From: Verrucomicrobiota bacterium
GTDB taxonomy: Bacteria > Verrucomicrobiota > Verrucomicrobiia > Limisphaerales > JACDHS01
DNA: 59,034 nucleotides
Direction of reading: 5' to 3'
Assembly (NCBI GenBank): GCA_013820875.1
Contig: JACDHS010000013.1
Coordinates: 1-59,034, forward strand
In this document: piece after piece, positions 1 through 59,034 of the stretch
How positions within the stretch are numbered: the stretch's first letter is position 1
Layout of the letters: each line of letters opens with the position of its first letter
Position numbers and translations under genes: made by a program
Notes under the pieces: model-generated
Database searches by the model: none
Seen by the model: the letters and a program-made list of their open reading frames with translations, nothing else
Told to the model about the DNA's origin: nothing

Positions 1-973
1 ACGCTGACAAGACGATTGTTTCTTAGCAAAGCAGTTCTTCCAATCACCGCAAAGCAAACCCTGGCAGAGAAGACAAATTCAGGGCAAACAGTCAGAACTT
101 GAGAGTCACGGCCCGAACTTCGGGCTGGCAGGTTTGCCCCACCTTTTTTGGCTAGGAGCTTCCGCTCCACCTCCGCCTCAGTATGCTGGGTTGTACCTTA
201 TAATTTCCGGATACGCTCGCCCTCATCAAAAAAGTCTCCCGAGCCGCGAAAGGGTTACGGCTAAAACGTTATAATCCTGCCCGTCAATGGTTGCGGTTTT
301 CTGTTTCGCGATTGGCTTAACGCCGCGCATTGTGCCGTTGCAAACTTGTCCGCCAATGTCTGTCGACCCGCTGTTGTCTTCTGCTCCCCTTCGCCTTTTC
401 TCCTTTTCGCCTCTTCTCTGGTGTTCAGTATTCAGCATCCTCCAGTAGGTATCGCGTTTGTTGGAATGCTACGTTGGGGGATTAAGAGCCCGGATATCGC
501 GGCCCTTCAGGCCGCAAATGTGGTGAAACCGTTTACCCAGCCCGGTGGGCTGGGCTGAGGGATTGCCGGCCCTTTGGGCCTCCGGCCAGCTGCAGCGAAG
601 CTGTGCGATATCGTTTATTCCTACTCCTTTAGAATAACTCGATTCAGGACCTATCCGGAAATTACTTTTGGCAACCGTTATAGCCAGACGCACTGCTGTC
701 GCATGCAACGAAACCTGTCACGCGGCCATCTCAATCTTTGCGCAACACGACACCCATTGTGAACCGGCAGAGGTCAGACACCGAGCCCGTGAGCGCCGCG
801 CCGGTGCGCAAGGGGCAGGGAAGGGAGATGGTTTGAAGTTTCAAGTTGGAAACAGAGATCCTCACCCGTTTAAAACACACCCGAATTTACCCTCTGCGGT
901 GATTGGCGATCGCCGCATATTTCTCTATTGTCCATTCGTGGTTTCTTCTTAGAATTTCGATATTAAATTTTCC
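1..973. other. Intergenic repeat-rich leader, no gene recognised
   Basis: I see no convincing coding sequence here; the short open frames are low-complexity and overlap on both strands. The stretch contains a GC-rich palindromic block around 91-131, a pyrimidine-rich tract around 370-440, and the 142-bp repeat at 541-682. The promoter of the GH2-led operon should lie in the AT-rich 900-970 segment, but no unambiguous -35/-10 pair was chosen. Confidence 0.6.
541..682 (+). repeat. 142-bp long-range inverted repeat, left copy
   Basis: The sequence from 541 to 682 is the reverse complement of 58744-58885, with a single mismatch at 595 by eye (141/142). Its first half is GC-rich with nested palindromes (CCCGGTGGGCTGGGCTGAGG, then GGCCCTTTGGGCC). 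Its second half is AT-richer and non-palindromic (GATTCAGGACCTATCCGG). No transposase frame lies inside. It is most likely one member of a dispersed non-autonomous repeat family. Confidence 0.9.
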
Positions 974-2905
974 ATGAACATAAAAAAAATAACGTTACTC
1001 ATCTTCACGGCTGTCCTGATGTCGATGGCATCGGTTTCGGCGCAGACCTGGAAACCTGCCAACCCGAAACTCATGACGGAGTGGGGCGAGAAGGTCACGC
1101 CGGAGAATGCGTGGAGCGAATATCCGCGCCCCCAATTTGTGCGTGAACGCTGGATGAATCTGAACGGGCTGTGGGATTATGCGATTGCACCGAAAATTGC
1201 ACCGCAACCGGCGAAATTCGATGGACAGATTCTCGTTCCGTTTGCAGTCGAGTCAGCGCTTTCCGGCGTGGGCAGGTCATTCACACCGCAGGATCGGCTC
1301 TGGTATCGGCGACAGGTTACGCTGCCGAACCATTGGGCGGATCATCGTATTTTGCTCCACTTCGGCGCGGTCGATTTCGAATGCGTGCTTTGGGTGAACG
1401 GCGGACTTGTGGGTTCGCACGTCGGCGGTTCGGACCCGTTTACTTTTGATGTTACCGCATTCTTGAAACAAGGTGAAAACGAATTACTACTCGCCGTTAC
1501 CGATCCAACCGACAGCGAGGAACAACCGCGTGGTAAACAACAACTGAATCAGCGCGGCATCTGGTACACACCTGTGTCCGGTATTTGGCAAACCGTCTGG
1601 ATGGAACCGGTCCCCCAAGAACATTACCTGGCAGAAATTCGGTTAACTCCGGATGTAGCGGGCAAACGTTTGATCGTAGCTCCGCTGCTGAATACAGCGG
1701 TGGAACGCGATGATTTGGCGGTGCGTTTCACATCGTTTGCCAACGGTAAACCAACTGGAAGCACCGTGGTGCGCGTTAATCGGGAAGGAGTTTTGCACCT
1801 TTCGGATTTGCAATTATGGTCGCCGGAATCCCCGTTCCTCTATGATCTCACGGCTGAACTGGTGCAAGTGAAAGCGCCGGTTGAAAATCGCACGCAGCCA
1901 AAAAATCGCTCAAAGCTGCCATCGTTCGGCGAACCGGAACGTGCGGCTTACGCAAAACTTGAACCCATCGGCAAACCGATGGACGTGGTGAAATCTTATT
2001 TCGGGATGCGCAATGTCACACTGGGCGCTGGACCGAAGTCACAACAACCACACCTGCGTTTCAACGAGACTCCGATCTTCCAGCACGGTCCGCTGGACCA
2101 GGGTTGGTGGCCCGATGGATTACTCACGCCTCCTTCCGACGAAGCGATGGTCTGGGAAATCAAATGGCTCAAGGAAGCCGGTTTCAACATGCTGCGAAAA
2201 CATATCAAGGTTGAACCAGCCCGCTATTACTACCATTGCGATCGCCTCGGCATCCTGGTCTGGCAGGACATGCCGACTGGCTTCAACAAGGCACAACGCA
2301 ATTACCGGGAAGATCAAGGCGAACCGCTTCGTCTTTCCACCAGTCGCGAACAGTTTGAATTGGAGCTGCGCCGCATGATTGGACGTCTCTACAATCATCC
2401 CAGCATTGTCATGTGGGTAATTCACAACGAAGGCTGGGGTCAATATGAAAGCCCTGCTCTTTCCCGCTGGGTGAAATCGATTGATTCAAGCCGATGGATC
2501 AATGGCGTTTCCGGTTGGCTGGATCAAAATACCAGCGACATCTACGACATCCATACCTACCAGGAAGTGCCGCTCGCACCGGCAAACCAGATGGATCGCG
2601 CCATTGTCATAGGTGAATACGGCGGCGTGGGCTGGCCTGTCACCGGACATCTGTGGGATGCGGAGAAACGCAACTGGGGCTACCAGACTTACCAGAGCAA
2701 AGAAGAATACGAAGCAGCGCTCAGAAAGAAAATTGAGGCATTGCTCCCGATGCGACACGACCTGGGTTTGTCAGCCGCGGTTTACACTCAAACCACCGAT
2801 GTAGAAGGCGAAGTAAACGGGTTTATGACCTACGATCGCAAAATGATTAAAGTGACTCCGGCGACTCTCAAAGAAATGAACCGGAAATTGATTCAGCCTC
2901 GATAA
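974..2905 (+). CDS. Exported glycoside hydrolase family 2 enzyme (beta-galactosidase/glucuronidase-like)
   Basis: A 643-aa protein with a typical signal peptide (residues 1-23, ending SVSAQ). Residues ~45-215 form the GH2 jelly-roll sugar-binding domain (VDFECVLWVNGGLVGSHVGG), followed by an Ig-like segment and a TIM barrel from ~340. The family acid/base Glu is E486 in WVIHNEGWGQ and the nucleophile is E548 in VIGEYGG. GH2 enzymes are retaining exo-glycosidases; the substrate (beta-galactoside, glucuronide or mannoside) cannot be read from sequence alone. It is first in a seven-gene, same-strand cluster with the arabinofuranosidase 50 nt downstream, so it probably removes terminal sugars from the same polysaccharide outside the cytoplasm. 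The start at 974 is set by the signal peptide. Confidence 0.9.
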   Translation: MNIKKITLLIFTAVLMSMASVSAQTWKPANPKLMTEWGEKVTPENAWSEYPRPQFVRERWMNLNGLWDYAIAPKIAPQPAKFDGQILVPFAVESALSGVGRSFTPQDRLWYRRQVTLPNHWADHRILLHFGAVDFECVLWVNGGLVGSHVGGSDPFTFDVTAFLKQGENELLLAVTDPTDSEEQPRGKQQLNQRGIWYTPVSGIWQTVWMEPVPQEHYLAEIRLTPDVAGKRLIVAPLLNTAVERDDLAVRFTSFANGKPTGSTVVRVNREGVLHLSDLQLWSPESPFLYDLTAELVQVKAPVENRTQPKNRSKLPSFGEPERAAYAKLEPIGKPMDVVKSYFGMRNVTLGAGPKSQQPHLRFNETPIFQHGPLDQGWWPDGLLTPPSDEAMVWEIKWLKEAGFNMLRKHIKVEPARYYYHCDRLGILVWQDMPTGFNKAQRNYREDQGEPLRLSTSREQFELELRRMIGRLYNHPSIVMWVIHNEGWGQYESPALSRWVKSIDSSRWINGVSGWLDQNTSDIYDIHTYQEVPLAPANQMDRAIVIGEYGGVGWPVTGHLWDAEKRNWGYQTYQSKEEYEAALRKKIEALLPMRHDLGLSAAVYTQTTDVEGEVNGFMTYDRKMIKVTPATLKEMNRKLIQPR

Positions 2906-2955
2906 GCATGGATTACTGCATGGCAGAATACTTTATGCTAAACCAACTCTAAACC

Positions 2956-4545
2956 ATGCTGCGCCAGTTATACATTCTATGTGGATTCATTTGCCTGGGG
3001 AACAGTCCTGTCCTTTCCCAGTCCCCCTCGCCCTCCAGCTACCCTGCAACCGTTTCGGTGCATCTCGATCAACGCATCGGCGCGATCAGTCCGTACATCT
3101 ACGGGCAGTATCTGGAACATGTGCAGCGCGATGACCAATGCATTTATCCCTCGCTCTGGGACAACCAATCTCCTTTTGCGGATAAATCCGGATTGCGTCG
3201 TGATGTGATCGCGGCGGCGCGCGAACTGGGTGTCCCGGTGGTTCGCTGGCCCGGTGGTTGTTTCGCCGATGTTTATGATTGGGAAGACGGCATAGGCCCG
3301 CAATCGGAGCGACCGGTACGGATCAACAAACATTGGGGCGGAGAGGAACCGAACCACTTCGGCACTGACGAATTTCTGCGTTGGTGCCAACTGGTCGGAA
3401 CCGAAGCGTATATCAATGCGAACCTGGGCACCGGCACGCTCGATGACTGCCTGAACTGGCTTGAGTATTGCAACGGCAATACCAGCACCCCACAGGGGAA
3501 ACGTCGCAAAGCCAACGGGCACTCGAAACCTTACGACGTGGCATTTTGGGGGATTGGCAACGAGACGTTTGCCAAATGGGAAGCCGGTTACATGGATGCC
3601 AAAACTTACGCCGCAACTTTGACCGAATGGGCTGGCGCGGTTCGGCAGCAAAGTCCGAAGACTAAAATCATGGCTGTAGGTTCAATGTCAGCAGACGTTC
3701 CCGAGTGGGACCGCGCGCTCCTGGACCAGGCGGGACATTTATTTGATTACCTGACGTTTCATGCTTACGGCGTTTGCAACGGAAACCGGGCGGATTATGA
3801 GTCGGTTGCATTCACACCGGTTTACTTCGAGCAACGTCTCAGGAAAATGATCGCCGTGCTGGACGAATTCGCATGGAAGCGGACCAACCAGGAACCGATT
3901 CGAATTTCGATGGATGAATGGAATATTCGCCATCATCGCGACGGCGGTTTAACCCGGAAAGATCCCCGCACGCAACAGGATGCGGTCTTTGCCGCTGGCG
4001 TGTTGAACACCATGATCCGACTCAGTCCACGGGTGGGGATGGCCAATTACGTTTTCCTCGTCAACGGCAACGGCGTGATGCTGGTGAACAGCAATCAAGT
4101 CGTGAAGACACCGTTGTTTCATCTCTTCAAACAATATGGCGAATGGATGCAGGGCGATGCTCTCAATGCGACGGTGAATTCTCCAATGATTCAGCCGCCC
4201 ACACCCAGCGCGCATTATCCGAACTATAAATTCCCAGCCGACTTCAAGTCACCCGAGTCTCCCTACCTGGACGTCACGGCCGCGTTGAAAGATCGTAATA
4301 CTTTGGCAGTGGCAATAGTCAATCGCCACGGCCATTCCTCGGCCAACGTCGAACTCGATTTGCCGAAAGGTTTTGTTCCACAAACGGTTTGGACCTTGCA
4401 TCACGAAGACATTTTCGCAGCCAACAGCTTCGATGCACCGGACCGGGTGAGCCCGACCGTCCGCCAGTTGAATGGCAACAAATGGAGCTCCCCACCGCAC
4501 TCCGTTTCCATTATTCTCTGCAAACGCAGCGGGGGCTTTTTTTGA
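2956..4545 (+). CDS. Exported GH51-type alpha-L-arabinofuranosidase
   Basis: A 529-aa protein with an N-terminal signal (hydrophobic residues ~4-20, PVLSQ). The barrel carries VVRWPGGCFADVYDWEDGIG, typical of GH51 arabinofuranosidases, then acid/base E203 in WGIGNETF and nucleophile E321 in SMDEWN. A C-terminal beta-sandwich follows (~400-525). The family removes terminal alpha-L-arabinofuranosyl groups from arabinoxylan, arabinan or related glycans. The stop codon shares its last A with the ATG of the next gene (TGATG), so translation is probably coupled to the sulfatase. Family assignment is strong; the natural substrate is inferred. Confidence 0.9.
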   Translation: MLRQLYILCGFICLGNSPVLSQSPSPSSYPATVSVHLDQRIGAISPYIYGQYLEHVQRDDQCIYPSLWDNQSPFADKSGLRRDVIAAARELGVPVVRWPGGCFADVYDWEDGIGPQSERPVRINKHWGGEEPNHFGTDEFLRWCQLVGTEAYINANLGTGTLDDCLNWLEYCNGNTSTPQGKRRKANGHSKPYDVAFWGIGNETFAKWEAGYMDAKTYAATLTEWAGAVRQQSPKTKIMAVGSMSADVPEWDRALLDQAGHLFDYLTFHAYGVCNGNRADYESVAFTPVYFEQRLRKMIAVLDEFAWKRTNQEPIRISMDEWNIRHHRDGGLTRKDPRTQQDAVFAAGVLNTMIRLSPRVGMANYVFLVNGNGVMLVNSNQVVKTPLFHLFKQYGEWMQGDALNATVNSPMIQPPTPSAHYPNYKFPADFKSPESPYLDVTAALKDRNTLAVAIVNRHGHSSANVELDLPKGFVPQTVWTLHHEDIFAANSFDAPDRVSPTVRQLNGNKWSSPPHSVSIILCKRSGGFF

Positions 4546-5954
4546 TGAAACACGTCTCGACCAATCGAACCACCGGTAACAACGGCTGCAAATTCCTTCG
4601 CTCTCTTTTATCCTTAAAATGGATTGTGGCCGTTTGTTGCCTGCTAACCTTTTCGCTCGTCCAGGGAATGGCGGCCCCGGAAAAACCGAACATCATAATC
4701 ATTTTCACCGATGACATGGGTTACGCAGATGTAGGCTGCTATGGTGGGACGTTTACTCCGACGCCCAATATTGATCAGCTTGCAAAAGAAGGAACGCGCT
4801 TCACACAGTTCTATGTGGCGTCACCGATTTGTTCGCCTTCACGTGCTGGATTGCTCACCGGGATGTATCCTGCGCGCTGGAAGATCCGCACGTTTCTACA
4901 ATCCCGCCAGGGCAACCGGGCCGCTGGACAGGCAGATTTCCTCGATCCAAAAGCTCCCTCGATGGTTCGCACGCTAAAAGAGGCTGGCTATGCAACAGCG
5001 CACATTGGAAAATGGCATCTTGGCGGTGGTCGCGACGTGACCGATGCCCCACCTTTCTCCGCCTATGGCTACGACGAACACGTCAGCACCTATGAAAGCC
5101 CCGCGCCTGATCCGGCGCTGACTGCCACCAACTGGATCTGGTCGGCGAACGACGATGTGAAACGATGGGATCGTTCCGCCTATTTCGTGGACAAAACTCT
5201 TGATTTTCTGAAACGAAAAAAAGACCAGCCTTGTTTCGTGAACTTCTGGCCGGATGACGTTCACACACCCTGGGTTCCAGAAGGCGCAGCACCTCAGGCC
5301 GGAAGGAAAAAGCACGAAAGTCGCCGCGAATTCGAATTGGTTCTCACCGAATACGATCGCCAGGTCGGACGCTTGATGGAAGGTCTGAAGAAGCTCGGTC
5401 TCGACAAGAACACAATCGTAATTTTCACCAGCGACAATGGTCCCGGTCCCGATTTTGCCGGCAATCCGCGCAGTCTTGGAATGCGCGGCCAGAAAGGGAG
5501 TCTCTATGAAGGTGGTATTCGGGTGCCTTTCATTGTTCGGTGGCCCGGAAAAACGCCCGTTAACCGCGTGAACGACACCAGCCTCTTCAACGCAGTCGAT
5601 CTCTTCCCTTCCCTTTGTAAAATCGCCGGTGCTCCTCTCCCGAAAAACACGAAACTCGATGGCGAAGACGTCAGCCAAATCTTTTTCGGCAAAAACATTT
5701 CTCGAAAGCATCCCATGTTTTGGGAGTTCAACAGGAACAAGAATCGCAACGAACCTGCCAACAGAAACCACAGCCCGCAGATCGCCATTCGCGATGGCAG
5801 ATGGAAATTCCTCGTTAACGAAGATGGCTCCGGTGCTGAACTTTACGATTTAAAAGCGGACCCTAACGAAACGCAAAATCTTGTGAAAAAGAACCAGACC
5901 ATGACCGCACGTTTGACGGATGCGGCGTTGGAATGGAAACGGGCGATGCCATGA
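4545..5954 (+). CDS. Exported type I sulfatase 1
   Basis: A 469-aa sulfatase. I place the start at ATG 4545, overlapping the previous stop by 1 nt; a longer frame from 4389 lies inside the GH51 gene and lacks a sensible N-terminus. Residues ~27-45 form the signal segment. The metal site starts with IIIIFTDDMGYADVG; the formylglycine motif is C96-S-P-S-R, so the cysteine form must be matured by an FGE- or anSME-type enzyme, neither of which is in this window. Other family signatures are IGKWHLGG, FTSDNGPG and GMRGQKGSLYEGGIRVPF. The product hydrolyses sulfate esters, probably on the operon's polysaccharide. It ends in an ATGA overlap with the next gene. Confidence 0.93.
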   Translation: MKHVSTNRTTGNNGCKFLRSLLSLKWIVAVCCLLTFSLVQGMAAPEKPNIIIIFTDDMGYADVGCYGGTFTPTPNIDQLAKEGTRFTQFYVASPICSPSRAGLLTGMYPARWKIRTFLQSRQGNRAAGQADFLDPKAPSMVRTLKEAGYATAHIGKWHLGGGRDVTDAPPFSAYGYDEHVSTYESPAPDPALTATNWIWSANDDVKRWDRSAYFVDKTLDFLKRKKDQPCFVNFWPDDVHTPWVPEGAAPQAGRKKHESRREFELVLTEYDRQVGRLMEGLKKLGLDKNTIVIFTSDNGPGPDFAGNPRSLGMRGQKGSLYEGGIRVPFIVRWPGKTPVNRVNDTSLFNAVDLFPSLCKIAGAPLPKNTKLDGEDVSQIFFGKNISRKHPMFWEFNRNKNRNEPANRNHSPQIAIRDGRWKFLVNEDGSGAELYDLKADPNETQNLVKKNQTMTARLTDAALEWKRAMP

Positions 5955-8900
5955 TTAAGATGAACCGTGCAGCACAACTCTGCGCTTTATCAGCACTTAC
6001 CCTGGTTGCCGGTTCCATGGTATTGGGCGCAACCGATTTTGCGCGCGACATCCAACCCATCCTCGCAAAACACTGCTACGAATGCCACGGAGCCGATTTG
6101 CAAAAAGGAAAATTACGCCTGGACGAACGTAGTTCGGCATTGCAGGTCGTTCGCCCGGACAAACCGGAGGAAAGCGAACTCTACCGTCGGATCACACTTC
6201 CCAGGGGCCACGACGACATCATGCCGAATCGTGGCGAACCATTGAGCAAGGCGGAGACAGAACGTATTCGCGACTGGATTACCCAGGGAGCCATCTGGCC
6301 GGACAACGTCGTTGCGGCCAAACACTGGGCCTACGTGGCGCCCAACCGGCCATCGGTGCCTAAAATCAAAAACAAGCGGGAAGCCAAAAACCAGATCGAT
6401 CATTTCATTTTCGCTCGGCTGGAAAAGGAAGGGATGCGTCCATCAACGGAGGCGGATCGCACTACCCTGCTCCGCCGTGTCCACCTCGACTTGATTGGTC
6501 TGCCCCCGTCACCCGCTGAAGTGACGGCATTCCTCGCCGATAAAAGCCCCAGGGCATACGAAAAAGTCGTAGATCGCCTGCTCGCCTCGCCGCAATATGG
6601 CGAGCGTTGGGCGCGTCCCTGGCTCGACCTCGCACGCTACGCGGATTCAAGCGGCTATCAACGGGACAATCTCTGGGACATATGGCCTTATCGCGATTGG
6701 GTCATTAACGCGCTAAATGAGGATATGCCGTTTGATCAATTTACTATCGAGCAACTGGCGGGAGACCTTCTGCCAAATGCCACGACACAACAGAAGGTTG
6801 CCACCGGCTTCAATCGTTGCGTGCCGACAAATGTCGAAGCCGGCGCGGACCAGGAGGAGACACGCGTCAACCAGGTGTTTGATCGCGTCAACACGCTCGG
6901 CTCCGTTTGGCTCGGTTCAACCCTTGAATGTGCCCAATGCCACAACCACAAATACGATCCGATTTCGCAGAAGGAATATTATCAACTGTTCTCTTTCTTC
7001 AACAACACACCAAAAGAAACCGAATTTCGCACGCCGAGATCCACCGCCGCACTGAAGTTTGATGGCCCGTATCTGAGTTTGCCGGATGCGGAAATCGAGC
7101 AACAACGAAGCGTCATCAAAGTTCAACTTGAAGAGATCAACCAGCGAATCCAGAGGCACAGTGAAACGTTGTCAGCGGCACAGGACGTTTGGGAACAGAA
7201 GTTGCGTGCGGAAAGCGTTGAAAGCGGAAAGGTGCATACGCTCGAGATCGCGGATTTCGATACGGAAAGCGGGTCGTTTCATCGAACTCTTGAAGATAAA
7301 TCAGTCCTCTTAATCCGGGATGACAACGATTCCATTCCCAACAGGGACACCTACACGATCACCGTCCGCACTCAACTTCCTGAAATCACCGGTTTCAGAC
7401 TCGACGTGTTGAGCGATCCCTCCCTCCCTGGCGGTGGACCGGGGCGAGGCGATGAAAAAACTCCCAATTTTGTCCTAAACGATTTCACAGTCACGACGAC
7501 ATCTCCCGGTCAATCGGCTGCTTCCCCGGTTAAGCTGCGAAATGCCAAAGCAAGTTTTTCCCAGGAAAACTTTGATGTCTCCGGAGCCATTGATAACAGA
7601 CCACGCTCCGGATGGGCGGTGCGACCTGAATTTGCCAGGGATCACTGGGCGATTTTTGAAACTGTAAACCCCATTAACTTCCCCGCCGGTGGCTCACTGA
7701 TATTCAAATTGGAACAGAACAGCGGTGCCGCTCGAACCATCGGTCGGCTACGACTTTCTGCCCTTACTGGAGTGGTTGGACAAAAATCGATCCCCTCAGA
7801 TATTGCACAGATATTGCAGCTACCATCGGAAAAACGTTCTCCCGCGCAGAAGAAACGCCTCAGCAATCATCACATCGCCACCGATCCCACATTGATCAAA
7901 TGGCGAACAGAACGTTTGAAACTGGAAGGGAAAATGAAAGACCTCAGGCTCCCGCAGACCCTCGTCATGAAGGAGTTGCCGGAAACCCGAATGTCATCCG
8001 TGTTCGTGCGAGGTAATTTTCTTGAACCGGGAGAATCGGTGCAGGCCGATACACCGGCGGTTTTGCATGCCCTCCTCGAAGGACCACCCAATCGTCTCAC
8101 ACTGGCACGCTGGCTGGTGGACACAAATAATCCCCTCGTCGCACGGGTCACCGTGAATCGTTGGTGGGCAGAATTTTTTGGGATCGGCCTCGTTCCGACC
8201 CCTGAAGATTTTGGTATCAAAGGTGATTCACCCACACATCCCGATCTGCTCGACTGGCTGGCAGTAGAATTCATGTCACCCACTTCCGGTGGTACGTCGA
8301 ATCGCTCCCTTGTAGCTACGAAAGGACCACGCGCCTCCCGCTCCCCATCCAACAATGCAACCATTCAACGATCCAACAATTCCCCCCCGCCCCCCTGGTC
8401 CATGAAACACATTCATCGTTTAATCGTGACCAGCGCGACCTATCGCCAATCCTCTGCCGTTTCACCGGAACTGCTGGAGAAAGACGACGAAAACAAACTT
8501 TACGCCCGTGCTCCCCGCTTCCGGATGGAGGCAGAAATGATTCGTGACAACGCGCTATCTGTGTCCGGTCTTTTAAGTTTGAAGCAAGGCGGACCACCAG
8601 TCCGCCCATATCAACCGCCTGGAATCTGGGAGAGCAAAGTGGGTGGCGATAACATCACTTACGAACTCAGCGAAGGAGAAAACCGTTATCGTCGCGGCAT
8701 CTACATTGTTTGGAAGCGAACCTCTCCGTATCCGAGCTTCATTAATTTCGACGCCACCGAACGAACTGCCTGCGTCGTCAAACGAACCCGTTCCAACACT
8801 CCACTTCAGGCGCTGACTCTCTTGAACGACCCGGTTTACGTTGAAGCCGCCGCAGCGCTTGCCAAACGTATTCTGACGGAGAACCCCTCGGGCACGGTGA

Positions 8901-9142
8901 ACGAAAGAATTCGACACGCTTTTTCTCTCTGCCTGGCCCGGACTCCTGATGACAATGAAATCACAGTCCTTGAGCGGCTCTACAATGAGCAACTGCGCGC
9001 TTCCCAAAGCAATCCGGAATCGGTTCGCAAATTGTTAGCTGAATTCCAAATCCCAACGACTGTGGATATCCCTGAATTCGCAGCATGGCACGCTGTGGCA
9101 TGGGCCCTGTTGAACCTGAACGAAACGGTCACCAAAGGTTAA
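5951..9142 (+). CDS. Planctomycete-type cytochrome c / DUF1549 / DUF1553 protein
   Basis: A 1063-aa exported protein; ATG 5951 overlaps the sulfatase stop (ATGA), and MNRAAQ at 5960 is an alternative start. After the signal peptide comes a PSCyt1 domain with one haem motif C42-Y-E-C45-H46. DUF1549 (~140-370) follows with a second CxxCH at C327 ([12 protein letters not shown]), then a beta-sandwich insert and DUF1553 towards the C-terminus. These proteins are abundant in Planctomycetes and Verrucomicrobia, almost always beside a DUF1501 gene as here; their biochemical role is not established. Oddity: residues ~776-816 (SPTSGG to SPPPP) interrupt DUF1553 between LAVEFM and [13 protein letters not shown]. 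They look like an in-frame repeat insertion, low-complexity and rich in Ser/Asn/Pro. Confidence 0.92.
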
Positions 9143-9147
9143 TTGAA

Positions 9148-10590
9148 ATGAACCCGATAAACGAACATTTGCTGAACGTCACGCGTCGTCATTTCCTGAA
9201 ACGAACCGGCCTCGCGCTCGGTGCCACGGCTTTGGGGTCCCTGTTGAATGAAAAGTTATTCGCCTCCGGCACTTCTTCCCCGAGCCCGGCGAACCTTCCT
9301 CTCCTGCCGCATTTTGCGCCTCGCGCCAAACAGGTCATTTACCTGCACATGGTCGGCGCACCGTCGCATCTCGATCTATTCGATCACAAACCGGTTCTCC
9401 AACAATACGATGGCAAACCGTGCCCCAACGAATTCCTCGAAGGCAAACGGTTTGCATTTTTGCGCGGCCATCCATCCATTGCCGCTTCCGGCTTTAAATT
9501 TTCGCAACATGGCCGCAGCGGCCAGGAGATTTCCGAACTGCTGCCGAACCTCGCGCGTGTTGCGGACGACATCGCCATCGTGAAAAGCATGTGCACGGAT
9601 GAATTCAATCATGCGCCCGCGCAACTATTTCTTCACACCGGCTTCGGCAGGCCCGGCCGCCCGAGTTTCGGTTCATGGGTCAACTACGGTTTAGGTTCTG
9701 AGAACAAGAATCTTCCTGCGTATGTTGTCCTCCGTTCCGGTCCCCTCCCAGGCGCGGGCACCAGTCTTTGGTCCACCGGTTTCCTGCCGAGCGTTTACCA
9801 GGGCATCCAGTTTCGTTCGACCGGCGATCCAGTCTTATTTTTATCCAATCCCAACGGTCATTCCCGCTCGGATCGGCGCCGGTTACTCGATGCGGTTCAG
9901 AGTTTGAATGAACAACACCTGGCCACCATGGGTGACCCCGAAATCGCCACTCGCATCAGCCAGTATGAAATGGCTTATCGCATGCAGATGTCTGTGCCGG
10001 AGCTGGTGGACATCTCGCAGGAATCACCAAAAACACTGGAGATGTACGGAGCGCAACCGGGCAAAGCCTCCTTCGCAAATAATTGCCTGCTGGCCCGTCG
10101 GTTGGTCGAACGCGGCGTGCGCATCGTTCAACTTTATGACGCCGACTGGGATCATCACCGTGACATTGCCACTGCGCTGCCCCGGAAATGTCGCGACGTG
10201 GACCAGGGCATGGCCGCGCTCATTCAGGATCTTAAACAACGCGGTTTGCTCGATGAAACGCTGATTGTCTGGGGCGGCGAGTTTGGCCGCACCCCGATGC
10301 AGCAAACAGATTCCGGCACCGGCGAGACGACCAAGCCCGGACGCGATCATCACAAGGATGCTTTCACCATTTGGATGGCGGGCGGCGGGATCAAACCGGG
10401 GATCACCTACGGACAGACCGATGATTTCGGCTATAACATCGTGGACAAGCCCGTTCACGTGCATGACCTCAATGCTACGGTACTCCACCTGTTAGGCCTC
10501 GATCACGAGAAGCTCACTTATAAATACCAGGGACGTGAATTTCGCCTCACCGATGTTCATGGAGAAGTTGTTAAAGGATTAATTGCTTAA
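9148..10590 (+). CDS. Tat-exported DUF1501 protein
   Basis: A 480-aa protein starting at ATG 9148, 5 nt after the previous stop; an earlier in-frame start at 9085 would lie inside the DUF1553 gene. The N-terminus [19 protein letters not shown] is a twin-arginine signal, implying export of a folded protein. The body has an alkaline-phosphatase/sulfatase-like fold with [20 protein letters not shown] near the N-terminus and [10 protein letters not shown] plus DHHKDAF towards the C-terminus, both typical of DUF1501. Members pair with PSCyt/DUF1549/DUF1553 proteins throughout the PVC group, which suggests a functional complex; the reaction is unknown. Confidence 0.92.
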
Positions 10591-10594
10591 AACT

Positions 10595-12280
10595 ATGTTT
10601 CCAAAAATCACCTTCGTTCTCGCCTTGGTCGGATTGTTAATCGCGAATGCTCTTTCACTCCAGGCGGCAGACAAGCCCAATATCATCGTCATCATGGCGG
10701 ACGATGTTGGGTACTCTGATATCGGCAGCTATGGCGGCGAGATAAAGACACCCAATCTCGACGCACTCGCCAAGAATGGTGTCCGCTTCACCCAATTCTA
10801 CAACACCGCCCGTTGCTGCCCGACTCGCGCCTCCCTCCTGACCGGACTCTATTCGCACCAGACCGGCATCGGTCATATGAACTGGGCGGACAATGGCCAT
10901 GAAGGTTATCGCGGCAATCTGAACAACCGTTGCGCCACCATTGCCGAAGTGCTCCGCCCCAGTGGTTACCGCACCTACATGAGCGGCAAATGGCATGTCA
11001 CCCGTTTCGCGGAGGTGGACAGCGACCAATCACAATGGCCGTTGCAACGCGGGTTCGAGAAATATTACGGCACCCTGAAAGGTTCCGGCAGTTTCTTCGA
11101 TCCGGTGTCCCTCTGCCGCCAGAATACTTTCATCACACCGGAAAATGATCCTCAGTACAAGCCCAAAGAATATTATTACACCGATGCCATCAGCGATAAC
11201 GCAGTGACCTTTCTCCAACAACACGAAAAAGAATCAGCGGATAAACCGTTCTTCATGTATGTCGCCTACACAGCGGCCCACTGGCCAATGCATGCGCTGC
11301 CGCAAGACATCAAAAAATACGAAGGAAAGTATGACGCCGGCTATGAGCCCATTCGGCAGGAGCGCCTGAAGCGAATGAAGGAAATGGGATTGATCGATCC
11401 CAATTGGAAACCGGCACCCACGGTCGGCGATTGGAGCGAGGTACAGAACAAGGAATGGGAAGCCGCCGGTATGCAGGTTTTCGCCGCGATGATGGATAGC
11501 ATGGACCAGGGAATCGGCCGAATCGTTAACGAACTCAAACGCAGTGGTCGCCTGGACAACACTGTGATCTTCTATCTGCAGGACAACGGCGGCTGCGCGG
11601 AGAACAATGGAAGAGCCACCCCCAGGCAACCTTCACCCAAAAAGTTCAAGCCCATGGGACCGGATGACCTTCAAATCGCCAAACCGAAACAGACCCGTGA
11701 CGGTCGTCCCGTTCGCCAGGGACCAGGCGCCATGCCCGGTCCGGATGATACCTTCATCGCCTATGGAGAAAACTGGGCCAACGTTTCCAACACCCCCTTC
11801 CGTGAATACAAGCATTGGGTTCATGAAGGTGGCATCAGCACGCCTCTGATTGTTCATTGGCCCAAAGGAATTTCGCCAAAGCGAAACGGAAAACTGGAGA
11901 GCCAACCCGGACACCTGATTGATATCATGGCCACTTGCCTGGATCTCTCCGACGCGACGTATCCGAAAGAACTGCGCGGCGAGAAAATCAAGCCGGTGCA
12001 AGGAGTGAGTCTTCTTCCCGCAATCAACGGGAAACCATTGAAACGTAAAGCTCCGCTATTCTGGGAACACGAAAGCAACCGCGCGATTCGCGATGGCAAA
12101 TGGAAACTGGTCGCCAAAGCCAATGCGCCCTGGGAACTCTATGATATGGAAGCCGATCGCACGGAAATGAACAACCTCGCTACCCAACAACCGCAAAAAG
12201 TGAAAGAACTCGCGGCCAAATGGGATGGATGGGCCGCTCGCTCCGATGTCCTGCCGCTGGGTGGATGGAACAAGCAATAA
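10595..12280 (+). CDS. Exported type I sulfatase 2 (arylsulfatase-like)
   Basis: A 561-aa sulfatase starting at ATG 10595, 4 nt after the DUF1501 stop; a TTG at 10583 is a less likely start. The signal peptide ends near SLQAA. It has IIVIMADDVGYSDIGSYGG at the metal site, formylglycine motif C74-C-P-T-R (followed by ASLLTG), MSGKWHV, and HEGGISTPLIVHWP. An internal segment around residues 335-385 is rich in Pro/Lys/Arg and is a loop absent from the smaller sulfatase downstream. It probably attacks a different sulfate position from its neighbours. It is followed after 9 nt by the third sulfatase. Confidence 0.93.
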   Translation: MFPKITFVLALVGLLIANALSLQAADKPNIIVIMADDVGYSDIGSYGGEIKTPNLDALAKNGVRFTQFYNTARCCPTRASLLTGLYSHQTGIGHMNWADNGHEGYRGNLNNRCATIAEVLRPSGYRTYMSGKWHVTRFAEVDSDQSQWPLQRGFEKYYGTLKGSGSFFDPVSLCRQNTFITPENDPQYKPKEYYYTDAISDNAVTFLQQHEKESADKPFFMYVAYTAAHWPMHALPQDIKKYEGKYDAGYEPIRQERLKRMKEMGLIDPNWKPAPTVGDWSEVQNKEWEAAGMQVFAAMMDSMDQGIGRIVNELKRSGRLDNTVIFYLQDNGGCAENNGRATPRQPSPKKFKPMGPDDLQIAKPKQTRDGRPVRQGPGAMPGPDDTFIAYGENWANVSNTPFREYKHWVHEGGISTPLIVHWPKGISPKRNGKLESQPGHLIDIMATCLDLSDATYPKELRGEKIKPVQGVSLLPAINGKPLKRKAPLFWEHESNRAIRDGKWKLVAKANAPWELYDMEADRTEMNNLATQQPQKVKELAAKWDGWAARSDVLPLGGWNKQ

Positions 12281-12289
12281 AGAATATTC

Positions 12290-13651
12290 ATGAAACACCT
12301 CCGTTACCTCGTTTGCCTCTGGGTTCTAATCGTTTCCTCTCTTCGAATTGCCGCTGCAGAGAACGAAAAACCGAACTTCATCTTCATTCTCGTGGATGAC
12401 ATGGGATGGGCCGATCTCGCCTGCTATGGTGAACCCTATTTTGAAACGCCAAACATTGATAAGCTCGCCAGCCAGGGGATGAAGTTCACGCAGGCCTACT
12501 CTGCCTGCACCGTTTGTTCGCCGACGCGCGCCTCGTTTCTTACCGGAAAATATCCAGCCACTTTAAAAGTTACCGACTGGATCGCGGGACACGACAAACC
12601 CAATGCAAAATTGGTACCTCCCGATTGGACGCTCCATCTGCCGAAGGACGAAATCACCATCGCACAACGGCTTAAGTCAGCCGGTTACGCCACAGCAAGC
12701 ATTGGCAAATGGCACCTGGGCGGACCTGAGTTCGCCCCGGAAAAGTTTGGCTTCGATATCAATATCGCCGGTTTTCACAAAGGATCACCACCCAGTTATT
12801 TTTCGCCCTACAATAATCCGCACCTTTCTGATGGACCGGACGGCGAATATCTCACGGACCGCCTCACCGGGGAAGCCATTCAGTTCATCGAGAAGAACAA
12901 AACGAAACCGTTCTTCGTTTACCTGCCACATTACGCCGTGCATACGCCGATCCAGGCCAAGAAGACGGTGACGGAGAAGTATCGCAACAAACCGCAACCG
13001 GCTGGAAAGAAGATCAATCCTGAATACGCTGCACTCGTGGAAAGTGTGGACGACAGCGTTGGCCGCCTGATGACTGCATTGGATGGACTGGATCTTTCGC
13101 GGCGCACTTACATTTTCTTCACCTCCGATAATGGCGGACTGGCACGCCACACTTCCAACAAACCGCTCCGCGACGGAAAAGGTTCTGTTTACGAAGGCGG
13201 CGTGCGCGTCCCGCTCATCGTCCGTGGGCCAAACATCCAACAGCACACCAACGACACCCCGGTCATTACCGCGGATTTTTATTCCACCATCCTGGAACTG
13301 GCAGGACTACCGCACAAGGAAGAGCACCAAGTGGAAGGCGAAAGCCTGCTCCCATTGCTCGCGTCAAACGGAAAACTGAAACGCACCGACCTCTACTGGC
13401 ATTACCCGCATTATCATCCCGGCGGCGCAACACCCTACAGCGCGATCCGCGATGGCGATTTCAAGCTGATCCAGTTTTACGAAGATGGCGCGTTCGAACT
13501 CTACAATCTGAAGAACGACATCGGCGAAACTCAAAATCTTGCCGTCCAGATGCCTGCGAAGGTGCTGGAGTTAAACCGAAAGCTTGATCTATGGCGCAAA
13601 GCAACCGGTGCGCAATCCCCCCTGCCGAATCCCAGGCAGCATCAACTATAA
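12290..13651 (+). CDS. Exported type I sulfatase 3
   Basis: A 453-aa sulfatase, last gene of the cluster. The signal peptide covers residues ~1-24 (RIAAAENEK). Motifs are FIFILVDDMGWADLACYG, formylglycine C76-S-P-T-R, IGKWHLGGPEF, and FFTSDNGGL, with GSVYEGGVRVPLIVRGP after. Length and motif order match ordinary S1 family sulfatases acting on carbohydrate sulfates. Its last 10 bp overlap the 3' end of the convergent M50 peptidase gene, leaving no room for an independent terminator between them. Confidence 0.93.
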   Translation: MKHLRYLVCLWVLIVSSLRIAAAENEKPNFIFILVDDMGWADLACYGEPYFETPNIDKLASQGMKFTQAYSACTVCSPTRASFLTGKYPATLKVTDWIAGHDKPNAKLVPPDWTLHLPKDEITIAQRLKSAGYATASIGKWHLGGPEFAPEKFGFDINIAGFHKGSPPSYFSPYNNPHLSDGPDGEYLTDRLTGEAIQFIEKNKTKPFFVYLPHYAVHTPIQAKKTVTEKYRNKPQPAGKKINPEYAALVESVDDSVGRLMTALDGLDLSRRTYIFFTSDNGGLARHTSNKPLRDGKGSVYEGGVRVPLIVRGPNIQQHTNDTPVITADFYSTILELAGLPHKEEHQVEGESLLPLLASNGKLKRTDLYWHYPHYHPGGATPYSAIRDGDFKLIQFYEDGAFELYNLKNDIGETQNLAVQMPAKVLELNRKLDLWRKATGAQSPLPNPRQHQL

Positions 13652-14352
13652 TGCAGCCCCGGGTAGAGCAGATTGATCGCGAACAGATGCACCGGAGGAT
13701 AAACCACTGCAAAAAGTCTCCACGCAATAACAAAGCCTATTATCGCAAAAGCTGGATTGCGGAGAAGGTCTGAATATTTTTCTGCGTTTTCGTTCGAGAG
13801 AAAAAACAGCGGAATGTTGCTCCCGTCCAAAGGTGGAAATGGAAGCAGGTTAAACAGGAAAAGCAGCAGGTTCAGCGAAAACATAATACTAATAAGAGTC
13901 GCCAACATCTGAGGCACACTCCCCTGCGTCGCCGCCGCAGTCACCTGGCTGAACGTGAGGGATGCGGGCGCGTCAAAATAACCAAGGAACATTCCCACTC
14001 GAATCAGGATTGCCGCGATCACGACCAGGAGAAGATTGGAAGCCGGCCCCGCCATCGCCATCCAGGCAGCTTTCTTTGGAAAACGGAGGGCCCAGCGAGG
14101 GTCATACGGCGCGCTGGCCCACCCGATCATCCATCCACCCAGGGCATAAGACAGGAATGGCACCAGCACCATGCCGAAAGGTTCTCTCTTAACGTGCGGG
14201 ATCGGATCCAGGGTGACCTGACCACCGCGATGAGCGGTGTCATCCCCCAGTTTCCAACTGACGAAAGCATGACTCGCTTCGTGCAGCGTGACAGAAAAAA
14301 GAAACACCACATACCAGACCGCACCATCGAACAACGAAATGTTCTCGAACAT
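13642..14352 (-). CDS. M50-family (site-2 protease-like) membrane metallopeptidase
   Basis: A 236-aa integral membrane protein. The zinc motif H24-E25-A26-S27-H28 sits in the first hydrophobic segment, and the third ligand is probably D176 in LLPFPPLDGS, the NPxxDG-type motif of S2P proteases. Additional membrane segments lie at about 61-80, 98-122, 148-172 and 195-220. There is no PDZ or CBS domain, so it belongs to the compact group of M50 proteins often found singly. It is convergent with the sulfatase operon and overlaps its last gene by 10 bp; a functional link is not implied. Confidence 0.88.
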   Translation of the reverse strand: MFENISLFDGAVWYVVFLFSVTLHEASHAFVSWKLGDDTAHRGGQVTLDPIPHVKREPFGMVLVPFLSYALGGWMIGWASAPYDPRWALRFPKKAAWMAMAGPASNLLLVVIAAILIRVGMFLGYFDAPASLTFSQVTAAATQGSVPQMLATLISIMFSLNLLLFLFNLLPFPPLDGSNIPLFFLSNENAEKYSDLLRNPAFAIIGFVIAWRLFAVVYPPVHLFAINLLYPGLHYS

Positions 14353-14404
14353 CGGCAGAGTTTAGGGAGTGTTTTTTAAAGATAAAGCACGGGAGGAACA
14401 GTGG

Positions 14405-14840
14405 GTGTGGTTCCGGGTGTGATTTTTTCCGGGTGAGATGGGTGGAGTTAAGGCACAACGGGCCGAAATCCACCAGCCCAGGCCGGTGGCCCACTGCCAT
14501 TTACTTAACGGGGTTGGGTGTTTCCCGAGGGCCAAAGGCCCGGCATTATACCAGCCTGGGCCATTGGCCCAGGGAAGATGACCTGAAAATTCTCAAAGGG
14601 CTGAAGGCCCGCCCTATTGGATGTTCATTAGACTTCCACGAATAGGTCGGGCCTTCAGCCCTCAATTGGGTTGCCGGATTATCCCTGGGCCGATGGCCCA
14701 GGCTGGTATAGATCGGACCTTTGGTCCTTAACTAAATGGCACTCGGCCACCGGCCTGGGCTGAGGGCTTTCAGCCCGTTGGGCCGTGCAGCTACCCCATC
14801 TCACCCGGAAAAAATCACACCCGTGTAATTCCGGGTGTGA
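14405..14840. repeat. ~430-bp imperfect inverted repeat (giant hairpin) of GC-rich palindromes
   Basis: The outer arms are GTGTGATTTTTTCCGGGTGA near 14417 and its complement near 14799 (TCACCCGGAAAAAATCACAC). Moving inward, the arms continue to pair in blocks: CACTGCCATTTACTTAA with its counterpart near 14727, CCAGCCTGGGCCATTGGCCC with its counterpart at ~14686-14707, and GGGCTGAAGGCCCG with CGGGCCTTCAGCCC. The centre is near 14620. No coding frame is supported. Several of these blocks recur at 58845-58915. Confidence 0.85.
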
Positions 14841-14877
14841 TTATTAGCGGGTGACGATCTATTTTCCCCTTTCGCCT

Positions 14878-14937
14878 CGGACAGGCAAGATGCGCTATTC
14901 TACACTGGCGGCGAGCGCTTCCAGCCTGTCCCTTCAA
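14878..14937. repeat. Palindromic repeat with GGACAGGCAAGATGC / CAGCCTGTCC ends
   Basis: The left end GGACAGGCAAGATGC is identical to a 15-mer inside the dinG coding sequence (51049-51063), and the right end closes the palindrome with CAGCCTGTCCC. The unit lies immediately downstream of the FN3-tailed gene stop, where it could act as a stem-loop for its mRNA. Confidence 0.6.
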
Positions 14938-14941
14938 GATT

Positions 14942-15895
14942 TCAGGCATCCATTTCATTCGATGTCTTTGGCAGCTCCCCTGAAGACGTCTTCACCACCA
15001 CAACCGTGCTCATCACACTTTCACCGCCGTTATTCACCGCCGAAAGCGCCACCTCCACCTCCGAATCACTCGGCAACTCCTCCATCAACAGGTCCAAATC
15101 CGACGTGCTGCCCACGAAAACCATCTCTGCATCCACACCGACCACCCGTTTCCAGCCGCGGTAATGTTCCGCACGCGGTGCCGCCGGCCATTTGACTGAA
15201 ATGGCGTTCGTTCCAATCAAAACTGCCGTCACACCCGTCGGCGCATCTGGCGTCGGTTGAGCGCCCACCTTGTTGAAACCAAATTCCACCCAGCGCGAGT
15301 CGAGCGAGGCCAGTTTCAGGCGCAGCGCACTGCTCAGCTCGCGCAGGATATAACGCACTTCCTCCGCCTTCGCCGCGCGTTCTTCGAGCGATCGTTGCAA
15401 AGCTCCTTTCCGCTTATTCACCGTCGTATTCGCCACCACCAGCAGCGTCTCCAATGCCTTGGTTTTCGTCGCCGCCAGGTTGGGATCATCCGCGCCCAGG
15501 TCAGGATTCGCCTCCAAATGACTGCCCATCCTGGTCAATGCCAGCAACAGGCTGCTCACCTTCGTGGACACTTTCAGCGACCCCACAAAACCGAAAGCTT
15601 CCCATGCCTGCGAAAAATTGGGGGTCAACATCGGCTTCACCAGTTCCCGGACGGCGCGGATATGGTTTCGAACCTTCCGGATGGCCAAACGACGGGCCGC
15701 AGTGGCGTTTCTGAGATCAATCCGCGCCTGCTCGTAATTCGAATCGGCGACAATCAATGCGCCCCTCTTCGATTCCATGCTGGTGCCCATGTTGGCGGGC
15801 AGCTCGAGGATCGTTCCATATTTGATAACACCCGGAATAGCCAAGGCGACCTGCGGGATCAATTTCACCGGTGAACTTGTGATCGTATTCTTCAT
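14942..15895 (-). CDS. Uncharacterised protein with C-terminal FN3 domain, paralogue A
   Basis: A 317-aa protein of unknown function. Residues ~1-215 are mainly helical and charged, with no secretion signal that I recognise. Residues ~220-310 look like a fibronectin type III domain (TPDAPTGVTAVLIGTNAISV near its start, LPSDSEVEVALSAVNNGGES near its end). It is clearly paralogous to the protein at 57361-58275: both begin MKN, both have GSLK followed by V/I-S, and the FN3 region aligns throughout. A GGAG sequence ~9 nt upstream supports the ATG at 15895. The family is not one I can name; it may be lineage-specific and surface- or filament-associated, but that is speculation. Confidence 0.75.
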   Translation of the reverse strand: MKNTITSSPVKLIPQVALAIPGVIKYGTILELPANMGTSMESKRGALIVADSNYEQARIDLRNATAARRLAIRKVRNHIRAVRELVKPMLTPNFSQAWEAFGFVGSLKVSTKVSSLLLALTRMGSHLEANPDLGADDPNLAATKTKALETLLVVANTTVNKRKGALQRSLEERAAKAEEVRYILRELSSALRLKLASLDSRWVEFGFNKVGAQPTPDAPTGVTAVLIGTNAISVKWPAAPRAEHYRGWKRVVGVDAEMVFVGSTSDLDLLMEELPSDSEVEVALSAVNNGGESVMSTVVVVKTSSGELPKTSNEMDA

Positions 15896-16159
15896 AAACT
15901 GTGACTCCGATAAACCATTTTTGCCGGAACACCTTTTCGTTCGTGCCCGGACGGAGTATTTCTCTCACAAACCACCGCCTTACATAAGGAGTACATTTGC
16001 AGCAATTACTTTCCTCCCCCTCAACCCCCTGATTTCATTGATGTTTTTGGATGAAAAATATTTTGAAAAAGTTTTAATTTTAACGAACAGAAGAACCTTC
16101 TATCAGAGACAAATTCACGAAATTCGCTCCGTAAAATCCGAGAAACAGAGTCATTTCAC

Positions 16160-16500
16160 CGGCGAAACGGCTACCATCACCGGGAACATCGATCCTTTAA
16201 CAGTGAAACAACCGAAATGACCGGTCACGACCAACGCGTCATGGTGAGTCATCCAGCCTGACCAGTAACGGCGGCCGGTTTCACAGGAAAATTGCCCACC
16301 TTCACCGGTAAAGGTGGCCGTTTTACGATGACTCGACCGCCTTTCCCGGCGACTGTGGCCGTTTCACGGTAAATCGACGGCCTATCCCGGTAACGGTGAT
16401 CGATTTACAATAAAAAATCCGAACTCACCCGGTCACGACGTCTACTTCACGGTGAATCGGTTCATTATTCCCAGTAAAGCTGCCCGTTTTACGGTGTGCG
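16160..16500. repeat. Diverged tandem array of alternating 21-bp and 20-bp units (41-42 bp higher-order period)
   Basis: About sixteen units can be cut at regular intervals. Type A reads CGGTAAAGGTGGCCGTTTTA(C) at 16306-16326, CGGCGACTGTGGCCGTTTCA(C) at 16347 and CGGTAACGGTGATCGATTTA(C) at 16388. Type B reads GATGACTCGACCGCCTTTCC at 16327 and GGTAAATCGACGGCCTATCC at 16368. A and B alternate. Units are highly diverged but spacing is kept within 20-22 bp. No gene is evident. Confidence 0.75.
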
Positions 16501-16512
16501 CGTCACCCCGAC

Positions 16513-16780
16513 CGATCAAAGCTCCAGAGGAGCGGCATGTTTATAGAAACAGCAATTAACATGGAACCCAAGCTCCATAGGAGCGGCATAAGTGATCCGT
16601 AGTTGATTGCACAGACAGACATGCCGCGCTGCTGGCGCTGGGGATGCACCGCTTATGCAGTTTGGGCCAAGTGACGAAGCCACTGAAAAACGCGATGTAA
16701 TTAAGGGTGAAAATCCGCCCATGTGATAGCCGTGGATTTTCAACCCACGGTAGAACGAGGAATGCAAGGGACAAGGCCAC
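16513..16780. repeat. Dispersed AGCTCC..GGAGCGGCAT-type repeat
   Basis: The hairpin-forming sequence AAGCTCCAGAGGAGCGGCAT (16517-16536) is repeated as AAGCTCCATAGGAGCGGCAT at 16569-16588, about 52 bp apart. A less structured tail follows to ~16780, containing GTGGATTTTCAACCCAC, which can fold. From general knowledge, similar short repeats recur in verrucomicrobial and planctomycete intergenic DNA. The minus-strand frames across it encode only repeat translation. Confidence 0.55.
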
Positions 16781-16876
16781 ACCTTTTGATCCGGGAAAGT
16801 AAAGGGTTGTTAATGAACTACTGCACGCATCACAGACGCGGTTAAAGACTTCCCGCCAATCTCCTCGGGGAATCCG

Positions 16877-17554
16877 TCAGGGAATTTTTACACCTTTAGC
16901 TACATCGACGCTTATTTCCGCAGCGGTCTTTGACTGTTGCGCCGTAGTGACCATCGCTTGGAGAGCTCGCGTGACCGATCCGGCAAAATAATACTCCTCC
17001 AGGTCTCGAAGAGCGGCTTCCAACGGATAGACATTTACAGAATTTGTCATTCGTTGAGCGATTCTGGCTTCTTGAATCTTTCGTTGAGCTTGCATTTGCA
17101 GTTGAAGTGTTTGAATCGTCTGATCTTTAAATACATTTTTATCAAGAGTGGCATTCGCTCCTAAAACGCCTGTTGCGATGCCAGACAGAATAGTCTTAGT
17201 CGCGGCACCTCCTACGGCAGTTGACGCTGTCGTTAATCCAAGTGCGGTCAGATCAGCGACAGTATCTTTTATGGTTTTCAAATCGCGCAACGACCACTCG
17301 TAAGTGTTGTAACTCGAATCCATCACTCCCATCACTTCTTCAATGATGGCATTCCGAATTGCCACCTGATTAGTGCCAGCGCTTGCATACTCCGTTCGAA
17401 AGTAGTTCCCAGCATTCGCGTTCGTGTAGTCAAATCGTAGATGTTTGAGTGACAAAGGTTGGATAGGCTTCGAGGCACCGTAGCGAACAGCGTTGCATCC
17501 GGTCACCAGAAACAACAACGGGAGGAGGAGTAATCCTAAGTTTTTATAACGCAT
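16877..17554 (-). CDS. Lipoprotein of unknown function
   Basis: A 225-aa protein with a clear lipobox (LLFLVTGC), predicting a lipid-anchored envelope protein. I use MRYKNLG at 17554 as the start because it gives a normal-length signal; an ATG at 17566 adds four residues. The mature part has a small-residue-rich hydrophobic stretch (~90-135, TALGLTTASTAVGGAATK) and then a predicted helix (QTLQLQMQAQRKIQEARIAQ), so it may be partly membrane-embedded and oligomeric. No family is recognised. It stands alone between repeat DNA and a gene fragment on the opposite strand. Confidence 0.7.
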   Translation of the reverse strand: MRYKNLGLLLLPLLFLVTGCNAVRYGASKPIQPLSLKHLRFDYTNANAGNYFRTEYASAGTNQVAIRNAIIEEVMGVMDSSYNTYEWSLRDLKTIKDTVADLTALGLTTASTAVGGAATKTILSGIATGVLGANATLDKNVFKDQTIQTLQLQMQAQRKIQEARIAQRMTNSVNVYPLEAALRDLEEYYFAGSVTRALQAMVTTAQQSKTAAEISVDVAKGVKIP

Positions 17555-17565
17555 TTCTAAATACA

Positions 17566-17820
17566 ATGGAATTTGTTGTCTACAGCAATTACAAAATAAA
17601 AAGGAGCTTCAGCATGGGCTATCTTGGGCAGTGTCAGATACGCCCCTTCAGCATTCGAGCCCAAGCACGTCGGGATATTCACGCGACGCAAAACGGCTAT
17701 TTCTACGCCGTCGAAACAACAACCAATTTAAACACTGGCGCATGGAGTTCTTTGCCCGTGCCCCTCGGCGATGGCACTCTTCATGTAAAGATAAGCTACC
17801 TTCAATCCGGCAGTGACTGA
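17566..17820 (+). pseudogene. Possible remnant of a secreted-protein C-terminus
   Basis: The frame encodes GYFYAVETTTNLNTGAWSSL then PVPLGDGT, which resembles the C-terminal module found at the end of many verrucomicrobial secreted proteins (YxVExSTNL..W). The upstream 30 residues have no matching domain and the start abuts the divergent lipoprotein gene. I read it as a decayed 3' end of a larger gene rather than a functional 84-aa protein; it could also be spurious. Confidence 0.3.
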
Positions 17821-17951
17821 GATTGAAAGACAGGAAAGTTTTTTATTGATGGGGAGTTGGGAATTGCGGCTGCTCCAGCGGCGGGCCATGAGCGTACCTT
17901 TTCTGAATATATTGCCAGATTCAGTGATAGACCTCACTATCCGGCCTGTTT

Positions 17952-19187
17952 ATGAATCACTATCGTTTGATTATGCGAAAAGTATCTCTTCTCTTCCTGC
18001 TATTGGTTGCCTGTTCCATGAGTTTCGTTGCTTCAGCCGCCACGCCACGCATCGAGACTCAAATCAATACCTTGATGAAAACAGTTCAGGGCAAACGAGT
18101 CGGGATGTTGTGCAATCCCAGCAGCGTGGACGCGGAATTTCGTTTGTTGGCCGATCGGTTGCATGCCAATCCGGATGTGAAGCTGGTCTGCTTTTTCGCA
18201 CCCGAACATGGCTTGCGTGGCGATGCCCAGGCCGGTGATAAAGTGATCGATTACACCGACGAAATTACCGGGCTTCCGGTCTATTCACTTTACGGCAGCC
18301 GTCGCGTTCCGACTCCTGAGCAGTTGGAAACCATTGACGTGCTGGTTTGCGACAAGCAGGAGGTGGGTGTGCGCTTCTACACCTACATCTGGACGGTGGT
18401 GGGTGCCACCGAAGCCGCTGCACGCGCCAACAAGGAAGTGGTTATCTTCGATCGGCCGAATCCCCTTGGCCTCAAAAAAGCTGAGGGTGCACCGAATCGC
18501 GTGGATGGCGGTCTCGTGGGACCACTCTGGGCAGGGCAACCTTTTGGTGTTCCGACGCGGCATGGGATGACGCTGGGTGAAATCTCCACATTCGTAAACG
18601 AAGCCTGGGCAACCAACAAAGCAAAGCTCACCGTGATCCAGATCCCGGGCTACAAGCGCTCCATGACTTTTGCCGAGACCGGCTATCCGTGGGTGATGCC
18701 ATCGCCGAACATGCCTACCCTGGAAACCGTGGCGGTTTATCCCGGCACCTGTGTGTTCGAAGGTTCAAACCTGAGCGAAGGACGGGGTACCACGCGGCCG
18801 TTTGAATTCATCGGTGCGCCTTTTGTAAACCCAGCCAAAGTTGCCGCAAGCCTGAACGCCGCCGGGTTGCCTGGAGTGCGTTTTCGTGAAGCGTGGTTTA
18901 TCCCAACATTCAGCAAGCACTCCGGCAAACGTTGCGGCGGTGTGCAATTGCACGTTACCGATCCTGACAAATTCGATGCAGTCCGAACCGGCCTCGTGAT
19001 GCTCAAGACCTTCTGCGAGATGTATCCGAACGATGTAAAAGTCACCTCCTTTGCCTCACGCCTTATGGGTGTTCGCAATCTGCACGAACGCATCTGGACT
19101 GAAGAGGTGGACACATTGGTATCCGAATGGCAGGGCGACCTGAAGAAATTCGAGAAGATGCGCAAACCGTATTTGCTCTATAAGTGA
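17952..19187 (+). CDS. namZ: NamZ-type exo-beta-N-acetylmuramidase (DUF1343), copy 1
   Basis: A 411-aa member of the DUF1343/YbbC/NamZ family, which releases terminal MurNAc from peptidoglycan fragments. Key blocks: FFAPEHGLRGD (E85, in the motif thought to carry the catalytic Glu), TGLPVYSLYG, VGVRFYTY, and SEGRGTTRPFE. The N-terminus has a hydrophobic stretch ending LLVAC, which could be a lipobox if translation starts at MRK (17973); signal peptidase I cleavage near VASA is the alternative. The usual DxQDxG block is altered to DKQEVG here. A second copy is at 39504-40811, about 21 kb away. A MITE lies 12 nt downstream. Confidence 0.88.
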   Translation: MNHYRLIMRKVSLLFLLLVACSMSFVASAATPRIETQINTLMKTVQGKRVGMLCNPSSVDAEFRLLADRLHANPDVKLVCFFAPEHGLRGDAQAGDKVIDYTDEITGLPVYSLYGSRRVPTPEQLETIDVLVCDKQEVGVRFYTYIWTVVGATEAAARANKEVVIFDRPNPLGLKKAEGAPNRVDGGLVGPLWAGQPFGVPTRHGMTLGEISTFVNEAWATNKAKLTVIQIPGYKRSMTFAETGYPWVMPSPNMPTLETVAVYPGTCVFEGSNLSEGRGTTRPFEFIGAPFVNPAKVAASLNAAGLPGVRFREAWFIPTFSKHSGKRCGGVQLHVTDPDKFDAVRTGLVMLKTFCEMYPNDVKVTSFASRLMGVRNLHERIWTEEVDTLVSEWQGDLKKFEKMRKPYLLYK

Positions 19188-19199
19188 GCAACACCCTAA

Positions 19200-19410
19200 G
19201 AGCTTGTCTGAAAATGGGTGGAACGGGCTACCAGTCCGTGGCGGCGGGCATGCCGCAAAGCGGCAAATCGACTCTATAGTTCTGTTTTTCTAGCCCGCCG
19301 AGTCCATGGAGCGCACACAAATTGGTGCGCGTCGGATGCTCGAACAGTCGGTGGCAGGTTGCCACCGACAACGGGCTGGTAGCCCGTTCCACCCATTTTC
19401 AGACAGGCTC
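19200..19410. mobile_element. 211-bp MITE with ~35-bp terminal inverted repeats and TAA target duplication
   Basis: The left end GAGCTTGTCTGAAAATGGGT (continuing to GCTACCAG) pairs with the right end, whose complement is GAGCCTGTCTGAAAATGGGT; the arms match over ~35 bp with one mismatch. Both ends are flanked by TAA (19197-19199 and 19411-19413). The interior holds further short palindromes (GGTGGCAGGTTGCCACC) but no frame. TIRs starting GAG and a TNA target fit an IS5-related (IS1031-group) parent, which is an inference. Confidence 0.85.
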
Positions 19411-19503
19411 TAAGTCTGCGGACCACCTACAGGTGAATGTTTTTCTGCTGAAATATCTGTGTTCATCTGTGTCTATCTGTGGTTTCCCTTCTTCCTTTGT
19501 CTT

Positions 19504-21120
19504 TCAACTGCTGGATTTAAGTTCGATCCAGAATCGGCTTCCCTGATTTACCTGTGATTCCACCCCGAAGCTGCCGCCCATCCGTTCCATTCCTTTGGCA
19601 ACGACCGCCAGACCTATGCCAGTTCCACCGTAATGATGGGAGCCCCGCTGGAATAACTTGAAGATGCGTAATTGTTCCTCCGGGGCGATGCCGATCCCAT
19701 TATCCTCCACCCAGATTCTGACTCGTTCCCCTTTTTGTTCCGACCAGATACGGATATCCGGTGTTCGTTCTTCAGGGACAAATTTTATAGCGTTACCGAA
19801 CAGATTGGCGAAGCACTGGGCCAATAAGGCGGGATGTCCCTGGACGGTCGGCAATTCAGTGACGAGATGGAAATAGCCACGTTGCTCGGGCGGGAATTCA
19901 CCCAGCAATTCGTTCACCACCTGTTTCAGGGTAACATTCTCGATCTTAAACTCTGCCCTCGAGGCCTGACTGTAGGCCAGGACATCGCGAACCAGATTTT
20001 CCATGCGCTCCGCCGCGAAGGAAATCCGACGGAGATAATCCTGGCCAACGTCATCAAGTTTTCCGCCATAATCCTGCTGGAGCGCTTCGGACAACCCGCT
20101 GATGGCGCGCAATGGCGCGCGTAAGTCGTGCGCGATGGAATGAGAAAAAATTTCCAGCGATTGATTGATCTCACGCAACTCCGCTTCCGCGGCACATCGC
20201 GTCACCATTTCTTTTCTGATCAGGTAGTTCCAAATAACGAAGATGCCGGCCAAAGCGGCGGCCCCCACCACCACATAAGCGAGTCGCTTTTTCAATAAGG
20301 CCACTCGTCGCCCTCCCTGCAGGGTGAACAACAGATGGTTGCCCGTGATTGCGTCCAATTCCTTTTGCGAAATGGTTGCCAGGGCCTGGTTTAAAATATC
20401 CACCAACACTGGGTAATCGCGGCGCACGGCCAGTCGTTGAGGAAATTCAAATTCCGGGATTACCCCTGAGATGCCGAGTCTTACTTGGGGATGATCATTC
20501 ATGTATTGAGTCGTCGCGTACAGATCGGCAACGGCGGCGTCAGCTTTGCCGCGAGTCACCGCCTCGAAACACTCCGTTTGGGTGTCGAACCAAACGACGG
20601 ACGCTGTTGGAAAACGATTGGTGAACGCAATGCTAATGAGGTGTTTTCGAGGTTGAGCAACGATGGCATTGCTCAAGAGCGAAAGATGCAAAAATCGAAG
20701 ATCCCCGCCTCTTGCGACGATCACGGAACTGGACTTTGTGTAGGGCGTTGTGAAAAGGAATACTTTTTCCCGGTCGGCACTTTGCACCGTGCTGGTTGTT
20801 AGATCCACCTTGCCCTGCTTCGCCATTCTCCATATTTCCTCCCATGGAGGAGCACCGGGAATGAGTTCAAACCTCAGCCCGGTCCGCTGAGAAATAATTT
20901 CAAGGACATCAACATCAATGCCTGCCCCTTTTCCATCGGGCGTAAAGTAAGAGAAAGGAGCCCATTCGGGAGTGATGCCCACCCGGATTGGAGTATGATC
21001 CGTGATAAACTTTCGCTGCTCCTCCGACAATTGAATCCGCGGATCGGGTTCAAGAGCAGCCAACAACTCTCCGGCAGAGAGCCAAAGTCCAACTACAATA
21101 ACCAGCAGTCCCACACGCAT
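19504..21120 (-). CDS. Orphan hybrid sensor: SBP_bac_3 periplasmic sensor histidine kinase
   Basis: A 538-aa membrane histidine kinase. After a signal peptide, residues ~40-270 form a solute-binding domain of the extracellular amino-acid-binding type (PIRVGITPEWAPFSYFTPDG; FTTPYTKSSSVIV). A single membrane span follows at ~281-300. The kinase core has the H box at H331 (SHSIAHDLRAPLRAISG), N box N443 (FANLFGNAIKF), D473 in VEDNGIGIAP, and the G2 box GGTGIGLAV. It should bind a small molecule outside the membrane and autophosphorylate; no response regulator gene is adjacent, so its partner is elsewhere. Confidence 0.9.
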   Translation of the reverse strand: MRVGLLVIVVGLWLSAGELLAALEPDPRIQLSEEQRKFITDHTPIRVGITPEWAPFSYFTPDGKGAGIDVDVLEIISQRTGLRFELIPGAPPWEEIWRMAKQGKVDLTTSTVQSADREKVFLFTTPYTKSSSVIVARGGDLRFLHLSLLSNAIVAQPRKHLISIAFTNRFPTASVVWFDTQTECFEAVTRGKADAAVADLYATTQYMNDHPQVRLGISGVIPEFEFPQRLAVRRDYPVLVDILNQALATISQKELDAITGNHLLFTLQGGRRVALLKKRLAYVVVGAAALAGIFVIWNYLIRKEMVTRCAAEAELREINQSLEIFSHSIAHDLRAPLRAISGLSEALQQDYGGKLDDVGQDYLRRISFAAERMENLVRDVLAYSQASRAEFKIENVTLKQVVNELLGEFPPEQRGYFHLVTELPTVQGHPALLAQCFANLFGNAIKFVPEERTPDIRIWSEQKGERVRIWVEDNGIGIAPEEQLRIFKLFQRGSHHYGGTGIGLAVVAKGMERMGGSFGVESQVNQGSRFWIELKSSS

Positions 21121-21315
21121 ATATTCCCAGCATTAGCCTCCCACTCCTGCGCCCGGCAACCAATCGTGAAAAGTCGCAAACAGGAACCAGTATCTCCACT
21201 AGCCTGACAGCCGGATACAGCGAGTCCGACGAGCAAGGCACAGTGTAAATCACAAAGTTTGACGCCTTGGTAAATGATCCCCACCCACAAAGTTATTGGC
21301 TTCTCGCGCTATCCG

Positions 21316-22290
21316 TTACCGAGCTCGAGTTTCGGCGGCGTATTCGTTCCAGAGACGGTCGATCTCGGTGGCGTCCAGTTCGCCATCGAACACGATGAAA
21401 CGATAACGGGAAATGTAGGGCTTGCCGGGTTCGATGGACCAATCGCCGAGTTGAGAGGGTGCATAACAGAAGAAGGGTTCTTTGGGATGGACGCGGATCG
21501 GTTGCGGCGCACGGAAATTTTTCGGATGACAGAGTATGGCGATGCCGACCGTCTCCTTGTTCACTTCACCACTCAGGCGGCACCAACGCGCACGAGTTTC
21601 GTTGGCTTTGACGCGGTCGGTATCGCCTTCGGATGTGAGGACGCGCAGTGATTTAACACCATTCCATTGTTCGTGTCCGCGGAAACCGAGTCCGCCATAG
21701 TGATATTTCGGCAGGATCAACGGTTCCTCCGTGGCGCAATGCTGGGTGGAGGTCAGGTCGAACATGCGATAAGTCGTGTTGGGCCTGGCAGGGTAACCGG
21801 TCACTTCCCAGAATTCCGTCAACGCAGTTTTTGGTTCCGGGGCAAGCAGATCGACGTAGCGATGCTCGGTTTTGAAACTGGCTTTGGATCCGTCCGTTGA
21901 GGAACGATGGTTCCGAACGAATTCCACGGTTCCCTTTTTCGATCCCATGTTCCAGAAGTCCGGCTTCCGATTTTCGAAACGGGTGTTGGTCCATGCGAAC
22001 CAGATGCCGTGATGATGGATATGGTTGGTCGGATAATCATCGGTAATCGCAATGCCGCGCGGTGTTACCACCGGATGAATGTAACCGCCGCGTCGAAAAG
22101 CGGGATCGATGCCGGGTCGAGGCAGTTCAGTCGGTTTGTCGTTATAGGTGAGGAAGGGTTGTCCCTCCGCTGTGATGCGAACGATGCTGGTGTTTCCGGT
22201 TGTCAGCTTTTCCACATTGATCGGAGCGGAAGAAATTGGGCCTGCGCAACCGGTGAGAACGGCCAGCAGGAAGAGAATGGCAAATGGCAT
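21316..22290 (-). CDS. DUF6807 / PmoA-like lipoprotein
   Basis: A 324-aa protein. I prefer the ATG at 22288-22290 because it gives MPFAILFLLAVLTGC, a lipoprotein signal with lipobox LTGC; an upstream frame adds 25 implausible residues. The conserved block TDDYPTNHIHHHGIWFAW is the hallmark of the DUF6807 (PmoA-family) proteins common in Planctomycetes and Verrucomicrobia, probably with a galactose-mutarotase-like beta-sandwich. The histidine cluster could bind metal. Members usually occur near sugar oxidoreductases and hydrolases; the biochemical role is not established. It is divergent from the large GH2 gene, with a ~305-nt shared upstream region. Confidence 0.82.
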   Translation of the reverse strand: MPFAILFLLAVLTGCAGPISSAPINVEKLTTGNTSIVRITAEGQPFLTYNDKPTELPRPGIDPAFRRGGYIHPVVTPRGIAITDDYPTNHIHHHGIWFAWTNTRFENRKPDFWNMGSKKGTVEFVRNHRSSTDGSKASFKTEHRYVDLLAPEPKTALTEFWEVTGYPARPNTTYRMFDLTSTQHCATEEPLILPKYHYGGLGFRGHEQWNGVKSLRVLTSEGDTDRVKANETRARWCRLSGEVNKETVGIAILCHPKNFRAPQPIRVHPKEPFFCYAPSQLGDWSIEPGKPYISRYRFIVFDGELDATEIDRLWNEYAAETRAR

Positions 22291-22595
22291 GCGGTTATTC
22301 GCGTCTCGCGGGCCGGGGACGTCAAGAAAAAGATGGCTCATCCGGAGTCCCCTCCGGAGTCCCATGGTTCCATGCAGTTGCTTTCAGCAGCGGTTTCGAT
22401 ACCAAGATGCGTGGCGAACAACATTGGTTTACAACTTCTCGCGCTTCGTTCTGATGGGCGTTGCTGCGCCTGGACGCCCGTTGGTCTCCGTTTCGCGAAA
22501 GATACGTTGGTGAATTTATTTTGTAAGACGCCGCAATCTGTCAATCTGCTTGCCGCCATGAAACCCCAAATAGACTCCATGGCGTTGCTTTTGAA
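22291..22595. promoter_or_regulatory. Divergent intergenic region
   Basis: This 305-nt stretch separates the minus-strand DUF6807 gene from the plus-strand GH2 gene, so promoters for both must lie here or be absent. It contains the hairpin TCCGGAGTCCCCTCCGGA near 22340. I see no clear consensus promoter or operator. Frames crossing it are not supported. Confidence 0.35.
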
Positions 22596-25500
22596 ATGAA
22601 GTCGTTCGTTGCGGCGATCGTATCACTGATCGTTCTCGGGCAGAGCTTGTTTGCGGCGCCAGAGCGGGAACGCATCGCGCTCGATGGCCAATGGGCATTC
22701 ACCTACACGCGTTCTTCGGCTAACGAGATTCCCGTCCCTCCACCGGCGACCGCGTTTGAATCAACCATTCAACTTCCGGGTTGGTGGGACGATCAGTTGG
22801 AACGCTTTCGCGGGGCTTCATGGTTTGCGGATGCGGAGTTTCTTAAGGCGCAGGGACCGATCCATTATCTCGCAGGGATCGGATGGCATCGGAAAGACTT
22901 CCTTGCTCCACGCGAGTGGGAGGGTCGGACGGTGACGCTGACTGTCGGGCGGGCAATCACGGTGGTGAATGTCTGGCTCAATGGCCGCCACCTGGGCCGC
23001 TATGATTACGGAGTTTATACCCCTTTCGAGTTGGACCTCACCCGGCACCTTAAGCTCGGCGAGCGGAACGAGATTCTAATCGCCGTGGATAATACGAAAG
23101 GCTTTGCCGGAGGCTGGGCGCACCTGGGCAATGTGGGCCGGGCCAGTGGAATCACTCAGCCAGTCACGCTGGAGATCGCGGCGGGCGGCGGGCGCATCTC
23201 CGATCTTTTCATCGAGCCCGGCCAGGATTTGAAAGAGGTGCGTTGGAACGTCGAATTGGAAGCAAACCGGGTCGAAGGATCGCGACTCGAGTGGGAGATC
23301 TGGGATACCGACGGACAACATCGGCTCGCCCAAGGTGCAACGAATCTCCCCGCGTTTTCCGAAAAGACCGCATGGACCTGGCAGGCGCGGGCCAACGAAA
23401 TCAAACCGTGGAGTGATCGTGAGCCTAATCTTTATGTGACGCGGTTGCGTTGGGTGACATCGGATGGCGCCGTTCTCGATACCCACGAGCAACGTTTCGG
23501 ATTGCGACGTTACACGCTGCGCGGCCGGGAGCTGCTTCTGAACGGGATCCCCATCTACCTGCGGGGAAGCTTCGGGCATTATTATTTTCCGGAGCACACC
23601 ACTCCGCCGACCGAAAAGAAGTATTGGCTGGAGGTATTGCAAAAGGTCAAAAGCCTCGGTTTCAACTTCGTTAATTTCGCCGCGCAGGTCGCTCCGGTGG
23701 AGATGCTGGAAGCAGCCGATGAACTCGGCATCATCCTTCAGTGCGGCGATCATCACACGGTTTTGGCCGAGCACACGGAACATTACGAGGAGGTTTGGAA
23801 ACCAATCGTTCGATGGACGCGCCGGCATCCGAGCATGGCGATCTACGGATTCGGCGGAGAGCGCAACTATTACGAAGGGATCATTGAGCAGTATCAAAAG
23901 CAGCACGATCTGATCAAACGCCTTTATTCGGAAGCACTGGTGATGCCGCAGCAGGCGATTCGCGGCATTGATTATTCCTTCGATCCGCAAGGCCGAACCG
24001 AGCTCACCAGAACTCCTTTTCCCCATCATGCCGAGCGGCTTGAGCGCTACACGCGCGCGGCCGATCTGTTCGGCCATTATTCCTCGCGCTCCTTCAGCTA
24101 CACCTATGACGAACCGCCCCATTGGCGGGAGATGGATGATCGCTTTCGCCTCTACGCCAAGCCGATCGTTCATCATGAACTTTTCATGGGAGCAAGCTAT
24201 TTGAGTCCGGAGAACGCGCGGCATTACACCGGACGGACACCTCCCTATCTTTACGAAGACCTTGCGCAACGATTGAAGGAGGCGGGGCTTTCCGACAAGT
24301 GGCCGATCTATTTCCGCAACAGCGCGCTGCTCCAGCAGATTTGTTTGAAATACAACATCGAGAAGGTGCGAAAAAGCCATGAACTCGCCGGGTTTGAATT
24401 GTTGGCTCTCTACGACATGCATTTCGTGCCTCATTACACGGTCGGTTTGCTCGATGAGTTCATGCGGTTCAAAGCCGACATGAACGAACGGGACGTTTTG
24501 CGTTACAACGGCGAGAGTGTCCTGCTGATTGATTATGACGACGACGCCAGTCTCAACCGGGCGTTTTACGAGGGAACCCGGTTTGAAGCGGATGCCTTCT
24601 TTTCGTTCTGGGGGAGCGAGGATTTCGGTGGCGGAACGTTCGAATGGATTTTGACGCACCACGACAAGGCGCTTGCACGAGGAGCTTTTCCGGTCGGCCC
24701 AAATGAAACCGGGCGTGTGCTCAAGCTCGCTCGGATTGCCCTTGAGTGGCCGAAGGTGGACGCGACCACGAAGATGAATCTCCGCTTTCGCCTGACCGGC
24801 GGCACGAAAGAGATTACCAACGACTGGGACTTCTGGGTTTTCCCGCAATCGCCTGCTCCCGAGCTGAAGGCGGCGGTGGATGCCGGGCTGGAGCCGGTTC
24901 TTTCGCAACGCTACACCGGGCTCCGTTCCGGCGCAGGATTGGCTGGACACCGTCTCGCCGTTGTATCGCGGATTGGCGCCGCGGAGCTGGAACATCTTAA
25001 CGGTGGTGGCGACGTGGTGTTGCTGGGTACCGAACCGTTGCTGACACACACCGGTTACGATTACTTCCGCCCCGGATTGGGCGCGCGCGGGCACCACAAC
25101 GTTGGTTCGGTCCTCACCGATCACCCAATTTTCAAAAGCCTGCCGCACGAGGGATGGGGCGATTGGCATTTCTATTCCATTCTGAATGGAGCGGCCCCGT
25201 TCCTCATTGATGAAGAGAAAATGGGCGGGTTCGACCCGATCATCGAAATCATCAGTTCCGCCGCGGACATCCGTAAACAGGCGGTCATTTTTGAACGTCG
25301 AGTCGGCGCGGGACGGCTTCTCGTTTCGAGTTCGGTCATCAATCTTGACAACCCCGCGAGTGTGGCTTTGCTCGACGGCATTTTCAGCTATGTGGGAAGC
25401 CCCGCGTTCAAGCCTGCCCTCAGCATGAATGCCGATGTCCTGTTCCAGAATATCGCCGAGCCTGATGTCGCCGGCTCTGACAACCTGCTGGCTGATCTGG

Positions 25501-26441
25501 AAAACTGGAAACCGTATGGCGACGGATTCGAATACGATCGGAGCACCTTCCATCGTGGAGTCGGCTCGATTCGCTTCGGCATAACGACCGAAGAACTGAC
25601 CGCCCATCCCGGCCAATACGTGGGGGCCGTGGCTCCGACCATCACGATGACGGAAACCCCGGAGACGATGCGAATTTCGGCCTGGTACAAAACCGATGGC
25701 GTGAGCGGAGAGGCGGGGCGCGACCTTCTTTTCGTAGCCGACCTGAAAATGGCCGACGGCAGTTCGCGCAAGGTGCGGCTCCCGTTGCAAACCTGGACAA
25801 GCGATTGGCAGAATGTTCAGACAACCTGGAAGCAGGAGGGAGAGATTCGCTCCATCCGGTTCCATGCCGGCATGGCGAACAAGACCGGCACCGTTTGGAT
25901 TGATCAGGTGTATCTCGGACGCGCCGATGGCGGACGATCGTTGGCAGAATTCCGCGAGGACGAGGTCTGGACCAACCAACCTGTCACACTAAAATTCGAC
26001 CAGGACGTTTTGCATCGCATCGAAAACGGACCGTGGGAACGAGCGCCTTCCGCAACGATTTCACGCGAGGGAATCACCCGGGTTGCCACTCGCGACGGCA
26101 CCGGCGCCGAGGAGGTGAAAACGATCCGCATTGATGCGGCAGCGCCTGTGCTTGAGTTGGCAGCGCAGCCGCCGTTGGATCAGGCTGGAGGGGATTACAC
26201 GGCGCGTCGGGGAACGTATTTCCAGTTCATCGGCCGGGACCGTCGGTCCGGTGTTGCACGAATTGAATACCAGGTCAATTCCGGTGAGTATCGGCTTTAC
26301 ACCGGTCCATTTACGCTGCCAAAGGGACGCCATACGTTAGCGGCCCGCGTCACCGATCGGGCTGGAAACATCAATACCGTTATCTCCGGCGAAATGGTGA
26401 CTGGCGGAGAAACGACAGCACTGATTGTGACGGTTGAATAG
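22596..26441 (+). CDS. Large exported GH2-like glycosidase with C-terminal sandwich and OmpL47-like domain
   Basis: A 1281-aa protein with signal peptide (residues 1-20, SLFAAPER). Order: GH2 sugar-binding jelly roll (~25-200), Ig-like domain (~205-305), TIM barrel (~310-640), a long middle region, a carbohydrate-binding-like sandwich (~975-1110), and a C-terminal OmpL47-type Ig-like module (RDRRSGVARIEYQVNSGEY ... VTDRAGNIN). Candidate catalytic residues are E422 in YGFGGERNYY, where GH2 enzymes usually have GNE, and E528 in IVHHELFMG. The GGE in place of GNE is unusual and could mean altered chemistry. The length is far above the usual 600-1000 aa. A 967-codon open frame runs antisense inside it and is a compositional shadow. 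Confidence 0.8.
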   Translation: MKSFVAAIVSLIVLGQSLFAAPERERIALDGQWAFTYTRSSANEIPVPPPATAFESTIQLPGWWDDQLERFRGASWFADAEFLKAQGPIHYLAGIGWHRKDFLAPREWEGRTVTLTVGRAITVVNVWLNGRHLGRYDYGVYTPFELDLTRHLKLGERNEILIAVDNTKGFAGGWAHLGNVGRASGITQPVTLEIAAGGGRISDLFIEPGQDLKEVRWNVELEANRVEGSRLEWEIWDTDGQHRLAQGATNLPAFSEKTAWTWQARANEIKPWSDREPNLYVTRLRWVTSDGAVLDTHEQRFGLRRYTLRGRELLLNGIPIYLRGSFGHYYFPEHTTPPTEKKYWLEVLQKVKSLGFNFVNFAAQVAPVEMLEAADELGIILQCGDHHTVLAEHTEHYEEVWKPIVRWTRRHPSMAIYGFGGERNYYEGIIEQYQKQHDLIKRLYSEALVMPQQAIRGIDYSFDPQGRTELTRTPFPHHAERLERYTRAADLFGHYSSRSFSYTYDEPPHWREMDDRFRLYAKPIVHHELFMGASYLSPENARHYTGRTPPYLYEDLAQRLKEAGLSDKWPIYFRNSALLQQICLKYNIEKVRKSHELAGFELLALYDMHFVPHYTVGLLDEFMRFKADMNERDVLRYNGESVLLIDYDDDASLNRAFYEGTRFEADAFFSFWGSEDFGGGTFEWILTHHDKALARGAFPVGPNETGRVLKLARIALEWPKVDATTKMNLRFRLTGGTKEITNDWDFWVFPQSPAPELKAAVDAGLEPVLSQRYTGLRSGAGLAGHRLAVVSRIGAAELEHLNGGGDVVLLGTEPLLTHTGYDYFRPGLGARGHHNVGSVLTDHPIFKSLPHEGWGDWHFYSILNGAAPFLIDEEKMGGFDPIIEIISSAADIRKQAVIFERRVGAGRLLVSSSVINLDNPASVALLDGIFSYVGSPAFKPALSMNADVLFQNIAEPDVAGSDNLLADLENWKPYGDGFEYDRSTFHRGVGSIRFGITTEELTAHPGQYVGAVAPTITMTETPETMRISAWYKTDGVSGEAGRDLLFVADLKMADGSSRKVRLPLQTWTSDWQNVQTTWKQEGEIRSIRFHAGMANKTGTVWIDQVYLGRADGGRSLAEFREDEVWTNQPVTLKFDQDVLHRIENGPWERAPSATISREGITRVATRDGTGAEEVKTIRIDAAAPVLELAAQPPLDQAGGDYTARRGTYFQFIGRDRRSGVARIEYQVNSGEYRLYTGPFTLPKGRHTLAARVTDRAGNINTVISGEMVTGGETTALIVTVE

Positions 26442-26530
26442 TTCTTCCTAAAATTAAGTGGATAAATCGGATAGACAGGCAGAAGCCCTATCATGCCTGG
26501 GTGCGGCTTTTGGTTCGCCATCTTCAGTTG

Positions 26531-26576
26531 TCGAACAGCGGCGAACCAAGTGTCTGTTGTATAATTGAGCCGATGA
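26531..26576 (+). pseudogene. Relic of a NamZ (DUF1343) gene 3' end
   Basis: The 46 nt match 40774-40819, the last codons and stop of the second namZ gene, at 42 of 46 positions by eye. In frame they read EQRRTKCLLYN then stop, against EQRRSRYLLYN in the intact gene. Nothing upstream of 26531 resembles NamZ, so only the tail survives. Confidence 0.8.
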
Positions 26577-26610
26577 ACGCGGATTTCCAAGTCTTCTGGA
26601 AGGTATCTCA

Positions 26611-26800
26611 CTTTTTACACTAACCCAGGTTGAGTTTGGTTTGAGTCATTGGATTGCTGCGCATCATAGATGGGGAGACATCCTGCCGATCTCCCTGATT
26701 CATCAGATGGATAAATCGCTCTTGTGATTCAATCCTCAACATGCGAACCATTCAGTTCACACCAAAAAACTTGTTTCAATAGTGATGACTGCCCCCTTTT
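26611..26800. mobile_element. Degenerate MITE-like element, copy A
   Basis: It shares the core TGAGTCATTGGATTGCTGCG and the segment ATTCAATCCTCAAC with the better preserved copy at 39218-39393. Its right end GATGACTGCCCCCTTTT corresponds to the right inverted repeat of that copy. The left terminal repeat is largely lost. Confidence 0.6.
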
Positions 26801-27236
26801 CAAACCAACGGACTTAGGCTTTTCGAAAGTCCAAAGAGACGATGAAGCAAATTCGAACAAAGCGGTGGAGAACAACGGCTGCTCCGCGTTTGGAGATTGT
26901 ATGTTCCCGGTTTTTTTTGAGAGTTTCCATTCGAGTCGGCGCGGCGGGTTCACAGCAGCCGTGACTATATATTACGTTGACTGATTCTGCTGAAAACTTA
27001 GGTTCGAAAACCAACTTGCAAAAAGACCATCAAAAATGTCTCGCGAGGAAAACAAATCGATCCTGGGACAATCTTTATCGTATAAAATTTTGCATGGTTT
27101 TCACGCGCAAGCCGTCTTTCCAAAAGCAGGGAGTTTTTCAGCAGAATCTTGACTAACCCAACACCCTTGATACAGCTATCTTGACGCAAGGTGAAGCCGC
27201 AACCAAGGTTGGCTTCCGTTTGCGAACTGTTGCTTT

Positions 27237-29813
27237 ATGAAAATATGGTCGTTCTCGGGTTCTCTGCTCACTCCTTTTAAGAAATCCATTGCCCCAGCCG
27301 TGCTCGGCGCGTTGTTACTGCTGTGCGTTGGCGAATCGCCGGCCGCATCGGGCGGTTTAGATCTGTCATTTGACCCATCCTTCGGCGTGAACGGAGCAGT
27401 TTCCAGTGTTATTCCGCAAATGGACGGCAAAATCCTCCTTGCAGGTGAGTTCACTATTGTGCGCGGTGGGGTGCGAAGTCGAATCGCCCGAATCAACGCG
27501 GATGGAACATTGGATCCCACATTCGATCCTGGTTCTGGAGCAAACGATTCTGTGTCTTTCATGATTGAGCAACCGGATGGCAAGTTGCTGATAGGAGGGA
27601 ATTTCACTTCGATCAATGGAGTCAACCGAAACCGACTCGCGCGGTTAAATCCCGACGGTAGCCTGGATTCTTCATTTAATCCCGATCCTGAGACGGGGGC
27701 GATTGCTACGCTCTCCTCTTTGGCTCTGCAGGCGGACGGGAAGGTGTTACTTGGCGGAACCATTACGAATTCCGTGTTCCAACCACCGAGCCGCATCCTT
27801 CGATTGCATGGAGATGGAAGCTGGGATGACACGTTCTCGGCGAATGCTTCCGGCCAAATCAACGCCATTGTCCTGCAGCCTAATGGCAAATTGTTAGTCG
27901 GAGGCTCCTTCAGCAGCATCAATGGTATTGGCCGGAGTGGTATCGCACGGTTGAATTCCAACGGGAGTCTGGACACAGGGTTTGCGGTTACAGGAATCGA
28001 CTTTTTTTGGGGGAGCCTTCAAAAAGTGTATTGTCTAGACCTTCAAACAAACGGCAAGGTGCTGATCGGGGCGAGTTTCTATAGAAGTGGTCTCTGGGTG
28101 ACACGGCACGAAATTGTCCGTTTGAACAGTGATGGAAGTTTGGACGTTTCGTTCGATTCAGGTATGGGGCCGGATTACGATGGGCTGTCCTCCCAAGCTT
28201 CCTTCACGTTTATCGAATCGCAACAAGATGGCAAAATACTCTTTGGGGGGCATTTCGACAGGATGAACGCGACGAACCGGCTCAATGTTGCAAGGTTGAA
28301 CGCTGATGGCAGGTTGGATCTAACCTTCGATCCGGGTTCCAGTGCGCCAGGAGACCTTCGGTGTGCTGCCGTTCAAAGTGATGGCAACGTATTGTTGGGA
28401 GGAAACTTCCGCACTTCCATTTCCGGACGACAACCAAATCACCTTTTGCGACTAGACGCTACCGGGAGTGTGGACAGCCCATTTGTCCCGACGATTCAAG
28501 CTGCAATCGCTCCTGACGTTTCTTCTATGGTTTTACAGCCTGACGGCAAGGTGCTGCTTGGCTCGGCTAGATTCTTTGGTGGCTTTCAATGGGATTGGGC
28601 TGGGATCTCACGTTTAAATTGGGATGGAAGTTGGGACAGCACATTTGATCCTGGCAGTGGGCCGAATTTCCCTGTCATGAGTGTTGCTTTGCAAAATGAT
28701 GGAAGGGTGCTGCTCGGAGGAGCATTCACTGCTGTCGATGGCACCAACCGAAACCGCATTGCGCGCCTCAATTCGGATGGGAGCTTGGACGATTCTTTTC
28801 AATCAAATCCAGATAGCCTTGTCCGATCTGTGACTGTGCAACCAGACGGCAAGGTTCTGGTCGGAGGGCCTTTTTCCTCGATCAATGGAACCAATCGGAA
28901 AGGCATTGCGCGACTACATTCAGACGGAAGTTTGGATGAGACATTCGATCCGGGGACTGGTGTAATCGGCCAGGTTTATTGCATCGTTCTGCAACCGGAC
29001 GGTAAGGTGCTATTAGGAGGTGATTTCGGAGACGTTAACGGGATGGGGTGGCTTCGCGTCGCGCGGTTGAACCAGGATGGAAGCGTGGACACTTCATTCG
29101 ACCCGGGCACTGGTGTCAGTGATGTCGTTCGCTCCATCGCCCTTCAACCGGATGGAAAATTGCTTCTTGGTGGAAGGTTCTCATTGGTCAATGGCACGAC
29201 CCGGAACGGCATCGCCAGGCTGAATCCAGAAGGTAGCCTCGATACGACGTTCGACCCGGGCACCGGAGTGGCGCCGTCAATGAGCGAAGTACATTCTGTG
29301 TCGCTTCAAAAAGATGGCAAGGTGATGCTTGGCGGGAGTTTTTCCAGTGTGAACGGGAAAAGTCTTAACGGAATTGCGCGATTGAACACGGATGGAACTC
29401 TGGACAGCGCATTTGATCCGGGAGGGGGAGTGACCGGAATTATTTATTCTGGAGTCAGCACAGTATTTGCAATCGCCGTCCAACCGAACGGTAGAATTAT
29501 CATAGGCGGAAATTTCAAGAACGCCGACGGCGTTGCGCGCGAGCGGGTCGCGCGATTGCTGGGTGATAGTCCAGCCCTGGTTTCCGCTCCCGTAAAAGAA
29601 AACGGAGATTTGGTGTGTCAGTTCCGTGGGATCTTCGGATTGACCTACACACTCGAATACCGGAAGAGCCTTTCCTCCGGAACCTGGCAGAAACTGCTGA
29701 ACTTGACCGCACCTGAGACTGACCTGGGTTTAGGCGCTGGCGTATTTGAATTCCGCGATCCCATCCCAGCGTCGGGAATGCGGTATTATCGTGTAGTTGA
29801 TCCAGCCTATTGA
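27237..29813 (+). CDS. Exported delta-60 repeat protein
   Basis: An 858-aa protein with a signal peptide (~residues 16-41, ESPAASGG). The body is built of about 13 recognisable delta-60-type repeats, each ending in a motif like RLNxDGSLDxxFDPG and preceded by QPDGKxLxGG; these form a beta-propeller- or solenoid-like array. The last ~85 residues ([20 protein letters not shown] ... [11 protein letters not shown]) form the C-terminal module found on many verrucomicrobial secreted proteins, probably involved in sorting or binding. The function is unknown; such proteins may be adhesins or surface proteins. Some repeats (e.g. around 28010-28160) are longer than the rest. Confidence 0.88.
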
Positions 29814-29816
29814 GTT

Positions 29817-29833
29817 CTGTCGTTCGACGACAG
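29817..29833 (+). terminator. Short stem-loop after the delta-60 gene
   Basis: CTGTCG-TTCGA-CGACAG forms a perfect 6-bp stem 3 nt after the stop. There is no strong U tract, so it may be an RNA-stabilising hairpin rather than a classic terminator. Confidence 0.4.
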
Positions 29834-30315
29834 CTCCCTTCCTCAATCTCGAGAGATGGTCTCCTTTGAGGATAATTAAAGCCTGTCCGCAGACGGATAT
29901 TTCCTTGGTGGAGGGTTGGCGAGTTTCGGACCGGCCTCCGGGCGGAGTGGTTTTGGACGGGGCGGATTCGTTCCTGTTTCCGGGGAACGGGGTCTGAATC
30001 CGCGTGGATCAGATTTGTTTGCGCGGAAACGGGAGCATTCCCGCGGGTATCTCAATGGACCTCGGTCGTTCCCTGGCTTACGATTGGAAACATCACAAAA
30101 TAGTGGGGGCAGGGAAGCAACTGGGAGGCTGCGCCGTGACTACCGCAAGCCGTGGAAACATCCAGCATACTAAAAAGGTGTCCTGAATGGCACTTGCCTG
30201 GACAGCTTTGAAAACTCTCGTCTTACATTGCTACGGTTTCTCTCTTAATCTTACTCATAATCTCAGGAAAACCGATTAAGTTCTTGCTGGCTCACGCAAA
30301 TGTAGGCTTTTGAAA
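29834..30315. other. Intergenic region between convergent genes, nothing recognised
   Basis: About 480 nt between the delta-60 gene and the convergent L,D-transpeptidase gene. GC-rich with many GG runs. The plus-strand frame at 29916-30173 has no family features and poor codon pattern. No repeat match elsewhere in the window was noticed. Confidence 0.4.
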
Positions 30316-31452
30316 TCAGGGGACCACGCGCACGGGCAGGCCGACCCAAACCAATTTCGCAAGATAATCGGCGTTCCAGTTCGCCAACCGAAAGCAGCCG
30401 TGCGATTCCGTACGACCGACTTGTTCGGGATTCGGTGTACCGTGTATCCCGTAGCCTGGCTTATCGAGACCCACCCACGCGCTACCGACTGGATTGTTTG
30501 GGCCGGGGGGCAGGATGAGTTTCCCCCCCAAATTCCGCGCTTCTTCGGATTCAGGAAAAACTTCCGGGTTAAAGGTGTAGTCAGGGGCGGTCGCCACCGT
30601 GGTCACATGCAGCTCCCCGACGGGCCGTTTATCGAATCGCGCGGCGATACTGCATGGAAAATGCGCGAGCAAATTGGTTTCGGCATCGAACGCTTCCAGG
30701 TGTTTTTTCGCCAGGTTGATGATGAGAAACGCTGCCTTCGTCGGTGCCTTTGGATAATCGGCCTTCGGCATCGAGACTTCTGTGCCGACAACCACGTTCG
30801 ACCAGTTTACGGTGGGATTGAGTCGACGAATCAGGTTTGGCGAAGCGTGACCCCGTTCGGCGAGCAGTTCGAGGATGTTTTCGAAATCGAGTGCTGTCTG
30901 TTGTGATTTTCCGAGCCACGTTTTAGAGACCGGTTGCAGACGCGAGAGATCGTTGATGTTGACGATGTAAGTCGTGAGGGGCGCGCTCATGAGCGCGAGT
31001 GTGGCGCGAGTTGCCATATCGAGCTCACCTGTCGCGGGCACTCCGGACTTATTTTGGAAAGCAGCCAGGGCAGCGCGCGTTTGGGAACCAATCGCCCCAT
31101 CGATGGAGCCGGGAGAAATTCCGAATTGCGATAGTGCGATTTGCGCTTCGAGAATATCACGCGGTGGACGGGGGTAATCTCCAGATGGGAATGGCGCGGG
31201 AGATGGTGTCGACGTTTTGACCACAGTCGGCAACGGTGTTGCAGCGAGTGGCAAGATCGGCTTTGGAGCGGGTTGCGCAGGTGCATTGGTCATCGGCGTT
31301 TGAACCGTGAGAGGTGCATTTGGCTCTTCCGTCGAATTATGGGAGGACCACCAGAACCAAATGCCCACGGCGCACAGGATGAGCACGAGCCACCAAAAAG
31401 AATTCTCATTCCCCTGGCGACCAACTGAACGGGCTTTGCGTCCTCGTGACAA
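30316..31452 (-). CDS. Membrane-anchored L,D-transpeptidase (YkuD) with peptidoglycan-binding domain
   Basis: A 378-aa protein. A single N-terminal span (~20-35) anchors it, followed by a Pro/Thr-rich linker (~42-95), a PG_binding_1 domain (~98-155: LSQFGISPGSIDGAIGSQTR), a LysM-like segment (~162-230) and the YkuD catalytic domain (~240-378). The active site is H337 in GIHGTP and S350-H351-G352-C353 in TESHGCFRLAN; C353 is the nucleophile. L,D-transpeptidases make 3-3 crosslinks in peptidoglycan or attach proteins to it. It is consistent with the cell-wall theme of the two NamZ genes, though not co-transcribed with them. Confidence 0.93.
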   Translation of the reverse strand: MSRGRKARSVGRQGNENSFWWLVLILCAVGIWFWWSSHNSTEEPNAPLTVQTPMTNAPAQPAPKPILPLAATPLPTVVKTSTPSPAPFPSGDYPRPPRDILEAQIALSQFGISPGSIDGAIGSQTRAALAAFQNKSGVPATGELDMATRATLALMSAPLTTYIVNINDLSRLQPVSKTWLGKSQQTALDFENILELLAERGHASPNLIRRLNPTVNWSNVVVGTEVSMPKADYPKAPTKAAFLIINLAKKHLEAFDAETNLLAHFPCSIAARFDKRPVGELHVTTVATAPDYTFNPEVFPESEEARNLGGKLILPPGPNNPVGSAWVGLDKPGYGIHGTPNPEQVGRTESHGCFRLANWNADYLAKLVWVGLPVRVVP

Positions 31453-31777
31453 GGGGGGATTGAAACAGAATCGGGGACGGCTTTCCAGTCAGGATGCAAA
31501 AGGATCCTGTCCTCAGTATTTACACAACATAGATTGGAAATCAGTAACCCTGACTCAAATTGGAAACACCTCGCACGGTCCAACAAATCTTCCACCCTCC
31601 AACCCACCGCCTTTAACTCTTCCTCCAAAATACGCAGCGCTTTCTCTTCGGTTGTTTCCCGGAAAGAAACGAACTTGAGTTAACTCGCCGTCTTTCATGG
31701 CCGAGTGATGGGCGCCGATGCTGGAGACGGTGAGGTTCAAGGCCATGACAACGTTGATCAGAGGATAAAACGGTTGG
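31453..31777. other. Intergenic region with oxidoreductase gene relic
   Basis: The 325-nt stretch upstream of the L,D-transpeptidase gene contains the relic at 31672-31765. The remainder shows no gene. The transpeptidase promoter should lie in its left part, reading leftward. Confidence 0.5.
31672..31765 (-). pseudogene. Relic of the Gfo/Idh/MocA oxidoreductase 3' end
   Basis: In the minus-strand frame it reads PLINVVMALNLTVSSIGAHH then SAMKDGELTQV, against PLIDIVMALNLTVSGIVAHH then SAMKDGELMKI in the intact gene at 34275-35513. Only about 31 codons near the C-terminus survive, and the reading frame runs on into unrelated sequence. The relic and the intact gene flank the 31778-34171 gene in the same orientation. 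Confidence 0.85.
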
Positions 31778-34171
31778 TTATTCCCGGCTCAAGCGATAGA
31801 AGCGCGATGCGTTGGTGGGGTTGATTGAGTGAGTATAGTTGTTCCCTTGAAATAACTTGGGCTGTGCGATGCGTTGCCAGGGCGAATCGGGTAAAAACGC
31901 ATCCCTGGCTTCAAGCACGTGAGCGGGGTAATAGGGTGCCCACGTCAGAGTGGTTCCGCCGGGTCCGGTGTTGAAGCGGAGTATGGGTGAAACGTGAGTG
32001 GCGGATAATTCCAAATCGAAACTGGCGTCGTCGCTTTGAGGACTGAACTGATGTAGTTCGACGGCGACAAGGTTTGTTCCGGCGAGCAGGTTGGTGGGCG
32101 AAAGTGTGACCGAGAAAAAGGCTCTTTCGTTCGAGCCAGTGACGTCGGTTAAGGCGAGGGTAGTGTAGGTCACCGTTCCGGCAGGCAGATTACTGCGAAA
32201 GACCTCTTGACCATTCAAATAAACTACAGCCCCGTCATCGCGGCGGAGTCGCAACGTGAGGGAACTGAACGCGGCAGGGTCGATCACTTTGAACTGCCTG
32301 CGAAAATAGGTTGTGATGAAGCGAGCGCCAGCCGGACCGGATTGCACGACGGTTTTTTCGTCTCCATCGCCATAACCGAATTCACCCTGGCCAAGCCGCC
32401 AGGTAATGTCGTTGAAATTGGTTTGCCGCCAGGCCGTACCTTGGTCGGACCCGTTGTCGAGATACCGCCAAATGCCGCGGGTTGGCACGAGAAGCGCGAC
32501 ATCAGAGTTGGTCTGGCGTCTCAAGTCCGCGCGCATCAACACCACCGTGTAAGGATTCCAGGTGGACATCGTAAAATAAATGCGCGTGAATCCGTTGCTC
32601 CCTTCCGCCATATCTTTGAAGAGATAGGGGCCGTATTCGCCGCCCCATGTGTTTTGGTGACCGGTGTCATGGACGCTGTCGCAGTTCGCAAAACTCCAGC
32701 TTGTATGTATGAAGTTGCAGTAGCCGCCATCCGTCCATGGCTCAAAAAGAACCTGTGGATCACTCCATGGTCCCCACGGCGTTGGCGCGGTGCGGAAATT
32801 AATGCCACGCGGATAGTCGGAATTGTAGAGCATGAGCCAGCGCCCGAGAAAGTGATTGTAAGCGACAGAAAATTCTCCCACGCCAGAGTTATCGAACAAT
32901 GGCGCGGCGTTGGTTTCAGCAACCGACCAGAGCGGAGCGCCGGTGTCATTAAGCCCAGCAAAAAAAAGGAGAGAGGAAGCAGATTCGATACTGCCGGCAG
33001 ATTGAAATGCGAGGCGCACATTGCTGTCGCGATAATTGCCCGCCCCAAACAGATACAAGCTTTCACCGGAATTATGGGGTGATCCCGGCCAATCTTCCGC
33101 CGCCGCTTTAACCACACTCACATTGATGAAGTGGCGGGTGGAAAGTGTATAAAGTTGCGTAAAAGTTTGGCCATCGTCTTCCGACACAGCGAGCACGGAA
33201 CGGCCCATTGTTTTGAGGGCCGAATGATCCGTGGTGTGATAGACGTACATGTTATTGCTGATGCTCACACCGTCGGCTGGAACTTCATAGGAGCCTTGGG
33301 TGATGCCCGGGATCGTGAGGGGTCGCCACACTCCGCTGGCATTGGTCAGGAATGTCAACGCCAAGCCGTCGGCGAGGTTTGTATCTGTTGAATAGGCGAT
33401 ACTGTCGCGCGAACCTGCCAGGCCGCCTTCGGTGTCGCCGAACAAAAGATAAGTGCGGCCTTTGTGAGTGAACGGCACGCCCAGGTCAGTGCCGGCAAGT
33501 TGATATCTGGTTTGCGTCAGGTTCTCTGTCGGTTGCCCCCTGTGCTTGTCGAAATCTCCGGTCAACTGAGAAATTTTTTGTGCTGAACCGGCAACATAGA
33601 CAATTTCCGGCACCGCAGTGGGGATCACCGAAGCCACGTTTAGATTTGCCGCGACAGGATTCACTTCAACCACACCACACAAGGGCGCGCCATTGAGATT
33701 GGTCAAATTGGGATTCAAATCGTTCCATTTTCCGGAGTAAAGATCGCCTGGATACCAGATGTGAACGGCTTGCTCGCTTGCACCGGGCTCTACAGGAGAC
33801 CAATTGCTGTAAGTGGAAGCCTCGCCATTTATCCAAACAAACTCGCCTCGACGCGTTTCACGATTGGCGCTGTTGATGGTTCGATTGGCGTCATACAAGC
33901 CGATCCACAAATGCCGCTGCACAGCGCCAAAATTGCTGAAGGTGGTGTAAATCCAGTCTTGTTCACTTGCATCGTTTATCGAAGCCAAATGTCCACCGAG
34001 CGTTCGCGCTTCGGTTTCCGCCTGCGACCATGTTGATGGCTCAAGCAGGTAATAAATATGGTTGTTCGCAGAGTTGGTAACCGGTCCGGTCAGCACGCCT
34101 GCAAAGGAATTGGAAGAAAATGCGGTCAACAGCGTAAAAACACCGACGAACCAAATTATCAGGTAAGGCAT
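31778..34171 (-). CDS. Exported C-type-lectin / DUF4185 multidomain protein
   Basis: A 797-aa protein from ATG 34171, which gives a proper signal peptide (MPYLIIWFVGVFTLLTAF); a longer frame to 34270 adds 33 residues that do not look like a signal. Domains: C-type lectin-like (~30-170; ARTLGGHLASINDASEQDWI, WIGLYD, SKW-like GKWNDL), DUF4185-like beta-propeller (~190-560; YLLFGDTEGG, VPADGVSISNNMYVY), a beta-sandwich (~570-715; RRDDGAVVYLNGQEVFRSN) and the short C-terminal FYRL module. It probably binds or cleaves extracellular glycans; catalysis is unproven. It is flanked by an intact oxidoreductase gene and by a relic of it. Confidence 0.8.
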   Translation of the reverse strand: MPYLIIWFVGVFTLLTAFSSNSFAGVLTGPVTNSANNHIYYLLEPSTWSQAETEARTLGGHLASINDASEQDWIYTTFSNFGAVQRHLWIGLYDANRTINSANRETRRGEFVWINGEASTYSNWSPVEPGASEQAVHIWYPGDLYSGKWNDLNPNLTNLNGAPLCGVVEVNPVAANLNVASVIPTAVPEIVYVAGSAQKISQLTGDFDKHRGQPTENLTQTRYQLAGTDLGVPFTHKGRTYLLFGDTEGGLAGSRDSIAYSTDTNLADGLALTFLTNASGVWRPLTIPGITQGSYEVPADGVSISNNMYVYHTTDHSALKTMGRSVLAVSEDDGQTFTQLYTLSTRHFINVSVVKAAAEDWPGSPHNSGESLYLFGAGNYRDSNVRLAFQSAGSIESASSLLFFAGLNDTGAPLWSVAETNAAPLFDNSGVGEFSVAYNHFLGRWLMLYNSDYPRGINFRTAPTPWGPWSDPQVLFEPWTDGGYCNFIHTSWSFANCDSVHDTGHQNTWGGEYGPYLFKDMAEGSNGFTRIYFTMSTWNPYTVVLMRADLRRQTNSDVALLVPTRGIWRYLDNGSDQGTAWRQTNFNDITWRLGQGEFGYGDGDEKTVVQSGPAGARFITTYFRRQFKVIDPAAFSSLTLRLRRDDGAVVYLNGQEVFRSNLPAGTVTYTTLALTDVTGSNERAFFSVTLSPTNLLAGTNLVAVELHQFSPQSDDASFDLELSATHVSPILRFNTGPGGTTLTWAPYYPAHVLEARDAFLPDSPWQRIAQPKLFQGNNYTHSINPTNASRFYRLSRE

Positions 34172-34274
34172 GACTGTGGGGTATGGATGTTTGTTCGGGC
34201 GGTTCGTGGCCCCTCTGATGTTGGCGCAGGATTCATTCAAAACCAACGACTGACCATTTACGACTTTCAACGAT

Positions 34275-35513
34275 TTAAACCTTATACTGCGGAATCTTCA
34301 TTAACTCACCATCTTTCATCGCCGAGTGATGCGCGACGATGCCGGAGACGGTAAGGTTCAAGGCCATGACAATGTCGATCAACGGATCGCGATCCTGGAG
34401 GATGGCGTTTACAAATTCGTTCGTGAGCTGACCGTGTGAGCCGCCGTGACCGCCGGAGGCAACACCCGGAGGCAGCGCCGGACGCTGGAGGTTGGGCAGA
34501 TTCTTTTCGAACCCCTCGTAGCGACCGTAGAAGGATCCGCGCTGTCCGCGGATGCGCCCCATTTCTCCACTTAAGCCCGGCGTGTCCCAACTCACCGCCA
34601 TTCGCGACGTGCCGCCTTCACTGGTGCGAAACAAAGCGATCTCGGTGCCGAACGGGTTCTTGTAAATATTGTTCGCCGGTTGCAGATGCTCGATCACGCT
34701 CGGCATTCCAATGCAGGACACTTCAGTGAAACTGCCGCCGGTCACGCAATTGTAATAGGCGTTGGAGTGAGTTGGATAAAGTTGCGGCGGAAGACCGATG
34801 CGCCAGCCTTTGTAGGAATCGATCGGTTGTTCCATGTAGTGATAATACTCGCCTTCCGAATAGACGAGTTTGCCGAGGCCGCCCGCCTTGTATATCTCTC
34901 GCATGGCGTGCAGGTCTTCATGGTAGGCGGATGTTTCGTACAGCATGTATTTGCGTCCGCTCTTTTTCACAGCCTCGAATAATTGATCGGCTTCTTCCAG
35001 CGACCCAAATACAGCCGGCACAGCGCAAGCAACGTGTTTGCCGTGCTTCAACACTTCGAGGCAATGCTTGGTGTGATTGGGCGCATCGGTCGCAACGAAG
35101 ACCGCTTCGATCTTGTCGTCTTTGACGAGTTCTTCGAGTGAAGGATAGGTCTTTTCACAGCGACAGGCTTTCGCCAGCCCTGCACAACGATCTGGTATGA
35201 GGTCGCTCACTGCTACGACTTCGACATTGGGATGATCCTGAAAACCAAATCCCGCTCCGAATCTGCAAACGCCATAACCGACGATGCCGACGCGGATTTT
35301 ACGATCGCTGACCGGCCTCCAATCCTTGGAAGCATTCGGATCGTCCTTTGCTTGTTCGAATCCCTGGATCGGTTTCTCCGCGGCGTTGGCAGCGTGTTGC
35401 AATCCGAGTACAGTCGCACCCGCCAAGGCACCCGATCGCCAGAGGAAGCTGCGACGGGAAAGGTCATATTGATGATCGGAAGTTTTCGCGGTGTTCAAAC
35501 GAGGCTTTTGCAT
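34275..35513 (-). CDS. Tat-exported Gfo/Idh/MocA-family oxidoreductase
   Basis: A 412-aa protein with a twin-arginine signal (SRRSFLWRSGALAGATVLG) and a Rossmann motif starting VGIVGYGVCRFG (the second Gly-containing half is altered from GxGxxG). The typical dinucleotide-binding and EAVFVATDAPNHTKHCLEVL segments follow, with KHVACAVPAVF in place of the common EKP motif. The C-terminal domain carries YNCVTGGSFTEVSCIGMPS. Such exported members are common in Planctomycetes and Verrucomicrobia and act on sugars or inositol derivatives with tightly bound NAD(P); the substrate is unknown. A partial duplicate of its 3' end is at 31672-31765. Confidence 0.88.
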   Translation of the reverse strand: MQKPRLNTAKTSDHQYDLSRRSFLWRSGALAGATVLGLQHAANAAEKPIQGFEQAKDDPNASKDWRPVSDRKIRVGIVGYGVCRFGAGFGFQDHPNVEVVAVSDLIPDRCAGLAKACRCEKTYPSLEELVKDDKIEAVFVATDAPNHTKHCLEVLKHGKHVACAVPAVFGSLEEADQLFEAVKKSGRKYMLYETSAYHEDLHAMREIYKAGGLGKLVYSEGEYYHYMEQPIDSYKGWRIGLPPQLYPTHSNAYYNCVTGGSFTEVSCIGMPSVIEHLQPANNIYKNPFGTEIALFRTSEGGTSRMAVSWDTPGLSGEMGRIRGQRGSFYGRYEGFEKNLPNLQRPALPPGVASGGHGGSHGQLTNEFVNAILQDRDPLIDIVMALNLTVSGIVAHHSAMKDGELMKIPQYKV

Positions 35514-35842
35514 GGGGAGACACTAGCAAATCGGTGCCAACAGTAAATAGGTTTGGATGGGGAAACAGACATCCAACGTTCACGTCGCCATTGTTGCATA
35601 ATTGAAAGCCACGCTCCTTTGTCTCGTCCATCGCACTGACACCGGTAGCAACCAGCGATCGCCCACTAAACTTTTAGCCGCTTTCAGGTCGATTGCTACC
35701 GGGTGCGAGTTTTGCCAAAACCTAAAACGGCTGGCGCGCTGAAAATGGCTCTTGAGGACACAAGGTAGATACCATGGCCAAATTGCTACCCAAACCGACT
35801 CAAGATTGACTATGAATCAGAAATCTGAACTGTGGGTGATCA
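35514..35842. other. Intergenic region with ACCGGTAGCAA stem-loop
   Basis: About 330 nt between divergent genes. It holds the inverted repeat ACCGGTAGCAA (35641-35651) / TTGCTACCGGGT (35693-35704), with a ~41-nt loop. No gene is supported. Promoters for the oxidoreductase (leftward) and the membrane protein (rightward) should be here. Confidence 0.5.
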
Positions 35843-36940
35843 GTGACTGACCGACGTCCTTCTATCTACTTGTCCGTGATTGCTGTAGTCGCGTTCGTTT
35901 TCTTTGCCGATACCGTCTTCTGGCACGTTTTGCCTTTTCGTTCAGAAACCGCAATCATTTATGGCTTCCAGATTTTTTGTCTTGGCTCCCTGTTCTCGCT
36001 CCTGTCTCTCGGAATTGCTCTTTTCGCCCTCTTCAAGCATGGCAGGAGTAGTCGGCGATTGGCGATGTGCTTGTGGGCGGTAGGTGTTCTCTTGCCGTAT
36101 GCTGTTGTTTTCTTCCGGCAGTGGTCACCCAGCTTGCTCTTTAGTGAAACGCTAATTTACCGATCTCCACATGGGCCGTTCACTGGCTCGGCCTGGCCGC
36201 TTTCTTTTGCAATCGTGATGTCTCTCTTTTTAGTTTTGCACATCCTTTCCCGATCTTCCCTCTGGAGTATCATTTTTTGGGTTCCACTAGCCGTCGGTTC
36301 AATTTTCTGTATCGTTGCGCCGAGCGTTACTTTCTTCTCTTTGTTCAGTAGTGAGAGTCAAGGATTTGAGATGTTCTCAATTGGCATGGTGGTAATGCCG
36401 CTTCTTGCCATGCTCGTGACTGGAATCCCTGCATGTTTCGTTGTTTGGCGCATGCGACCGCGTGCCACCTTGCATCGACGGCATTGGATTGCTGCAGGTC
36501 TGGCTCTGCCTTTCTGTTTTTTTGTGATTCTGAATTCACCCCGCATTTTTGCATTTCATCTTACAATTCAGACTCAGACCATGGATAAAGTTCCGATTTC
36601 CGAAGCGACTCTGCAGAGAATGCACGGCAATGGAGTTATTTCGTTCGGCGAGCCGGTGCGACCAAACGCTGATGGCCAATTTCACGTGACTCTCAACCTA
36701 CTAGAGAGCTTCACAGGGATTGTCAGGGCTCCCGGCTACACAGATAACCGCATTTCCTTTTTCCCAAAAGCATCAAAGGGTTACTGGTCCTACTACGAAT
36801 CTCGATTAGACAAAAAATCGAAACAGATCCCCCTGATAAATCCGGGAATACTCGTTCTAGAGTTGAAACCCGAAAAGAACTCCAAATCAACCTCCGCAGA
36901 CGAACCGCCGTTCCGCCTTTTTTCTACTCCGCAACCGTAA
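35843..36940 (+). CDS. Multi-pass membrane protein of unknown function
   Basis: A 365-aa protein beginning at GTG 35843. I count about seven hydrophobic segments (roughly residues 8-28, 38-62, 73-90, 117-135, 140-160, 175-200, 215-235), then a soluble C-terminal ~125 residues that look like a small beta domain (FGEPVRPNADGQFHVTLNLL). I do not recognise a family. It stands 3 nt from the upstream in-frame start of the next open frame, but the preferred start of the esterase is ~97 nt away, so co-transcription is possible. The GTG start and the exact N-terminus are uncertain. Confidence 0.65.
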   Translation: MTDRRPSIYLSVIAVVAFVFFADTVFWHVLPFRSETAIIYGFQIFCLGSLFSLLSLGIALFALFKHGRSSRRLAMCLWAVGVLLPYAVVFFRQWSPSLLFSETLIYRSPHGPFTGSAWPLSFAIVMSLFLVLHILSRSSLWSIIFWVPLAVGSIFCIVAPSVTFFSLFSSESQGFEMFSIGMVVMPLLAMLVTGIPACFVVWRMRPRATLHRRHWIAAGLALPFCFFVILNSPRIFAFHLTIQTQTMDKVPISEATLQRMHGNGVISFGEPVRPNADGQFHVTLNLLESFTGIVRAPGYTDNRISFFPKASKGYWSYYESRLDKKSKQIPLINPGILVLELKPEKNSKSTSADEPPFRLFSTPQP

Positions 36941-37036
36941 GGCATGAAAAGGATCTGGCCTGCGGACCCGCTCCGGGATTCGGACGTTGAAATCAATCAG
37001 GACAATAGGCAGGGTTTATCACAACTCTTACACTTT

Positions 37037-38344
37037 ATGCCACTGCGCTTCGCTGTTTTATTTTTTTGGTCCTTAAGCTTTTGGGTATTAAACGCTCAAC
37101 AGCCCGGCCCGGGAGACTATGAATTCAAAGTGGTGGCGGATCGTCCTGACGCTCTTTACCAGGTGAAGGAGTCGGTGATTTTTAAGATCGCTCTTACCCG
37201 CAATGGGGAGCCAGTAACGACTGGCAAAATCACTTGTGTCCTGAGCAATGACGATGCGGTGGAATTGAAGAACGAGGAAATAGCTTTGTCCGAGAAGCCG
37301 ATGGTCATTGTGGGTAAATTGGATTTCCCCGGATTTTTACGCTGCAAGGCGACCTTCAAAGATGAGGCGGGCAAAACTCTCGTGGCCCTGGCTGGCGCGG
37401 GTATCGAGCCTTCGAAAATCAATGCGAGCGCCCCGGTGCCAAATGATTTCGATTCCTTTTGGGCGGCCAAGAAAAAAGCGCTGGCGCAAATTCCAATGGA
37501 ACCGGCCGTGACTCCGGTTGAATCGAAAAGGCCGACTGTTGAAAGCTTCGATGTGCAGCTCAAATGCTGGGGTGACGTGCCGGTTTCGGGCTACCTGGTT
37601 AAACCCAAAGGCGCCAAACCCAAAAGTCTGCCTGCGATAATCTTCTTCCATGCGGCCAACGTGGAAAGCGCATCGCTCATTGCTGCGACAGAAGGTGCCG
37701 AGGCCGGAATGCTGGCTTTCGATATCAATCCTCATGGCAGTCCCAATGGAAAACCGTTGGAGTTTTACCAGGAATTGGCGAAAGGGAAACTCGCGGGCTA
37801 TCCCGCCCAGGGAAGAGAGAGTCGGGACACCAGTTACTTTCTGGGCATGTTTTTGCGCGGTGTTCGTGCCGTTGACTATTTGACATCGCTGCCGGAATGG
37901 GATGGCAAAACGGTGATTTTGCGCGGCAGCAGCATGGGCGGCGGTCAGGCTTTTGCCGTAGCTGGACTCGATTCTCGCGTAACCGCGTTTGCAGCGAACG
38001 TTCCCGCACTGTGCGATCACACGGGCGCAATCGCCGGTTGGCCGAGGCTGGTGCAATTTGGGGCCGACGGAAAACCGACGAATCCCAACGTGTTTGAAAC
38101 AGCGCGGTATTTTGATGCGATGAACTTCGCGACCAGGACGAAGGCGGACGCACTGGTTTGCGTGGGATTTATTGACCATGTGTGCCGTCCGACCAGTGTC
38201 TATGCCGCCTACAATAATCTTCCAAGCAACAAGCGGATCATCAACGAACCGCTGATGAAACATGAAACCTTCCAGTCGACGACCGAATCATTCCGTCAAT
38301 TTTTCGCGGATCATATTGAGAAGATGAAGAAGTCCGTTCCCTAA
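37037..38344 (+). CDS. Exported acetyl-esterase-like alpha/beta hydrolase (AXE1 / CE7-like)
   Basis: A 435-aa protein. ATG 37037 gives a normal signal peptide (MPLRFAVLFFWSLSFWVLNA); an in-frame start at 36944 adds 31 residues. Residues ~30-140 form an N-terminal Ig-like domain; the hydrolase domain has a loose AXE1 (acetyl xylan esterase/cephalosporin-C deacetylase) pattern: Ser in RGSSMGGGQA, Asp in GFIDHVCRP, His in KHETFQS. Family enzymes remove acetyl groups from hemicellulose or oligosaccharides. This fits the polysaccharide-degradation genes elsewhere in the window. The substrate is inferred from family only. Confidence 0.85.
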   Translation: MPLRFAVLFFWSLSFWVLNAQQPGPGDYEFKVVADRPDALYQVKESVIFKIALTRNGEPVTTGKITCVLSNDDAVELKNEEIALSEKPMVIVGKLDFPGFLRCKATFKDEAGKTLVALAGAGIEPSKINASAPVPNDFDSFWAAKKKALAQIPMEPAVTPVESKRPTVESFDVQLKCWGDVPVSGYLVKPKGAKPKSLPAIIFFHAANVESASLIAATEGAEAGMLAFDINPHGSPNGKPLEFYQELAKGKLAGYPAQGRESRDTSYFLGMFLRGVRAVDYLTSLPEWDGKTVILRGSSMGGGQAFAVAGLDSRVTAFAANVPALCDHTGAIAGWPRLVQFGADGKPTNPNVFETARYFDAMNFATRTKADALVCVGFIDHVCRPTSVYAAYNNLPSNKRIINEPLMKHETFQSTTESFRQFFADHIEKMKKSVP

Positions 38345-38670
38345 AGGAAAGTTCTGTAAAGGATCAGTCTTATGCTTTCAGCAATAGGTCAAGTCCCGCT
38401 CCACAAGAAATGAGCGGTTGATGTGTTGGAGGGAGCAGTCATTAGCAATCGTTCGAGAAATCTGCGTCAGTAGTTCGAATCGTTGTCAGTTCCTGGGAAT
38501 TCGTCGCTGTAAACTTCTGAAGGCGGACCGAAGTAAAATATGTTCGTTGCGAACGGAGCCAGTGGATTGGTGTTCCCCCTCTGGAGTTTGGAAACATCAG
38601 GATAGTGTTGTATCGCCGCGACCGTCCTTCGAACCCCCCTGAGTTGTTCTTGTACATTTGCTTTGACGCG
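38345..38670. other. Intergenic region, nothing recognised
   Basis: About 325 nt between convergent genes. No repeat, RNA gene or convincing coding frame was found; several short frames overlap on both strands without homology I recognise. Confidence 0.4.
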
Positions 38671-39156
38671 TCACGAGTTTGTCAATGGCACGGTCAAGCG
38701 AGTGGTCAGGCGAGGATAATTGCCGCCGTAATTTGTTGCGACGGCGTAAGCGGCCTGATGCGCCGGGAGCACGGAGAACTCTTTGCGCCTGAACAAAGTT
38801 TTGCCGTTTTCGATTGTTTTTTCTTCCATATGAAAAACGAGCGAGAATTTGTTTAGGTCCGGTAGCCACACGTCGTCAGACAACGTTTCCACACTGAGTT
38901 GCAGGACCACCGGCTTGTCGCCTCGATTGGTCACCCAAAAAATCGGTCCCGCACTAGAACGCAGATTGGCAAAGTACGATCGATCTCTTGCGCCCATTGT
39001 CTTGTCGGACTGCAGGTCGATGTAGCGAATCAGAATCGGAGCATCTGGAACGGTTGGTGTATTGGTGAGGATCGACGCGGCTGGCGTCGTGGTTTCGGTT
39101 TGCGGTTTGCATCCGCAGAGCCAAAACAGCAGAAGGACAAGAAAACCTCGGTTCAT
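38671..39156 (-). CDS. Small lipoprotein of unknown function
   Basis: A 161-aa protein from ATG 39156 (an upstream ATG adds six residues). The signal MNRGFLVLLLFWLCGC has lipobox LCGC, and a Thr/Pro-rich linker follows. The mature part (SSAGPIFWVTNRGDKPVVLQ) looks like a single beta-sandwich. From general knowledge, similar small lipoproteins are common and uncharacterised in Verrucomicrobiota. It is a single-gene unit, with a MITE ~60 nt upstream. Confidence 0.65.
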   Translation of the reverse strand: MNRGFLVLLLFWLCGCKPQTETTTPAASILTNTPTVPDAPILIRYIDLQSDKTMGARDRSYFANLRSSAGPIFWVTNRGDKPVVLQLSVETLSDDVWLPDLNKFSLVFHMEEKTIENGKTLFRRKEFSVLPAHQAAYAVATNYGGNYPRLTTRLTVPLTNS

Positions 39157-39217
39157 TACCGGATGACATCCCAAACCCTAAGTCTTGAAAATGTAAATCG
39201 CACAAAAGGAGAGTTTC

Positions 39218-39393
39218 AAAAGGGGTCAGTCCTCACCATTTACACCAATCCGAGTTGAGTTTGAATTGAGTCATTGGATTGCTGCGCATCCTATAAATTC
39301 CTCTTGGATATTCAATCCTCAACGACAACGGTGGCATGCCAAACTTTCAGCGCGATTTATAACTTGTGTCAAACGTAAGGACTGACCCCTTTT
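39218..39393. mobile_element. 176-bp MITE with 19-bp terminal inverted repeats, copy B
   Basis: The left end AAAAGGGGTCAGTCCTCAC and the complement of the right end AAAAGGGGTCAGTCCTTAC match at 18 of 19 positions. The interior core TGAGTCATTGGATTGCTGCG is shared with the degenerate copy at 26611-26800. There is no frame inside. The end sequence resembles those of REP-associated or IS-derived miniature elements, but I cannot name the parent family. Confidence 0.8.
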
Positions 39394-39503
39394 ACACTAG
39401 GCACTGGCAGGCATCTCTTCCCAATTGGCAGTGGACTTGGTCCATCCGCATCACTCGATTGAGCGATAGTAAATAGCAACGTCCATCGGTTAACGTCGGA
39501 AAG

Positions 39504-40811
39504 ATGATTTGTGTCGCACGTAGTTTTCGAATCGCGGTTTTTGCCATTGTTGTTGCTTTGACAAGCTCTACCAGCCCGGCAAGACCCGCTGGAAAGGCAG
39601 AGAAAGTCGGTATCCCAACGGCTTTACCTGGGAAAGGGATGGTGTCCAATGGCGTCGATGTGCTGGTGGAGGAAAAGTTTAAATCGTTGAAAGGCCTGCG
39701 CATCGGGCTGATTACCAATCACTCCGGCACGGACCGTGACCGGAATCATTTGATCGATCTGCTAATCAAAGCGCCGGGGGTGAAATTAAAGGCCTTGTTC
39801 AGCCCTGAACATGGCATCCGCGGCGAGAGTGACAGTACCATTTCAGATGGCATTGACGCACAGACGGGCTTGCCGGTTTACAGCCTGTTCGGAAAACGTC
39901 CGCCACGTGAACCGGCGGATACTTACATTCAGCGCGTGTTCGAGACTCGCAAGCCGAAGCCGGAACATCTCGCCGAGCTGGATGCTTTGGTGTTCGACAT
40001 CCAGGACATTGGCTGCCGATTTTACACTTACGTTTCCACCATGGGACTTTGCATGGAAGCGGCGAAGGACGCGGGCATTCGTTTCATTGTCCTGGACAGG
40101 GCGAATCCGATCAATGGCGTAGCGGTCCAGGGACCGGTTCAGGATTATCCCATCAGCTTCATCGGCTTTCATGACACGCCGTTGCGCCACGGAATGACGG
40201 TGGGCGAACTGGCGAGGATGTTCAACGAGGAGAAAAAGATTCACGTGAACCTGACGGTGATCCCATTGCGAAATTGGAAGCGCGACTTGTGGTTTGATCA
40301 GACCGGGTTGCCGTGGATCAATCCTTCACCCAACATTCGCAATCTAAACCAGGCGATTCTTTATCCGGGGGTGGGCGTGATCGAAGGCGCCAACATCTCG
40401 GTGGGCCGCGGAACGGACACGCCATTCGAAGTGGTGGGCGCGCCCTACATTGATGGCGTCCGGCTCGCCGCCGACTTGAATGATTTCAAACTGGAGGGGG
40501 TGCGCTTTGAACCGATCCGTTTCACGCCAACGTCCACCAAGTTCCCGCGCAAGGAATGTGGCGGTGTTCGCATCGTCCTGATGGATCGCAACCGCTGCAA
40601 TGCCGTGGATGTTGGTCTCGCGATTGCGCAGGCAGTCTATCGGCTCTACCCGGAGGATTTCGATATTGACCGATTGCAGCGGCACCTGGGCCATCCCCCG
40701 ACGCTGAGTATCCTTAAAAGCGGTAAAAGTCTTGCGGAGATTCGGCAAACCTGGTCCGCGAAGCTGGAGGAATTCGAACAGCGGCGAAGCAGGTATCTGT
40801 TGTATAATTGA
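39504..40811 (+). CDS. namZ: NamZ-type exo-beta-N-acetylmuramidase (DUF1343), copy 2
   Basis: A 435-aa DUF1343 protein with an N-terminal signal (VFAIVVALTSSTSPA). Family blocks: LFSPEHGIRGE (E102), TGLPVYSLFG, DIQDIGCRFYTY, GRGTDTPFE and LPWINPSPNI. Compared with copy 1 it keeps the canonical DxQDxG block and has an extra ~20-residue segment (PPREPADTYIQRVFETRKPK). The two copies are diverged paralogues, not a recent duplication, and may differ in substrate or localisation. A MITE lies ~110 nt upstream; the last 46 nt including the stop have a relic copy at 26531-26576. Confidence 0.9.
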   Translation: MICVARSFRIAVFAIVVALTSSTSPARPAGKAEKVGIPTALPGKGMVSNGVDVLVEEKFKSLKGLRIGLITNHSGTDRDRNHLIDLLIKAPGVKLKALFSPEHGIRGESDSTISDGIDAQTGLPVYSLFGKRPPREPADTYIQRVFETRKPKPEHLAELDALVFDIQDIGCRFYTYVSTMGLCMEAAKDAGIRFIVLDRANPINGVAVQGPVQDYPISFIGFHDTPLRHGMTVGELARMFNEEKKIHVNLTVIPLRNWKRDLWFDQTGLPWINPSPNIRNLNQAILYPGVGVIEGANISVGRGTDTPFEVVGAPYIDGVRLAADLNDFKLEGVRFEPIRFTPTSTKFPRKECGGVRIVLMDRNRCNAVDVGLAIAQAVYRLYPEDFDIDRLQRHLGHPPTLSILKSGKSLAEIRQTWSAKLEEFEQRRSRYLLYN

Positions 40812-41086
40812 GCCGCTGACCTTTGCCGATGCTGAGCCGCAATGGTATCAGTTCAGCGAACCGGCGACCGTGATTGATCCTTGAACGGCAGTTAAATAGC
40901 CGCGAAAAAGAGTAATCCCACGGTGCGGCTGATGCTGCGCTCATCACGCTTTGAATTTGTTGAACCACATATCCTTGTCGGTTTTGTGATTTTTGCGTTC
41001 TTTCGCGGCTATTCACTGCCGGCTTAGGAGGTCAATACCAACGGAGACTTCCTTCCGGAAACCAACTGTGATTTGATAACGTCACA
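40812..41086. other. Intergenic region, nothing firm
   Basis: 275 nt with no gene recognised. The short minus-strand frame (40714-41016) overlaps the namZ 3' end and is a shadow. Confidence 0.4.
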
Positions 41087-41821
41087 ATGCAGACTATGAA
41101 CTCGCGGTTTTCCAGTTCCATTCTCCAAAATCGTTTGTCAACTGCTCTCCCGGTCTTGTTGTTTCTGTTCGTTCTGGCCGGACCATTAGTGGCCTCCGAT
41201 CGCTATGGACTGACGAACCGCCTGGACTCCGTGGCGTTGCTCGCTCCCCCGCCTCTTGAAGGTTCGGCAGAGTACAAAGCAGACATCGCAAGCGCACGGG
41301 CAGTGTTCAACGAACGCACTCCCGGCGATGAAGCCCGCGCCATCACACTGCAAAAGCTTATCATCTTCAATTTCACACCAGCGATCGGAGACTTTTTACA
41401 ACCGGGCAAATTTCCGAAGACAGAAGCTTTCTTTGACAACATGAAACCGGAAATCAAACCGGCTATTGACGCTCCAAAGGATCACTGGAAACGGATCCGC
41501 CCGTACGACGTGGACAAGAAACTTTGGCTCGGTGAACCGGAATCGAGTTTCAGCTATCCCAGCGGTCACGCGACGGTCGGGATGATCCAGGCTTTGGTCC
41601 TGGCCGAATTGTTTCCGGACAAGCGCGAGGCGATCCTGGCAATTGGCCGCGACTTCGGATGGGCCCGTGTGGTGATTGGAAAACATTTCCCGACAGACGT
41701 TTACGCCGGGCGCGTTCTTGCCCAGGGAATCGTTCGCGAACTGATGGCCAGCCCCGAATTTCAGAAGGATCTGGCCGTAGCCAAAGCCGAACTGCAAGCG
41801 GCGCTGAATAATTCGAAATAG
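41087..41821 (+). CDS. Exported class A non-specific acid phosphatase (PAP2 family)
   Basis: A 244-aa protein with a signal peptide (~residues 18-37, LVASDRY). It carries the three-part signature of the PAP2/class A acid phosphatases: K131-x6-R138-P139, P158-S-G-H161, and R194-x5-H200-x3-D204. The usual Ser before R194 is Ala, a minor deviation. Class A enzymes release phosphate from organic monoesters in the periplasm. No neighbour suggests a particular substrate; the next genes are convergent on the other strand. Confidence 0.9.
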   Translation: MQTMNSRFSSSILQNRLSTALPVLLFLFVLAGPLVASDRYGLTNRLDSVALLAPPPLEGSAEYKADIASARAVFNERTPGDEARAITLQKLIIFNFTPAIGDFLQPGKFPKTEAFFDNMKPEIKPAIDAPKDHWKRIRPYDVDKKLWLGEPESSFSYPSGHATVGMIQALVLAELFPDKREAILAIGRDFGWARVVIGKHFPTDVYAGRVLAQGIVRELMASPEFQKDLAVAKAELQAALNNSK

Positions 41822-41825
41822 ATCT

Positions 41826-42599
41826 TCAACCGTAACCACTGCGGCCACCGCTGGAAGGTTCGGGAATGACGGAACCGAATCCACCCGCGCTGCTGCGACG
41901 CAGACCGATCATCGCAATCGCCCGTTGCCATAACATTTTGAAATTGGATGGAGGAATGACCTTCAGCGGTTCGGCCATGCTGACGGAACGATCACGATCG
42001 TAGGAAAAAAGTTCAATCTTTGCGTCCTGCCATCGCAAAAGCACGTGGGCCAGGTCCGACGCCGGCCGATGCATTCCACCCCTTTGAAATAGCAGGACGC
42101 GACGGATCCCGTGGGACAATAAAAAGTTCGCCGATGGAAAATCCTGTGGAAAGACCACGGAACGATTGTCGAATTTCCCCGGTGTGGGAGAAATCGCCCC
42201 TGCGCGATTGGAATCGAGCAGGAAGGCTGGCGGAGCATTCGGAGGAAGGTGCGTTTCCAGTAATCTTTCCGCACCCGCCATCAGCATTTTTTGAGTGAAA
42301 CTGACATCCACCAAAGTTAACGCGAGCCCATGCTTACGCATCCCGGAAGCTGAATTGAACAGGGGGACAGGCCGATAACCATCCTGCGCCAGCGCGATAC
42401 CAGTGCGCACGGACAGGTCGCCGGGTAAATCAATCACGATCGCGGTGCCCTGATCCTGTTCAATGTCGATCCGTGGCCAATCAATGCTCGTTGAGGGAGG
42501 CATTACCGTCTCCATTTCGGCGAAGAGCACCGGTTTCGCCCAACGTGACCAGATGGAATCCGATGGAGCCCAAATATTAAAAAGATGAGAACCGTTCAT
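41826..42599 (-). CDS. Uncharacterised protein of the ATP-grasp/DUF350 operon
   Basis: A 257-aa soluble protein of unknown function, third in a minus-strand operon. Its start overlaps the ATP-grasp stop (ATGA), so translation is coupled. Segments such as GTAIVIDLPGDLSVRTGIAL and VVFPQDFPSANFLLSHGIRR suggest an alpha/beta fold with parallel strands. The C-terminal ~30 residues are Gly/Ser-rich (SSAGGFGSVIPEPSSGGRSG), a possible flexible tail or modification target. There are no membrane spans and no signal peptide. Its strict coupling suggests it works with the ATP-grasp ligase, perhaps as substrate-binding partner or acceptor; that is inference. Confidence 0.75.
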   Translation of the reverse strand: MNGSHLFNIWAPSDSIWSRWAKPVLFAEMETVMPPSTSIDWPRIDIEQDQGTAIVIDLPGDLSVRTGIALAQDGYRPVPLFNSASGMRKHGLALTLVDVSFTQKMLMAGAERLLETHLPPNAPPAFLLDSNRAGAISPTPGKFDNRSVVFPQDFPSANFLLSHGIRRVLLFQRGGMHRPASDLAHVLLRWQDAKIELFSYDRDRSVSMAEPLKVIPPSNFKMLWQRAIAMIGLRRSSAGGFGSVIPEPSSGGRSGYG

Positions 42600-43846
42600 G
42601 CGACGAGTTGTTGTTGTTGTTTCGAAGGGTTGGCCACCAAGACTGCTATGTCCTGCGCTCGATGATTGATCAAGCCGTTGGAACTGATGCGCCCATAAGC
42701 TCCGGCAGCTCTTCCATCAATCGTATAGACGCCGATGCAGGGGAAAGTTTTTTCGTTGTTCAAAAACAGCGGTACCGGTTCGAAGCGGCGTTGAGCAATC
42801 CATTCATCAGGATCGCGACGCGCGGCTTTCCGAATGCTCTTCCATTCTTTCTCATCGGTTGCGCCATACAGGCCGATGCTTTCACCGACACGCCCCAGCG
42901 CGGGTTTCAAAACCCAGTCACGTTCATTGCTCCAGTCCACCTGCGAAAGAGCGGCAGTCTCCGGCAACAACCTGCGCCAGGCCGGAGCCTTTGTTGCAAG
43001 TTGGTTCCAGACGATTGGCAAACGTTTGCTTTGCGTAAGCAGAGCCGTCGCCGGATTGCACAGCGGCGTTTCGCTCCCGTGAAAGAAATGAAACCAATCG
43101 CATCGCCGCGGAAGATTCGGCAGCCATTCCGCAGGGAAAAAGCGAAAAACAAAATCAACCGGTCCGTTGAACCAATCGCTTGCAACAGATGCTTTTCCAT
43201 TGGCCCAGCGAAGATGATCGGGTGCGACCAGCACAGCTTGAATGCCGCGGTGTTCGAGTTTTTTCGCGAGAAAAACCATCACCTGACGATCATCGGTGAA
43301 CGCCGTCGCATGAACGAGCGCAACGATGCGATGTTCCCGGGCCGTTTCTGCCATGGCATCCGCCAGCATATCGGCAGGGCTGGAAAAAGAGGTGCCTGGA
43401 TATTGCTCCGAGATGAGAGAGGTGAATCCCGATGCCTCGACAAACCCACCCGGCACATCGGTGTTCGCTTCGGAGATTTTCCAACCATGCGTGGTAAAAT
43501 GAAAATCGAACCGCATGATTCTCGCGGAACCAGCAGAAGGTTTTGACTCGGAAACCTGTTCGAAAATCTTGCGAATGGAACGTGGGAAACTCAGTTGCTT
43601 GTGCAATGAAGGTTTGGCGACCAGTTCCGCTTCAATGGCCATGGTTTCCGATGCCAACTCTTCTGCCAGTAGAGATATTTCCTGCCAATCGGCGTGGTTC
43701 AGGATCAGCGGAAATGGGCAGAGGGTCGAAACGTCTTCGACCTGTGGATCCCATTTGCAGCATTCGAAGATGGTGCGATGCCGAATCTGCGCGAACAGAG
43801 TCGGCGGCAGGGGTTCGACCGTTTGCCACGGAAGGTTCACGCCCAT
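42596..43846 (-). CDS. Glutathionylspermidine synthase-like ATP-grasp ligase (YgiC/YjfC type)
   Basis: A 416-aa protein of the GSP_synth preATP-grasp/ATP-grasp family without the amidase domain of true Gsp. Recognisable blocks: RFDFHFTTHGWKISEANTD followed by VPGGFVEASG, DWVLKPALGRVGESIGLYG (glycine-rich ATP loop), and DEWIAQRRFEPVPLF. The family forms amide bonds between a carboxylate and an amine using ATP; in these stand-alone forms the substrates are unknown. It overlaps the membrane protein gene upstream by 10 bp and the uncharacterised gene downstream by 4 bp. ATP-grasp members linked to DUF350 proteins have been described as possible peptide- or lipid-modifying systems. Confidence 0.85.
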   Translation of the reverse strand: MGVNLPWQTVEPLPPTLFAQIRHRTIFECCKWDPQVEDVSTLCPFPLILNHADWQEISLLAEELASETMAIEAELVAKPSLHKQLSFPRSIRKIFEQVSESKPSAGSARIMRFDFHFTTHGWKISEANTDVPGGFVEASGFTSLISEQYPGTSFSSPADMLADAMAETAREHRIVALVHATAFTDDRQVMVFLAKKLEHRGIQAVLVAPDHLRWANGKASVASDWFNGPVDFVFRFFPAEWLPNLPRRCDWFHFFHGSETPLCNPATALLTQSKRLPIVWNQLATKAPAWRRLLPETAALSQVDWSNERDWVLKPALGRVGESIGLYGATDEKEWKSIRKAARRDPDEWIAQRRFEPVPLFLNNEKTFPCIGVYTIDGRAAGAYGRISSNGLINHRAQDIAVLVANPSKQQQQLVA

Positions 43847-44637
43847 GGTCCTTTGAAAAACAGCACCACAGCACTAATGACAATGTAAAGGGCGGCAGGC
43901 ATTGCTCCGTAGATGAATGTTTCTGAGGAGGGACGATCGGTTCTCGGCAGTGTCATTTTTTCGAACGGTATTGCCGCTCCCAATACAAACAACACCGGCC
44001 ATCCGGTTTTAACAAAATCTTCAGCAGTTGCCTCCGCGGATACCCAGTCGCCGGCCGCAGCCCGGCCAAGGATCAAACCAATCGCCACGAAGAATCCGGC
44101 CAACCGCACTCCTGCGGCCGGATCGCGCTCGATCGTAACGGTATCTGCCAGTGAAGTGAACAGATGCAGAAGAATCCAAAGCAGATAAAAAGTTCCCGTG
44201 GCCAGAGCTGCGGTAAATACCACAACCCACCAACCCGGCCCATCGCCAATGTTGCCACCAGCAAAACATAATGTGATTCCCAACAACGCTCCGGATACAG
44301 CATAGCCTGCCGCTTTGTTTTTGCGCTCGATGACATCGTCCCGCGCACTCAGGCCGAGAAAGCCCAGGGCACTACGAGTCAGGCCAACCCATGCGGAACC
44401 CATGAGCATGTATAACATGATGTACTGCCCATCATCACGCACATCGTGCGCAGCAAAGCTTTTAAGGACACCCAACAGGACCAATGCGGCAAGGAGAGGT
44501 GTCAGAAATAGACTCGACCGATCGACTACATTTGAGGAAAGGTGCGCAACTGTGGAAGCTTCCCAATACCACTTGATCCAAGTGATCGCGCCAACCACCA
44601 AACAAATGATTAAAGCAAACGTTTCGTCGGGGGACAT
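43837..44637 (-). CDS. DUF350-like multi-pass membrane protein
   Basis: A 266-aa integral membrane protein with about eight hydrophobic spans arranged as two similar halves (AAGYAVSGALLGITLCFAGG in the first, GVRLAGFFVAIGLILGRAAA in the second). This matches the duplicated DUF350/YjfL-like family, which often accompanies YjfC-type ATP-grasp ligases. It is first in the three-gene operon; its stop overlaps the ATP-grasp start by 10 bp. A channel or lipid-associated role is conceivable, but nothing in the sequence demonstrates it. Confidence 0.75.
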   Translation of the reverse strand: MSPDETFALIICLVVGAITWIKWYWEASTVAHLSSNVVDRSSLFLTPLLAALVLLGVLKSFAAHDVRDDGQYIMLYMLMGSAWVGLTRSALGFLGLSARDDVIERKNKAAGYAVSGALLGITLCFAGGNIGDGPGWWVVVFTAALATGTFYLLWILLHLFTSLADTVTIERDPAAGVRLAGFFVAIGLILGRAAAGDWVSAEATAEDFVKTGWPVLFVLGAAIPFEKMTLPRTDRPSSETFIYGAMPAALYIVISAVVLFFKGPWA

Positions 44638-45237
44638 CGTTGGCCGATATATGGGGACGGCTCAGAACATGCGTCAATCTGAAAGTAAGTAACTGATCAG
44701 CACGGGGCGCGATTAAAAGCAAGTCGTGGAAAATCTGTCAATACTGCGATGGAAGGGGGCCAACCACGCCACTTTTTCGTTCTGTTTTGGACACCTGGTT
44801 GGCCAACCCACCTACTTTTTCGTTCTGTTTTAGGCACCTGGTTGGCCAACCCTGCTACTTTTTCGTTCTGTTTTGGACACCTAGTTGGCCAACCCTGCTA
44901 CTTTTTCGTTCTGTTTTGGACACCTAGTTGGCCAACCCTGCTACTTTTTCGTTCCGTTTTGACGGCAAGTTGGCCAACCAGGGTTCTAAAACAGAACGAA
45001 AAAATGGATAAACAGCCCGTTTTCCTTACTTTTGGGTTATTCTCGCGGGAATTTGGGTGGAAAAGGGCCATCCGTAGCCGATTAAAACCCATGCACAAGA
45101 TTCCGCCAAGTCTTGGAGTAGACCGCAGGGCGGCGTCCAAGATCTGGCAAAAATTCATCACCCATTTTTAATCTACACCCAAATTCCTCTGTACTGGGTT
45201 CTCTGATTGGCAGCGGCACAAATCTTTTGTTAAGCTC
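44638..45237. other. Intergenic region holding the 43-bp minisatellite
   Basis: 600 nt between the divergent membrane protein and pseudopilin genes. It contains the tandem array at 44758-45006. The frame at 44749-45171 reads through the array because 43 bp is not a multiple of three; I do not accept it as a gene. 45007-45237 shows no recognised feature. Confidence 0.6.
44758..45006. repeat. 43-bp tandem repeat with inverted terminal copy
   Basis: Five copies of a unit containing TTGGCCAACC, CTACTTTTTCGTTCTGTTTT and GGACACCT occur at a 42-43 bp spacing (CGTTCTG or its variant at 44779, 44821, 44864, 44907 and 44950). At the end, TTGGCCAACC (44973-44982) is followed by the reverse complement of the unit core (AAAACAGAACGAAAAAATGG), so the array can fold against its last unit. 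Units are nearly identical in the last three copies, which means recent expansion. No spacers exist, so it is not a CRISPR. Confidence 0.9.
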
Positions 45238-45960
45238 ATGCACATGTCACCTATGCGTCGAAGAGAAATTGCCTTCACTCTTATCGAATTGCTCGTGGTG
45301 ATAGCGATCATTGCGATCCTCGCCGGGATGTTGTTGCCTGCTCTCGCTGGTGCCAAAGAACGGGCGAACCGCACCAAATGCAAAAGCAACATGCGCCAGG
45401 CAATTTTGGGTGTGCATATGTATGGGATCGATAATAAGGAGCATGTGCCCCCGTCACGGGATCCCAATAACAGCGATGCAAGCCATACCATCCGGGTAGC
45501 CGGACTTACCTTTACAAATATAGTTCGTTCCACAGGCAATTCCAATGTTCTCGATTGTCCGAATATCCGATTCGGAAGTCAGCAGCGATACCATTCGGCC
45601 TACGGTTATCTGATCGGCAATCAGTATCTCGGAAATGCACGAGAACCCTCTTTTTCACAAGTTAACCCACTTTACTGGCATTCTCCACAGCGCACCAGCG
45701 ACTCGGGAACGAATGTGATTATTGCCGATTCCAATCACTGGGGAACAGACGGGTTGAAGCTCGCTCCGCATGGCAGAACTGGTCCGATCTTGCAGAATGG
45801 AACATCTTTTACGCGTGGGTTGCCCGGAGTTACTGCTGCACAGATCGGTGCGGTCGGCGGAAATGTTGGGCTACTCGACGGCTCTGTGAGTTGGAAGAAG
45901 CTTTCACAGATGAAGACCAACAATGCCTCCTCTTATCCCTACTACTACGGGCTCTGGTGA
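45238..45960 (+). CDS. Type II pseudopilin-like protein (PVC type)
   Basis: A 240-aa protein. The N-terminus [20 protein letters not shown] is a class III (prepilin) signal with Glu at +5 and a ~20-residue hydrophobic helix; the residue before the cleavage site is Ala rather than Gly. The C-terminal part, ending [20 protein letters not shown], matches the H-x9-DG-type pseudopilins (DUF1559-like), abundant in Planctomycetes and Verrucomicrobia. It is probably inserted into a type II secretion-like pilus. Starts at 45244 and 45253 are also possible. No assembly genes are nearby. Confidence 0.85.
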
Positions 45961-46441
45961 TCCCGCTAGAATTGCCTTTTGAGGAAGCCGCTGCTTGCAC
46001 AATTTCCACGGCAGGAAAAGTTCAGCCTAAAACACAGTGAAACTAAATAATCTTGGCTGATTATCGCTGATTTATCTCGGTTAGAGGGACATCGGACTCT
46101 AAATCGTCTGGAAATCTTTGTTCGCGGTCTTCAATCGAAAAGGTCTTTAGATCCTCTGGATGTGGCGAAAAACCTAGAATTCCCCACTATTTGAAAATCG
46201 TTTGGCCCGATAGCAACCCGCTGGAGTCGGTGTTTCCGTAATCCATGTTCGTTTCCGCTTTCGAGGTGTCACGACTGCTCGGGCTCTATGGGAAGATCAC
46301 AGCGAGTCTTTCCGTCACGAGGGAGTTGCTGTCATCAAGCTTTTCGCCTGCAGAGACTGAACCCACAACCTTCCTAAAAGCCCAATCGCTTTTTGCGAAG
46401 AGGCGAAAGCTTTTCGGGAACTAACCAATAAAAGGAAAATT
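45961..46441. other. Intergenic region with AAGCTTTTCGCCT stem-loop before the stress gene
   Basis: 480 nt with no gene. Close to the next gene, AAGCTTTTCGCCT (46337-46349) can pair with AGGCGAAAGCTT (46401-46412), a long-loop hairpin in the presumed 5' leader. AAAGGAAAATTATG provides a plausible ribosome-binding site for 46442. Elsewhere nothing was recognised. Confidence 0.5.
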
Positions 46442-47566
46442 ATGAACCAGGAAAATGAAAGAATCGGCAAAAAAGGAAATACAGGCGGCGGACCATTGGC
46501 ATTTGATCCGGCCATGGAAGATGAATATTGGCGCCAGCGACATACCGGCCAATGGTATGCCAAAGATCGTGGGTATGATGATTATCAAGGAGCCTATCAG
46601 ACAGGCTACGAAGGTTATAACCAGTATTCCCGGGAGGGACGCAGCTTCGATGAGAGCGAGGCAGAACTTCGCCAGAACTACGAGCGAAACAAAGGGAAAT
46701 CCACGATTGCCTGGGAGGATGCGCGCCATGCCGCGCGCGCCGCATGGCAGAGAACTTCCGGAGATCATGAACGGGTCCTCGATTACGATGTGCATGACCA
46801 GAGCGGAGAAAAGATAGGCACGGTTCAAAACCTATGGATGGATGCCAGCGGAAAACCGGCATTCATCGGCGTCAAAACGGGTTGGATATTTGGCAAAAAC
46901 CATGTGGTGCCAGTTGGCAACACCATGGTGAATGACCGGCAACGCATCGCACGTTTGCCCTATCCGGAAGAGAAGATCAAGGATGCGCCGAGCTTCGATC
47001 CCGACGTTGACTTGACCGATGCTGACGAACGGCAGATCTACGGATATTACGGCGTGCAGCAGCCGCAATATCGTGGTGTGGAAGCAAAACCTGAGAAGCC
47101 AGCCGCCCCGGCCCGCGAGGTCACGGGAAAAGAAGGCGCTACAATGCAGTTAAGCGAAGAACAACTGAAAGTCGGCAAGCGCGAAGTCGCGGCCGGTGGT
47201 GTTCGTCTGCGCAAAGTGGTGCGGACCGAGACGGTCAATCAGCCGATCGAACTGAAGCGCGAAGAAATCGTGGTCGAAAGAGTCCCTGCTTCTGGAAAGA
47301 CGCCCGGGCAGCCAACGTTTGAAGGCGAGGATGTGTTCATCCCGTTGCATCGTGAAGAAGCCATCATCGAAAAAGAAGCGCACGTTCGCGAAGAAGTGCG
47401 TGTCTCGAAGACAGCAGAAACCGAGAGGGAAACAGTCAAGGGCGAGGTCCGCAAAGAAGATGTGGAGATCGAGAAGGAAGGAACTGAGAAACCACGTTAC
47501 GGCACCGAGCCGGGAGCTGAGCGTCAGCCAGGAAAATACGAACCAAAAGAGCGCGGCAAACGCTAG
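46442..47566 (+). CDS. PRC-barrel / DUF2382 stress-response protein
   Basis: A 374-aa soluble hydrophilic protein. Residues ~1-100 are disordered and charged/Tyr-rich; ~108-180 form a PRC-barrel (VLDYDVHDQSGEKIGTVQNL ... GWIFGKNHVVPVG); ~235-345 form the DUF2382 domain (LKVGKREVAAGGVRLRKVVR, REEIVVERVPA). The tail is Lys/Glu-rich. Proteins of this type (YsnF/AvaK-like) are induced by osmotic, desiccation or general stress in many bacteria, but their molecular role is not known. It is a single gene with a clear terminator 17 nt downstream. Confidence 0.85.
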   Translation: MNQENERIGKKGNTGGGPLAFDPAMEDEYWRQRHTGQWYAKDRGYDDYQGAYQTGYEGYNQYSREGRSFDESEAELRQNYERNKGKSTIAWEDARHAARAAWQRTSGDHERVLDYDVHDQSGEKIGTVQNLWMDASGKPAFIGVKTGWIFGKNHVVPVGNTMVNDRQRIARLPYPEEKIKDAPSFDPDVDLTDADERQIYGYYGVQQPQYRGVEAKPEKPAAPAREVTGKEGATMQLSEEQLKVGKREVAAGGVRLRKVVRTETVNQPIELKREEIVVERVPASGKTPGQPTFEGEDVFIPLHREEAIIEKEAHVREEVRVSKTAETERETVKGEVRKEDVEIEKEGTEKPRYGTEPGAERQPGKYEPKERGKR

Positions 47567-47582
47567 AAAGTCATCGTTCTGC

Positions 47583-47617
47583 AAACCCGCTGCGAGTCAT
47601 CAGCGCAGCGGGTTTTT
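47583..47617 (+). terminator. Rho-independent terminator after the PRC/DUF2382 gene
   Basis: The stem AACCCGCTGCG / CGCAGCGGGTT (47584-47594 / 47604-47614) with a 9-nt loop is followed by TTT. It lies between convergent genes and could serve both directions, because the stem is also preceded by A residues. Confidence 0.8.
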
Positions 47618-47634
47618 CTATGCAGTGATTCAAT

Positions 47635-48216
47635 TCAGAAATACTCCGGCTGGTTGCCATGCTTCCACTTGATATTGCAGCCCATGCTGGGCGTTTGGTT
47701 TGCCGGAACTTCCTGTCCCGCAAGAACCGCATCGAGCGCCGCGCGAAGATCGCGTCCGGTGACGGGGAGGGGATTGGCCACTCGTGGACGGCTGTCATCG
47801 AGTTGTCCGCGATAGACGAGTTTCAGCTCCTTATTAAAAACGAAAAAGTCAGGCGTGCAGGCGGCTCGATACGCTTTTGCAACTTCCTGCGTTTCGTCAA
47901 ATAGATAGGGAAAGGTATAACCGGCATTTGCCGTTTCCTCTTTCATTTTCTCCGGGCTGTCGGCCGGATAATTCTTGGCATCATTGGAGTTGATTGCAAC
48001 GACTGCGGCCCCTTTTTCCTGGTATTCGCGCCCCAGCTTCGCCAGTTGCTCGCGGATATGAATGACGTACGGGCAATGATTGCAGATGAACATTACCAAC
48101 GTGGCCGGAGCGCCATTGAAATGGGACAGGGAAACAACTTTCCCATTCGTGTCCGGCAACTGGAAGCCGGGTGCGATCGTGCCAAGGGGCAACATCGTTG
48201 AAGGTGTCAAAGACAT
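47635..48216 (-). CDS. Thioredoxin-fold redoxin / AhpC-TSA family protein
   Basis: A 193-aa cytoplasmic protein with no signal. MFICNHCPYVIHIREQL has the C45-N-H-C48 pair of the redoxin family with a characteristic CNHCPY motif. The thioredoxin fold continues (AVVAINSNDAKNYPADSP, YLFDETQEVAKAYRAACTPD) to the end. This group is usually annotated as a thioredoxin-like or alkyl hydroperoxide reductase-like protein; the electron donor is unknown. An internal start at MLPLGTIAPGF (residue 8) is possible. It is on its own, convergent with the stress gene. Confidence 0.88.
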   Translation of the reverse strand: MSLTPSTMLPLGTIAPGFQLPDTNGKVVSLSHFNGAPATLVMFICNHCPYVIHIREQLAKLGREYQEKGAAVVAINSNDAKNYPADSPEKMKEETANAGYTFPYLFDETQEVAKAYRAACTPDFFVFNKELKLVYRGQLDDSRPRVANPLPVTGRDLRAALDAVLAGQEVPANQTPSMGCNIKWKHGNQPEYF

Positions 48217-48307
48217 GCCGCGAATTTATGTTTCTATGAGCGGGTGTCCAGTGCGGATTCACCTGAAATCAGGTTGCACAGAACGCCCGTCCTTTTAAGC
48301 TTGAGCT

Positions 48308-48994
48308 ATGTTCAAACCTGCTGACTTGTTTGATTTGCGACAGACGGAGCACGTGAAAATTTTCGAGGGATGCACGGATGCATGGGATGCTCTGAAGAAA
48401 CTAAAGGAATACATTTCAGCCAATCTGAAACCTGAACTCCGCAACCGTTGCATCGGACGCGTTTACATTGATGACAATGTTTTCATTGGCGAAGGGACGG
48501 TGGTGGAAGACGGCGCGATGATCAAAGGACCGGCAATCATCGGCAAAAACTGTGAGATACGCCACAACGCCTACATCCGTGACTACGCGATCATTGGTGA
48601 CGGATGCGTTATCGGTAACAGCAGCGAGATCAAACATTCCATTCTCTTCAACGGTTGCCAGATCCCGCATTTCAATTACGTCGGCGATTCCATCCTCGGC
48701 TATAAAGCGCACCTTGGAGCCGGAGCGAAGATTTCCAACGTCAAGCTGACTCCCGGCAATGTGATGGTTGAGAAGGGGGGCGTGCCGTTCGATACCGGGT
48801 TGCGCAAGTTTGGAGCTCTCCTGGGTGACTTCGCTGAGATCGGCTGCAATGCGGTGCTTTATCCGGGGAGTGTTATTGGCCGCAATTCCGTCGTGTATCC
48901 GAATATCAGTTGGCGCAGTATTCTTCCGGCGAACATGATTGTTAAAAACAAAGCGGCGCAGGAAGTGATTGTGCGGAGGCCGAGGGAAACTTAG
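48308..48994 (+). CDS. Left-handed beta-helix (hexapeptide) protein, sugar-nucleotide acyltransferase-like
   Basis: A 228-aa protein. Residues ~45-200 show repeated hexapeptide ([LIV]-G-x4) turns such as VFIGEGTVVEDGAMIKGPAI, typical of acyltransferases and the C-terminal domain of GlmU-type enzymes. No nucleotidyltransferase domain is present. The sequence is similar in layout to glucose-1-phosphate thymidylyltransferase/UDP-GlcNAc pyrophosphorylase C-terminal helices. Catalytic His cannot be assigned with confidence. It is isolated in context. Confidence 0.8.
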   Translation: MFKPADLFDLRQTEHVKIFEGCTDAWDALKKLKEYISANLKPELRNRCIGRVYIDDNVFIGEGTVVEDGAMIKGPAIIGKNCEIRHNAYIRDYAIIGDGCVIGNSSEIKHSILFNGCQIPHFNYVGDSILGYKAHLGAGAKISNVKLTPGNVMVEKGGVPFDTGLRKFGALLGDFAEIGCNAVLYPGSVIGRNSVVYPNISWRSILPANMIVKNKAAQEVIVRRPRET

Positions 48995-49006
48995 TTCGTC
49001 AGAGTT

Positions 49007-49261
49007 TCAAATGTCCGCAGGCTTAATGTGAGTCACTTTAATTTCACGAACAGCGTGGTCCGGCCAGAAAGTTATGGCGAATCTGCCAACGATCTTCACT
49101 TGAGCGATTCGTCCAGATTCGTCTTTCTCCGAAAAATCCCCGGGACAATCAGGATTCGAAGCGAGCGAGCGAATAAAATCCATCGTCTCTTGACGCTGCT
49201 TTCCCGAACGGGGTGCGGTGGATAGCGCTCCCTCGTTGATAAAAACTGTGTATGGCCGCAT
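49007..49261 (-). CDS. Putative RelE/ParE-superfamily toxin
   Basis: An 84-aa protein. The pattern SGKQRQETMDFIRSLASNP, then SGRIAQVKIVGRFAITFWPD and EIKVTHIKPAD, resembles a small RelE/ParE-like fold (helix-rich N-half, then beta strands). It lies 3 nt downstream of a 65-aa partner that has antitoxin character, the usual type II antitoxin-toxin order. Catalytic residues cannot be placed; toxicity is inferred. Confidence 0.6.
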   Translation of the reverse strand: MRPYTVFINEGALSTAPRSGKQRQETMDFIRSLASNPDCPGDFSEKDESGRIAQVKIVGRFAITFWPDHAVREIKVTHIKPADI

Positions 49262-49264
49262 TGG

Positions 49265-49462
49265 CTATTCGTTATCCAGACGGCGTTCGAATTCTTCAGG
49301 AGTGAGCCAGCGGGATTTGTCTGTTTCATTGAGGCGCAGGGTTACTTCCCGGTGATATTCAGGATCTTTCCCATAGCGAAGTTGGAGCGTGTAGCTGATC
49401 AACTCTGCCTGCTGCTGTCCCGTTAATGAAGCGACTTCTTTTTTGAGTTGCTCAAGACTCAT
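49265..49462 (-). CDS. Putative antitoxin of the 49-kb TA pair
   Basis: A 65-aa acidic helical protein from ATG 49462 (MSLEQLKKEVASLTGQQQAE); an upstream in-frame extension to 49540 is Cys/Ser-rich and implausible. The C-terminal half (RWLTPEEFERRLDNE) is charged and likely disordered, as toxin-neutralising tails are. It precedes the toxin gene by 3 nt. Family membership is not certain. Confidence 0.6.
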   Translation of the reverse strand: MSLEQLKKEVASLTGQQQAELISYTLQLRYGKDPEYHREVTLRLNETDKSRWLTPEEFERRLDNE

Positions 49463-49565
49463 ATGCAATAGTCTAGTGTCTCGTGTTGTTAATCGCAAGA
49501 TACATGAGCAAGAGCGGGAACTGCTTTCTATGCAGTTCATGGATTGATATTGTCATTCGTTTTTA

Positions 49566-51746
49566 ATGATCTCCTTCATCGAACAACATCCTGCCGGTTC
49601 TAACCTCGACCTTGTCCGTAAGGTCGAAGAAATGTTTTCGCCGACAGGCCTGCTCTCTAAAGCAAAGAACTTCGAGTATCGCCCGGAACAACAACAGATG
49701 GCTGTGGCCGTGGCAACGGCGCTGGAAGATAAACAACACCTGGTCGTCGAAGCTGGGACGGGCGTTGGAAAAAGTCTCGGCTATCTTATTCCAGCCATCT
49801 TCTTTGCCGTGGCGAATGGGAAAAAAGCGATTATTTCGACCCACACGATTAATCTCCAGGAACAACTCGTCGAAAAAGATCTGCCGATGCTTACGACGGT
49901 TTTGGGCAACTTGCCTGAGCCGGTGAAGTTCAGTTACACGATGCTGAAAGGGCGGCAGAATTACCTTTGCACACGCCGCTTGAAAAAAGCGATGCAGCAG
50001 GCCGACAGTTTGTTTACTTCGCCGGAGATTTCGGAGTTGAAACGCATTCATGAATGGTCGCTCACGACCGAGGACGGCAGCTTGTCGGATTTTGAAATTG
50101 AGCCGGATCCGAAAGTGTGGTCGCAGGTCTGTTCGGAGCGCGGTCTTTGCACCCCGAAATTGTGCGGGCACCAATCGGAGTTCGCAAAAGGGGTAGGTAA
50201 TCCTTCGTGTTTTTTCCAACGGACTCGCAGCCGGATCCTTTCTTCAGACGTGCTGGTGCTGAATCACACTCTATTTTTTATGAACCTCGGCAGTGTCGCT
50301 GAGGAAATCGATGGTGGTGTGTTGTTTAAAAACGATTTCGTCATTTTTGACGAAGCGCACACGGTGGAGAGTGTTGCCTCGAAACATATCGGTCTCAGCG
50401 TTTCCAGTGGGCAACTCCGTTACTCGCTTCAACGACTGTGGAATCCGCGCACGGAGAAAGGTCTGCTCGCCACGTTGCGCCAGGGGAATGCTGTTAAGCT
50501 CGTGGCCGATTTGTTGAATGAGGCCGACCAGTTTTTCTACGCCGTCGAGCAGGCGTGCGAGGAGCTTGCTGAGAAATCCAAAAACGACGTTGATTCCAGC
50601 GCACGCTTTCGCAGTGGCCCTTCGCGCAATGACAAGAACCGCGCCTGGAGTGAACTGCGCATTCGCCGTCCGGATTTGGTTCAGGACAATGTTACGCTGC
50701 CGATCCAACGTTTGCGTGAAGCAATCAGTGAACTGATCAAAACGAGCAACGACAGCGACACCGGCCAGGAGTTGATGGAGTGCAACCGGCGTTTGGCGGA
50801 GTTGAAAAATGAAGTCGCCGAATTCCTGAGTCAGACCTCTGAAGATCACGTTTACTGGGTGGAACGTTCCGGCAGAACCCAGAAAAGCCTCGCGCTGAAC
50901 GCCGCGCCAATTGATGTAGCAGCCTATTTGCGCCACCGCCTTTTCGGTTCCGACACGTCCATCATCATGACGAGCGCGACGATGGCTACTAAAGTAGGAC
51001 AGGCATCCTGCCTGTCCCCGGCTGCGGAGGCAAAGTCTGCCTCGAAAGGGACAGGCAAGATGCCTCGAGATCCCGGCCTTCTTTACTTCGCCAAACGCGT
51101 TGGCGGAGAACGCGCCACTCTCCTGCAAGTCGGATCGCCGTTCGAATACGAGCGTCAGATGAAAGTTTATGTTCCGTCAAAAATGCCCGATCCACGTGAG
51201 CAGGGTTATGAATCGGCACTCGTTCATTGGATCGAACATTTTATTACGATGACGCATGGCAAGGCATTCGTGCTCTTTACGAATTCCAAACTCATGCAGC
51301 AAATGGGTGAACGCATGGAACCTTTCTTCGACAAGCTTGGCCTCGATTGTTTTGTGCAGGGAACCGGCACGCCGCGCTCGCTCATGTTGGAAAAATTCAA
51401 AACGGACACAGACTCTGTCCTTTTCGGCACCGACAGTTTTTGGCAAGGAGTGGACGTCCCGGGCGAATCGCTTTCCAACGTCATTATCACGCGCCTGCCA
51501 TTTGCAGTTCCCGATCATCCGTTGGTTGAAGCAAAGATCGAAGCCATCGAAGCGCGTGGCGGCAATTCGTTTGGCGATTTCTCATTACCGGAGGCGATCC
51601 TGAAATTTCGCCAGGGTGTGGGCCGTTTGATTCGCACGAAATCAGATAATGGTATTGTTGCGATTCTCGACAATCGCGTCCTTACCAAGAAATACGGACA
51701 GGCCTTTCTCGATGCCATCCCGCAGTGTCCAGTGGAGGTTTTGTAG
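49566..51746 (+). CDS. dinG: DinG/XPD-type Fe-S helicase with in-frame palindrome insertion
   Basis: A 726-aa superfamily 2 DNA helicase. Walker A is EAGTGVGKS (62-70); DEAH is residues 262-265 (FDEAHTVES). The [4Fe-4S] ligands are probably C135, C195, C200 and C215. C-terminal motifs include FGTDSFWQGVDVPGESL and QGVGRLIRTKSDNG. DinG enzymes unwind DNA and resolve R-loops or other structures. Oddity: residues ~476-502 (KVGQASCLSPAAEAK on) interrupt the segment between IIMTSATMAT and LLYFAKRVGGE, and are encoded by the palindromic repeat GGACAGGCATCCTGCCTGTC(C), so this copy carries a repeat-derived insertion. The frame is intact on both sides. Confidence 0.9.
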   Translation: MISFIEQHPAGSNLDLVRKVEEMFSPTGLLSKAKNFEYRPEQQQMAVAVATALEDKQHLVVEAGTGVGKSLGYLIPAIFFAVANGKKAIISTHTINLQEQLVEKDLPMLTTVLGNLPEPVKFSYTMLKGRQNYLCTRRLKKAMQQADSLFTSPEISELKRIHEWSLTTEDGSLSDFEIEPDPKVWSQVCSERGLCTPKLCGHQSEFAKGVGNPSCFFQRTRSRILSSDVLVLNHTLFFMNLGSVAEEIDGGVLFKNDFVIFDEAHTVESVASKHIGLSVSSGQLRYSLQRLWNPRTEKGLLATLRQGNAVKLVADLLNEADQFFYAVEQACEELAEKSKNDVDSSARFRSGPSRNDKNRAWSELRIRRPDLVQDNVTLPIQRLREAISELIKTSNDSDTGQELMECNRRLAELKNEVAEFLSQTSEDHVYWVERSGRTQKSLALNAAPIDVAAYLRHRLFGSDTSIIMTSATMATKVGQASCLSPAAEAKSASKGTGKMPRDPGLLYFAKRVGGERATLLQVGSPFEYERQMKVYVPSKMPDPREQGYESALVHWIEHFITMTHGKAFVLFTNSKLMQQMGERMEPFFDKLGLDCFVQGTGTPRSLMLEKFKTDTDSVLFGTDSFWQGVDVPGESLSNVIITRLPFAVPDHPLVEAKIEAIEARGGNSFGDFSLPEAILKFRQGVGRLIRTKSDNGIVAILDNRVLTKKYGQAFLDAIPQCPVEVL
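50997..51064. repeat. Palindromic repeat inserted in frame in dinG
   Basis: GGACAGGCATCCTGCCTGTC(C) at 50997-51017 is a near-perfect palindrome, and GGGACAGGCAAGATGCC at 51048-51064 closes the unit. The 15-mer GGACAGGCAAGATGC is also found at 14879-14893. The insert length keeps the reading frame open. Confidence 0.8.
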
Positions 51747-51815
51747 AGGAATCAATACGTGTAAGTCGTAATTGGTTGCCAAACTGGCCCTGCAAACCGA
51801 TATTTTACGCGCAGC

Positions 51816-52940
51816 ATGCGTTTCCCGGCTTATATTTTCTCAACATTCTTGTCTGCCAGCGTCCTGCTTTTTGCTGCTGGCGTGTTCGCGAAGGATTGGC
51901 CGCAGTTCCGTGGTGGCTCTGACTTGCGCGGTGTGGCCGAGAGCAGCTTACCGGAGGATCCTGTGCTTCTCTGGACATTTAAAACGGCTGGCCCGGTTAA
52001 ATCTTCTCCAATCATCGCCAATGGACATCTCTTCATCGGTTCATCCGATAGCAATGTTTATGCATTGAAGCTGACTGATGGCAGCAAAGCGTGGGCCTAC
52101 AAAACAGCAGCATCCGTTGAAGCTCCCGCTTTGTTCGATCAGGACACTGTTTATGTCGGTGGTGTAGATGGCACCCTCTACGCACTGGACGCGAACAGTG
52201 GTAAATCAAATTGGGAATATTCCACTGCCGACAAAATCGGCGGTTCACCCGTCATCGTGACGAACAATGGCAAAGCGCAAATCCTTGTCGGCAGCCATGA
52301 TTACCAATTGCATTGCGTGGATGCCCAAACCGGCAAATCAAATTGGGTTTATGAAACCGGTTACTACATCAATGGCACTCCAGCGATTAGCGATGGAAAA
52401 GCGATCTTCGGCGGATGCGATGCCATTCTCCATGTGGTGAGCACCGAGACCGGTAAAAAGATAAAGGAAATCGACGCCGGGGCTTACGTTGCGGCGTCAG
52501 TTGCGCTTGCGGATGGGAAGGCTTACTACGGTCATTTCGATAATGAGTTTGTTTGCGTGGATTTGAAGGAAGGGAAAGTGCTCTGGAAATTTCGTGAACG
52601 GAATTTCCCGTACTTTTCTTCCGCTGCAGTCACCAAAGACAAGGTGCTGTTCGGCGGTCGCGATAAACGTCTCCATTGCGTGAATCGCGAGACTGGCGAA
52701 AAGATATGGAGCTTCGCCACCCAGGGGAAAGTGGACAGCTCACCAGTCGTCGCAGGCGACAAGGTGGTGGTCGGTTCCGATGACGGGCGCGTCTATATGG
52801 TGTCGTTGGCCACGGGCAAAGAACTTTGGTCTTTCGAGATCGGCGCTGCAGTGGGCAGTTCGCCCGCAGTTGCCGACGGAAAAATTTTCATCGGATCAGA
52901 CGATGGCAACGTCTATTGCTTCGGAGAGAAGAAGAAATGA
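51816..52940 (+). CDS. Exported PQQ-like beta-propeller protein
   Basis: A 374-aa protein with a signal peptide (~1-25, AAGVFAKDWPQFRGG). It is built from seven or eight PQQ/WD40-like blades, each with a variant of GTLYALDANSGKSNWEY. The family includes BamB-like outer membrane assembly factors and PQQ dehydrogenase-like proteins; no haem or PQQ ligands are seen, so it is a scaffold or binding protein. It is 7 nt upstream of the radical SAM gene, and the two likely form an operon. Confidence 0.85.
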   Translation: MRFPAYIFSTFLSASVLLFAAGVFAKDWPQFRGGSDLRGVAESSLPEDPVLLWTFKTAGPVKSSPIIANGHLFIGSSDSNVYALKLTDGSKAWAYKTAASVEAPALFDQDTVYVGGVDGTLYALDANSGKSNWEYSTADKIGGSPVIVTNNGKAQILVGSHDYQLHCVDAQTGKSNWVYETGYYINGTPAISDGKAIFGGCDAILHVVSTETGKKIKEIDAGAYVAASVALADGKAYYGHFDNEFVCVDLKEGKVLWKFRERNFPYFSSAAVTKDKVLFGGRDKRLHCVNRETGEKIWSFATQGKVDSSPVVAGDKVVVGSDDGRVYMVSLATGKELWSFEIGAAVGSSPAVADGKIFIGSDDGNVYCFGEKKK

Positions 52941-52947
52941 TTTCATC

Positions 52948-54300
52948 ATGAGCACCACCATACCCACATCACCGACACCCACTCCTGCCGCACCGCCGAT
53001 TCAGAAGGAGACGACTGTTGGGAATTATTTCGTTTCCAATTATCCGCCATTTTCATTTTGGAAACCTGAGTTGACGCCGGAAGTTTACAACGCGATAGAG
53101 CAACCGCCCCGACCGAACACGCCTCTTGGCATTTACCTGCACATTCCGTTCTGCCGGAAACGTTGCCATTTTTGTTACTTCAAAGTTTATACCGACAAAG
53201 ATTCTTCGGAGATCCGCGGCTACATTGATGCCGCGTTGAAGGAACTATCCATTTACGCCAGGAAACCGGTCATCGGCGGACGCACGGCCAACTTTGTCTA
53301 TTTCGGCGGAGGCACACCGAGCTATCTATCAGTGGACCAACTCAAGCAGCTTACCGATGGCATGAAGCAGCACATCTCTTGGGATGGCGTTGAGGAAGTG
53401 ACGTTCGAATGTGAACCGGGCACGCTCACCGACCATAAACTGAAAGCCATTCGCGACATGGGAGTGACGCGGCTTTCGCTCGGAATCGAAAACTTCTCCG
53501 ATCACATTTTGGAAATCAACGGCCGGGCGCATCGTTCGAAAGAGGTTTATCGCGCCTACGGTTACGCGCGTGAACTCGGCTTTCCACAGGTGAACGTTGA
53601 TCTCATCGCCGGAATGGTGGAAGAGACGGATGCCAACTGGGTGGATTGCATCAAAAAGACGATCGAACTTTCGCCCGACAGCGTGACGATTTACCAGATG
53701 GAGATTCCCTACAACACTTCCATCTATCAGCAAATGAAAGCGGAAGGTAAACTGGTTGCTCCCGTGGCTGATTGGGATGTGAAACGCGAGTGGGTCAAGT
53801 ACGCTTTTGCGGAACTTGAAAAAGCCGGTTACACAATTGCCAGCGCCTACACCGCAGTGAAGAGCAAAACTAAAACAAACTTTGTCTATCGTGATAAACT
53901 TTGGGCGGGCGCGGATTTGTTATCGCTCGGTGTGGCGAGCTTCGGACATTTCAGCGGCACGCATTACCAGAATCATCACGATTTCGAAACTTATGTGAGC
54001 AAAGTAAACGCTGGTGAATTGCCGATCTTTCGCGCGCTCACACCCAACGATGACGAGAAGTTGATCCGCGAATTTATCCTGCAACTGAAACTCGGCAAAA
54101 CGCGCTTTGATTATTATCAGGACAAATTCGGCGCCGATCCGCGTCAGCGATTCGCGGCGCCGCTGCAAACCTTACAGGATTGGGGTTTCGGGACGGTGGA
54201 CGCTGAGAGTGTGAGTTTGAACCGTGACGGTTTGTTGCAAGTGGATCGTTTGCTGCACGAATTCTTTTTGCCACAGCACAAAAACGCACGATATGCGTAA
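52948..54300 (+). CDS. Radical SAM, HemW/HemN-like oxidoreductase
   Basis: A 450-aa protein from ATG 52948, 7 nt after the propeller stop. The [4Fe-4S] cysteines are C69, C73 and C76 (CxxxCxxC in HIPFCRKRCHFCYFKVY). GGGTPS (SAM-binding), ECEPGTLT and INVDLIAGM-like VNVDLIAGM are typical of coproporphyrinogen III oxidase-like radical SAM proteins. The ~55-residue N-terminal extension (Pro/Thr-rich) is unusual. The family includes true oxygen-independent oxidases and HemW-type haem chaperones; which it is here cannot be told. The residue after C76 is Tyr, where HemW usually has Asp. Confidence 0.85.
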   Translation: MSTTIPTSPTPTPAAPPIQKETTVGNYFVSNYPPFSFWKPELTPEVYNAIEQPPRPNTPLGIYLHIPFCRKRCHFCYFKVYTDKDSSEIRGYIDAALKELSIYARKPVIGGRTANFVYFGGGTPSYLSVDQLKQLTDGMKQHISWDGVEEVTFECEPGTLTDHKLKAIRDMGVTRLSLGIENFSDHILEINGRAHRSKEVYRAYGYARELGFPQVNVDLIAGMVEETDANWVDCIKKTIELSPDSVTIYQMEIPYNTSIYQQMKAEGKLVAPVADWDVKREWVKYAFAELEKAGYTIASAYTAVKSKTKTNFVYRDKLWAGADLLSLGVASFGHFSGTHYQNHHDFETYVSKVNAGELPIFRALTPNDDEKLIREFILQLKLGKTRFDYYQDKFGADPRQRFAAPLQTLQDWGFGTVDAESVSLNRDGLLQVDRLLHEFFLPQHKNARYA

Positions 54301-54529
54301 GCGCACAACGGAGCTCGGTTGTGTGCGAAGCATCAGCCGCAGCACGTGAAATTGTTTGCTGACTGGAGAATTTGTGTGATGCGATTGCAGTCCTAGCCGC
54401 TGCGGCTGATCCTTCGGACAAACCAGAACTATAGAAACAACGACCGCTCTGCGGTTACGCCGCGCTCCGACAGTGAGTGTGCGCTCACGATTTGTTTGGA
54501 CGCCCCTTGGAAAATTCTTAACATGTCCT
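54301..54529. repeat. Hairpin-rich intergenic repeat
   Basis: GCGCACAAC (54300-54308) with GTTGTGTGC (54318-54326) forms a stem, followed by GCATCAGCCGCAGC (54330-54343) against GCTGCGGCTGATCC (54401-54414), and AGTGAGTGTGCGCTCAC near the gene start. The 11-mer CAGAACTATAG at 54423 recurs at 19270-19280 (complement) and 58961. No coding frame is accepted. Confidence 0.6.
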
Positions 54530-55453
54530 ATGGATTTCACACGTCGCGATTTTCTTAAACTGAGCGGCAGTTCACTTGCCTTCGCCACTCTCGGTCAGAC
54601 CACCTTTGCTGAGGAAAAGAAAGAGAAAGAGAAGGTGGTTTTCAAGCGAGACTTGAAGAAAGCTATCATGTTCGCGACGGTCGGATTTCCCGGTTCCGTT
54701 TCCGAAAAGTTTAAAGCGATCAAGGAAGCAGGTTTTTCGGGCATCGAACCGATGAGCCACATGGATTCCGACGAAGTGTTGAAAGCGCGTGACGTGTACA
54801 AGTTGGAACTGCCGAGTGTTTGTTGCGGGACGCACTGGAAAGAAAACCTCGCTTCGCCCAATCCTTCGGAACGCGACCGTGGTGTGGAAGGTTTGAAACA
54901 TGCCCTTCGTGACGCCAGTAAGTATGGTTCCACTTCCGTGTTGCTGGTCCCTTGCGTGGTGACTAAAGACATTTCGTACGCCGACGCCTGGGCGCGATCG
55001 CAGGCGGAAATTCGCAAGGCCATTCCATTGGCGGAAAAGCTCGGGATATACATCGCTATCGAAAATGTTTGGAACAATTTCCTGCTTAGCCCGCTGGAGA
55101 TGGCGCGCTATGTGGATGATTTCAAAAGCCCAATCGTGGGTGTCCACTTCGACATCGGCAACATCTACCGGTATGGCTGGCCGGAACACTGGATTTCAAT
55201 CCTTGGAAGGCGAATCCTGAAAATTCACCTAAAGGAATTCAGTGTCGAGAAAATGAACAAGGAAGGTTTGCGCAACGGTTTCCAGGTTGAATACCTCGAA
55301 GGCAGCAATAACTGGCCTACCATTATGAGAGCACTTGATGAAATCGGCTACACTGGATGGGCAATCGCCGAACCAGCCTACGCCAACCCGGCAACCGACG
55401 AGGCAGGTTTGAAAAACATTTCCGAGCGGATGGACAAAATTTTTGCGTCGTAA
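54530..55453 (+). CDS. Tat-exported sugar phosphate isomerase/epimerase-like TIM barrel
   Basis: A 307-aa protein from ATG 54530, with twin-arginine signal FTRRDFLKLSGSSLAFATLG. The mature part is an AP_endonuc_2/xylose-isomerase-like TIM barrel: FKAIKEAGFSGIEPM, STSVLLVPCVV, IYIAIENVWNNFLLS, VGVHFDIGNIYRYG, and ILKIHLKEF. Putative metal ligands are the conserved Glu in IAIENVW and Asp in HFDIGN. Exported members are frequent in Verrucomicrobiota and Planctomycetes and probably act on sugars or sugar acids. Fits the glycan-handling theme, without a defined substrate. Confidence 0.87.
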   Translation: MDFTRRDFLKLSGSSLAFATLGQTTFAEEKKEKEKVVFKRDLKKAIMFATVGFPGSVSEKFKAIKEAGFSGIEPMSHMDSDEVLKARDVYKLELPSVCCGTHWKENLASPNPSERDRGVEGLKHALRDASKYGSTSVLLVPCVVTKDISYADAWARSQAEIRKAIPLAEKLGIYIAIENVWNNFLLSPLEMARYVDDFKSPIVGVHFDIGNIYRYGWPEHWISILGRRILKIHLKEFSVEKMNKEGLRNGFQVEYLEGSNNWPTIMRALDEIGYTGWAIAEPAYANPATDEAGLKNISERMDKIFAS

Positions 55454-55497
55454 CCATCAGCGAACTGGGTAGCGCAGGTTTCTTCCGCTAGAGGATG

Positions 55498-55920
55498 TTA
55501 CCTTTTCTGCGCCTCAGGCCATCGAATATCATCAGCGTCCCCAAAGACTCTGTTCTTTCCGGCCGATTTGATCAGCACTGAATCTGAATTGATGAATTCA
55601 ATTTGATAAGGAGTGTTCCAAGGATCCACCATATGGTTTGAATCCATATTCCAGGTCAAAAACGCAATTTTCCGCGGGTTTTTTCCTTCCGCGTTTTCCC
55701 CGCGCAAGACTTTTAGGAGGTTTTCGGGGGTTGCCTGCGGATAAACGCTGTATTCAGCTTTGTACTGCTCGATTGCCGTCCGGATGCTGTTCATCTCTGC
55801 TAGAGCCCTGTTCCCGGGCGGGTGCGGTCCACTGCGGCGCCATGGATATAACACCAAGAACACAGCGAAAAGCACAGCCGAAATCCAACCCATCAGGCGC
55901 AGTTCAGGCCAACGCCGCAT
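55498..55920 (-). CDS. GspG-like pseudopilin-type C-terminal protein
   Basis: A 140-aa protein starting at ATG 55920 (17-bp overlap with the thiH-like gene) or 55893. A single N-terminal hydrophobic span (WISAVLFAVFLVLYPW) lacks the classic prepilin cleavage site. The soluble part (AEMNSIRTAIEQYKAEYSVY, then NHMVDPWNTPYQIEF and KNRVFGDADDI) matches the C-terminal domain of type II secretion major pseudopilin GspG, with the calcium-binding-like loop. It may be a degenerate pseudopilin or an unrelated membrane protein with the same fold. It is in operon with ThiH-like, without an obvious functional link. Confidence 0.7.
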   Translation of the reverse strand: MRRWPELRLMGWISAVLFAVFLVLYPWRRSGPHPPGNRALAEMNSIRTAIEQYKAEYSVYPQATPENLLKVLRGENAEGKNPRKIAFLTWNMDSNHMVDPWNTPYQIEFINSDSVLIKSAGKNRVFGDADDIRWPEAQKR

Positions 55921-57103
55921 CCCAATCTTTCCAAACTGGCTCGTAGCCCAGCTTCGAGATGAGCGCGGCGACCTCTGTGGGGGAACGGTCATCCGCGATA
56001 TCAAATTGTCCGGTGGCATTGGTAGCCTTATTAGCCATGGGAGCCCATTCGCTCGATCCAGCCGCGAGTTCCACAATCCTGCCACGCACTGTCTGATGAA
56101 TCTTCTCCTTGCCAGCTCCGGTGTAACCGCCCGGCTCCGTGTGGCTGCCGGCGCTGATCATCGTGATGCCGAGCGGAAACAATCCATTGCGGAGTTTAGC
56201 CGATTCACGCGTTGAAAGCACCAGGCCGACATCGGGGAACATCAAACGAAACGCGCAAATCAGTTGGACCAGTTCCCGATCCTGTAAATGAGTGAGCGGT
56301 TGAAACTCCCCGGCGCACGGGCGCAAGCGAGGAAATGAAATGGTGATCTGCGCTCTCCAACAGTTGCGCAGCAAATAATCGGCATGAGCTGCGACGCTCA
56401 GCGCTTCAAGCCGCCAGTCGGCCAAACCAAACAATGCGCCTATCCCCAACCGACGAAACCCGGCCTGATAGGCGCGCTCCGGAGTTTCGAGTCGCCAATC
56501 AAAATTGCGCTTGGGACCGGCCGTATGCATTTCGCCATAGATTTTGCGGTCGTAGGTTTCCTGGTAAGCCACGAGACCGTCCGCTCCTGCCTCTACCATG
56601 TGCCGATAGTCTTCACTCTCCATGGGGCCGACCTCAAGCGAGACACTCGGAATCTCTTCATGCAACGCCCGAACGCACTCGGCCATATAACCATTTGAAA
56701 CGAACTTCGGATGTTCTCCCGCCACCAGCAGGATATTACGAAACCCTTGCTCCTTGAGAGCGCGCGCTTCGCTGACGACTTCATCCACGGAGAGTGTGAC
56801 GCGCAGAATGGCGTTATCACGCGAGAACCCGCAGTAGGTGCAGTTGTTGATGCACTCATTGGAAAGATAGAGTGGTGCGAAGAAGCGGATTACTTTGCCG
56901 AAACGTTGCTGGGTGATCTGTTGCGAGCGGCGTGAGAGCGTTTCGAGAGATTCGGATGCTGCGGGTGAAATCAATTGGGCGAAGTCGCCGAGCGAGAGTT
57001 CATTTTTCGAGAGAACCGCCTGCACCTGGGCTGGGGTGGCAGACGAAGATTGTCGGAGAAGGGCTTCCAACGGCAAAGAATTGAACTCAGCAACAAAACT
57101 CAC
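55904..57103 (-). CDS. thiH: ThiH-like radical SAM protein (2-iminoacetate synthase-like)
   Basis: A 399-aa protein. The radical SAM cluster is C84, C88, C91 (LSNECINNCTYCGFSRD), and PFAM BATS-like features follow in the C-terminal half (FGLADWRLEALSVAAHADYL, FPRLRPCAGEF). ThiH cleaves tyrosine to 2-iminoacetate for the thiazole of thiamine; GILRPCAGEF-type motifs are conserved in true ThiH. Here no other thi gene is near, so assignment to thiamine synthesis is likely but not certain. The downstream pseudopilin-like gene overlaps by 17 bp. Confidence 0.85.
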   Translation of the reverse strand: MSFVAEFNSLPLEALLRQSSSATPAQVQAVLSKNELSLGDFAQLISPAASESLETLSRRSQQITQQRFGKVIRFFAPLYLSNECINNCTYCGFSRDNAILRVTLSVDEVVSEARALKEQGFRNILLVAGEHPKFVSNGYMAECVRALHEEIPSVSLEVGPMESEDYRHMVEAGADGLVAYQETYDRKIYGEMHTAGPKRNFDWRLETPERAYQAGFRRLGIGALFGLADWRLEALSVAAHADYLLRNCWRAQITISFPRLRPCAGEFQPLTHLQDRELVQLICAFRLMFPDVGLVLSTRESAKLRNGLFPLGITMISAGSHTEPGGYTGAGKEKIHQTVRGRIVELAAGSSEWAPMANKATNATGQFDIADDRSPTEVAALISKLGYEPVWKDWDAALA

Positions 57104-57360
57104 GGGCGTAATTAAGCACTAACCATCCAAGAGACCAAGGGGAGAATGTGAATGAGATCAGGCGGAAGGGGAGAAGGAAGAGTAGAGCGTCACTCCTGGG
57201 CACGCATTCGGCACTCCCCAGAATAACTTATAACTTTTAACCTGACGCGCATGGGCTTCGCCGCGTTGTGTCTATCCGTGTTTGAATCTCTTTCCTTCAG
57301 GTCATCTGTACAAGGAATTGGGGCAGCCTTAAGCTACCCCAATTTTGTTGGAACTTCATC
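57104..57360. other. Intergenic region with terminator hairpin
   Basis: 257 nt between two minus-strand genes. It has no gene. The hairpin at 57316-57344 lies near the end of the FN3-tailed gene. Upstream of thiH I found no convincing TPP riboswitch. Confidence 0.5.
57316..57344 (-). terminator. Stem-loop terminator of the FN3-tailed gene
   Basis: AATTGGGG (57316-57323) / CCCCAATT (57337-57344) forms an 8-bp stem with a ~13-nt loop, 17 nt past the stop. On the minus strand the stem is preceded by AA and followed by CC, with no strong T tract. Confidence 0.55.
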
Positions 57361-58275
57361 TTAAGTCGTCATCACCACCAGCACCGTGCTCTTGACGCTT
57401 TCGCCGCTGCTGTTGATCGCCGAGACGGCAATCTCCACCGTAGCGTTTGAAGGCAAACCCAGGATCGTGAAGTCGAGGTCGCCTGGGCTGCCAACGACGG
57501 TGAGCGTATCCTGCGCGCCGACCACCCGCGCCCAAACACGGTAGTAGTCCGCGCGGGGAGCGTCGTCCCACTTCACGGAGATGCCGTTGTTGCCAATCAG
57601 AATCGCAGTGACATTCAGCGGCTTATCAGGAGTGGCTTTGGCGCCCGGCATGTTTAGTCCAAGTGATATCCATTGCGGATCCAGCGGCCCGATTTTTTCG
57701 CCCGTCTCCAGGATGAAAAGTCGGAGGCGCTTGCGCAACGCATCGACCTTTTCATTACGAAGATTGATGAGAGTTTTCGTCGCACCTTTCTGGGACTGCA
57801 CTTCAGTGCGTTTGTTGGAAATGCCCGAACGCAGTTCTTCGGCTCGTACTGCAGTAATGCTATGAGTGGGCGCTTCCCACGCAGCATTATTGGCGAAGAA
57901 CGTGCGCATGGATTGCATCAGCGCCTGTAGATCTTCATGGTTGGGCGAAATTTTGAGTGATCCCACCAAGCCCGTCTGATTCCAGGCAGCCGAGTAACTC
58001 TTTCCGAGGATCGGCTTGAGCACGTTGCGAGCGAGAAACCCGAAGTCATACGCCTGGGCGCTGAGGTTTCTGAGTTCAGCGTTGCGATCGCGCAACTCCT
58101 GGGCACCGACTTCGTAGATGTCACGAGCCAGTTCCGCCGCACTGAGATCCGCGCGAATCAGGGGGCCGGTGTTGCGGGTGATTCCAATTCCCGCGCCATA
58201 GAGGTCGTAGCCGTTTGCCACCGCTTCGCCGAGCGTGAACAGGCGAGGGATGGATATATGCAGGTCATTTTTCAT
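57361..58275 (-). CDS. Uncharacterised protein with C-terminal FN3 domain, paralogue B
   Basis: A 304-aa protein. The N-terminal ~215 residues are helical and charged (AELARDIYEVGAQELRDRN; QSQKGATKTLINLRNEKVDA) with no signal sequence; residues ~215-304 are an FN3-like domain (TPDKPLNVTAILIGNNGISV, LPSNATVEIAVSAINSSGES). It aligns along its length with the 14942-15895 protein, including GSLKIS and WISLGLN against WVEFGFN. The pair is separated by ~42 kb and each lies next to palindromic repeats. The function is unknown. Its upstream region (58276-58340) is AT-rich. Confidence 0.75.
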   Translation of the reverse strand: MKNDLHISIPRLFTLGEAVANGYDLYGAGIGITRNTGPLIRADLSAAELARDIYEVGAQELRDRNAELRNLSAQAYDFGFLARNVLKPILGKSYSAAWNQTGLVGSLKISPNHEDLQALMQSMRTFFANNAAWEAPTHSITAVRAEELRSGISNKRTEVQSQKGATKTLINLRNEKVDALRKRLRLFILETGEKIGPLDPQWISLGLNMPGAKATPDKPLNVTAILIGNNGISVKWDDAPRADYYRVWARVVGAQDTLTVVGSPGDLDFTILGLPSNATVEIAVSAINSSGESVKSTVLVVMTT

Positions 58276-58743
58276 AGTATTTTATCTTTCGTTTTTTGTT
58301 TTTGTTTACTCGCTCCGGTTAACCATTGTTAACAAGAACGAAACCATTCTCGCATGGGGTGGGAGGCATCTGCTGCACCCCCCCGGGGGCAAAACAAAAA
58401 TATTTTCTGGCCTATTTGTGGTTGCTGCCCAGCGACTTACGTAGAAATGGGGAAAATAAATAAAAAATATTTTCCAAAACGAGCGTTTTTCCGGAGGCAA
58501 AGAAGGGTTTTTCGGGATGATTCTCAGAGATCCAGTTTGGTGTTCGCCGATTCGACTTTTGGGCGTCCGAAAGTCAAAAAATGAAAAATTTATTCCGTTC
58601 AAGACGTCCCAAAGCCTGTTCGGAAAATTGGTTTGAGCCATTTTGCGGGCTTTTCCAGAGAGTTGCGTTGCAGATTTATGCGAGAGAGCCCATTCGCCGA
58701 CGATTTAACCTGAAAAAGGCAGTTGAACCGCTAATCTTCGCTA
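58276..58743. other. AT-rich upstream region, no gene
   Basis: About 470 nt with no supported gene. Contains GTTAACCATTGTTAAC at 58318-58333, two GTTAAC palindromes 4 nt apart, which could be an operator for the FN3-tailed gene. Nearby AAAATATTTTC occurs twice (around 58400 and 58470). Confidence 0.4.
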
Positions 58744-58885
58744 TATAACGGTTGCCAAAAGTAATTTCCGGATAGGTCCTGAATCGAGTTATTCTAAAGG
58801 AGTAGGAATAAACGATATCGCACAGCTTCGGTGCAGCTGGCCGGAGGCCCAAAGGGCCGGCAATCCCTCAGCCCAGCCCACCGGG
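58744..58885 (-). repeat. 142-bp long-range inverted repeat, right copy
   Basis: Reverse complement of 541-682 with one mismatch by eye. It continues into GC-rich palindromes (GCCACTGCCATTTAGTTAAG) that recur at ~14491 and ~14722 in the giant hairpin. No transposase gene is nearby. Confidence 0.9.
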
Positions 58886-59034
58886 CCACTGCCATTTAGT
58901 TAAGGGCTGAAGCCCGGCATGTGATAGCCCAGGCAGCAGCGAGTCCGACGAGCAATACAGAACTATAGAGTCGAGGCCCGGCTTTGCGGGCTGGCCTGGG
59001 TTGTGTGGCGGCATTGTCCTGAGCTCTGTAAGAG
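58886..59034. repeat. GC-rich palindromic repeats at the right edge
   Basis: The CAGAACTATAGAGTCGA block at 58961-58977 matches the MITE interior (complement at ~19264-19280). AGGCCCGGCTTTGCGGGCTGG then resembles the 110-131 segment. CAGCGAGTCCGACGAGCAA at ~58938-58956 also occurs near 21218. The window edge cuts this region. Confidence 0.6.

Follow-up and report, generated by a model that had tools for sequence, protein, structure and literature searches.

The near-identical inverted repeat at both ends of the window (the whole 59,034-nucleotide stretch analysed here) is, with a probability of about 0.93, one arm of a non-autonomous IS630-type miniature transposon (MITE). The element has terminal inverted repeats and many dispersed copies, its ends recur as IS630 ends in relatives, and its TA target is duplicated in comparison with uninterrupted targets. 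A sequence-only reading of the window had described a 142-bp inverted repeat with one mismatch at 541-682 and 58744-58885, and this description is correct to within one base. In a BLASTN self-comparison of the window, 540-682 (+) aligns without gaps to 58886-58744 (-), with identity at 142 of 143 positions (E about 1e-67) and the sole mismatch between the two arms at 595; repeat detection within the window returned the same pair (540-682 and 58744-58886). The 142 bp had been taken for the element itself; they are instead the longest stretch common to two damaged copies of a complete element of 497-498 bp (Table 1).

Table 1. Coordinates of the MITE copies, their ends and neighbouring repeats (window positions unless a contig, C, is named)
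Feature	Position	Strand	Basis
Arm common to left and right copies (reported repeat)	540..682	-	142/143 against reverse complement of 58744-58886
IS630-type MITE, left copy	201..682	-	Alignment with complete C129 and C177 copies; sequence
IS630-type MITE, right copy, terminal arm only	58744..58886	+	BLASTN pair; complete-copy alignment
Terminal inverted repeat TATAACGGTTGCCAAAAGTAATTTCCGGA, TA target included	654..682	-	Pattern match, 0 mismatches; end comparison
Terminal inverted repeat, right copy	58744..58772	+	Pattern match, 0 mismatches
Second MITE family, cut by contig end	58887..59034	+	99.3% identical to part of intact C47 copy
Second-family end CACTGCCATTTAGTTAAG, 18 bp	58887-58904	+	End comparison
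Interior plus truncated end of second MITE family, extending beyond contig	1..200	-	97-98% to loci L140, L069
Second-family copies	C47:22173-22509; C76:4157-4454; C145:13800-14025		18-bp ends and 10-bp direct target duplications
Related hairpin, not IS630-type MITE	14492..14744	.	Second-family end-like sequences, 2 mismatches each, inside larger palindrome

Complete copies with inverted ends lie at C129:1633-2129 (497 bp) and C177:16346-16843 (498 bp) and are 96.4% identical to each other (480 of 498 columns). At seven further loci the paired ends stand 171-270 bp apart around other interiors. Across this range of 171-498 bp no transposase gene is found between paired ends, and the longest stop-free stretch in the C129 copy is 92 codons. 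The IS630-type family is short, transposase-free and dispersed in many copies.

The C177 copy allowed us to compare a filled site with empty ones, since it sits in another repeat family and is flanked by TA on either side. When its flanks are joined by a single TA, the resulting sequence matches C159, C53, C231 and C142 across the junction. In an alignment that adds C183, all five uninterrupted repeats have a single TA where a construct made from the C177 flanks and TATA has TATA. For this one complete copy, compared with paralogous sites within one genome, the single TA of the five uninterrupted repeats and the TA on both sides of the insertion indicate that insertion takes place at TA and duplicates this dinucleotide, which supplies the target duplication that the sequence-only reading had proposed looking for. 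Most paired elements have TA at either end; L053, L056, L077 and L083 lack it at one end each. Orthologous empty sites were not found in relatives, where matches to the joined flanks were short repeat pieces.

GC-rich palindromes lie in the interiors of the elements, and RNA folding of the C129 copy gives a single large hairpin (z -12.0, with 0 of 100 shuffles as stable). Both features would suit REP/BIME-type palindromes that owe their spread to a REP-associated tyrosine transposase (RAYT). We consider this origin highly improbable, since conserved IS630-type ends, TA duplication and precise insertion fit poorly with REP elements. The large hairpin is predicted from the inverted arms of the MITE; taken by itself, the 142-nt arm does not fold unusually as RNA (z from -0.4 to 0.1), and Rfam gave no match in the window at gathering thresholds.

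The terminal repeat (TATAACGGTTGCCAAAAGTAATTTCCGG) agrees at 28 of 28 positions with one of the ends of an IS630-family insertion sequence, 1140 bp long, in G023, a genome of the same order. Both ends of that insertion sequence match the terminal pattern (22/22 and 20/22) around a 366-aa frame, which carries DDE_3 and helix-turn-helix domains and scores 197 bits against the NCBIfam IS630 model (cut-off 100). The MITE and an IS630 insertion sequence have their terminal repeats in common, and the transposase family, which had been suspected to be unrecognised, can be named as IS630. At locus L118 (1369-2508) the stop codon of the transposase gene falls within the terminal repeat, so that the element end codes for the final residues (IRK). 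Ends of this kind are present in 3 of 20 genomes, namely the MITE's own, G001 of the same family (53 matches) and G010 (3 matches), and another pattern found them in 9 of 116 genomes of the order. A DDE_3 search of these 116 genomes gave a match in 68. Among 30 DDE_3 loci that were examined, L118 has ends near those of the window, L096 (in G071) has ends on both sides that are more distant but similar, and the rest showed no paired ends at five or fewer mismatches in 22. G071, a single-contig genome, has at least 30 DDE_3 matches, many of them near-identical in score. G001 carries a transposase fragment with the same kind of end, the terminal-pattern match and the DDE_3 match lying side by side. 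When the G023 protein was searched against a named genome collection, nine loci were returned, the G023 element and the G001 fragment among them; all nine have a similar end beside the transposase at 0-5 mismatches in 22. With as many as 6 mismatches in 22 allowed, chance also produces end-like matches elsewhere. All nine are from Verrucomicrobiota MAGs, including Akkermansia, Pedosphaera and Methylacidiphilales, which we take to belong to that phylum.

In the MITE's own genome, the G023 protein has no match at E <= 10. A remnant at C163:4965 combines an end with 57 positions of the insertion sequence at 82% nucleotide identity, and its frame closes with STCSIRK-stop, compared with SICSIRK-stop in the insertion sequence, so that it is a C-terminal remnant in which the last codons of the gene are kept. 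This remnant is the only trace of an autonomous partner found in the genome; a full transposase of the lineage was not found there. The sole DDE_3 match of the genome (C77:9561) was considered as partner and rejected for want of matching ends. An autonomous partner in the same genome is usual for MITEs and is not required, as partners can be lost.

The likely mechanism is that a full-length insertion sequence makes an IS630 (Tc1/mariner-like) transposase, which would recognise the terminal repeats of about 28 bp and excise the element; insertion of the excised element at a TA would then leave TA on both sides. The mobiliser was probably a transposase of the G023-type lineage, whose source in this genome has presumably been lost since or is missing from the assembly. 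By analogy with other IS630 elements, the chemistry would be cut and paste. The assignment names a transposable-element family, a transposase lineage and a target for an uncultured Verrucomicrobiota group.

Elements of this kind are well known and ordinary; the family itself is new. IS630-family insertion sequences (NCBIfam NF033545) have the same terminal repeats and TA duplication, whereas the MITE is without the transposase gene. The 107-bp RUP of Streptococcus pneumoniae has its partner, IS630-Spn1, in the same species (PMC2229807); RUP and the MITE are both non-coding, with ends that resemble an IS630 insertion sequence, a TA target and many copies. The MITE differs in being up to 498 bp long and in having its partner only in relatives, plus the remnant. 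The Correia/NEMIS elements (CREE) of Neisseria, as described in PMC2229807 and PMC5039591, have TA at their ends and about 100-200 copies per genome. TA ends, copy number and a similar repeat layout (tatagtggattaacaaaaaccggtacgg against TATAGCGATTACCAAAAGTAATTTCCGG, by eye) liken them to the MITE; they differ from it in their interior and in the repeat's inner half. We therefore rejected assignment to the Correia element (26-bp Correia repeat plus core region), the repeat variants given in PMC5039591 differing by eye in the inner half. A literature search for the terminal-repeat sequence returned text matches only to the Correia string, and no earlier description of the family was found in the literature searched, which left out most subscription journals.

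The window is the entire contig C175 of a 5.70-Mb draft genome of 239 contigs. The 142 bases match this genome at 49 places, well beyond two copies; 23 of these matches are long (98-143 nt, 95.7-100% identity), and the terminal pattern has 77 matches against 0 for a reversed control. Together with the filled and empty TA sites, these counts bear out the earlier suspicion of a mobile, multi-copy miniature element. Beyond the end corresponding to 682, outer flanks differ among nearly all copies, exactly from the element end. One outer flank is common to C142, C182 and C92, so not every copy is an independent insertion. Among the long copies, 20 of 23 are no more than 300 bp away from a contig end, a zone that makes up about 2.5% of the genome, and 11 touch the end itself. 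Several contigs stop after 126-127 matched bases of the repeat, as would be expected of a de Bruijn assembler halting at a repeat. Given how many copies lie near contig ends, the symmetric placement in the window needs no biological cause and mainly marks where the assembly broke. The sequence-only reading had proposed that the pair could invert the 58-kb block between them, and that its conservation reflects recent mobility or gene conversion. An inverted identity of 142/143 would in principle suffice for homologous recombination; we nevertheless judge a block-specific repeat or recent conversion very unlikely, because the window is a whole contig, most long copies sit near contig ends, and the C218 and C140 copies, at 98.6% identity, are about as near in sequence as the window copies, which are thus not a special pair. 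Neither a special 58-kb unit nor conversion needs to be invoked. The MITE family helps to explain the fragmented assembly of this genome, and repeats at both ends of a draft contig are a poor basis for biological readings.

Both window copies adjoin a second MITE family and are cut short there. The left copy has its outer end intact at 682, lacks about 18 outer bases of the distal terminal repeat, which is truncated at 201, and differs from the copies in C129 and C177 in its middle, which is replaced or interrupted. The right copy halts at 58886, and the second family starts at 58887 in place of the remainder; a pattern search for the missing half gave 0 matches. L140 and L069 carry the sequence of window 1-200 directly beside the 18-bp second-family end. 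At 200/201 a truncated second-family end is joined to the truncated MITE end, a junction that may be a deletion or a misassembly. This junction, and the long copies that touch contig ends, would be in keeping with the repeat being an assembly artefact, an account to which we give scarcely any credence: the inner flanks of the two arms differ, complete copies are found inside contigs (C129 and, close to a contig end, C177), and related elements exist in G001 and G010. Under the MITE reading, the window copies would be separate insertions, both damaged later beside the second family, and the nearby contig ends would be due to the breaks that such repeats cause in short-read assemblies. The genes beside the left copy (974-4545) encode a glycoside hydrolase family 2 protein and an alpha-L-arabinofuranosidase.

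Ends of the second family match at 66 places in the genome, and its interiors vary. Besides the one at 14.4 kb, five two-ended copies were read: those in C145, C76 and C47 have exact 10-bp direct duplications, and those in C160 and C108 approximate target duplications. The C47 copy sits inside sequence that starts with an IS630-type end. The ends of the second family, which may resemble IS4-family ends, had no match in a literature text search. The hairpin at 14.4-14.8 kb, which had been assigned to the same family as the terminal repeat, shares with it a GC-rich palindrome and has second-family-like ends, and is not a member of the IS630-type MITE family. It matches the repeat in short pieces only (34 nt at 82%) and the 58.8-kb copy with its neighbour over about 60 nt at 79-80%. 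The IS630-type end is absent from it, as the only pattern matches in C175 (of the 77) are those at 654-682 and 58744-58772. The flanks of its second-family-like ends are reverse complements rather than direct repeats. We entertain as a tentative and rather unlikely extension that IS630-type ends serve as interchangeable shells around unrelated, often palindromic interiors across subfamilies and genera, that the second MITE repeatedly inserts in or beside them, and that the two jointly build and spread large DNA hairpins in the lineage. The hairpin region (14395-14850) forms a 410-bp near-palindrome composed of second-family-like ends and outer repeats of the CGGGTGTGATTTTTTCCGGGTGAGATGGG type, and these outer repeats recur as short matches across the genome. 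A tandem repeat of 43 bp, next to which lies an inverted copy, occupies 44758-45007.

Follow-up and report, generated by a model that had tools for sequence, protein, structure and literature searches.

Among the relatives of the ligase considered here is GspSA, which phosphorylates a peptide C-terminus that is then attacked by N1-spermidine, with Glu391 binding the spermidine (PMC6272389). Its Ser337 has been reported to assist attack by the amine. The E. coli ligases YgiC and YjfC are annotated in RefSeq as peptide--spermidine ligases, a name that goes back to Pederick 2023 (cited in PMC12568646); in the literature searched, we found no native protein substrate named for ligases of this type, and Pederick 2023 may have proposed YgiB/YjfM. 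Moreover, Psp-associated operons have been described that comprise DUF350, ATP-grasp, DUF1190, DUF2491 and a K+ channel (PMC11237479). Hence, the earlier note on this DNA, which took the present locus for the best candidate for an undescribed enzymatic system, is not supported in this respect: ligases of the YgiC/YjfC type already carry a name, and operons uniting DUF350 and ATP-grasp genes are on record.

On its minus strand the window (that is, the whole stretch of 59,034 nucleotides analysed) carries three overlapping genes whose identities, as first read from the letters alone, are borne out by open reading frames and Pfam matches: (i) 43837..44637 encodes a double-DUF350 membrane protein of 266 residues (two tandem copies of PF03994; 31.9 bits vs. 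a cut-off of 26), (ii) 42596..43846 encodes a GSP_synth-type ATP-grasp carboxylate-amine ligase of 416 residues, recognized by its structure model and by PF03738 (88.8 bits vs. a gathering cut-off of 29.3, the match spanning residues 51-394 only), and (iii) 41826..42599 encodes a 257-residue protein, hereafter the third protein, which does end in the Gly/Ser-rich tail seen before, RRSSAGGFGSVIPEPSSGGRSGYG. The order along the strand is DUF350 (44637..43837), ATP-grasp (43846..42596) and third gene (42599..41826), with overlaps of 10 bp (43837-43846) and of 4 bp (ATGA, 42596-42599); such overlaps alone do not show stoichiometry, so that the strict stoichiometric expression once read from them does not follow. 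The E. coli YjfC operon likewise has a DUF350 gene, a single one in contrast to the double DUF350 of the window. Like the operons of PMC11237479, the cassette joins DUF350 to a glutathionylspermidine-synthetase-like ATP-grasp in one operon; unlike them, it is a set of three genes with no other recurrent neighbour. Membership of a Psp operon was considered and rejected, PspA not recurring among the neighbours.

Searches with the third protein in Pfam, NCBIfam, PHROG and PADLOC gave no match, and neither did a profile-based sequence search of the PDB; a scan of genome contigs with the single protein from the window returned nothing, so that an alignment-based scan was needed. The latter, run over one genome per GTDB species, yielded 131 matches reaching from bacteria to Bathyarchaeia. 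The view that the third gene belongs to no recognisable family is thus to be abandoned: the family is large and widespread, and only uncurated. The record labels of the best 80 of these 131 relatives, which were retained for locus analysis, include Verrucomicrobia, Planctomycetota, Clostridia, spirochaetes, Cyanobacteria, Anaerolineae, Deltaproteobacteria, Omnitrophica, Endomicrobium and the termite-gut archaea Bathycorpusculum. Within the window's own order, a search of 293 genomes recovered 19 true homologues, the window included, along with a few weak matches that were judged to be non-relatives.

Comparison of these loci establishes the gene set and its linkage. The species-genome scan employed motifs of the third protein only and hence did not select for neighbours; nevertheless, among the best 80 of the 131 relatives the ligase is present at 78 loci and DUF350 at 69, several of the remaining loci lying at contig ends. 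The order DUF350-ligase-third gene is kept, except at one locus (L096) with the third gene ahead of the ligase, and no neighbour is widely shared at these 80 loci besides the three genes. In the window's order, the same 19 of the 293 genomes have both a strong match to the window-type ligase and a third gene, and none has just one of the two, some of the ligases being fragments at contig ends, and in a phylum-wide sample four genomes contain both. Such co-occurrence counts do not represent independent events, owing to common descent and physical linkage. When third genes without the ATP-grasp ligase were looked for, contig-end copies aside, just two were encountered: a broken gene in G411 of the phylum-wide sample, with no window-type ligase, and the gene at 5913-6671 of L117, the only intact copy with upstream sequence but without a ligase, of which none was found in the 1.3-Mb MAG assembly. 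The tail of this L117 protein keeps GGFG and ends in -RF instead of Gly. Chance can be dismissed as the source of the three-gene arrangement, which recurs in dozens of genomes from many phyla.

The AlphaFold model of the ligase (pLDDT 94.4) has YjfC, YgiC and GspSA as its best PDB matches, and the top Foldseek hits are the E. coli YgiC/YjfC structures 7uk6, 7uk8 and 7uka (E-values 8e-21 to 9e-19, TM ~0.7). Residues R112, D114, E126, N128, K274, K314, Q352 and R386 are invariant. Among these, R112, D114, E126, N128, K314 and R386, unchanged in 55 homologues, align with R316, D318, E330, N332, K533 and R598 of GspSA, which we take, both in numbering and in role, to be its ATP/Mg catalytic residues. 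The ligase thus has in common with GspSA the fold of the synthetase domain and the ATP/Mg-site residues, and it shares fold and aligned catalytic residues with YgiC/YjfC as well. Unlike GspSA, it is devoid of the N-terminal amidase domain and scores 34.7 bits vs. a cut-off of 882 for the NCBIfam equivalog; no evidence was found for glutathione as a substrate of the window ligase.

The cassette also differs from E. coli in the partner of the ligase, a DUF1190 protein there taking the place of the alpha/beta protein found here. Across 71 homologues the third protein exhibits a mean column identity of ~35%, its 230-residue core is conserved along the whole length, and W10, W20, K22, D129, R132, D144, N145, R146, D153 and S156 are invariant. 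The AlphaFold model (mean pLDDT 87.6) shows a confident alpha/beta core for which no confident structural match was obtained (best Foldseek E-value 0.03 in the PDB and 0.008 among viral structures; best VIA-align Z-score 4.0), a result that does not show the modelled fold to be new. The N-terminus, MNGSHLFNIWAPSD, contains no lipobox and no visible export signal. The DUF1190 profile, which represents YgiB/YjfM, matches none of 18 family members, and hhalign does not align the cores. What the third protein does share with YgiB/YjfM is a C-terminal G-[FY]-G...G tail. Two further roles were considered for the third protein and discarded: that of a ubiquitin-like or Pup-like modifier, an idea arising from the C-terminal Gly, as the model shows a larger alpha/beta domain and no further gene recurs; and that of a Cys amidase partner as in GspSA, as neither Cys nor His is among the conserved residues.

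The tail comprises residues 235-257 (41829..41897, minus strand; RSSAGGFGSVIPEPSSGGRSGYG-COOH), and the conserved C-terminal residues for which we looked in homologues are indeed there: G239 (99%), G240 (97%), F241 (94%) and G242 (99%) stand out among the 71 sequences, GG[FY]G occurs in 69 of them, and 64 end in Gly, with four of the other seven ending in Ala. By comparison, none of 1062 neighbouring background ORFs has GG[FY]G among the 35 C-terminal residues, though spurious ORFs among them make this a rough control. Residues ~221-257 mostly have lower pLDDT in the model, falling below 50 at 235-240; hence, judging by the model, the tail is probably flexible yet conserved, as is the case for short recognition motifs. 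One copy (L036, 6953-7687) has an aberrant tail that is due to a frameshift or an assembly error, another frame reading ...SAGGFGAMVPEVTQSSGSIGGWG, the expected GGFG...G tail. At one locus (L118, the same gene as L041) the ligase is retained and GGFG is lost.

Similar tails, of the form R-x-G-[FYW]-G and usually with GG at the end, recur on other, unrelated partners of YgiC/YjfC-type ligases. In E. coli, the gene of YgiB (...RGGFG...RSMGG) adjoins that of YgiC, and the gene of YjfM (...RGGYG...HWGG) adjoins that of YjfC, so that an R-x-G-[FY]-G...GG tail stands beside both enzymes. In the window's order, 20 loci with canonical YgiC-type ligases were looked at, from which 17 lipoprotein-like partners were recovered; all 17 have R-x-G-F-G near the C-terminus, and many of these tails end in Ser. 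Of 12 plasmid and phage ligase loci chosen for diversity, 11 have a neighbouring protein with a tail of this kind, including those of Arthrobacter, Bacillus, Trichormus and two phages, with Azospirillum lacking one; GFG is not preceded by Arg-Gly in Bacillus and Trichormus. The Arthrobacter plasmid protein (L164:1868-2374; 168 aa, ending in TRGGFGGGAKGGGGHGG), which adjoins a GSP_synth ligase, is annotated as a tRNA-dihydrouridine synthase, an annotation that looks wrong. When the window family was compared with the lipoproteins in hhalign, no homology was found between the cores and the full profiles aligned at the tail only, in a short and statistically weak match (P = 0.06). The argument from the tail hence rests on its position and on its recurrence beside the same enzyme.

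Taken together, the comparison leads us to favour, with somewhat better than even confidence, the view that the cassette constitutes a minimal system of the YgiC/YjfC kind that amidates proteins at the C-terminus and has a new family of carriers. The third protein would expose its flexible tail, and the GG[FY]G motif would dock on the ATP-grasp ligase, making the tail a putative recognition motif that also supplies the acceptor carboxylate. With ATP, the ligase would activate the C-terminal Gly, its carboxylate becoming an acylphosphate in the way that GspSA activates the Gly of glutathione. An amine, either a polyamine (spermidine or, in this organism, homospermidine) or one like it, would then attack to leave a positively charged, amide-capped tail. 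The DUF350 membrane protein might serve as a membrane tether for either the polyamine or the modified protein. The earlier suggestion of a possible acceptor role for the third protein thus gains substantially by comparison, from the perfect co-occurrence with the ligase, from the conserved tail ending in Gly and from the like tails on the E. coli ligase partners, whereas the acceptor role as such is one that we infer. Against amidation stands the fact that a C-terminal Gly is not universal, neither in the window family nor among the YgiC-type partners, many of which end in Ser; the loss of GGFG at L118 beside a retained ligase, the weak tail match in hhalign and the Gly at the Ser337 position of GspSA (see below) count against it as well. 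Furthermore, the partners may reside in different compartments, because the YgiB-like lipoproteins are exported and no export signal is visible in the third protein.

The variability of the last residue is also what lends some weight to an explanation that we consider unlikely, yet the most serious of the rivals, namely that the tail serves for docking or regulation and recruits the third protein to the ligase (or to DUF350), with the ligase joining its amine to some other molecule, for instance a small peptide or a metabolite, that is bound or presented by the alpha/beta domain. The internal GFG is steadier than the final residue, especially in the Ser-ending YgiC-type partners, and the many invariant core residues suggest a binding or catalytic role of the third protein's own. 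However, the great majority of window-family tails do end in Gly, the very residue that GspSA activates in glutathione, and at 8 of the 12 cross-phylum plasmid and phage loci the partner ends in GG.

The identity of the amine is a separate matter, and it is rather improbable in our judgement that the tail receives an amine other than a polyamine (an amino acid, ethanolamine, or an aminated lipid or sugar) by a chemistry distinct from that of YgiC/YjfC. The window ligase is only ~16% identical to YgiC/YjfC in the structural alignment, and the position of GspSA Ser337, held by Thr in YgiC, is occupied by G133, an invariant residue without a hydroxyl group in a PGG loop; because of this invariant Gly, the amine or the geometry of its attack may differ from that of YgiC, as far as the alignment can tell. 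In addition, the window's genome has no match to AdoMet decarboxylase or nspC, so that the amine need not be spermidine. A polyamine is nevertheless favoured by the acidic pair D185/D186, which aligns with the GspSA region including Glu391 and is thus kept where spermidine is bound, and by a DS-family gene in the window's genome. The DS family includes bacterial homospermidine synthases. Three consecutive genes of phage Motura encode a homospermidine synthase, a lipoprotein with such a tail and a GSP_synth ligase, and clustering of hss and gss has been described as a potential for glutathionylhomospermidine (PMC9992855). The genome's own Spermine_synth-domain matches (L158 and L159) lie in very long open frames of 955 and 1129 aa, which probably encode multi-domain proteins.

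A ribosomal-peptide route, in which the tail would be a natural-product core peptide that the ligase modifies and a protease then sets free, is brought to mind by a short conserved tail with a variable Gly/Ser/Tyr-rich end beside an ATP-grasp ligase, but is very improbable given that only the three genes are widely shared, with no recurrent protease or exporter nearby, and that the 230-residue core is conserved throughout, unlike a usual leader peptide. A role in anti-phage defence was likewise dropped, PADLOC giving no match.

Beyond the window, it is tempting to speculate, with chances that we place just short of even, that polyamine C-terminal amidation of dedicated, tail-tagged proteins is a general modification in bacteria, archaea and phages, with YgiC/YjfC-like ligases all recognizing the same code (G-[FYW]-G and a small residue at the C-terminus) in the tails of several unrelated carriers, and with the window cassette as a minimal form employing a new carrier family. 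The latter would stand even if YgiB/YjfM have already been proposed as substrates. A short tail common to unrelated neighbours of the ligase provides a concrete and testable substrate candidate, and the question of substrates is widened to a large uncurated protein family with archaeal members. If true, prokaryotes would possess an amine tag for protein C-termini, comparable with the conjugation of SUMO with spermidine reported in eukaryotes (PMC12270671).

As to the surroundings of the cassette, a PAP2-superfamily phosphatase gene (41087-41821, plus strand) converges on it, with its stop 4 bp from that of the third gene, and an array of 5.2 copies of a 43-bp repeat (GGCCAACC...CTACTTTTTCGTTCTGTTTTGGACACCTAGTT) lies just upstream, at 44758-44980 of the window.
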